Origin: a virus
Strand: one strand, 5' to 3'
DNA: 26,271 bases
IMG/VR virus record: IMGVR_UViG_3300010883_000373
Location: 1-26,271 of that record
Shown here: piece after piece, positions 1 through 26,271 of the stretch
Layout: the number at the start of each line of letters is the position of its first letter
Numbering within the stretch: position 1 is the first letter of the stretch
Program-made: the position numbers and the translations under genes
The notes under the pieces: model-generated
The model's database searches: none
Told to the model about the DNA's origin: nothing
The model's input: only the letters and a program-made list of their open reading frames with translations

Positions 1-170
1 AGGTAAAGGGAACGAATCCGGTAGAAATCACGATACGGTACGACCCAAACATAACAATGTCGGTCGGGTATCGGATTTTGCGGGGATCCCAGACATACGA
101 TATTAACGCAATCATCAACGTCGACGAACGCGACCACACCTGGCAACTTTTTTGCACGGATTCGGAATAA
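1..170 (+). CDS. Phage head-tail joining protein, C-terminal part (gene cut by window start)
   Basis: The window opens inside this gene; reading frame 3 is open from base 3 to the TAA at 168-170 and gives about 55 residues. The visible end contains ITIRYDPNIT, then GYRILRGSQTYDI and a hydrophobic strand before DERDHTWQLFC. This is the pattern of the C-terminal half of the head-tail joining family (PF05521, HK97 gp9 / SPP1 gp16 type): a Thr-x-Arg-Tyr strand, an Arg-Ile-x-(x)-Gly-x-x-Tyr-x-Ile strand and a final beta strand. The family forms a ring between the portal/adaptor and the tail. Its position just before a tail-completion gene and tail tube genes fits. The stop overlaps the next start in TAATG, so translation is probably coupled. 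The family call comes from motif recognition only, because the N-terminus is missing. Confidence 0.75.
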   Translation, partial: VKGTNPVEITIRYDPNITMSVGYRILRGSQTYDINAIINVDERDHTWQLFCTDSE

Positions 171-574
171 TGAGTAGTGAAGCGGCTATATACACCATAC
201 TCGCGGCCGACGGCCCGACGGCGGCGTTGGTTGGCACGAGAATCTACCCTGTCTATGCACCCCAAGCGGCTGTACAGCCCATGGTTGTATTTACGGAAGT
301 CAGTAGTACGAGGGATTATTCCACGGGCGGTTCTACCGGCCTCGAGGTTACGCGATTCCAGGTCACTTGTTGGGCAACCAGTCCAGACGGGGCTATTGCC
401 CTCGCCGCGGCCGTCTTGACGGCACTGGACGGTTATTCCGGCACGGCTGGCAGCCAGGTTATCCAGTTCATGGAATTAATCAGCCGATATGATATCCCAA
501 GCTTGAGTCCAGCCGATGAGTCCCAGAGGGAGTTCGGCAAGGCCTTAGATTTTTATATTCACACATGCAGCTAA
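170..574 (+). CDS. Tail completion / tail terminator-like protein (DUF3168 type)
   Basis: The product is 134 residues from the ATG at 170, which overlaps the upstream stop. An ATG six codons earlier lies inside the previous gene and is less likely. The pattern is an N-terminal amphipathic helix (SSEAAIYTILAAD), a V-G-x-R-I-Y-P strand-turn, Q-P-x-V-V-F-x-x-V, then a beta strand with F-Q-V-T-C-W and a helix AIALAAAVLTALDG. That is the layout of DUF3168/gp17-like tail completion proteins (PF11367), including the xRIYPxxAPQxxxxP signature. These proteins cap the tail end and connect it to the head. Position between head-tail joining and tail tube genes is canonical. Length is normal for the family. 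Confidence 0.75.
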   Translation: MSSEAAIYTILAADGPTAALVGTRIYPVYAPQAAVQPMVVFTEVSSTRDYSTGGSTGLEVTRFQVTCWATSPDGAIALAAAVLTALDGYSGTAGSQVIQFMELISRYDIPSLSPADESQREFGKALDFYIHTCS

Positions 575-602
575 ATCAACTTCTTTTTGAAAGGCCTTGA
601 AA

Positions 603-1016
603 ATGGCAACAGTAGCAACGAAAGCATACGGAGCGGCATTGACCTACAATTCCGAGCTTGTCGGGGAAATCGTAAGCATCTCCCTGACCCGGAACCGGGC
701 AATTATTCCGATTCACTCGACGGACACCACAAACAACACTATTGAGAAAATCGCCGGCAGCCTAGATGAGGGCGAAATGACCGCAACTTGTTATTATGAC
801 GGCAGCGCGACGGGCGTCTACAACGACTTGAATACCGACTTTCTGGCCGGCACGGCGAACGCCTTTTCCCTGGCCATTTCCGATACGACGACTTTCGCGG
901 GTTCCGGTATCATAAGCGCGTTGAGTTCGGCCGAATTTGGCGGACCCGATGACCCTAATATGGTTACTCTGACGATTGCAATCAGCGGCCAAATCACCTA
1001 CTTAGACCTTGTTTAA
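603..1016 (+). CDS. Major tail tube protein, copy A
   Basis: The product is 137 residues. I chose the ATG at 603 rather than a TTG at 597. The paralogue downstream begins with the same MATVATKAYGAALTYN, and an AGAAAGG-like site (GAAAGG, 589-594) sits 8 nt upstream. The protein is beta-rich, with a repeated S/T-rich strand pattern and a conserved C-terminal block AEFGGPDDPN followed by an alternating hydrophobic strand, as in phage tail tube subunits (lambda gpV N-domain / TP901-1 type). Tube subunits polymerise around the tape measure. Position before the assembly chaperone frameshift pair and the tape measure is diagnostic. Copy B (1035-1448) is about 89% identical by my manual alignment, and a diverged copy C lies at 8498. 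Confidence 0.8.
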   Translation: MATVATKAYGAALTYNSELVGEIVSISLTRNRAIIPIHSTDTTNNTIEKIAGSLDEGEMTATCYYDGSATGVYNDLNTDFLAGTANAFSLAISDTTTFAGSGIISALSSAEFGGPDDPNMVTLTIAISGQITYLDLV

Positions 1017-1034
1017 CATAAGAAAGGCCAACCC

Positions 1035-1448
1035 ATGGCAACAGTAGCAACAAAAGCGTACGGCGCGGCATTGACCTATAATTCCAGCTTAGTTGGTGAA
1101 GTGGTCAGCCTGTCGTTGACCCGTAATAAAGCAATCATCCCGATTCACTCGACGGACACAACAAACAACACTATCGAGAAATTCGCGGGGAGCACCGATG
1201 AGGGCGAAATGACCGTCACTTGTTACTATGATGGCACCTCGGGGGGCGTCTACAACGACTTGAATACCGACTTTCTGGCCGGCACGTCAAACGCGTTTTC
1301 CTTGGCCATCTCTGATACGACAACTTTCGCCGCGAGCGGAATCGTAAGCGCGTTGAGTTCGGCCGAGTTCGGCGGACCCGATGACCCCAATATGGTTACT
1401 CTGACGATTGCAATCAGCGGCCAAATCACATACACAGACCTCGCTTAA
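1035..1448 (+). CDS. Major tail tube protein, copy B (tandem duplicate)
   Basis: The product is 137 residues, starting at ATG 1035 after AGAAAGG (1021-1027). By manual alignment it differs from copy A at about 15 positions, mostly conservative, with no insertions or deletions. The C-terminal AEFGGPDDPN block and the final strand are the same in both except the last few residues. The two genes are separated by only 18 nt, and their DNA is still near-identical in long blocks, so the duplication is recent or kept alike by gene conversion. Both frames are intact and both have good ribosome-binding sites, so both are probably expressed. Whether the tail tube is a mixed polymer or one copy has another role cannot be told from sequence. 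Confidence 0.8.
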   Translation: MATVATKAYGAALTYNSSLVGEVVSLSLTRNKAIIPIHSTDTTNNTIEKFAGSTDEGEMTVTCYYDGTSGGVYNDLNTDFLAGTSNAFSLAISDTTTFAASGIVSALSSAEFGGPDDPNMVTLTIAISGQITYTDLA

Positions 1449-1482
1449 TACTCGAGGTCCAGAACGGAAACGAGAACGTAAA

Positions 1483-1815
1483 ATGCCTATTACAAGAGCC
1501 AAGTTGGACCGTCTAAGAGAACTCGAGGTGGTTGAGGTCGCCGTGCCGGGTTGGAAGGAAGTCTGCTGCGTCCGTGAGCTTAACGCCCTGGAACGCCTAC
1601 AACTCCAATCCACGTGGAATTCTTCAGACAACACCTCACTGTTGACGTTGCTAGCGATGACCATGTGCGACGGCAACGGCGACCGTTTGTATACCGACGA
1701 CGAAAAAGACCTTATAGGGCGGCACAAACTCGAGCGACTGGAACCACTAATTGACGCGTCTCTCAAGCTTTCCGGACTATCGGAAGAGGCCGAGGAGACC
1801 GTCAAAAAAAACTAG
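1483..1815 (+). CDS. Tail assembly chaperone, short form (gpG-like)
   Basis: The product is 110 residues from ATG 1483; an upstream in-frame codon at 1408 lies within copy B and is rejected. It is alpha-helical and acidic, beginning MPITRAKLDRLRELE. A strand with G-W-K-E-V-C-C-V-R-E-L follows, then helices typical of tail assembly chaperones that sit between tail tube and tape measure genes. It ends at TAG 1813-1815 directly after a slippery A AAA AAC. In lambda the equivalent gpG and the frameshift product gpGT hold the tape measure soluble and recruit tube subunits. Sequence similarity within this family is low, so the call rests on position, size and the frameshift. Confidence 0.75.
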   Translation: MPITRAKLDRLRELEVVEVAVPGWKEVCCVRELNALERLQLQSTWNSSDNTSLLTLLAMTMCDGNGDRLYTDDEKDLIGRHKLERLEPLIDASLKLSGLSEEAEETVKKN

Positions 1816-2024
1816 AAGCGGACGGCCGGCGGCAGTTTTGGTTTGGGCTCGCGCGTGAGTGTGGGTACCCGCACCCCGACGTTATGCTGGCCGGCCTGTC
1901 CGCCCGTCAGGCGCTTGAAATAGAGGCAATGTGCTTTATTGAAAACGAGAAGCGAAACCCGAAACCCGTACAGATGTCAGAACTGGACATACGTAATGCA
2001 ATGACTTCCTTCGTAAAAAAATGA
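1483..2024 (+). CDS. Tail assembly chaperone, -1 frameshift fusion (gpGT-like)
   Basis: Reading 1483-1812 and then re-reading base 1812 in the -1 frame continues the protein to TGA 2022-2024, giving about 180 residues (110 + 70). The extension begins LEADGRRQFWFGLARE, then has YPHPDVMLAGLSARQ and an E-x-E-A-M helix. This is the gpT-like C-terminal domain seen in many siphophages (F-W-x-x-L at the start, helix after ML.GLS..Q). It has no start codon and ribosome-binding site of its own near its beginning, which supports expression only by slippage. The stop overlaps the next gene's ATG (ATGATAG). The fusion is made in small amount relative to the short form in known systems; the ratio here is unknown. 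Confidence 0.8.
1806..1812 (+). promoter_or_regulatory. Programmed -1 ribosomal frameshift slippery site A AAA AAC
   Basis: Eight consecutive A residues (1804-1811) followed by C place AAA AAA AAC in the zero frame, with the TAG stop as the very next codon. The heptamer A AAA AAC allows both P- and A-site tRNAs to re-pair one base back. The -1 frame then stays open for 70 codons to 2024 and encodes a recognisable gpT-like domain. A stop codon immediately after the heptamer is common for this kind of site. I see a GC-rich stretch (GGACGGCCGGCGGC) starting 8 nt downstream, but no convincing long stem-loop. Confidence 0.85.
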
Positions 2025-2530
2025 TAGACGCAAAGTTCACAGGCCTTAAGAAGTTAAATGCTGACCTGCACCGGTTCGAGGCGAAAGTATCCGGAAAGAT
2101 TGCATCGGCGGCCGTCAAAGACGGACGCCGGGCAACCCTTGCGGAGGCACGGTCAAACGCCAAGGCGATTGGCGGCAATATTGGCCGACTAATTGCCAAG
2201 TCCATCAAACTCAAGAAGACCCCCAAGAAGAAACTAAAACTACGCGGGGCGGTTGCCTGGCAAGTTGACCTTTATGAGGGCCCCAGTGAGTTTGTTTATT
2301 ATCCAAAGGGTTCGTCAAGCAGCCTAGATACGGGCGTCACATCGGGCAAGCGGACCTATATACCATATGCCATCGAGTACGGGCACGCGGGCCCGGGCGA
2401 CGCCGGCGGCCGCAAGGTGGCGGCACCGGTTGCCTTTATGCGTCGGGCCCACGAAGCAACACGCGGAAAATCCTTGAGGGTGGCCCGTGACTCCTTGGAA
2501 CGCCGAATTTTAGCGGAATGGAAAAAGTAA
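2021..2530 (+). CDS. HK97 gp10-like tail/neck protein
   Basis: The product is 169 residues; its ATG overlaps the stop of the frameshifted chaperone by 4 nt. The N-terminal half is a long basic helix region (FTGLKKLNADLHRFEAKVSG, then KKTPKKKLKLRG). The C-terminal half has Y-I-P-Y-A-I-E-Y-G-H, a gap, then A-A-P-V-A-F-M-R-R-A-H-E and a final helix ending AEWKK. This is the HK97-gp10 family (PF04883) pattern, Y-A-x-x-x-E-x-G-(T/H) followed by A-x-P-x-(F)-M-R-x-A. Members normally sit before the tail tube gene. Here the gene lies between the chaperone and the tape measure, which is unusual. I infer a role in tail completion or head-tail connection from the family. Confidence 0.7.
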   Translation: MIDAKFTGLKKLNADLHRFEAKVSGKIASAAVKDGRRATLAEARSNAKAIGGNIGRLIAKSIKLKKTPKKKLKLRGAVAWQVDLYEGPSEFVYYPKGSSSSLDTGVTSGKRTYIPYAIEYGHAGPGDAGGRKVAAPVAFMRRAHEATRGKSLRVARDSLERRILAEWKK

Positions 2531-2533
2531 AAA

Positions 2534-5398
2534 ATGGCCGAGAATCTAGTATTACGACTAATCGCCAAGACCGACAGCTTAGAAAAAGGATTGAACCAAA
2601 CGAGCCGGAAGCTTGCGCGGGTAGAAAAGTCCTTTTATAAAAGCAGAAACGCCAGCCGCGCTTTCGGTACCAGTCTATCAGGCATCGGCCGGAAACTCAT
2701 CGGATTTGCGTCGGCGGCCCTGGCCGCGGGTGGCGTCGGCGGCCTGGGGTTCTTAATCAAGAAGCAAATGGAATCCATAGATTTAACGGCCAAGTGGTCG
2801 GACCGTTTGGGCGTTGGGACTGATAAGCTTGTCGGCCTCCAACACGCCGGGTCACTGGCAGGCGTTAAACTCAAGGTAGTCAATCTCGCTTTGCAGCGAA
2901 TGACGCGGCGTGTTGCCGAGGTTGCCATGGGCACCGGGGAGGCACAGGCGGCCCTCAAGGAACTCGGAATTGACGCCGTTGCCGCCAACGCGGCCGGGGC
3001 GCATGAGTCGTTCTCACAAATCGCCGAGGCACTAAGCAAGGTTAAAAACCAGAGCGACCGGGTCCGGCTGGCGTTCAAGATTTTCGATTCTTCTGGCGTG
3101 GCAGTTGTCAATATGATGAAGGATGGCCGGGCGGGCCTTCAGGGTATGCAGGCAGACGCGGAAGCCCTCGGGATGACCTTTTCCCGGTTCGAAGCCGGAC
3201 AGGTCGAGGCGGCCAACGACGCTATTGCAAGAATGAAACAAGCGCTGCAAGGCGTCGCCCGAGTTGCCGCCATAAAACTTGCCCCTGTTATTAAAATACT
3301 ATCGGACTCAATAACGGACGCAATGACGGCCGGTGAAGGGTTCGGCCGGGGAATGATAACCACGATGGTTTCCGTAGCGAAAGCAACCCTAAAAGTTGTT
3401 GACGCGGTTGAGACGGCGGCCCGGGTGATGCGTACCCTCTCTGGACACGTTGGCGAAACGGCCGATGAGGAAATCGCAAGAATCTACAAAAGCAAGGTCC
3501 CAGGCGATGCAAAATTTGGGACCCCAAGAATGCCCTTAAAGCCAGACCAATCCTACCTTCATAATTTGGCGGTCGGCGGGAGCAACAATTTTAAAGGGCT
3601 CGAGGCCTTCGGCACTGACATCCAGGAGAAGGGTAGTTTTGGGCCCGAAGACCAGGGTATCTTCGATGAGACCACTGTCGAGGTCAACAATCGCCGAGAG
3701 GACAGTTCGGGCATGGAGCTTCTAGCCCTGGACACAATGGGCGACAAACTTCTAAAAGGTATTAGCGCCCTCAACGCGAAGCGGGTTGCCGAGGGGAAAT
3801 CATATCAAGAAGAACTCGACGCGGTTATGTCTAGGAAGGTCGACTCCGACGGCCCGCTAATTAAAGACAGTAAGGCCGCCGACGCGGCGGACAAGCTCAC
3901 GCAAAGCCTTCAGCAGCAAATACGGGCAATGGAGCTCGTGAGTAGCGGTAAAGCCAAGAACGTGGCCGAATCTATGTTTATGCTGAAGGCCGAGGAAGCC
4001 TACGGGGCGGGGACAACCCTGGCGACTGAAGCCATCAACAGCTACGTGTCGGCTCTCGACCAAGTCGAGGGGGCCAAGAAGCGGGCCGCCGGCCTCGAGC
4101 GGACGGCATTGATTCTGGACGGTATGGACCGCGAGATTGACCTGATAGGCAAAGTTGGAAACGCGTGGGAGCGATCGCGTGAGTTCGCGGAACTCCATGC
4201 GGCGGCAATTGACGCGACAAGCGGCAACCTGGAAGAATACAACGCTATTATGCTGAGGGCGGAGGTCTCCTTCAAAAAGGCCCGCATGGCAGAGCAGTGG
4301 GCCGAGGTTGCGAATACCATGGAGACAAGTTTCACTACGGCGTTTGAACGGATGGCGTTCGAGGGGCAGAAGTTCGGCGACACCATGAAGCAAATGCTTC
4401 AAGAAGTTCTAAAGGAAATTATCCGGATCCAGGCAATACGGCCGATGGCCAAGGCAACCAGCAATCTTATATCTGCCGGCATCACCGGCCTAATGGGCGG
4501 AATCGCGGGACTCGGCGGCGGAGCGGCTGCGGCGTCGGGTGGCAGTCTGGCCGGGGCCGGAACGCCGATGAATCCGGGGCTTGTACTCCATCGCGGCGGT
4601 ACGGTTGGCAGCATCTCGACGCCAAAACGCATGGTGCCAGCCGGGACCTTTACGGGGGCCCCGAAGTTTCATGACGGACTAAAGGTAGATGAGTTCCCCG
4701 CGATCCTGCAGAAAGGCGAACAGGTTATCCCGAGGGGCGGCGGCAATAAAGAACCCTCGCGGGCGACCCCCCCGAGCGGCCTGCCGGCCCCGCCGCCGAT
4801 GTCAATCGCCATACCGGAAATGCCGGTCCCACAGCCGGCGTCAATCGCCATACCGGAAATGCCGGCCCCGCCGCCGATGTCAATCGTCATGCCGGAGATG
4901 CCGGACCCTCCGCCGATGTCAATCGTCATGCCGAAAATGCCGGCAATGTCAGAGCCCTCGAAATCTGCGGGCGATATCGCGAGAGCGATCACCAGGCCGC
5001 CGGCCGGGGACCGCGAACCCCCCCGGGGCGGATCCAGGGGCTTTATCTCGACGCCCCTGGCGGTGGGTCCGTCAATTCACACGCCGGCCCGGCCTATCGC
5101 GACGCCGGCCAAGGCCATCACGGGGGATGGCATTCCCACGGCCCCCATGGCGGCCGCGGCGGCCCCTACGGCGGCCCAAACCATCCAGGCGGCCCAGCAG
5201 GGGTCCTCGGGTAAATCAGGCCGTTCCGAGCCGATTGTCGTGACAATAAATACAGTAAATAAGGGGGCTCCTCAGCAGACGGACGCCCGGGCATCTATCG
5301 CGAAAAATGGAGATCTCATAATCTCAATTATAAATAATGACGTTGACCAGAATGGGCGTACGCGGCAGACAATACGCCGGGAGGCTTCTAGTGTATGA
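2534..5398 (+). CDS. Tail tape measure protein
   Basis: At 954 residues this is one of the two longest genes in the window. It follows the chaperones and precedes the tip genes. The N-terminus is helical (KTDSLEKGLNQTSRKLARVEKSF), followed by a glycine/alanine-rich hydrophobic stretch near residues 57-75. Long helices carry the middle. Residues about 585-680 resemble the C-terminal domain of lambda-type tape measures (W-A-E-V-A, F-x-x-x-F-x-x-M-A, F-G-D-T-M-K-Q-M-L, then a Gly/Ala-rich membrane-like segment). Near 715-735 is F-P-A-I-L-Q-K-G-E-Q-V-I-P-R, a motif common near tape measure C-termini. Residues about 752-803 are four 13-residue Pro/Met repeats, followed by a Pro/Ala-rich tail. The protein sets tail length and is ejected during DNA entry. 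By lambda-type proportion its size would suggest a tail of roughly 130-145 nm (inference). Confidence 0.9.
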   Translation: MAENLVLRLIAKTDSLEKGLNQTSRKLARVEKSFYKSRNASRAFGTSLSGIGRKLIGFASAALAAGGVGGLGFLIKKQMESIDLTAKWSDRLGVGTDKLVGLQHAGSLAGVKLKVVNLALQRMTRRVAEVAMGTGEAQAALKELGIDAVAANAAGAHESFSQIAEALSKVKNQSDRVRLAFKIFDSSGVAVVNMMKDGRAGLQGMQADAEALGMTFSRFEAGQVEAANDAIARMKQALQGVARVAAIKLAPVIKILSDSITDAMTAGEGFGRGMITTMVSVAKATLKVVDAVETAARVMRTLSGHVGETADEEIARIYKSKVPGDAKFGTPRMPLKPDQSYLHNLAVGGSNNFKGLEAFGTDIQEKGSFGPEDQGIFDETTVEVNNRREDSSGMELLALDTMGDKLLKGISALNAKRVAEGKSYQEELDAVMSRKVDSDGPLIKDSKAADAADKLTQSLQQQIRAMELVSSGKAKNVAESMFMLKAEEAYGAGTTLATEAINSYVSALDQVEGAKKRAAGLERTALILDGMDREIDLIGKVGNAWERSREFAELHAAAIDATSGNLEEYNAIMLRAEVSFKKARMAEQWAEVANTMETSFTTAFERMAFEGQKFGDTMKQMLQEVLKEIIRIQAIRPMAKATSNLISAGITGLMGGIAGLGGGAAAASGGSLAGAGTPMNPGLVLHRGGTVGSISTPKRMVPAGTFTGAPKFHDGLKVDEFPAILQKGEQVIPRGGGNKEPSRATPPSGLPAPPPMSIAIPEMPVPQPASIAIPEMPAPPPMSIVMPEMPDPPPMSIVMPKMPAMSEPSKSAGDIARAITRPPAGDREPPRGGSRGFISTPLAVGPSIHTPARPIATPAKAITGDGIPTAPMAAAAAPTAAQTIQAAQQGSSGKSGRSEPIVVTINTVNKGAPQQTDARASIAKNGDLIISIINNDVDQNGRTRQTIRREASSV
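4787..4942 (+). repeat. Four tandem 39-nt repeats in the tape measure gene
   Basis: The units each encode 13 residues of the form (x)PPPMSI(A/V)(I/M)PEMP. The four copies read APPPMSIAIPEMP, VPQPASIAIPEMP, APPPMSIVMPEMP and DPPPMSIVMPKMP. The reading frame is kept and copies differ by a few substitutions. The repeats sit after the VIPR motif, outside the coiled-coil part that sets length, so expansion here need not change tail length. Confidence 0.9.
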
Positions 5399-5822
5399 CT
5401 TTCCTAACCCTTCAACGGGATCCACGGTTATTGAGGGTTTGTCTAACATGCGGCAGTTTGACCCCACGCAACGGACGCCCACAGGGGCCGGCTACCAGCA
5501 GAGGGTCCAGCATGCGTCTTGGGTGCCTATGGTATTCAATCGGACCCTGAGAGGCATGACAAATGCCGAGAAAGCAGCTATTGAGACTCATCAGGTCAAC
5601 GTAAATTACGGGGCAGATTCTTTCACGTGGGAAGATGAGCAAACCGACATAATTTACATAGTCGCGCTTCATGAAACCTCTTTGCCCCTAACCTTTACGC
5701 CAGACGGCCGGGCGGACCAGTGGCAAGTTGACGTTTCATTCGTCCAGACTTCATCAACGGAAATCGGAACCCTCGATTATGGGGTCGGACTCTATAACGC
5801 CGGGTATTATTTACCCGAATAA
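5391..5822 (+). CDS. Distal tail / minor tail protein (gpM-like)
   Basis: I start this gene at GTG 5391, because GGGAGG (5379-5384) lies 6 nt upstream. An ATG at 5337 would overlap the tape measure by 62 nt with no better site. The product is 143 residues and beta-rich. After FPNPSTGSTVIEGLSNMRQFDPTQ (described by position, residues about 4-27) come a Q-R-V strand, W-V-P-M-V-F, a helix MTNAEKAAIETHQ and FTWEDEQTDIIYI. It ends in a strand DQWQVDVSFVQ. The helix followed by a short F-x-W-x-x turn and a closing W-x-V-x-x-x-F strand resembles lambda gpM and related small distal tail proteins, which start the tail tip next to the tape measure. The call leans on position immediately after the tape measure. 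Confidence 0.55.
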   Translation: MYDFPNPSTGSTVIEGLSNMRQFDPTQRTPTGAGYQQRVQHASWVPMVFNRTLRGMTNAEKAAIETHQVNVNYGADSFTWEDEQTDIIYIVALHETSLPLTFTPDGRADQWQVDVSFVQTSSTEIGTLDYGVGLYNAGYYLPE

Positions 5823-5839
5823 TTAAGAAAGGGCATATT

Positions 5840-7369
5840 ATGCCAGCAGTACCAACACCCGGGGCCAGTAATAATACGTGGGGCACCGAATTGAACGCCC
5901 ATCTCGTTGTCCACGCGAACGCGAGTTCCGGGGCCCTCTTTAATATTCTTCAAAACTCGGCGGACACCGACACCATTTTAGACCTAGGGAGCACCACCAC
6001 CGACAAGGTCACCATTACGGCCGGCAACGAAGTATTGTTGACGTTGACCGAAAGCACCCAGGACGAAGTCATCGTCGGCGACGGTGGCGATGTCGATTTC
6101 AAGGTACTTTCGACGGGTTCGCTCGAAGCGGTGCACGTCAACGGGGCCAATGGGATTGTCACCTTGACCTCGCCTAATGCCGTCAACCTTACGATCGCAC
6201 GGAATACGGCCGGAACTGCGTCCATGGAAATCAGCAACACGGCGGATAATTGGTATATGGGAGTCCCCTCCGGCGTCGGCAGTTTTGCCATCTCGACACA
6301 GGAAAACGTCGCCTTGGGGACTGAGTTCGTCATCATGGCCGACGGCAAAATCGGCATAGGGACAAAGACCCCCGTGGGCAACCTCCAAGTCAATGCCGAT
6401 TTCGGGGCCGACCAGACGGCCGGTCTGTACTTAATTAACACCGGAACGGCTACGACTGCCGACGTAACGCCTATCGCGTTTTCTACGCGGTCGTCCAACT
6501 GGGGCACCATACACGCGGCGACTATTGCGTGTGAGACAAAGGGCGGCCTTGACGGCGGTGGGGAACTATTTTTTTCCACGACGGCCTCGGGGTCAGATAG
6601 CACGCCAAACGAAGCGCTCCGGATAGACGGTTCTGGCAACATCGGGATTGGCACATCGTCGCCCGGGGGGATCCTGGACATTTCCGGGGCAACCCCAATT
6701 GTCAATATCACGGCGACATCCGGGTCGGCTTATCTTCAGGTCATATCGGCAAATGACTCAACGAGCCAGCTTTACATGGGAGATACTGACGACGCGAACA
6801 TCGGAAAAATCGCATATGACCAGACGACCAACGCAATGACATTGGTGACGAACAACGTCGTCGCGGCCACAATTAACAGTGATGGGAGCGTGACCCTTCC
6901 AATAGGCCAACTGACGTTCCCGGCGGCGGCCAACGTCAGTTCCGACGCGAACACTCTGGACGATTACCAGGAGGGGACCTGGACGCCAGTGTTGGGCGGT
7001 TCCGGCGGAACGTCGGGGCAGACTTACTCTGTACAGGTTGGAGCTTACACCAAAATCGGTCGCCAGGTTACGGCCATCGGTTTCATTCAACTAAGCGCAA
7101 AAGGCACCATTACAACGGACGTTGAAATCAGTGGGCTGCCATACACTAACGTCGGCTCTTCTGGATACTCGCCCGTGTCTTTTTCCCTGGCTAGCAACTG
7201 GGCCCTTACGGCCGACCATCACCTCGAGGGCTATGTCGGAAGTTCGTCGGCGGTTATAAACTTACGCGAGACTCAATATCAAAGCGACACCGTAGCGGCC
7301 CTGGCGACCGCCAACGTAGAAAATGCTACGGAGATTGCGTTCTCTGTTTCCTATTTCACTGCTAGCTAA
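5840..7369 (+). CDS. Tail fibre / receptor-binding protein 1
   Basis: The product is 509 residues from ATG 5840, 7 nt after AGAAAGGG. The N-terminus P-A-V-P-T-P-G-A-S-N-N-T-W-G-T-E-L-N is shared with the next gene and is typical of proteins docking to a virion through a short W-G-x-x-L-N module. The middle is Thr/Gly-rich beta repeat, including two GIGT-x-x-P motifs (GKIGIGTKTPVGNL and GNIGIGTSSPGG), a hallmark of trimeric fibre shafts. The C-terminal 135 residues begin LDDYQEGTWTPVLGG and carry Y-T-K-I-G-R-Q-V, a receptor-binding beta-sandwich type common in phage fibres. It sits between gpM- and gpL-like genes, so it is probably attached to the tail tip. It is most likely a homotrimeric host-recognition protein (inference). 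Confidence 0.75.
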   Translation: MPAVPTPGASNNTWGTELNAHLVVHANASSGALFNILQNSADTDTILDLGSTTTDKVTITAGNEVLLTLTESTQDEVIVGDGGDVDFKVLSTGSLEAVHVNGANGIVTLTSPNAVNLTIARNTAGTASMEISNTADNWYMGVPSGVGSFAISTQENVALGTEFVIMADGKIGIGTKTPVGNLQVNADFGADQTAGLYLINTGTATTADVTPIAFSTRSSNWGTIHAATIACETKGGLDGGGELFFSTTASGSDSTPNEALRIDGSGNIGIGTSSPGGILDISGATPIVNITATSGSAYLQVISANDSTSQLYMGDTDDANIGKIAYDQTTNAMTLVTNNVVAATINSDGSVTLPIGQLTFPAAANVSSDANTLDDYQEGTWTPVLGGSGGTSGQTYSVQVGAYTKIGRQVTAIGFIQLSAKGTITTDVEISGLPYTNVGSSGYSPVSFSLASNWALTADHHLEGYVGSSSAVINLRETQYQSDTVAALATANVENATEIAFSVSYFTAS

Positions 7370-7387
7370 TTTAAGAAAGGCCAAACC

Positions 7388-8437
7388 ATGGGCGCAGTTC
7401 CTACCATCGGCGGTTCCAATAATACTTGGGGCACCGAACTTAATGCACATCTGCTTGTGCACGCGAGCGCGACGACCGGGGTTCTCCATAACATCATTCA
7501 GAACTCGGGCGACACAAATACTTATATCGACCTCGGCGGTACAGTTGCCGACGAAGTCACCATCCTGGCCGGCGGGCAGCGACTCATCACGGCGACGGAG
7601 ACAACCCAGAATCTGGTCGAGATTAATGAGACGGCGGGGGACTGCGACTTCATCGTCAATAGTTCAAGTAATGAGGCCATCACGGTCGACGGGGCATCGG
7701 GGCACGTGACGCTTAGGCAAGGCACGGCGGACCCTACTGACCACGGGCTGACGGTTACGGGTCTTCAAACGAGCGGTCATACGGGCTACATTTATTCAAA
7801 CAGCAGCCAGACGGGAAACTGTCTCCGCGTACTCCAGGACGGGGCCGGCTCGAGCGGGTCGGCGCTTTATATCCGGACAGACGGCACGGGACACCTCATA
7901 GAGTGCATCGATACCGCGACCCCCGTTTTCATCGTAGAGCAACTCGGAGCGGTTACGATGGAAGGCATTCTGAACCTTAACGCCGGCCGAATATCATTTC
8001 CGGCAACGCAAAACGCGAGCTCCTCCGCCAACGTCTTGGACGATTACGAGGAAGGTGCTTGTACTTTAGGACTTACTTTCGGAGGTGCCGCGGTCGGTAT
8101 GACAACGTCAGCGACCTCCGGGTATTACACCAAAATAGGAAATATGGTACACGTATCCGGTTACCTCTCCTTAACGGCCAAGGGGTCCTCTACAGGGGCC
8201 GCGTCTATAACGGGCCTGCCCTTTACCGTATACAATAGTACGGCAGCCTACACGGGGGCCCAGGTGTCTACGAGTGCCGTCTCGTACGCAAATCAGCTTT
8301 CGGCATACGCGGAGATTAACACAACGACGATTACTTTAGCCGAGAATACTGAGGCCGGCACGCGTACGACCCTGAACGAAGGCAACTTCTCCGACTCGTC
8401 ATGGGTTATAGTCGGCGTATCCTACCGGGTCGCGTAA
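7388..8437 (+). CDS. Tail fibre / receptor-binding protein 2 (paralogue)
   Basis: The product is 349 residues. The first ~80 residues (GAVPTIGGSNNTWGTELNAHL...) align with fibre 1 without gaps through the IQNS..DT..DLG..V.D.VTI.AG block. The C-terminal domain starts LDDYEEGACTLGLTFGG and has Y-T-K-I-G-N-M-V and L-T-A-K-G, matching the same domain in fibre 1. The shaft is shorter and lacks the GIGT motifs. Ribosome-binding site AGAAAGG is followed by CCAAACC and ATG. The pair therefore share anchor and head domains but differ in shaft, consistent with duplication and divergence. Likely role: a second receptor-binding or side fibre (inference). Confidence 0.75.
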   Translation: MGAVPTIGGSNNTWGTELNAHLLVHASATTGVLHNIIQNSGDTNTYIDLGGTVADEVTILAGGQRLITATETTQNLVEINETAGDCDFIVNSSSNEAITVDGASGHVTLRQGTADPTDHGLTVTGLQTSGHTGYIYSNSSQTGNCLRVLQDGAGSSGSALYIRTDGTGHLIECIDTATPVFIVEQLGAVTMEGILNLNAGRISFPATQNASSSANVLDDYEEGACTLGLTFGGAAVGMTTSATSGYYTKIGNMVHVSGYLSLTAKGSSTGAASITGLPFTVYNSTAAYTGAQVSTSAVSYANQLSAYAEINTTTITLAENTEAGTRTTLNEGNFSDSSWVIVGVSYRVA

Positions 8438-8465
8438 TTCCTGACAATTTAAGAAAGGCCAAATT

Positions 8466-8534
8466 ATGGGTTTAGCACCAAAAATCGGGGGGTCCAGATG
8501 GCAACCAAAGCAACAGCCGGCTCAGGGACAATAA
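8466..8534 (+). pseudogene. Remnant of a third fibre gene (N-terminal codons only)
   Basis: A third AAGAAAGGCCAAATT leader and ATG (8466), like those of the two fibre genes upstream, opens a frame reading MGLAPKIGGSRW. This parallels MGAVPTIGGSNNTW of fibre 2. The frame stops after 22 codons, having run into another frame of the tail tube copy C gene, whose ATG is at 8498. The simplest reading is a fusion joint where a fibre gene was deleted, or a tail tube copy inserted, ten codons after the start. It may still be translated as a short leader peptide that couples to copy C. Confidence 0.6.
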
Positions 8535-8959
8535 TAAAATGGAACGGCACGACGGTCGGCGAGGTAATCAGCCTTTCTGGCGGCCGGACGCGGAACCCCG
8601 TAGAAATCCTGTCGGTGGCGACGACTAACAATACCAAGGAAAGGTGCCCGGGTAGCATCAACTCAGGCCGCGTCAATATCAAAATGTTTTATGACGGAGC
8701 AGACTCGAGCACTTACAACACGATGAATTCTGACTATCATAGCGGTGTAAGTCGGTCACTCACGGTCGAGGCCAACGACGCGACGACAAGCACCTGGACG
8801 GGCAACGGAATCATAATGGGTCTTACTGTCGCAGAGTTCGGCGGGCCGGACGACCCCAATGTCGTGACAATGTCGGTTGCCATGAGCGGACTTTTTGCGT
8901 TCGCGGTCACGGGCGACTATGGGCACCTCGGGTATGGGGACCTTTTATACGGGAGTTGA
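8498..8959 (+). CDS. Tail tube-like protein, diverged copy C
   Basis: The product is 153 residues. It shares with copies A and B the start MAT(K/V)AT, the VGE(V/I)(I/V)SLS strand, the T-T-N-N-T-x-E motif, the F/Y-Y-D-G turn, D-L/M-N-(T/S)-D-(F/Y) and the invariant AEFGGPDDPN block. It has a C-terminal extension (GDYGHLGYGDLLYGS) that the others lack. Identity over the alignable part is low compared with A versus B, so this is an older paralogue. Its place near the tip genes suggests a terminal or tip-proximal tube ring, or a decoration/fibre-anchoring role. A GGGGGG tract 5 nt before the ATG can serve as a ribosome-binding site. Confidence 0.7.
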   Translation: MATKATAGSGTIIKWNGTTVGEVISLSGGRTRNPVEILSVATTNNTKERCPGSINSGRVNIKMFYDGADSSTYNTMNSDYHSGVSRSLTVEANDATTSTWTGNGIIMGLTVAEFGGPDDPNVVTMSVAMSGLFAFAVTGDYGHLGYGDLLYGS

Positions 8960-8963
8960 AATA

Positions 8964-9587
8964 ATGCCGATTGATACACCGAAAGCGATAAATAAGCAAA
9001 AAAACAAGTTGGCCGTCGGCGGCCAGTTTACGCGGATAGATGTCGATATCCCCGAAATAAACGACGCGTTGTATTTTATTAATGACAACGTCAGCGTGAC
9101 ATACAACAGTCAACTTTACACAGCGCTTGCGTTTACACTGGGCCCGTGGACGTCGGACACCGGGACTTTGCATACGCGGACATTGAGCATAGGCAATGCC
9201 GATATATCGCAATTTCTGACTCCCTATATCGAGGCCAATGACGGCATCATAGGGGCGACGATTACGATAACCCCATACTTCTCGGCCCACCCTACGGCGG
9301 ACCTCTCAAGCAAGGCCCAGGCCCTCGAGGTGGTCGGATGTGTCCCCAGTGAGCAATGGATTCAGTTTACCCTTGGAGCACCGTCTCTATTGTTCCGCCG
9401 AGTGCCGGCCGCCCGATACCTTCCTACGTCGTGCCGTTGGCTAGCACAATTCAAGGGCACCGAGTGCGGTTACGACGGCACCGAGGAGTCGTGCGACGGG
9501 CTGTACACCCGTTGTGTGGAACTCGGCAACCAAACCCGATTCGGGGCCGAGGTCGGGTTAAAGCCGAAAACGTCTAAATATGTCTAG
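8964..9587 (+). CDS. Minor tail protein, gpL-like (probable Fe-S tip protein)
   Basis: The product is 207 residues from ATG 8964, with GGGAG 8 nt upstream; the frame is open further upstream but lies within copy C. The N-terminal part is beta-rich (G-G-Q-F-T-R-I-D-V-D-I-P, V-T-Y-N-S-Q-L-Y-T-A-L-A-F). The C-terminal domain has R-Y-L-P-T-S-C-R-W, G-T-E-C-G-Y-D-G-T, S-C-D-G and T-R-C-V-E-L-G-N followed by R-F-G. Cysteines fall at about 157, 168, 177 and 184. This four-Cys layout with C-G-Y and R-F-G is that of lambda gpL and DUF2163/BR0599-type proteins; in lambda the four cysteines bind a [4Fe-4S] cluster. It belongs to the tail tip complex with the NlpC/P60 and gpJ-like genes next door. Confidence 0.8.
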   Translation: MPIDTPKAINKQKNKLAVGGQFTRIDVDIPEINDALYFINDNVSVTYNSQLYTALAFTLGPWTSDTGTLHTRTLSIGNADISQFLTPYIEANDGIIGATITITPYFSAHPTADLSSKAQALEVVGCVPSEQWIQFTLGAPSLLFRRVPAARYLPTSCRWLAQFKGTECGYDGTEESCDGLYTRCVELGNQTRFGAEVGLKPKTSKYV

Positions 9588-10005
9588 TCGTGAAAAGTGG
9601 TTCCGTAAAGAGCTCGACCCTGACGACATGGAATACGACGCGTCTGACCTAATCGGCAAGTCCTACGACTCGGTTGGCGGGTGCTGGGGTCTCTGCTGCG
9701 AGATCGCGGCCCGGCGTGGGTCCAAAATGCCTTATCACGACACCCCCGAGGACCTGGACAATGCCAACGCGTTGTTTGTGCATATCAAAAGCAAGCGATT
9801 TACGCGAATAGAGCGGGCGACGCCTTGGTGTTTGGTGGCGTTCAAAATATTCCACGACGGCCAAATACGATGGCACGCGGGCACGGTCGACGCGTCCGGC
9901 GCTAAATTCGTTCACGTACGCAAATCAACAGGCGTTTGCAAGGGGCGACTACATCACCCATTCTGGGCCGAAAGTTTTGAGGGTTTTTATGACTACACCG
10001 GTTGA
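9580..10005 (+). CDS. NlpC/P60 tail tip peptidase (gpK-like)
   Basis: The product is 141 residues; its ATG overlaps the upstream stop by 8 nt. The catalytic motif is D-S-V-G-G-C-W-G-L (Cys35), with the His motif I-R-W-H-A-G-T-V (His99) and a following strand A-K-F-V-H-V. The closing segment H-P-F-W-A-E-S-F-E-G-F-Y-x-Y is common in phage tail NlpC/P60 proteins. The family cleaves peptidoglycan cross-link peptides. In phages with this gene order it is a tip-associated enzyme helping DNA entry rather than the main endolysin. It lacks the N-terminal JAB/Mov34 domain found in lambda gpK. Confidence 0.85.
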   Translation: MSSREKWFRKELDPDDMEYDASDLIGKSYDSVGGCWGLCCEIAARRGSKMPYHDTPEDLDNANALFVHIKSKRFTRIERATPWCLVAFKIFHDGQIRWHAGTVDASGAKFVHVRKSTGVCKGRLHHPFWAESFEGFYDYTG

Positions 10006-13000
10006 GCGAATCAAAGTATCGTACAGGACAAACCCTTTTGACCTGCAGACACGGCGGGTCACCAGCTTGCCCTGGGCGAACCAGACGCTTGCAGAAATCA
10101 GTGAGGCCTATGTGCCGGGCGTCGAGACCACTATATGGGTCAACCAGCGTCCAGCAAGCAACACCGCCAGGAGGGCCCGGCCGGGGGACGAAGTCGTCAT
10201 AATCCCATACGTGGGGGATCCCATCACGGCGACTATCGCAATAATTGGATACGTCAGCGCCGGAATGGCGGCCGGCGGGATCTCGGGCTTCCTATGGACG
10301 GTGGGCGTGCACGCGGCTATTGGCATCGCCGGCGGGTTTATAGTGCAAGCCCTCGCCAAGACACCGGAAGGCGCAAGCTACAGCTTCGGGTCCAGCGAAG
10401 GCGGGCAAAGCGCGGCAAAGTACGCATGGAGCCGACATAGCACGCAACGCCCCGGATTGGTGGTTCCAATGAGTTTTGGGCGCAATTCCCACATGGGGAA
10501 CATAATCGCGGCGTGGACCGAATACAGCGGCCAGGCCGAAACCATGAAAATGGCCATTTCAATCGGCGGCATGGGCCCCCACCAGGGGATTGTCACGGAC
10601 TCGGAACGGGTCAACGACCAGCCCCTGGCGAATTTTAACAACGTAACGGCAACAGAGAAAAAGGGGACATATTCCCAGACGGCCGGTTTTAGTTCGCTGA
10701 AGCTTCCCTACGCAGCGGACCGGATTGTATCGGCCGACGGCGGGCCCATCACCTGGACGACCCCCGGCGACCGATACGACTCCCTGGAAGTTCGTCTGGA
10801 ATATCGCGCAATGTTCCGGAATCCACAAGGCGGGGCGTCTAATCACACGATAGGCATTTCAGTGGAAATCAGCCCGACGGGGCTCGGGACTTGGTCGACT
10901 CTGGTTTCCGATGACCTTATAAATGACACGACCGAATCGCAGTTTGTGACATACGCGACGACCGGCACCTACACGGGCGGGGCGGCCGTCTCGATTACCA
11001 ATGGAACGAGATATGACCTGCGCGTGACCAAAACATCGGCCGATACAAGCGAAGACACGTATTTTGATGACTTGAAAATCCAGACCGTTCACGAAGTCGT
11101 TGACACCGGGTTTGTTTACCCGGGCCAACACATTGTTTATGTCGAGGCCCTCGCGACCGACCAACTTTCTGGCGGCCTGTCTTTTCGTTGTGTTTCGGAT
11201 GACCTAATAATTGACACCTATGACGGGGCGGTCTGGACCCTCCAACACTCGAGCAACCCGGCTTGGGTCATATGGCATCTTTTGACACAACCCGTCATAG
11301 CCGGCGACGGGAGCGGCACTGCCTACAACGTCACGCGATACGACGGGGTTGACCCGAGTAAGCTGACCCCATACCTGGCGGATTGGTTTGTCGCGGCCGA
11401 ATACTTCGACGAGTTGGTTGACGATGGCAACGGGTCGACGGAAGCAAACATCTCTTTCAACGGCAGCTTTGACTCCGGCACTAATATTTGGGACGCTGTA
11501 ACGGATGTCTGCAAGGCGTCGCGGTGCGAACTTATCCCGCAAGGAACCGGGTTCCTTTTGCTCGTCGACAAAGCCGAGACGGACGAACCGATTCAGATGT
11601 TTTCCGCCGGCAACATAATTCCGGGGACTTATCGCCGGCCATACCTGACGCGGGCGGAGCTTGTTTCCGAGTTTCAGTTGGACTTCAGAAATAAATATCT
11701 AGACTACGAATTGACGCCCGTTACTGACCCGGTCGAAAATATTAACAGTGTGCCGAATGTCGCAGTACTGTCGGGATTCGGTATTACATCGCCGTCGCAG
11801 GCCTGGCGGACGAAAGAATGGGTTTCCCGAAGAAACCGATACATAAAGTCCGAATGCCAATTCGAAACGACCATGGACGCCCTCAACTGCCAACGCGGCG
11901 ACATAATCTACGTCGCGGCCCCGTGGCGGCAGGACGGCCGTGTCGTTGATTCCCCAGCAAGCAATCAGGTCACCCTGGACGCCCCCAAGACGGCCTCGGC
12001 CGGCGACACCCTACTAATTCGCACCCATGGCCAGACAAGCGACGAGGTCGAGCGTCACACGGTTTCAGCCGTCAACGGCGCAGTAATTACCATCGTCGGG
12101 AATTTTGTCGTCCGGCCCAGCGAGAACGACGTCTATGTGTTTGGACCTACTGACCGGGTCCTGCAGAAATGGAGGGTCAATCAGATTATCGAGCAGGCCG
12201 ACCTGAGGGCTAAGATTACGGCGACCGAGTACCACAGCGAACTATACGACGGCGACGCGACGACACCGGCGATAGACTCCTCAAGCTTCGTAGCACCGGT
12301 TACAGCCCCTAATCGGACTCGACCGGTAACAAAATACGACCTGACGCGAATTGCCCCCCAGTCCATGCTGGGGCCGCCGGCCCTTGACGCCCCGATGATA
12401 ACCGACGTTGTCTTTTCAGACGATATCGGCAATAGCCGCCTAACGTTTACGGCGGGGATCCTGACCTATAAGGGAGTGACTTACGATATCGTCTCTGGGG
12501 CGACATCGACTGGCAGATATGTATATTGGGACCAGGCCGACACGCCAACTGTGTTTCAGGACGATGACGATTTGAGCGTTGCGACTGGCGTGGACAAATT
12601 CGTCGTTGCCCTCAATGTCTCAGGGGTGACCAGACTTGTCGGAGCCGGCCGGCCAATAGACGGGTCGAGCATTCTGGACGATACAGTCCTCACCTCGGCT
12701 TTCTCCGTCGAAAAACTAAGCGCGATATCGGCGTATCTCGGCGACGTCCAGACGGGCACATTGACCGGGACAACCATAACGGGCGGAATAATCAGGACCG
12801 CGACATCGGGCCGCCGAATGGTTATGACGGGCGACGGGGTTACGTTGTATTCTGGGCAAACCTCCGTTGGAATAATTGGAACGACCGGCAACGGCGGAAG
12901 CAATGTTCTAATCGGCACGACCGGCAACGGCGGATCCGGGCTGACGGTGGGCGACGGACAAATCGGCTCGATTAATAACGCGAACAACGGAATTCCAATT

Positions 13001-13168
13001 TACATCAATCAGTCGCAAACCGTCGCGGACATCCATTTGCCCGACCGGGTTTCGACGCCCAGTGGACTCGCCGAGATCGGGGACCTTTCTGTCGTCGGCG
13101 GGATTTTGAAAATCTGCACGGCCGCCGGGACCCCGGGAACTTGGACTACCGTGGGGACCCAGACCTAA
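9989..13168 (+). CDS. Central tail tip / host specificity protein (gpI-like N-terminus fused to gpJ-like)
   Basis: The product is 1059 residues from ATG 9989; GAGGG (9979-9983) lies 5 nt upstream, and a TTG at 9977 is less likely. Residues 1-70 look like the beta-grasp, ubiquitin-like domain of lambda gpI (ending in A-R-P-G-D-E-V-V-I-I-P). A Gly/Ala-rich hydrophobic stretch (about 80-115) follows. From about 120 the gpJ pattern begins (Y-x-W-S-x-x-S-T-Q-R-P-G, V-P-M-S-F-G-R). A beta-rich insertion lies at about 260-370. FNGSFDSGTNIWDAVTDV and a C-x-x-E-L-I-P-Q-G segment then resemble the hub domains of tail tip proteins. The C-terminus is Gly/Thr-rich with a repeated IGTTGNGGS. It closes the tail and probably contributes to receptor contact. 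Confidence 0.8.
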   Translation: MTTPVERIKVSYRTNPFDLQTRRVTSLPWANQTLAEISEAYVPGVETTIWVNQRPASNTARRARPGDEVVIIPYVGDPITATIAIIGYVSAGMAAGGISGFLWTVGVHAAIGIAGGFIVQALAKTPEGASYSFGSSEGGQSAAKYAWSRHSTQRPGLVVPMSFGRNSHMGNIIAAWTEYSGQAETMKMAISIGGMGPHQGIVTDSERVNDQPLANFNNVTATEKKGTYSQTAGFSSLKLPYAADRIVSADGGPITWTTPGDRYDSLEVRLEYRAMFRNPQGGASNHTIGISVEISPTGLGTWSTLVSDDLINDTTESQFVTYATTGTYTGGAAVSITNGTRYDLRVTKTSADTSEDTYFDDLKIQTVHEVVDTGFVYPGQHIVYVEALATDQLSGGLSFRCVSDDLIIDTYDGAVWTLQHSSNPAWVIWHLLTQPVIAGDGSGTAYNVTRYDGVDPSKLTPYLADWFVAAEYFDELVDDGNGSTEANISFNGSFDSGTNIWDAVTDVCKASRCELIPQGTGFLLLVDKAETDEPIQMFSAGNIIPGTYRRPYLTRAELVSEFQLDFRNKYLDYELTPVTDPVENINSVPNVAVLSGFGITSPSQAWRTKEWVSRRNRYIKSECQFETTMDALNCQRGDIIYVAAPWRQDGRVVDSPASNQVTLDAPKTASAGDTLLIRTHGQTSDEVERHTVSAVNGAVITIVGNFVVRPSENDVYVFGPTDRVLQKWRVNQIIEQADLRAKITATEYHSELYDGDATTPAIDSSSFVAPVTAPNRTRPVTKYDLTRIAPQSMLGPPALDAPMITDVVFSDDIGNSRLTFTAGILTYKGVTYDIVSGATSTGRYVYWDQADTPTVFQDDDDLSVATGVDKFVVALNVSGVTRLVGAGRPIDGSSILDDTVLTSAFSVEKLSAISAYLGDVQTGTLTGTTITGGIIRTATSGRRMVMTGDGVTLYSGQTSVGIIGTTGNGGSNVLIGTTGNGGSGLTVGDGQIGSINNANNGIPIYINQSQTVADIHLPDRVSTPSGLAEIGDLSVVGGILKICTAAGTPGTWTTVGTQT

Positions 13169-13393
13169 AAGTTATCCACAAGCCGTCCACAGGGTTTCCA
13201 CGTCACTGGGTGTTTTCTACTCGGCCTTGTTTGGTACTGTTTGGTGCATTGTTTTGCCTTGTTTGTTCACAATCGAAGAACGACGGAAGGCGGCATGATT
13301 GTAGGCAAAAAGGCTTTCGGCCCCCGTAGGGCCCTTCACGGCGTTCACAGTGGACGCCAGAAATCGTAGGAAATCTAGTAAAAGGAAACGGAA
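13169..13393 (+). other. Intergenic region with phased DnaA-box-like repeats
   Basis: No convincing gene is present in these 225 bases. A perfect DnaA consensus box TTATCCACA is at 13172-13180. The core TCCAC recurs at 13175, 13186 and 13197, a spacing of exactly 11 bases, and a variant box TTGTTCACA is at 13263-13271. Between them is a T/G-rich stretch with repeated GTTTGGT. A ribosome-binding site (AAAGGA) precedes the next gene. It could be an origin, a DnaA- or host-protein-responsive regulatory element, or a promoter region for the three downstream genes. Confidence 0.45.
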
Positions 13394-13648
13394 ATGCCAC
13401 AGGTTAGCATCGAAATCAATGACGAAGAGCACGAAATGATTCTGGAGATTACAGACCAGATTAACACAGAACAGGCCGGGAATTCCGGCAGTGCCCCAGA
13501 CGTTACGGTCGCGGATTACGCGGCGGCGATTGTCAACGGTCACCTCGCAATCCGGATCCGAGAGGCCTATGAGACTCACGCGAGAGGCCTGGACTTGGCG
13601 GCCTTGAAATTGCGTTTAGGCCCACGAAAGGAGCTAGACAATGGCTAG
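13394..13648 (+). CDS. Unknown small acidic phage protein
   Basis: The product is 84 residues, ATG 13394 preceded by AAAGGAAACGG. I do not recognise the family. It starts with a short strand (QVSIEIND), then has acidic helices and the sequence VTVADYAAAIVNGHLAIRIRE. It ends in a basic segment (LRLGPRKELDNG). No signal peptide, membrane segment or cysteines are visible. It overlaps the next gene by 8 nt, so the two are probably translated together, and it may be a chaperone or structural partner of that fibre-like protein (inference). Confidence 0.6.
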   Translation: MPQVSIEINDEEHEMILEITDQINTEQAGNSGSAPDVTVADYAAAIVNGHLAIRIREAYETHARGLDLAALKLRLGPRKELDNG

Positions 13649-14273
13649 CGTTTACCCCACGTCACTCGATGACCTTATCGGTAGTCAGACTTACGTCGAC
13701 GGGACCACAGTCCTCGAGGCGGCGGAACTCAACAACATCCAAGACGCGGTCGACGAACTTCAGGAGAAAGTCGGCATTGATTCGTCGGCCGTTTCGACTT
13801 CACATGACTACCGATGGGCGAACGAAGGAGTCGCCCAGATTGTTACGAACACCGACGGCGCAGTCGCGAGCGGCACGACGATATTGCCGATTGACGACAC
13901 TATTCCCCAGAACACTGAGGGCGACGAATACATCACCCAGGCGATTACGCCGACCAACGCGTCGCACCGGCTCATTATAACGGCGGTCTTGCATTTGAGC
14001 GCTTGGGCCAACGACTCTATGGGGGTGGCGCTTTTCCAGGACTCGACGGCCGGGGCCCTCATGGGCTCTATAGCAAGTCTTAATGCGGGAATCGCAATGG
14101 CTCCCATCGTGCTCCGCCACGAGATGGCCGCCGGCACGACGTCACTCACGACCTTCAAAATCCGGGCGGGTTGCAATTCTGCGAACACGACGACCTTGAA
14201 CGGATATCGCACCGGGAGGTATCTGGGCGGTGTACTCCTATCCAGTCTGACCATTCAGGAGGTGAAAAACTGA
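13641..14273 (+). CDS. Fibre-like virion protein with N-terminal coiled coil
   Basis: The product is 210 residues. The N-terminal VYPTSLDDL is followed by a helix E-L-N-N-I-Q-D-A-V-D-E-L-Q-E-K-V-G-I-D-S, a pattern common in head or tail fibre proteins (N-x-x-Q-x-A-V-x-x-L-E-x-x-V-G). The remaining ~140 residues are beta-rich with F-Q-D-S-T, R-H-E-M-A-A-G-T-T-S and T-F-K-I-R-A-G, like small jelly-roll receptor-binding or decoration domains. It starts in an 8-nt overlap with the upstream small gene. It is likely a virion appendage; whether on head or tail is undetermined. Confidence 0.6.
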   Translation: MASVYPTSLDDLIGSQTYVDGTTVLEAAELNNIQDAVDELQEKVGIDSSAVSTSHDYRWANEGVAQIVTNTDGAVASGTTILPIDDTIPQNTEGDEYITQAITPTNASHRLIITAVLHLSAWANDSMGVALFQDSTAGALMGSIASLNAGIAMAPIVLRHEMAAGTTSLTTFKIRAGCNSANTTTLNGYRTGRYLGGVLLSSLTIQEVKN

Positions 14274-14274
14274 T

Positions 14275-14835
14275 ATGAGAATTCTACTAATTATTGTTCT
14301 GGCCCTCGGCGCATCGGGTTGCGATCTCACGTCGAATAGAATGAACGAACTCGGCGACCAGGCGGTCGACATCATAGAACGCGTCGAAGCTTACCAGGCC
14401 ATTGTCGCCGACCTGGCCGTCGAAGTCGCCGCCGACGGCCTGATAAAGCCGGACGTCGCAGCAAAGATTTCCGAGGCCAACATCAAAATCGACGAACTGT
14501 CTGGAAAACTTTCCGACGTTGCCGTTGCCGTAGGGGCTACGGAGTTTAGCGATGGCAGCACCCTTTTGAACGCCCTCGAATTGGCAGCGGTTGCTAACAG
14601 GACCGTGGGGGCCTATCCGTTTAGCGGCCTTGTATCGATTGCCCTGGGTCTCCTAACAAGCGCCGCGGGCGCTTATGGCACATATCAAGCAAAGCGGCGT
14701 AAAAGAGCCGAGGGAACGATTGTCGAGATCGTGAACAGCATTGACGCGGCCAAGGTTGGAGGCCTGGTTACCGTCTCCGACATCAGCCAGCAAGCCGAGA
14801 CCCGCGTCGCCGTCGCCGCGATCCGGGCTTCCTAA
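14275..14835 (+). CDS. Membrane lipoprotein with second transmembrane segment, possible lysis protein
   Basis: The product is 186 residues. AGGAGG (14258-14263) precedes ATG 14275, the best Shine-Dalgarno in the late region. Residues 1-16 form a lipoprotein signal ending A-S-G-C (Cys16). Residues about 25-110 are helical and charged. About 115-135 is a hydrophobic Gly/Ala/Leu stretch, directly followed by K-R-R-K-R, a membrane stop. It ends the late operon just before two terminators and faces the lysin gene. A holin, antiholin or spanin-like role is possible from position and topology but is not shown by any family motif I recognise. Confidence 0.55.
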   Translation: MRILLIIVLALGASGCDLTSNRMNELGDQAVDIIERVEAYQAIVADLAVEVAADGLIKPDVAAKISEANIKIDELSGKLSDVAVAVGATEFSDGSTLLNALELAAVANRTVGAYPFSGLVSIALGLLTSAAGAYGTYQAKRRKRAEGTIVEIVNSIDAAKVGGLVTVSDISQQAETRVAVAAIRAS

Positions 14836-14858
14836 AAAACTCCGTTTCCGTAGTTTTG

Positions 14859-14890
14859 CCCCGGGGCTTCGTTCTCCCCGGGGTTTTTCT
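14859..14890 (+). terminator. Rho-independent terminator of the late operon
   Basis: The stem CCCCGGGG (14859-14866) pairs with CCCCGGGG (14876-14883) across a 9-nt loop, and is followed by TTTTTCTT. It lies 24 nt after the lipoprotein stop, at the end of the rightward structural genes. Confidence 0.85.
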
Positions 14891-14917
14891 TGCGCTTGAT
14901 TTTGCGGAACCAAATAG

Positions 14918-14951
14918 AAAAGGCCGGCAACCTCGAGGGTACCGGCCTTTT
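14918..14951. terminator. Bidirectional terminator between convergent genes
   Basis: AAAAGGCCGG (14918-14927) is the exact reverse complement of CCGGCCTTTT (14942-14951). The pair has a T run (to 14953) on the + strand and, read leftward, TTTT from the A tract on the - strand. The loop itself contains the palindrome CCTCGAGG. It stands between the rightward lipoprotein and the leftward lysin gene and can stop transcription from both sides. Confidence 0.85.
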
Positions 14952-14972
14952 TTCGATGGTTGGCATTGCAAA

Positions 14973-15404
14973 CTACTTTTTGGCGATTCCTTTCAACTCT
15001 GCCATTATCCTCAAAATCTTCCGGGTCCGTTTGCGGTCCAGGTCAGTTGATTTGTGCGGCCGCCAGCCGGGGCCCCACCTATGTAGTGCCGCTAAAGCCG
15101 CCGGGCCCACTTCAAGGCCCTTTCGCTTCAAATGCTGGCCATAGTGCTCAAGATAGAGACGTGTCATCCGGCGGGCACTGAAGGCGTTCCAGCGGGATCC
15201 TATCGTCCAATGAGCGTGGCCGATTATCCGGTTGCAGTCACGGACGTAAATCGGCCGAATCTGAAAGAGGCCGGCGGAATCCTCCGATTCTACGTAAGCG
15301 TTGGGATCTCCGCTCGACTCGACCAGCGCGAGGGCCGTCAGAAACGTCGACGACACGAGCGGAGCCGGCCGCACCTCGGCGGCCGGCGGCATATCAGCAA
15401 TCAT
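14973..15404 (-). CDS. SLT/lysozyme-like lytic transglycosylase (probable endolysin)
   Basis: The product is 143 residues on the minus strand. Residues 21-36 read FLTALALVESSGDPNA, with Glu29 in the position of the catalytic acid of goose-lysozyme/SLT-type transglycosylases (A-x-x-x-E-S-S-x-x-x-x-A). Next comes S-A-G-L-F-Q-I-R-P, equivalent to the family G-x-x-Q-(I/V)-x-P. R-W-G-P-G-W near the end resembles the family's closing N/R-x-G-x-G motif. There is no clear signal sequence, so export would need a holin. The ATG overlaps the stop of the upstream lipoprotein (ATGA). The family cleaves the glycan MurNAc-GlcNAc bond. It is oriented against the late genes, which is unusual for a lysis gene. 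Confidence 0.8.
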   Translation of the reverse strand: MIADMPPAAEVRPAPLVSSTFLTALALVESSGDPNAYVESEDSAGLFQIRPIYVRDCNRIIGHAHWTIGSRWNAFSARRMTRLYLEHYGQHLKRKGLEVGPAALAALHRWGPGWRPHKSTDLDRKRTRKILRIMAELKGIAKK

Positions 15405-15613
15405 CTGCCACCCCCAGGGTTACGCTGGCCGCGGTAGCCTTGGTCGTAATTGTCCTCGGCAGTGTGTTGCAAGATATAATTGGACCTCTGTTTTTTATCT
15501 TTCCCCCGACCACCGAGAAGGGCTACGGCCCCGCGACCCGTCGAACAGCCGGGTAAAACAAGCGAAGCAAGCAGCGACGCGACGACAACAAGCAAAAGCA
15601 GTTTTTTTCTCAT
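15401..15613 (-). CDS. Small lipoprotein upstream of the lysin (Rz1-like outer spanin candidate)
   Basis: The product is 70 residues on the minus strand. I chose the ATG at 15613 because GGAGA lies 7 nt before it and the protein then begins with a textbook signal, MRKK followed by a Leu/Val stretch and lipobox L-P-G-C (Cys23). The upstream extension of the open frame has no sense as a protein. The mature part is 48 residues, Gly/Arg/Gln-rich and hydrophilic. A short lipoprotein beside a lysin suggests an outer-membrane spanin subunit, but I see no inner spanin partner on this strand and the mature part is not proline-rich. Confidence 0.6.
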   Translation of the reverse strand: MRKKLLLLVVVASLLASLVLPGCSTGRGAVALLGGRGKDKKQRSNYILQHTAEDNYDQGYRGQRNPGGGR

Positions 15614-15693
15614 AACAAACTCTCCGAAGCAAAACACGATTCCGGGCCAGCCATTGCCGGCCCACAACTCCCTTATCGTCGACAACACGCCGG

Positions 15694-15721
15694 GGCTTAA
15701 CAGAAAAACGAAAAAAGTCAA
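15694..15721 (-). promoter_or_regulatory. Possible leftward promoter for the lipoprotein-lysin pair
   Basis: On the minus strand TTGACT (15721-15716) is followed after 16 bases by TAAGCC (15699-15694). The -35 is good and the -10 is poor. It lies about 80 nt before the lipoprotein start. No better leftward sigma-70-like pair was found by eye in the gap. Confidence 0.3.
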
Positions 15722-15794
15722 CCTCTGGCTTCCCACGGGGATCCCCGGGCGGGCCAGAATGTCACTCCAAACGGGTCCCCAGAGAAAAACGCCT

Positions 15795-15831
15795 CGTTTT
15801 TTGCATCGTTTAACAACGTTTTCTGGCGTTT
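15795..15831. repeat. Helically phased CGTTT repeats, operator-like
   Basis: CGTTT occurs at 15795, 15807, 15817 and 15827, spaced 12, 10 and 10 bases, and the reverse complement AAACG at 15862. The second copy is part of TGCATCGTTT (15802-15811), which recurs exactly at 16118-16127 next to the rightward promoter. Spacing near one helical turn puts the copies on one face of the DNA. Confidence 0.45.
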
Positions 15832-15880
15832 CTAGGCAAAAATGCTTGTTTGCGAACGCTGAAACGATTGTTTTCCCCCC

Positions 15881-15904
15881 TAAAGATAAAGATAAAGATA
15901 AAGA
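15881..15904. repeat. Four tandem TAAAGA hexamers
   Basis: Four perfect copies of TAAAGA follow a run of six C and a T tract. On the minus strand this is a pyrimidine-rich TCTTTA array. It is either a replication-slippage microsatellite or an AT-rich spacer that bends or melts easily near the control sites. Confidence 0.8.
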
Positions 15905-16121
15905 ATAAAAGCAAAAGCGCGTGTATGTTCAAAACAAGACAATGTGGGTTTTTCGGCCAGGCGGTCCCGGATTATGGCCAAATCACCAGAATTCGGCGGC
16001 CGTAAAGGGGTCGCCAGTGGACGAACTCGGAATTCGAGCACCATTATTGGGCTAAACTTATATCGTCGCTCTAATCGGCTCTCAGGAGCTTAGAGGGTTT
16101 TGGGCCATTTTAGACGCTGCA

Positions 16122-16144
16122 TCGTTTGCACCGTGGCCAAACGA
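16122..16144. promoter_or_regulatory. 7-bp inverted repeat, candidate repressor operator
   Basis: TCGTTTG (16122-16128) and CAAACGA (16138-16144) are perfect reverse complements separated by 9 bases, giving a 16-base centre-to-centre distance usual for dimeric helix-turn-helix regulators. It lies about 50 bp upstream of the rightward promoter and carries the CGTTT core also repeated at 15795-15831. Confidence 0.45.
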
Positions 16145-16190
16145 CGCAAAAAACTTTTTTATCAATCTTTTGAAATAAACTGGATTATGT

Positions 16191-16220
16191 TTGAACAAAC
16201 ACCGAATAAGATAGTATAGT
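16191..16220 (+). promoter_or_regulatory. Rightward early promoter (sigma-70-like)
   Basis: TTGAAC (16191-16196) and TATAGT (16215-16220) are separated by 18 bases, in the AT-rich part of the control region. The first early gene starts at 16371, so the mRNA would have a leader of roughly 140 nt. This is the best promoter match seen in the window and precedes the whole rightward early block. Confidence 0.65.
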
Positions 16221-16240
16221 TAATAGAGTAACGAACAACA

Positions 16241-16252
16241 GCACTTTGAAAA
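16241..16252 (+). promoter_or_regulatory. boxA-like antitermination site in the early leader
   Basis: GCACTTTGAAAA, about 20 bases after the -10 hexamer, resembles the bacterial boxA consensus GCTCTTTAACA and the CTTTGAAAA found in rRNA leaders. The following ATTGAATAACA is also reminiscent of rRNA leader or spacer sequence. It would lie near the 5' end of the early transcript and could recruit NusB/NusE to make the transcript pass the hairpins downstream. This is a motif match by eye only. Confidence 0.4.
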
Positions 16253-16291
16253 TTGAATAACACACGACATCACGACGCCGGCGGGGCGCGT

Positions 16292-16323
16292 GGCAAGGCC
16301 TCTCGGATACGAGGGTCCTTGTC
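16292..16323 (+). ncRNA. Stable leader hairpin of the early transcript
   Basis: GGCAAGG-C-CTCTCG, loop GATA, CGAGGG-T-CCTTGTC forms 13 pairs with one C/U mismatch and two G-U pairs. It ends 32 nt before the ribosome-binding site of the first early gene and has no U tract, so it is not a terminator. It could protect the mRNA end or act with the boxA-like site. Confidence 0.5.
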
Positions 16324-16370
16324 ATCTATCACGCCAACCATTTCAAACCACTTCAAAGGAGCTCACCACC

Positions 16371-16667
16371 ATGGAAATCAAAGCGAACCACCTAACGCCC
16401 GCACAACGAAAAATCATGATTAGACTATGCGACGCGAGTCGACCTATTAAGCTTTTTGTGGGCGTCCTAAAGGGCGGCTGGAAAATCCGCGAGACGACAA
16501 CCGGAACGGCCTTGGTCCGTAAGGGGCTGGCAACCCGGGACAGGACAGGCCGTTTCGAGGCCACGACGGAGGGACATTGGCTGGGCGACCATTGCCGGAT
16601 ACTCGAGAGAATGGAGGGTGCGAAGGTCAGAGAGGCGGCGATACTCGAGGAAGAACGAATCGCCTAA
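16371..16667 (+). CDS. Small winged-helix-like protein, first early gene
   Basis: The product is 98 residues; AAGGAG lies 9 nt before ATG 16371. The upstream extension of the frame to 16290 runs through the leader hairpin and is rejected. Residues 7-75 read as helix (LTPAQRKIMIRLCDA), helix, then ALVRKGLATRD followed by a short turn and F-E-A-T-T-E-G. This is the recognition-helix plus beta-wing pattern of a winged helix. It shares T-x-A-Q-x-x-I-M-x-x-L-x-D-A with the next gene. No enzyme motif is seen. As the first gene after the early promoter it may be a regulator (inference). Confidence 0.55.
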   Translation: MEIKANHLTPAQRKIMIRLCDASRPIKLFVGVLKGGWKIRETTTGTALVRKGLATRDRTGRFEATTEGHWLGDHCRILERMEGAKVREAAILEEERIA

Positions 16668-16677
16668 CAATCAGCAG

Positions 16678-16701
16678 GCGGCCGGCACTATCGCCGGCCG
16701 C
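16678..16701 (+). terminator. Intercistronic GC hairpin between the two winged-helix-like genes
   Basis: GCGGCCGGC (16678-16686) pairs with GCCGGCCGC (16693-16701) across a 6-nt loop, a perfect 9-bp stem. There is no long U tract (CAACTTTC follows), so it may slow RNA decay or attenuate rather than terminate. It shares the GGCCGG/CCGGCC stem core with hairpins at 14918, 18574 and 20713. Confidence 0.45.
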
Positions 16702-16720
16702 AACTTTCAAGGGAGCACAC

Positions 16721-17236
16721 ATGATACCTAGCAATTTCACCGCAGCGCAGAACGAAATTATGACTCAACTTGTCGATGCTTATTATGATAGCCACAACCC
16801 GACTTGGGTTACCCTGACGGCCGAGGGGGCCCGTGAAATCCGACCGCTAGTCGTGTTAGGGTTTGCGGCCAGGCAGACCCTCAGGGGCCGGCGGACCCGG
16901 CATGAGGTTACTGACCTTGGACTGCAAATCTGGGGGGCCCTAGACACAGCCATGGCAACGCCTGACGGCGTCAACCCGGCCTCCGGCGAACCCTGGCCGG
17001 TTGCTTCACCAGATAGCCTTGCGACGTATGCCATCTGGAATTATGGCGACATGGTAGAGGTGGTCGTGGAGGCCGAGTCAGTCCTTGACGCCCTTGACCG
17101 GACGTTCGATGACCGGCGATGGTTCGTATATGACCACGACTGCGAGGATCGCGGCGGGACGGCAACGGCCATTATTCAGGGGCACGGCAAAGTTTACGTG
17201 TCGGAAATAACGTCCACGATGAATTGGTGGAAATAA
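16721..17236 (+). CDS. Winged-helix-like protein with extra C-terminal domain, paralogue of the preceding gene
   Basis: The product is 171 residues; GGGAG lies 5 nt before ATG 16721. Residues 6-75 repeat the pattern of the previous gene: FTAAQNEIMTQLVDAYY, then V-T-L-T-A-E-G-A-R-E-I, L-V-V-L-G-F-A-A-R, a basic turn (RGRRTRHE) and V-T-D-L-G. The C-terminal ~85 residues are different: Y-A-I-W-N-Y-G-D-M-V-E-V-V-V-E-A-E-S, F-D-D-R-R-W-F-V-Y-D-H-D and an ending strand. I do not recognise that part; it resembles small alpha/beta domains that process a numeric signal, but no function can be given. DNA binding is an inference. Confidence 0.5.
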   Translation: MIPSNFTAAQNEIMTQLVDAYYDSHNPTWVTLTAEGAREIRPLVVLGFAARQTLRGRRTRHEVTDLGLQIWGALDTAMATPDGVNPASGEPWPVASPDSLATYAIWNYGDMVEVVVEAESVLDALDRTFDDRRWFVYDHDCEDRGGTATAIIQGHGKVYVSEITSTMNWWK

Positions 17237-17248
17237 GCTTCTTTCCCG

Positions 17249-17283
17249 GCCCGGCGGCCTATGTGGGCCCCGGGCATCTTTTT
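17249..17283 (+). terminator. Attenuator/terminator-like hairpin
   Basis: GCCCGG (17249-17254) pairs with CCGGGC (17270-17275), with an inner GGCC/GG(G)CC stem and TATGT loop, followed by ATCTTTTT. It lies just after the stop at 17236 and could reduce transcription of the small membrane genes downstream. Confidence 0.5.
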
Positions 17284-17310
17284 AGCACCGAGCAACAGGA
17301 GTATGATATT

Positions 17311-17448
17311 GTGGCAAAAACAGCGGAAGAGTGGCGGTTGACTTACGCCAGCATGAACTTGGTCACACTGTTCTGGATTGGATGCGGGTTTTGGCTCTAT
17401 TGTGTGCCGTTTTTAGTGCGTTGCTGGAATGCCCTTAGCACACCCTAA
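17311..17448 (+). CDS. Small single-pass membrane protein
   Basis: The product is 45 residues from GTG 17311, with AGGAG (17297-17301) 9 nt upstream. An earlier in-frame TTG at 17224 lies in the previous gene and before the hairpin. Residues about 16-37 (NLVTLFWIGCGFWLYCVPFLV) form one strongly hydrophobic helix, flanked by short polar ends. It shares a leader (TTTAGCACC..AACAGGAG) with the next gene. The function is unknown; small early membrane proteins in phages often act on host envelope or superinfection, but nothing here shows that. Confidence 0.5.
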   Translation: MAKTAEEWRLTYASMNLVTLFWIGCGFWLYCVPFLVRCWNALSTP

Positions 17449-17474
17449 TTTTAGCACCTCAAACAGGAGACCAA

Positions 17475-17999
17475 ATGATGTTCACAATCGTCGCCATAAT
17501 ATTTGTTGCGGCCGTCGTGTTGGGGTTCGCTGAGTGGGCAATCTCGCGAGTTGAGCTCCGGGTCCACGACCGGGCCGGGTCTAAGGACCTGGCCCGGGCG
17601 GCCATCAGCCGAGCGTATGCGGGCGCTGCGGAGGCCTACGCAAAAGCAACGCCCGACCCGGATTTGGCTAAACTGATAACGGACTCAGCGGCGGTCCGGG
17701 ATGCAATGCGGGACTTCGAAGATTCCGAGCTAGACGACAGCCTCGAGGTCGAACTGATAGCCGAATTGCAATCGATGGAATCCCAAGCAGAATTGGCCGA
17801 GCTAGACTCGAGAGTCGAGGAGGACCAAGTTGGGTTGGCGCTGTCGACCCATTTAAAGCGATTCGGTCCTGGGTCAGTATTAGACTGCGAGGTTGCCACA
17901 GACGACCATTCTATGGGGATCCGTTGCGTGTTTTTCAGTCCCCAAGGGCAATGCACGGTATCTTGGTTGGATGAACCGGCCGGCGGGGAGGCGGAATGA
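17475..17999 (+). CDS. Membrane-anchored unknown protein, acidic
   Basis: The product is 174 residues (two ATG codons in a row, 17475 and 17478; the second has the better spacing from CAGGAG). Residues 1-23 form a transmembrane anchor (FTIVAIIFVAAVVLGFAEWAI). The rest is acidic and helical, with repeated Asp/Glu-Leu-rich segments at 85-120, suggesting a coiled coil. A short beta-rich end carries D-C-E-V and I-R-C-V-F-F-S-P. I do not recognise a family. The stop overlaps the next start by 4 nt. Confidence 0.55.
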   Translation: MMFTIVAIIFVAAVVLGFAEWAISRVELRVHDRAGSKDLARAAISRAYAGAAEAYAKATPDPDLAKLITDSAAVRDAMRDFEDSELDDSLEVELIAELQSMESQAELAELDSRVEEDQVGLALSTHLKRFGPGSVLDCEVATDDHSMGIRCVFFSPQGQCTVSWLDEPAGGEAE

Positions 18000-18244
18000 A
18001 GTGGGCCCTTGCAATTGCCATCATGGCCCTCGCGGGTTGCGGGGTAAATAGCGACCCGGGCTTCCCCTACAGGGGGTCCGACGTACGATTGAGGGCACGG
18101 TTAATGATTAAGGCCACGGATACACGTCTACCCATGCGAGACCGTCAAAAGGCCTTGCAGGAGCTCAAAAAGCTAAACCCGAAACATGACATGGTTGGTT
18201 ATGCCAACTATAGAAAACTGGAGGATTCACAAAATGTCAACTGA
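17996..18244 (+). CDS. Small lipoprotein
   Basis: The product is 82 residues. MKWALAIAIMALAGC is a short lipoprotein signal with lipobox L-A-G-C (Cys15). The mature part (67 residues) is basic in the middle (R-L-R-A-R-L-M-I-K) and contains K-A-L-Q-E-L-K-K-L, a short amphipathic helix. ATG overlaps the preceding stop (ATGA). An early-expressed lipoprotein beside membrane proteins may act on the cell surface, for example in superinfection exclusion, but this is only a guess from localisation. Confidence 0.55.
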   Translation: MKWALAIAIMALAGCGVNSDPGFPYRGSDVRLRARLMIKATDTRLPMRDRQKALQELKKLNPKHDMVGYANYRKLEDSQNVN

Positions 18245-18476
18245 GCGAACCACACCAATAGAGTTAGCAGTCCAGGCACGTGAGCTTGTATCGATTTGTA
18301 CCGGCCTACGTGATGAGGCCGCGGGTCTCGGCGACATCAGTCTGGCGAATACCCTGGCGGCACTGGTAGTCCTATCGCGGTTGGTGCGCAGCCTGGCCGA
18401 GGAAGTCGCAGTTTCCCGGGAAATCGAGGAGAATCTAGTAGACGCCTTCCCGGCATTAATCCAGTCTACCGATTAA
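18234..18476 (+). CDS. Unknown small helical protein
   Basis: The product is 80 residues from ATG 18234 (GAGG 9 nt upstream). It overlaps the lipoprotein gene by 11 nt. The frame is open to 18186 but that part lies within the lipoprotein gene. The protein is almost entirely helical, with heptad-like spacing of Leu/Val (LAVQARELVSICTGLRDEAA; LVVLSRLVRSLAEEV). It probably folds as a helical hairpin or bundle. No family recognised. Confidence 0.5.
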   Translation: MSTERTTPIELAVQARELVSICTGLRDEAAGLGDISLANTLAALVVLSRLVRSLAEEVAVSREIEENLVDAFPALIQSTD

Positions 18477-18492
18477 TTTTCAAGTTCGGGTC

Positions 18493-18521
18493 TTTACAAT
18501 CCAGGCAAACTATGGTATGTT
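18493..18521 (+). promoter_or_regulatory. Rightward middle promoter (sigma-70-like)
   Basis: TTTACA (18493-18498) and TATGTT (18516-18521) are spaced by 17 bases. It lies in a gene-free interval upstream of the replication and recombination genes. Confidence 0.6.
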
Positions 18522-18573
18522 GTATTCTTCAGATTGAAAACCCTTTCAAATTGCGTCAAGTTGTGCTCCTTTC

Positions 18574-18608
18574 GGCCGGTCGTCTCGTTGACGGCCGGCC
18601 AACTTTTT
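18574..18608 (+). terminator. Terminator/attenuator downstream of the middle promoter
   Basis: GGCCGGTCGTC (18574-18584) pairs with GACGGCCGGCC (18590-18600) over 11 pairs with one G-U and a 5-nt loop, followed by AACTTTTT. It lies about 50 nt after the promoter's -10 hexamer, so a transcript starting there would meet it at once. It may end the early transcript, attenuate the middle one, or both. Confidence 0.7.
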
Positions 18609-18781
18609 AAAGCGTATTGCCGGCCGCCGAGGCTCGGGACCTTGCGGCGTTTGTGCAAACCGCCATTGTTGGGATCCGGACCGGCCCTTGTTGGGTTACC
18701 GCTTTTGACCGTAAATTGACTGTGATACCCACGGCGGCCGGCAATATGCTTTTTACCGAAACCTAGTTAAAAAGGGACAAT

Positions 18782-19096
18782 ATGACGAAACCAACACTAA
18801 TCGACAAGCGTGGGGCCGGCAGCCCCGGCGACGTGTTTGTTTGTAACGTCCGCGACGACGACGTCCACACGGGCAAGGGCTGGCAGGTGACCCTACGTCT
18901 CCTGCCGGTTGACATGGTGACCATCTGGACTTTTCGAGCGCCGCCAGGGGCAACCTGGGCCGACGTCAAGGAGCTAGTGGCGGCCCGTGCCGGCGAAACG
19001 AATCAGGAGGCCGTCGAAATTTACGAGATACAGCCCCCCGAGAGAATTCGGAAGCTTTCCGGGTTCGACTGGGAATCAATCAGGGAGGTCCTTTAG
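18782..19096 (+). CDS. Unknown protein next to a recombination nuclease
   Basis: The product is 104 residues; AAAGGG lies 7 nt before ATG 18782. It is beta-alpha in character: G-D-V-F-V-C-N-V-R-D-D-D, W-Q-V-T-L-R-L-L-P-V, W-T-F-R-A-P-P-G-A-T-W-A-D-V-K-E-L-V-A, then charged C-terminal helices. There is no signal, cysteine cluster or catalytic motif. It is separated by one base from the PD-(D/E)XK nuclease start, so they are co-translated. No family recognised. Confidence 0.6.
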   Translation: MTKPTLIDKRGAGSPGDVFVCNVRDDDVHTGKGWQVTLRLLPVDMVTIWTFRAPPGATWADVKELVAARAGETNQEAVEIYEIQPPERIRKLSGFDWESIREVL

Positions 19097-19097
19097 C

Positions 19098-20069
19098 ATG
19101 AAAATCAAAGTTCCGGCGCTGCGTAGCGCTGAGTCAATCCACGCGTACGACTTCGAGGGAACGCCGGTTCCCCGGGTTCCCCGGGCGAAACCTATTAGAC
19201 ACGGATTCTGCGAGAACTGCCGAAACGCGATGAGTACTACCGCCCGGGCGGCGACGGGTTGCCGAGAGTGCGGCCGCAAGAATAGCGTCGAGGCGTTCGA
19301 GGTGGACCGGTTTGTCCCTACAACGACCGCCCATATGGCGAAGTATGGGCTGTTCGTTTCCGTGTCCAGGGTGGCGACATACGGCGAAGCACCATTTGAC
19401 CTAACGAAATGGGCGAAAGACCGCCTGGCTAATTACGTGATGGACTCCTACCGGGTCAACCGAACGGCCTGGATGCAAAACATCAACTCTGGACTTAACG
19501 CAATGGAGAACGGGGCCAGCGAACGTGGAACGTCGGTGCACTCTTACATTCAAAAGACCCTGGACGGCGACGACCCGATTGTCCCGGCCGGCGATGTCAC
19601 CCTCGAGGAGTGTCTGCCGGCAATCGTCCGGTGGGTAAATGACTACGGGTTCCTAGACGTCGAAACGGAACGTTGTTATTGCGACCCGGTTCTCGGAATG
19701 GCGGGAACGGTCGACTTCGTGGGCACGTCGCCAGACCAAACCGTCATCGCCGATTTCAAGACAAAAATGAATCCCAAGGCGTTTGCAGAGATGGCCAGGG
19801 GCAGCCAGTCGCGTCTCTGGGCTCCCACGAAACAGCTGGCCGCGTATGCGGCATTAAGGGGCGGCATAGACTCAGCGTATGTTGTCCCCATATGCAACAC
19901 CACAGGCGACGTCGCCTGGACTGAAATACACCCGGACAAATTGAGAAAGGGAAAAAAAGCCGTATTGGCGTCTGTTGACGCGTTCTATGCAAATATGCAA
20001 TTCGACCCACGTGAGATGCACGCGGACGGCAAGTCTATGAGACAAGCCGATATTATCAAAACACCGTAA
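19098..20069 (+). CDS. PD-(D/E)XK exonuclease with N-terminal zinc ribbon (Cas4/RecB-like)
   Basis: The product is 323 residues from ATG 19098, with GGAGG 9 nt upstream; the open frame extends into the previous gene but has no better start. Residues 38-58 contain C-x2-C (38, 41) and C-x2-C (55, 58), a zinc ribbon. The nuclease core follows: G-T-S-V-H-S-Y (His148), M-A-G-T-V-D-F-V-G (Asp206), V-I-A-D-F-K-T-K (Asp219 and Lys221) and K-Q-L-A-A-Y-A-A-L (Gln246, Tyr250). This is the H-D-(D/E)xK-QxxxY order of RecB/Cas4-type nucleases (PDDEXK_1). With the SSB-like protein downstream it probably produces or trims single strands for phage recombination or replication. Confidence 0.8.
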   Translation: MKIKVPALRSAESIHAYDFEGTPVPRVPRAKPIRHGFCENCRNAMSTTARAATGCRECGRKNSVEAFEVDRFVPTTTAHMAKYGLFVSVSRVATYGEAPFDLTKWAKDRLANYVMDSYRVNRTAWMQNINSGLNAMENGASERGTSVHSYIQKTLDGDDPIVPAGDVTLEECLPAIVRWVNDYGFLDVETERCYCDPVLGMAGTVDFVGTSPDQTVIADFKTKMNPKAFAEMARGSQSRLWAPTKQLAAYAALRGGIDSAYVVPICNTTGDVAWTEIHPDKLRKGKKAVLASVDAFYANMQFDPREMHADGKSMRQADIIKTP

Positions 20070-20083
20070 CGAAAGGGCAAACC

Positions 20084-20698
20084 ATGGCATTGTCAATCAG
20101 CCAAACAGCGACCGGAACTGACTATGAAATCATTGAGGAAGGAATCCATAAAGCGACGTGTGTAAAAGTCATCGACGTTGGGTCACACCCCAACCCGTTC
20201 AATGACGGCAAACTCCAGCGACAGGTTGTCATCGTATGGGAATTCCCTGAAGTCCTAATGGAGCTCGAAAAGGATGGCATCACGTCGACCGTTCCCCGGG
20301 TTATGTCGAAGACTTTTACTCTTTCGCTCCATGAAAAGTCGAACCTATACAAGACCCTGAAGGGTTGGCGCGGGAAAAGTTTCACCCCCGAGGAGCTCAA
20401 ATGCTTCGACCTATTCACGGTTGTCGGCACGGGCTGCCAGCTTCAACTGGTTCATGAGGTCAGCCAGAAGGATGGCCGGACATACGCGAACATCGGAGCG
20501 ATTGTCCCGTTGCCCAAAGCCGACTGGATTACGGCGGAGAGGGTGCAGACCTACTCCATCGACGACGACGGCCTTGCCGGCGTGCCGGTAGATTGTTACC
20601 CTTGGATTGTAGACAAATTGGAGGCGTCAGCGGAGATAATGGCACTGCGGGAAGCCGGCCCGGCCATTGACCCGGCCGTCGACCCGTTGCCGTTCTAG
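20084..20698 (+). CDS. Phage single-stranded DNA-binding-like protein (DUF669 / recombination SSB type)
   Basis: The product is 204 residues; GAAAGGG precedes ATG 20084. The core reads G-I-H-K-A-T-C-V-K-V-I-D-V-G, then V-V-I-V-W-E-F, V-M-S-K-T-F-T-L-S-L-H-E-K-S-N-L, L-K-G-W-R-G-K-S-F-T-P-E-E-L, F-D-L and G-T-G-C-Q-L-Q-L-V-H. This W-E-(F/L), S-x-x-x-K-S-x-L, W-R-G-(K/R)-x-F and G-x-x-C pattern is common in phage proteins of the DUF669 / NGO0469-like group, thought to be OB-fold ssDNA-binding proteins of recombination modules. The protein ends D-P-A-V-D-P-L-P-F, the acidic tip ending in Pro-Phe that SSB proteins use to bind partners. The family name is from memory and less sure than the SSB-like role. 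Confidence 0.7.
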   Translation: MALSISQTATGTDYEIIEEGIHKATCVKVIDVGSHPNPFNDGKLQRQVVIVWEFPEVLMELEKDGITSTVPRVMSKTFTLSLHEKSNLYKTLKGWRGKSFTPEELKCFDLFTVVGTGCQLQLVHEVSQKDGRTYANIGAIVPLPKADWITAERVQTYSIDDDGLAGVPVDCYPWIVDKLEASAEIMALREAGPAIDPAVDPLPF

Positions 20699-20712
20699 TA
20701 GGAGACATCACC

Positions 20713-20742
20713 GGCCGGCGGGGCTAGTTCCCGCCGGCCTTG
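20713..20742 (+). terminator. GC hairpin after the SSB-like gene
   Basis: GGCCGGCGGG (20713-20722) pairs perfectly with CCCGCCGGCC (20730-20739) across a 7-nt loop, followed by TTGTATT. The 10-bp stem is strong but the U tract is poor, so partial termination or 3'-end protection of the upstream message is likely. Confidence 0.55.
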
Positions 20743-20757
20743 TATTAAGGGGTATAG

Positions 20758-21402
20758 ATGCAATTTGGTAAGCTATTTTCAAAAATGTACACGGGCAGCA
20801 TGTACGGCGCGGGACCGTCGGAGTTCGCCCTATGGGCTTGGATTGTCATACGCGCGACCGAAGACGGGTTCGTAGACATCAACCCCCGGATCCCGGCCGC
20901 CGAAATCGGCGACAAGGTCAGCACTATCAAGGGTCTCCTAAATAAGTTCTTGTCCCCGGACCCGGCATCTTCTACAAAAACCTCCGGCGGCGCTAAACTC
21001 GAGCGAATCGGGGAATATAAATATTTTATTGTCAATTTTGCGAAATACCGCGACGAGCAAACAAAAACGGCCAGGAGGAAGTCCAACCGTGACGAACAGG
21101 CGGTGGCCCGGGCAGCGGCCAGGCCAGCTTTCAAGCGGCCGACCCTTGATGACGTAATAGCCCACATAGCGGCCAAGGGCTTCGACATAGACGCGGCGGC
21201 CTTTCATGGGTATTACGAGACCAACGGGTGGGTCCAGGGGCGGAATCGTTCCCCCATCAAGTCCTGGAAGGCCTGTCTTGGTACGTGGGTTGCCAGGCAG
21301 ACCAGAGACAAGTCTATCGTCGCCAAGGCGGCCGAGCCGGCAATCAATCACACGGCGGCCGACGTCGTTGCGGCACTCCGAGAGGGGCTAGGAAATGAGT
21401 GA
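20758..21402 (+). CDS. Replisome organiser / helicase loader-like protein
   Basis: The product is 214 residues. Residues 1-75 look like an N-terminal winged-helix domain of phage replication proteins: M-Y-T-G-S-M, F-A-L-W-A-W-I-V-I-R-A-T-E-D-G-F-V-D-I-N-P, then helices and F-I-V-N-F-A-K-Y-R. A basic linker (KTARRKSNRDEQ) follows. The C-terminal part, L-D-D-V-I-A-H-I-A-A-K-G and F-H-G-Y-Y-E-T-N-G-W-V-Q-G, then I-K-S-W-K-A-C-L-G-T-W, is the F-x-x-Y-x-x-x-G-W ... W-K-x-x-(L)-x-x-W pattern of phage replisome organisers. It overlaps the helicase-like gene by 8 nt, matching a loader-helicase pair. Confidence 0.7.
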   Translation: MQFGKLFSKMYTGSMYGAGPSEFALWAWIVIRATEDGFVDINPRIPAAEIGDKVSTIKGLLNKFLSPDPASSTKTSGGAKLERIGEYKYFIVNFAKYRDEQTKTARRKSNRDEQAVARAAARPAFKRPTLDDVIAHIAAKGFDIDAAAFHGYYETNGWVQGRNRSPIKSWKACLGTWVARQTRDKSIVAKAAEPAINHTAADVVAALREGLGNE

Positions 21403-22291
21403 AACGAACCCGGCTTGGAGTCTAAAAGAACATTACAAGGATCTTCGCGATGGAAAAATGCGGAAGATACATTGGCCCTGGAATCAACTATCTATCTTAT
21501 GCCCCTCACTGCTTCCCGGGACCGTCACGGTCCTGGCCGGCAGCCCCGGGGCGTCTAAATCGTTCATGGTATTGCAATGCCTGAGCTTCTGGCAGGCCTG
21601 CGGGATTGACGCTCGGTCGATTATGCTTGAGGGCTCGAAAGATTCGATGATGCGCCGCGTCGTGGCCCAGCTGACCGAAAACGCCAACCATATGGACAAC
21701 GAATGGGTCGAGAAAAATTATCAGGTTGCCCTAGCGCAGCTAGAACCACACGTCCAGATTCTCGACAAAATGGCCGGGGCTATCACCAACGGAACCCTTG
21801 ACGGCGACCCAACCTATTCAGACGTCAAGCTATGGATTGCAAGGGAGTCCGAGGACGTCGCAAAAATTCTAGTGGTTGACCCTATCACGAGTGCGGATAA
21901 TGAGGGGAAGCCGTGGGAGGCCGACAAGGCCTTAGTCGGCTACTGCCAGGCATCGGCCAGAAAATACGGAAACTCGATTGTCCTGGTAACGCATCCAGCG
22001 AAGCAGGGAATTAAGATCCCCCCGAGCCTCGACGGACTGGCCGGCGGCACGGCGTTTAGTCGGCACGTCGACTCTGTATTGTGGCTTGAGAAAATCGACT
22101 CCCAACCGTTCGACATCGCGAGCCCTATGGGCGGAACATACTCGGCCGAGATAGACAGGAGATTGCATCTGCTGAAGGTCAGGGACGGTCGTGGGCAAGG
22201 AATGGTTTTAGGGATGAATTTTAGCGGCGGCAGCCTGTCTCTTGTTGAGTCGGGCGTTATCGTCAAGAGCGAACCAACGGCAGCAATTTAA
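21395..22291 (+). CDS. RecA-fold replicative helicase / DnaB-like ATPase
   Basis: The product is 298 residues. Residues 40-56 read L-P-G-T-V-T-V-L-A-G-S-P-G-A-S-K-S, a Walker A motif (Gly49 to Ser56). K-I-L-V-V-D-P-I-T is the Walker B strand, and S-I-V-L-V-T-H-P-A-K-Q-G gives the sensor-like T-H. G-L-A-G-G-T-A-F-S-R-H-V-D-S-V-L-W-L-E and L-L-K-V-R-D-G-R-G complete the DnaB/RepA (AAA_25) core, with the conserved G-x-x-x-(F) and K-x-R-x-G. It is short, lacking the N-terminal primase-interaction domain of DnaB, as in many phage helicases of the RepA type. It probably unwinds DNA at the fork with the preceding loader. Confidence 0.75.
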   Translation: MSETNPAWSLKEHYKDLRDGKMRKIHWPWNQLSILCPSLLPGTVTVLAGSPGASKSFMVLQCLSFWQACGIDARSIMLEGSKDSMMRRVVAQLTENANHMDNEWVEKNYQVALAQLEPHVQILDKMAGAITNGTLDGDPTYSDVKLWIARESEDVAKILVVDPITSADNEGKPWEADKALVGYCQASARKYGNSIVLVTHPAKQGIKIPPSLDGLAGGTAFSRHVDSVLWLEKIDSQPFDIASPMGGTYSAEIDRRLHLLKVRDGRGQGMVLGMNFSGGSLSLVESGVIVKSEPTAAI

Positions 22292-22302
22292 GAAGGGAAT
22301 CT

Positions 22303-22887
22303 ATGGGTTCAGAAACTTTTGAAAACAAATTGTCACGCGGCCAGGCCGGCGAAGCGTGGGTGGCCGCGTACATCAAGTCAACAATTGCCGGTTCGGTTGT
22401 CGACCGGGACCCTTTAGACGGGGGCGTCGAATCCCCCGGCGGACCCCGGATGCGTCTGGACGGGGGCGGGCTGGCAATTATTCCGGACTTGAAAGTCCAT
22501 AGACAGAGCGATTGCCACGCCGACTTTTTTGTCGAAGTGAAACGGAAACCGTTTGTCTGGAAGCTTAATAGCGGATTCTGGCAGCAGGGGGTGGACGTAG
22601 GAAGCTTCGACGACTATCGCCGAGTCCAGGAGGCCACAGGACTCCGTGTGGAACTCTATTTCGTTGCCGAGGCCCCAACCGTACCCGGCGGGCATGCGGC
22701 CCCCACAGGCCTCTATATGGCGACGGCGGACGAACTGTACGCGGGTATCGTCGAGACGGCGACGGCCTCGCAGTACGGCGGGACGGGTTGCTATTTCTGG
22801 CGACGGAGCGTCGACCCCGGCGGAGTCCTCCTTAAAGTTTGCGGGCTCGAGGAGTTTCACCGGGTTCGCGTCGGGGCGGTTACATGA
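22303..22887 (+). CDS. PD-(D/E)XK nuclease-like protein
   Basis: The product is 194 residues. An N-terminal helix S-R-G-Q-A-G-E-A-W-V-A-A-Y (Glu17) is followed by I-I-P-D-L-K-V and then C-H-A-D-F-F-V-E-V-K-R-K (Asp74, Glu78, Lys80). This is the D-x3-E-x-K core of PD-(D/E)XK nucleases. A helix W-Q-Q-G-V-D-V-G-S-F-D-D-Y and the strand V-E-L-Y-F-V-A-E complete the fold. Such small phage proteins are Holliday-junction resolvase- or restriction-like nucleases. It overlaps the endonuclease VII gene by 4 nt (ATGA), so it probably acts in the same branch-processing step. Confidence 0.65.
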   Translation: MGSETFENKLSRGQAGEAWVAAYIKSTIAGSVVDRDPLDGGVESPGGPRMRLDGGGLAIIPDLKVHRQSDCHADFFVEVKRKPFVWKLNSGFWQQGVDVGSFDDYRRVQEATGLRVELYFVAEAPTVPGGHAAPTGLYMATADELYAGIVETATASQYGGTGCYFWRRSVDPGGVLLKVCGLEEFHRVRVGAVT

Positions 22888-23312
22888 CCCAACCGCGGAC
22901 GCGTTTCGAGTGTAAGGTGCACGGCTGCACGGCGAAACCGCACGAATACCGCCTGCGGCGGACGCGGGAGCGGGCGGCGAGAATTGTGCGCAAGCCGTAT
23001 TGCTCTCAGCATCAAGCCGCGGAAACTTTTGCTAACACCCTGGACAGGAGATATGGCATCAGCGTCGAGCAATACGAGGCCATGCTAATCGAGCAATGCG
23101 GAAAATGTGACATCTGCGATGTGGAAATGGGGCCGGGCATCAACCCGAACGTCGACCATTGTCACGAGACCGGTGCGGTTCGAGGCCTCCTATGTAATCA
23201 ATGCAACCAAGGACTTGGTTACGCAAAAGACTCAATCGAGATCCTCCAAAACATGCAGCGTTATCTGATAAAAACCGAAACAGACAAATCAACCGAAGGG
23301 AAAACATTATGA
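22884..23312 (+). CDS. Recombination endonuclease VII
   Basis: The product is 142 residues from ATG 22884. The core reads R-Y-G-I-S-V-E-Q-Y-E-A-M-L-I-E-Q, C-G-K-C-D-I-C, then N-V-D-H-C-H-E-T-G, V-R-G-L-L-C-N-Q-C-N and G-L-G-Y-A-K-D-S. This is the full Endonuclease VII signature (PF02945, T4 gp49 type), with a His-Me finger at D-H-C-H and zinc held by two C-x2-C pairs. A further C-x4-C ... C-x2-H set near the N-terminus (residues about 10-43) may hold a second zinc. The enzyme cuts branched DNA such as Holliday junctions before packaging. It overlaps both neighbours in ATGA. Confidence 0.9.
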   Translation: MTQPRTRFECKVHGCTAKPHEYRLRRTRERAARIVRKPYCSQHQAAETFANTLDRRYGISVEQYEAMLIEQCGKCDICDVEMGPGINPNVDHCHETGAVRGLLCNQCNQGLGYAKDSIEILQNMQRYLIKTETDKSTEGKTL

Positions 23313-23758
23313 GCATCTATTTAGGCATCGACCCAGGCGCAAACGGGGCCGCGGCGGCCGTCGACGACGACGGGACGGTCGTGTCCGTCTGTCGGTTCAA
23401 GAACGAAACGGATGAGTCGATAGCCTCTTGGGTTGGGGAATGGGGTTGGCTGGACGACGACGCGCTGACTTGCTGTGTCGAACGGGTATGGAGCCGGCCG
23501 GGCCAGGGGGTCGCGTCTACGTTCAAGTTCGGCCTTAATTACGGGTTTTTGCTCGGCTGCCTCACGACAAGTGAAATTCCCTACGGATTGGTCCTGCCGG
23601 CCGTATGGCAAAAAAAGATGAATTGTCTGACGGGCGGCGATAAGAATGTCACGAAGCGGGCCGCGAAGCTTTTCTGGCCGGGTCGGAAAATCACCCACGC
23701 GGACGCGGACGCCCTGTTGTTGGCCGAGTATTGTCGGCTTTTGAATACTGAAATTTAG
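23309..23758 (+). CDS. RuvC-like Holliday junction resolvase
   Basis: The product is 149 residues from ATG 23309, overlapping the upstream stop by 4 nt. Y-L-G-I-D-P-G-A-N-G gives the first acidic residue (Asp8) of the RNase-H fold. C-C-V-E-R-V supplies Glu58. H-A-D-A-D-A-L-L-L-A-E-Y supplies His130 and Asp132/Asp134. S-T-F-K-F-G-L-N-Y-G between them and the strand P-A-V-W-Q-K-K match phage RuvC-like resolvases. The length is slightly short of bacterial RuvC. It cuts four-way junctions; here it follows another resolvase of a different fold. Confidence 0.85.
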   Translation: MSIYLGIDPGANGAAAAVDDDGTVVSVCRFKNETDESIASWVGEWGWLDDDALTCCVERVWSRPGQGVASTFKFGLNYGFLLGCLTTSEIPYGLVLPAVWQKKMNCLTGGDKNVTKRAAKLFWPGRKITHADADALLLAEYCRLLNTEI

Positions 23759-23776
23759 ACTAACGCCCCATAGGGA

Positions 23777-23804
23777 CAACGGTTGCCGGATCCCCGGGCC
23801 GTTG
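23777..23804 (+). terminator. Possible weak hairpin after the RuvC-like gene
   Basis: CAACGG (23777-23782) pairs with CCGTTG (23799-23804); inside, CCGG (23786-23789) can pair with CCGG (23794-23797). No U tract follows, so it is at most a partial terminator or RNA-stability element. Confidence 0.3.
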
Positions 23805-23835
23805 GCCGAAGGATTCAACCAGAAAGGGTTTGATT

Positions 23836-24231
23836 ATGCCACCAAAAGACACGCGCCAGTTTCGAATCAATGAAATGAGCCGGGAAGAGCTCGAGGCCTA
23901 TATTAAGTCGGTCCGGAAGGAAAACGCGGATTTGCGTTCGGACAAGGTCAAAATCAAGCAGCGATATGTGCGAGAGAAGCAGAAAGTTGCCGGACTGAAG
24001 GACCAGCTTGATAGCCGGCCAAAGTCCAACTTGGCCAGCGATATTGTATATATTCAAAAAACACTACGCGGCCAGATTCTTGGGTACAAGCGTGTGAGGT
24101 CGGTGTCCGCGTTTGTTGCGTTGCTAGGGTCAGAATGGACAGCCGACGATAGCCACCTTCCGGCCGAGGGTGAGTATTCTACGATGAAGCTTACGAAGCA
24201 GCCCTACGGAATGAGCGAGTATGTAGGATGA
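23836..24231 (+). CDS. Unknown protein with basic coiled coil
   Basis: The product is 131 residues from ATG 23836; a TTG two codons upstream is less likely. GAAAGGG lies 7 nt upstream. Residues about 14-60 form a charged coiled coil (REELEAYIKSVRKENADLRSD continuing into a Lys/Arg-rich helix). The C-terminal half, I-L-G-Y-K-R-V-R-S-V-S-A-F-V-A-L-L-G, looks globular. I recognise no family. It might be a nucleic-acid-binding scaffold given the positive charge, but that is a weak inference. Confidence 0.55.
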   Translation: MPPKDTRQFRINEMSREELEAYIKSVRKENADLRSDKVKIKQRYVREKQKVAGLKDQLDSRPKSNLASDIVYIQKTLRGQILGYKRVRSVSAFVALLGSEWTADDSHLPAEGEYSTMKLTKQPYGMSEYVG

Positions 24232-24473
24232 GTAAAGAACCAGAAATCCCCTACACAGCCACGATAACGGTTCATGTCTGCCAGGCCTGTGGCGAGCACG
24301 CTAGCGAAAGTCAGACCTTTGAAGGCGACTGGCACACCCACGACTTGAAGTTATCAAACTGCGAAAGGTGCGGCCTGTTATGCTGCGAGTCGTGCAATTG
24401 GGATCGCGGGTGTTGCAAACGGGTCTCAGATATCTTCGCGGTATCTGCAGCTAATTCAAAACCTCTTTTCTAG
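24228..24473 (+). CDS. Small zinc-binding (cysteine-rich) protein
   Basis: The product is 81 residues, starting in an ATGA overlap. It has C-Q-A-C-G, then N-C-E-R-C-G and C-C-E-S-C-N followed by G-C-C-K. Four or more Cys pairs spaced as C-x2-C, plus H-T-H, can hold two zinc ions. No single named zinc-finger family is obvious. Such small phage zinc proteins often modify host transcription or replication, but there is no direct sign here. Confidence 0.6.
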   Translation: MSKEPEIPYTATITVHVCQACGEHASESQTFEGDWHTHDLKLSNCERCGLLCCESCNWDRGCCKRVSDIFAVSAANSKPLF

Positions 24474-24484
24474 GAGAAACAAAA

Positions 24485-24682
24485 ATGAGTTCCATCTTTT
24501 GTGAGTACGAAAGGCACCACCATTGCCGGGGCGATATAGGCCTATGCACGGGCCTGAGTCTTTCGGGGCAGCCAACCGGCCTTGTTTTATGCGAGCACGC
24601 CCTCGGGCTGACAAGGGCTGCAGGTGAGGCCCTGACGCCCAGCGACAACCCTATGGACTTTGTCCCGGGGGCGGAAATATGA
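24485..24682 (+). CDS. Small unknown protein, His/Cys-containing
   Basis: The product is 65 residues; AGGAG lies 10 nt before ATG 24485. It begins MSSIFCEYERHHHCRGD and later has L-C-T-G and V-L-C-E-H-A-L-G-L. The H-H-H-C and C-E-H groups could bind a metal. No family recognised. The stop overlaps the next start by 4 nt. Confidence 0.5.
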   Translation: MSSIFCEYERHHHCRGDIGLCTGLSLSGQPTGLVLCEHALGLTRAAGEALTPSDNPMDFVPGAEI

Positions 24683-25242
24683 TTTGGGCCATCGCCGGCG
24701 GGGCCCTGGCGGTGCTTGTCGTCGGATTCCGTTTTATCCCTAGCAGGACCTCCGCGATCCCCCCGGCTTCGACGGATACGCGTCTATATCATCGGCCGGA
24801 ATCGCCCAACCTCGAGGGGTCAAAGCTGTTTGGCATCGAAAAGTTGCACCCGGGGTGGTCTTTCGGGTTTCGGCTGCCGGCCCCGGCCGGGTGGAAGCCC
24901 AGCCAGCCCGAGTGGTGGCGCAGGGCATCCTGGCATTTGAGGAATCCGCTGTACAATTATTTCTCCTATGTCATTGGAGTCGCCGACCGCGAGCATTACC
25001 GGATTGGCATGCGGCCTCTAAATTCGTTTTGGAAGGACCACAAGGCGGCCGGGTTCAAATGCAACCTGACCTGTTGCGGCCCTTTCCTATGGCTGCCAAT
25101 GTTGTCGTGGCGATGGCTGGGGTTCGAGTCCCACCTCGGGTGGAATGAACGCGGGAAGTTTGGTGCCGCATTGCGGGCCCGTAACGCAAAAGACGGAGTG
25201 AACGCAAATGATGGCCACGACGGCCATTGGGCATGGTTCTAA
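24679..25242 (+). CDS. Membrane-anchored Trp-rich unknown phage protein
   Basis: The product is 187 residues. Residues 1-20 (MIWAIAGGALAVLVVGFRFI) form an N-terminal membrane anchor without a cleavage site. The rest is Trp-rich: W-S-F-G-F-R-L-P, P-E-W-W-R-R-A-S-W-H-L-R-N-P-L-Y-N-Y-F-S-Y-V-I-G-V, W-L-P-M-L-S-W-R-W. A W-x-L-R-N-P-(L)-x-N-(F/Y) block resembles small conserved unknown proteins I have seen in other phages, but I cannot give a dependable family name. It lies directly before an SPFH-like gene, so a shared membrane role is possible. Confidence 0.5.
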   Translation: MIWAIAGGALAVLVVGFRFIPSRTSAIPPASTDTRLYHRPESPNLEGSKLFGIEKLHPGWSFGFRLPAPAGWKPSQPEWWRRASWHLRNPLYNYFSYVIGVADREHYRIGMRPLNSFWKDHKAAGFKCNLTCCGPFLWLPMLSWRWLGFESHLGWNERGKFGAALRARNAKDGVNANDGHDGHWAWF

Positions 25243-25258
25243 GGAAGGAAAAACAAAG

Positions 25259-25750
25259 ATGAGTTTTTTAACGCAAATATGGGGGTTCCTACTTGAGCTC
25301 CCCCCGCTGATTGTAATTCCGCATTATGAGGCCGGCGTGAGGCTGCGACTGGGCCATCATACGGCCAGCCTCGGCCCTGGGCTTCATTGGCGGGTCCCGG
25401 GCGTCCACAAGGTGCTCACGGCCAGTACGATGGAGACGGTGGCGGACTTAACGGCACAGGTCGTCCAGGACTTGGCTATTGAAGCGAATCTACGCTATAG
25501 GATGGCCGACGCGGGGATTGCCCTCTTGGAGGTGACCGACTGGGAAGATAGCCTATACAATCTGACGGCCGGTACTATCGCCGAGTATATTCTGAGGTTC
25601 CCGGATCGCAGCCCTCTTGAGTTGAGGGGCGAGATTTTTAGCGACGTCAGAGATGAGGCGGAAATCTGGGGCGTCGAGGTTATTAGTCTGAAATTCTCGA
25701 CATATACGCGGGCCCGGACTTTTAGGCTTTTACAGGACGGGCTATTGTGA
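25259..25750 (+). CDS. SPFH / band 7 (stomatin-like) domain protein
   Basis: The product is 163 residues from ATG 25259, 9 nt after AAGGAAGGA. The alternative start at 25208 overlaps the previous gene. Residues 1-22 are hydrophobic, likely membrane-associated. The core reads G-V-R-L-R-L-G-H-H-T-A-S-L-G-P-G-L-H-W-R-V-P, then D-L-T-A-Q-V-V-Q-D-L-A-I-E-A-N-L-R-Y-R-M-A-D. It continues with L-Y-N-L-T-A-G-T-I-A-E-Y-I and I-F-S-D-V-R-D-E-A-E-I-W-G-V-E-V-I-S-L. This is the band 7 order: L-G-P-G-L-H-x-x-x-P, D-x-x-x-x-x-x-x-x-x-x-Y-x-V/M, then W-G-(V/I)-x-V. It is short, lacking the long C-terminal coiled coil of bacterial stomatins and HflK/C. Its role is unknown. Confidence 0.75.
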   Translation: MSFLTQIWGFLLELPPLIVIPHYEAGVRLRLGHHTASLGPGLHWRVPGVHKVLTASTMETVADLTAQVVQDLAIEANLRYRMADAGIALLEVTDWEDSLYNLTAGTIAEYILRFPDRSPLELRGEIFSDVRDEAEIWGVEVISLKFSTYTRARTFRLLQDGLL

Positions 25751-26271
25751 GCCGCGGAAGATATACGGGCAGTGGTCGGGCAAAGGGGCGGCCTCTTTTA
25801 GACCGTGTCAGCAACTGGAACGAATCTTGGTATCAACAGCTGCGACAACAGGCCTGTTATATTGCCGGCCGGGGGTGGAATTCCCTAGTTGACCTTGACG
25901 AACTAATCGCCGAGGGCTGGCTATTGTCAGCCCGTAGACAGGACCCGGCCGACTCGGAACTTTCTTACAAGGGCCGGATCCGGATCTTTATGCAAAACGT
26001 TATGTTTTCTAGACGGGCCCGCCAGGAGTCCGACGGGGTCGAGCGTCCAGAGCCGGCATCGGCAGACCCCGGGGTTGACATAGAGACCCGCGATACGGTA
26101 GCGTTTCTCATGGGGCACCTGAGTGAAAGAGACCAGCGTATCATGAGAATGAGGCACTGGGACGGCCTCTCATATGCGGCCATCGGCGAGGCACTAGGGG
26201 TCACGGGTGAGTCCGTCAGGTTATGGGTGGCAGCGGCAGCTGCAACTATGAGAGAGGTGGCTTGCAAATAG
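25747..26271 (+). CDS. Sigma-70-like factor, candidate late transcription regulator
   Basis: The product is 174 residues from GTG 25747, which overlaps the previous stop (GTGA). Residues about 45-90 (NSLVDLDELIAEGWLLSARR, then F-M-Q-N-V-M-F-S-R-R) resemble sigma region 2 with D-L-x-E-L-I-A-E-G. Residues about 120-165 are a region 4-like helix-turn-helix: L-S-E-R-D-Q-R-I-M-R-M-R-H-W-D-G-L-S-Y-A-A-I-G-E-A-L-G-V-T-G-E-S-V-R (described as positions 127-161). The window ends at its TAG. Late or alternative sigma-like factors in this position commonly switch on structural genes, so it is a candidate for late-gene control. Confidence 0.65.
   Translation: MSRGRYTGSGRAKGRPLLDRVSNWNESWYQQLRQQACYIAGRGWNSLVDLDELIAEGWLLSARRQDPADSELSYKGRIRIFMQNVMFSRRARQESDGVERPEPASADPGVDIETRDTVAFLMGHLSERDQRIMRMRHWDGLSYAAIGEALGVTGESVRLWVAAAAATMREVACK

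Follow-up and report, generated by a model that had tools for sequence, protein, structure and literature searches.

Tail tubes are usually described as one repeated protein, and the question raised by this locus is what two nearly identical tail tube genes, lying in tandem, are doing in one virus. The window analyzed here is the whole 26,271-base stretch of an IMG/VR virus record, the ends of which are open; it begins inside a head-closure gene, which matches phrog_25. Tail tube gene A (603..1016, plus strand; ATG at 603, TAA at 1014-1016) and tail tube gene B (1035..1448, plus strand; ATG at 1035, TAA at 1446-1448) are both intact ORFs of 137 aa. The 18-nt leader between them (1017..1034, plus strand), which contains a GAAAGG site, is in frame with both genes and, once past the stop codon of A, reads as six sense codons (HKKGQP). 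The two proteins are identical at 122 of 137 residues (89%) without gaps, a similarity far beyond chance (BLASTP E value of 4e-91), and the original prediction of an intact, near-identical pair lying 18 nt apart was borne out. At the DNA level, A and B share 84.7% identity (63 differences in 411 nucleotides), and the two longest stretches of identity, of 43 and 41 nt, correspond to the long identical blocks that had been predicted.

The 15 residue differences between A and B are mostly conservative. Three of them fall in residues 32-55 (the inter-ring loop) and none in the helix at residues 71-82, and the residue common among the relatives is kept by A at about five of the differing sites and by B at about four. 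Both genes have the same GC and GC3 as the neighboring genes. Each gene is preceded by its own GAAAGG ribosome-binding site, approximately 8-9 nt 5' of the ATG, with an anti-SD duplex energy of -3.2 kcal/mol. The original prediction was therefore right in giving each gene its own site but not in calling these sites strong, since both are moderate; most of the relatives' tube genes carry a GAAGGAG-type site, which is stronger than GAAAGG. Predicted promoters and terminators in the window showed no excess over shuffled sequences, and an Rfam search of the window gave no matches.

The assignment of A and B as tail tube genes, also predicted originally, is supported by their relatives, their fold, and their position. 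Gene A matched phrog_158 (major tail protein) weakly, with an E value of 0.013, and no named tail-tube family was matched by B or C, the latter being a third copy described below. Among the 14 alignment members, 12 matched phrog_158 at E<=0.1 (best 2.6e-10); relatives also matched phrog_1407 and phrog_41, and some matched the Pfam tail tube families PF16461, PF06199, and PF16460. The AlphaFold model of B (pLDDT 70.6) was matched by Foldseek to the lambda gpV, monocin, and GTA tubes with E values of 1e-5 to 5e-4 and a probability of 1.00, and the model of C (pLDDT 68.7) matched the monocin, GTA, lambda, and R4C tail tubes. Both models are of moderate confidence (pLDDT of about 70, TM of 0.5-0.6). 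For the tail tube fold predicted for B and C (a beta sandwich with one helix and a flexible inter-ring loop), confidence is good at the level of the fold and modest in its details. The matched lambda chains in Foldseek were full length (approximately 245 residues); lambda gpV carries an additional Ig-like domain at its C-terminus, which the window proteins lack. A profile search against PDB sequences gave no meaningful match.

The surrounding genes agree with this assignment. Upstream of A lies a tail terminator gene (170..574, plus strand; Pfam Tail_completion_gp17, E value 7e-15; phrog_347 tail terminator, E value 1e-15), and downstream of B lie the tail assembly chaperone genes G and GT (1483..2021, plus strand, with G at 1483-1815; phrog_344 tail assembly chaperone, E value 1e-12). 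An A8 run at 1804-1811, followed by CTAG, is present near the end of G and the -1 frame is open, and GT is likely made by a -1 programmed frameshift at this run. A tail-completion or neck-type gene separates the chaperone genes from the gene for a 954-aa tape measure protein (2534..5398, plus strand; phrog_9483, E value 3e-58), in which 39-nt direct repeats (PEMPxPPPMSI-type units) were observed at 4782-4937. A 161-aa gene, named by position only, stands in place of lambda M and is followed by two paralogous fibre-type genes (5840-7369 and 7388-8437, plus strand; phrog_18345 tail fiber, E value 5.5e-10), the N-termini of which are 58% identical. The tail-tip genes (8964..13168, plus strand) are L-like (8964), K-like (9580), and J-like (from approximately 9992), and their matches are phrog_18 and phrog_329 (minor tail proteins) and phrog_31 (central tail fiber J, E value 4.5e-84). 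The order of terminator, A/B, chaperone, and tape measure indicates that A and B stand in place of lambda V, and the lambda order V-G-GT-H followed by the tip genes is the same as in the window. Lambda, however, has a single tube gene, whereas the window has three.

The third copy, gene C, was absent from the original prediction. It encodes a diverged tail tube paralogue of 153 aa with a C-terminal extension and lies after the tape measure gene (8498..8959, plus strand). C is 41% identical to A and to B over 135 residues (E values of 8e-38 and 4e-37, respectively), shares the motif GGPDDPN with both, and was also recovered when the whole record was searched. In the tree, a 99/99 branch separates A, B, C, and the distant relative L019 from the other relatives, the exact placement of C and L019 being unsure as both are long branches. 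A, B, and C are thus paralogues, giving this genome three homologous tube genes, all intact.

The sequence upstream of C bears on how this copy reached its present place. Positions 8450..8497 on the plus strand hold a leader and, from a third fibre-type gene, a 5' stub; counted with its overlap on C, this stretch spans 8450-8534. The stub begins with MGLAPKIGGS, resembling MGAVPTIGGS of the fibre gene at 7388, and shares 76% identity with the beginning of that gene across 51 nt (family D3); its reading frame is 22 codons long and runs into the start of C. With this fibre-like start and a frame that ends over the start of C, the present site of C appears to be the 5' end of a third fibre gene, which suggests that C either replaced a fibre gene or was inserted at one. 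Being behind an out-of-frame stub, C may be poorly translated. The 13-mer TAAGAAAGGCCAA occurs in the window at 1019-1031, 7372-7384, and 8450-8462, that is, only before B, the second fibre gene, and the C stub; the expected value for this recurrence is 0.02. Other copies of TAAGAAAGGCCAA in IMG/VR stand before unrelated genes, and its role as a general tail-gene signal was therefore rejected; it could be a trace of shared recombination ends or no more than a favoured site for ribosome binding. In viral records with kin of the fibre genes, which are fragments, no tube paralogue was detected by profile search.

Two IMG/VR searches identified 11 records containing a relative of A/B, and a profile search of these full records, which are virus records and possibly fragments, gave one tube match each. 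In L004, L005, L015, and L016, the tail genes are visible through to J and there is still one tube match, indicating that the single copy in these four relatives is not explained by a truncated tail region; L015 and L016, whose tube genes are identical, were counted as close kin. In L015 and L016, the L-like gene follows within 13 nt of the gene after the tape measure, which implies that the block containing both fibre genes and C (5840-8959) is extra in the window. A and B are the nearest kin of each other (89%), the next kin being 53% identical. IMG/VR searches with C and J gave no relatives of these, searches with B, C, the profile, J, and the fibre protein together returned only the 11 single-match relatives of A/B, and no relatives were found in genome contigs. 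The original prediction that siphophages normally carry one major tail tube gene holds for the 11 related records but fails in actinobacteriophages, in which two or three paralogues are common.

We compared A and B by the Nei-Gojobori method and obtained a dS of 0.54, a dN of 0.083, and an omega of 0.15. Single-copy tube genes of different related phages gave dS values of 0.27-1.02 and omega values of 0.15-0.32. The duplication had been predicted to be recent; this was rejected as stated because the dS of A/B falls within the range between phages, so that the event is not clearly recent, and both genes look old. Their omega is as low as that of single-copy orthologues, indicating that neither copy is decaying and that A and B are under purifying selection. 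Gene conversion, which the original prediction offered as the other source of the identical blocks, found weak support. Codons 71-84 and 119-131 contain no synonymous change between A and B (pS of 0, compared with 0.48 elsewhere), and orthologue pairs mostly vary there. These blocks were picked after the fact; codon permutation gave a P value of 0.07 for the longest identical run alone and 0.012 for the three longest jointly. These values suggest that gene conversion between A and B is plausible.

Siphophages that each carry several paralogous major tail genes have already been described and are not new. In the Microbacterium phage DizzyRudy, three proteins (gp17, gp19, and gp20) are annotated as major tail proteins, with pairwise identities of 51%, 42%, and 46%; the genes for gp19 and gp20 are direct neighbors, separated by 16 nt. 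A tblastn search with DizzyRudy gp17 gave matches at 480 places in 243 phage records, mostly from Arthrobacter, Gordonia, and Streptomyces phages, and most of the matching records listed have two or three places. All cluster DJ Gordonia phages have two related major tail genes, those of FortCran (gp22 and gp24) being 43% identical (PMC12859696), and Damascus (cluster EL) also has two such genes, with features of this kind reported to be shared by clusters AM, AU, AW, BI, CC, and DJ (PMC11080557). As in the window, these actinobacteriophages carry several paralogous major tail genes, there between the terminator and the tape measure. In contrast, the adjacent pair in the window is 89% identical rather than 42-51% (DizzyRudy) or 43% (FortCran), and its third copy lies after the tape measure beside fibre genes, unlike the copies of either phage. 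One DizzyRudy copy has a large extra C-terminal region. Sequence homology between this family and the window protein was not detected, as none of 50,697 phage records was matched by B in a tblastn search at E<=0.01. What is new here is the closer tandem and the translocated third copy, in another lineage. Mixed tubes are known from SPP1, in which two subunit forms, gp17.1 and gp17.1*, are combined in one tail by frameshift (PMC8718954). A and B would likewise be two forms of tube subunit in one tail; the SPP1 forms, however, come from one gene, whereas A and B are separate ORFs with their own starts and stops and have no added domain.

We consider it fairly likely that A and B are functional, slowly diverging paralogues of the major tail tube protein in a lambda-like siphophage and that they assemble together and serve mainly dosage, with C as an older variant that is minor or close to the tip. 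One late mRNA would serve the translation of both A and B, and the two proteins would be built into the same hexameric rings, so that the tube would be a mixture of nearly interchangeable subunits; the original prediction had allowed for a mixed or an alternately used tube. The second gene would mainly raise the supply of the tail protein required in the greatest number. C would be a much older paralogue that, along with fibre-type genes, was relocated to an accessory block preceding the tail-tip genes and now makes a minor ring or a variant subunit near the tip. The location of C beside tip and fibre genes, together with its retained tube fold, makes such a minor or near-tip variant probable.

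A different division of labor, which we regard as unlikely, is that A and B are specialized, either alternating within each ring (A3B3, as in fused trimeric tubes) or building separate segments of the tube; the pair would then represent a two-domain tube protein in unfused form. P74-26 provides the precedent, with a fused two-domain trimeric tube protein that is thought to have arisen by gene duplication and fusion (PMC10034513). Both P74-26 and the window have two tandem tube units, but the P74-26 domains are fused and 16% identical, whereas A and B are unfused and 89% identical. That A and B share one frame, separated by one stop and six sense codons, and that both are kept under selection would fit specialization. 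The in-frame spacing, however, has a one-in-three chance, the mostly conservative differences are not clustered in the helix or the inter-ring loop, and the possible gene conversion would oppose specialization. An extended form of this arrangement, in which A/B rings follow a fixed pattern, C forms a dedicated or fibre-docking ring at the tip, and A/B is the unfused forerunner of two-domain trimeric tube proteins, appears distinctly improbable.

The history of the pair can also be read otherwise. Because the dS between A and B equals that between different phages, import by recombination fits as well as duplication, and one of the two genes could be a xenologue from a related phage with no present function past redundancy. 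The leader of B, which contains TAAGAAAGGCCAA and so differs from that of A, would agree with such an import, as the 13-mer otherwise stands only before a fibre gene and C. We consider this somewhat unlikely: A and B are mutually nearest, with the next kin far more distant, their GC and GC3 match the neighboring genes, and selection acts on both copies. It is very unlikely indeed that two single-gene strains were joined into a false tandem during assembly. The source is an IMG/VR virus record with open ends, and no second record of the exact A-B junction was found, but the copies differ at 63 sites and have distinct leaders, the junction has no shared stretch of at least 21 nt by which the end of A and the start of B could have been fused, and C is a true paralogue in the same record.

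Three related tube genes at two stages of divergence offer a natural case for separating dosage from ring mixing and from special places in the tail. A phage with A, B, and C is also a case for how fused two-domain tube proteins could arise, and the window adds an unrelated lineage beside the actinobacteriophages, where several tube genes are already common.

Some other genes of the window were also observed. A possible transglycosylase (SLT) gene, below the Pfam cut-off, lies on the minus strand at 14973-15404, with its neighbors in the opposite orientation. A Band 7/SPFH domain protein, unexpected in a small phage, is encoded at 25259-25750 (Pfam E value 2.4e-9), and a protein with a sigma-70 region 4 domain is encoded at the right end, at 25747-26271 (Pfam E value 1.5e-8).
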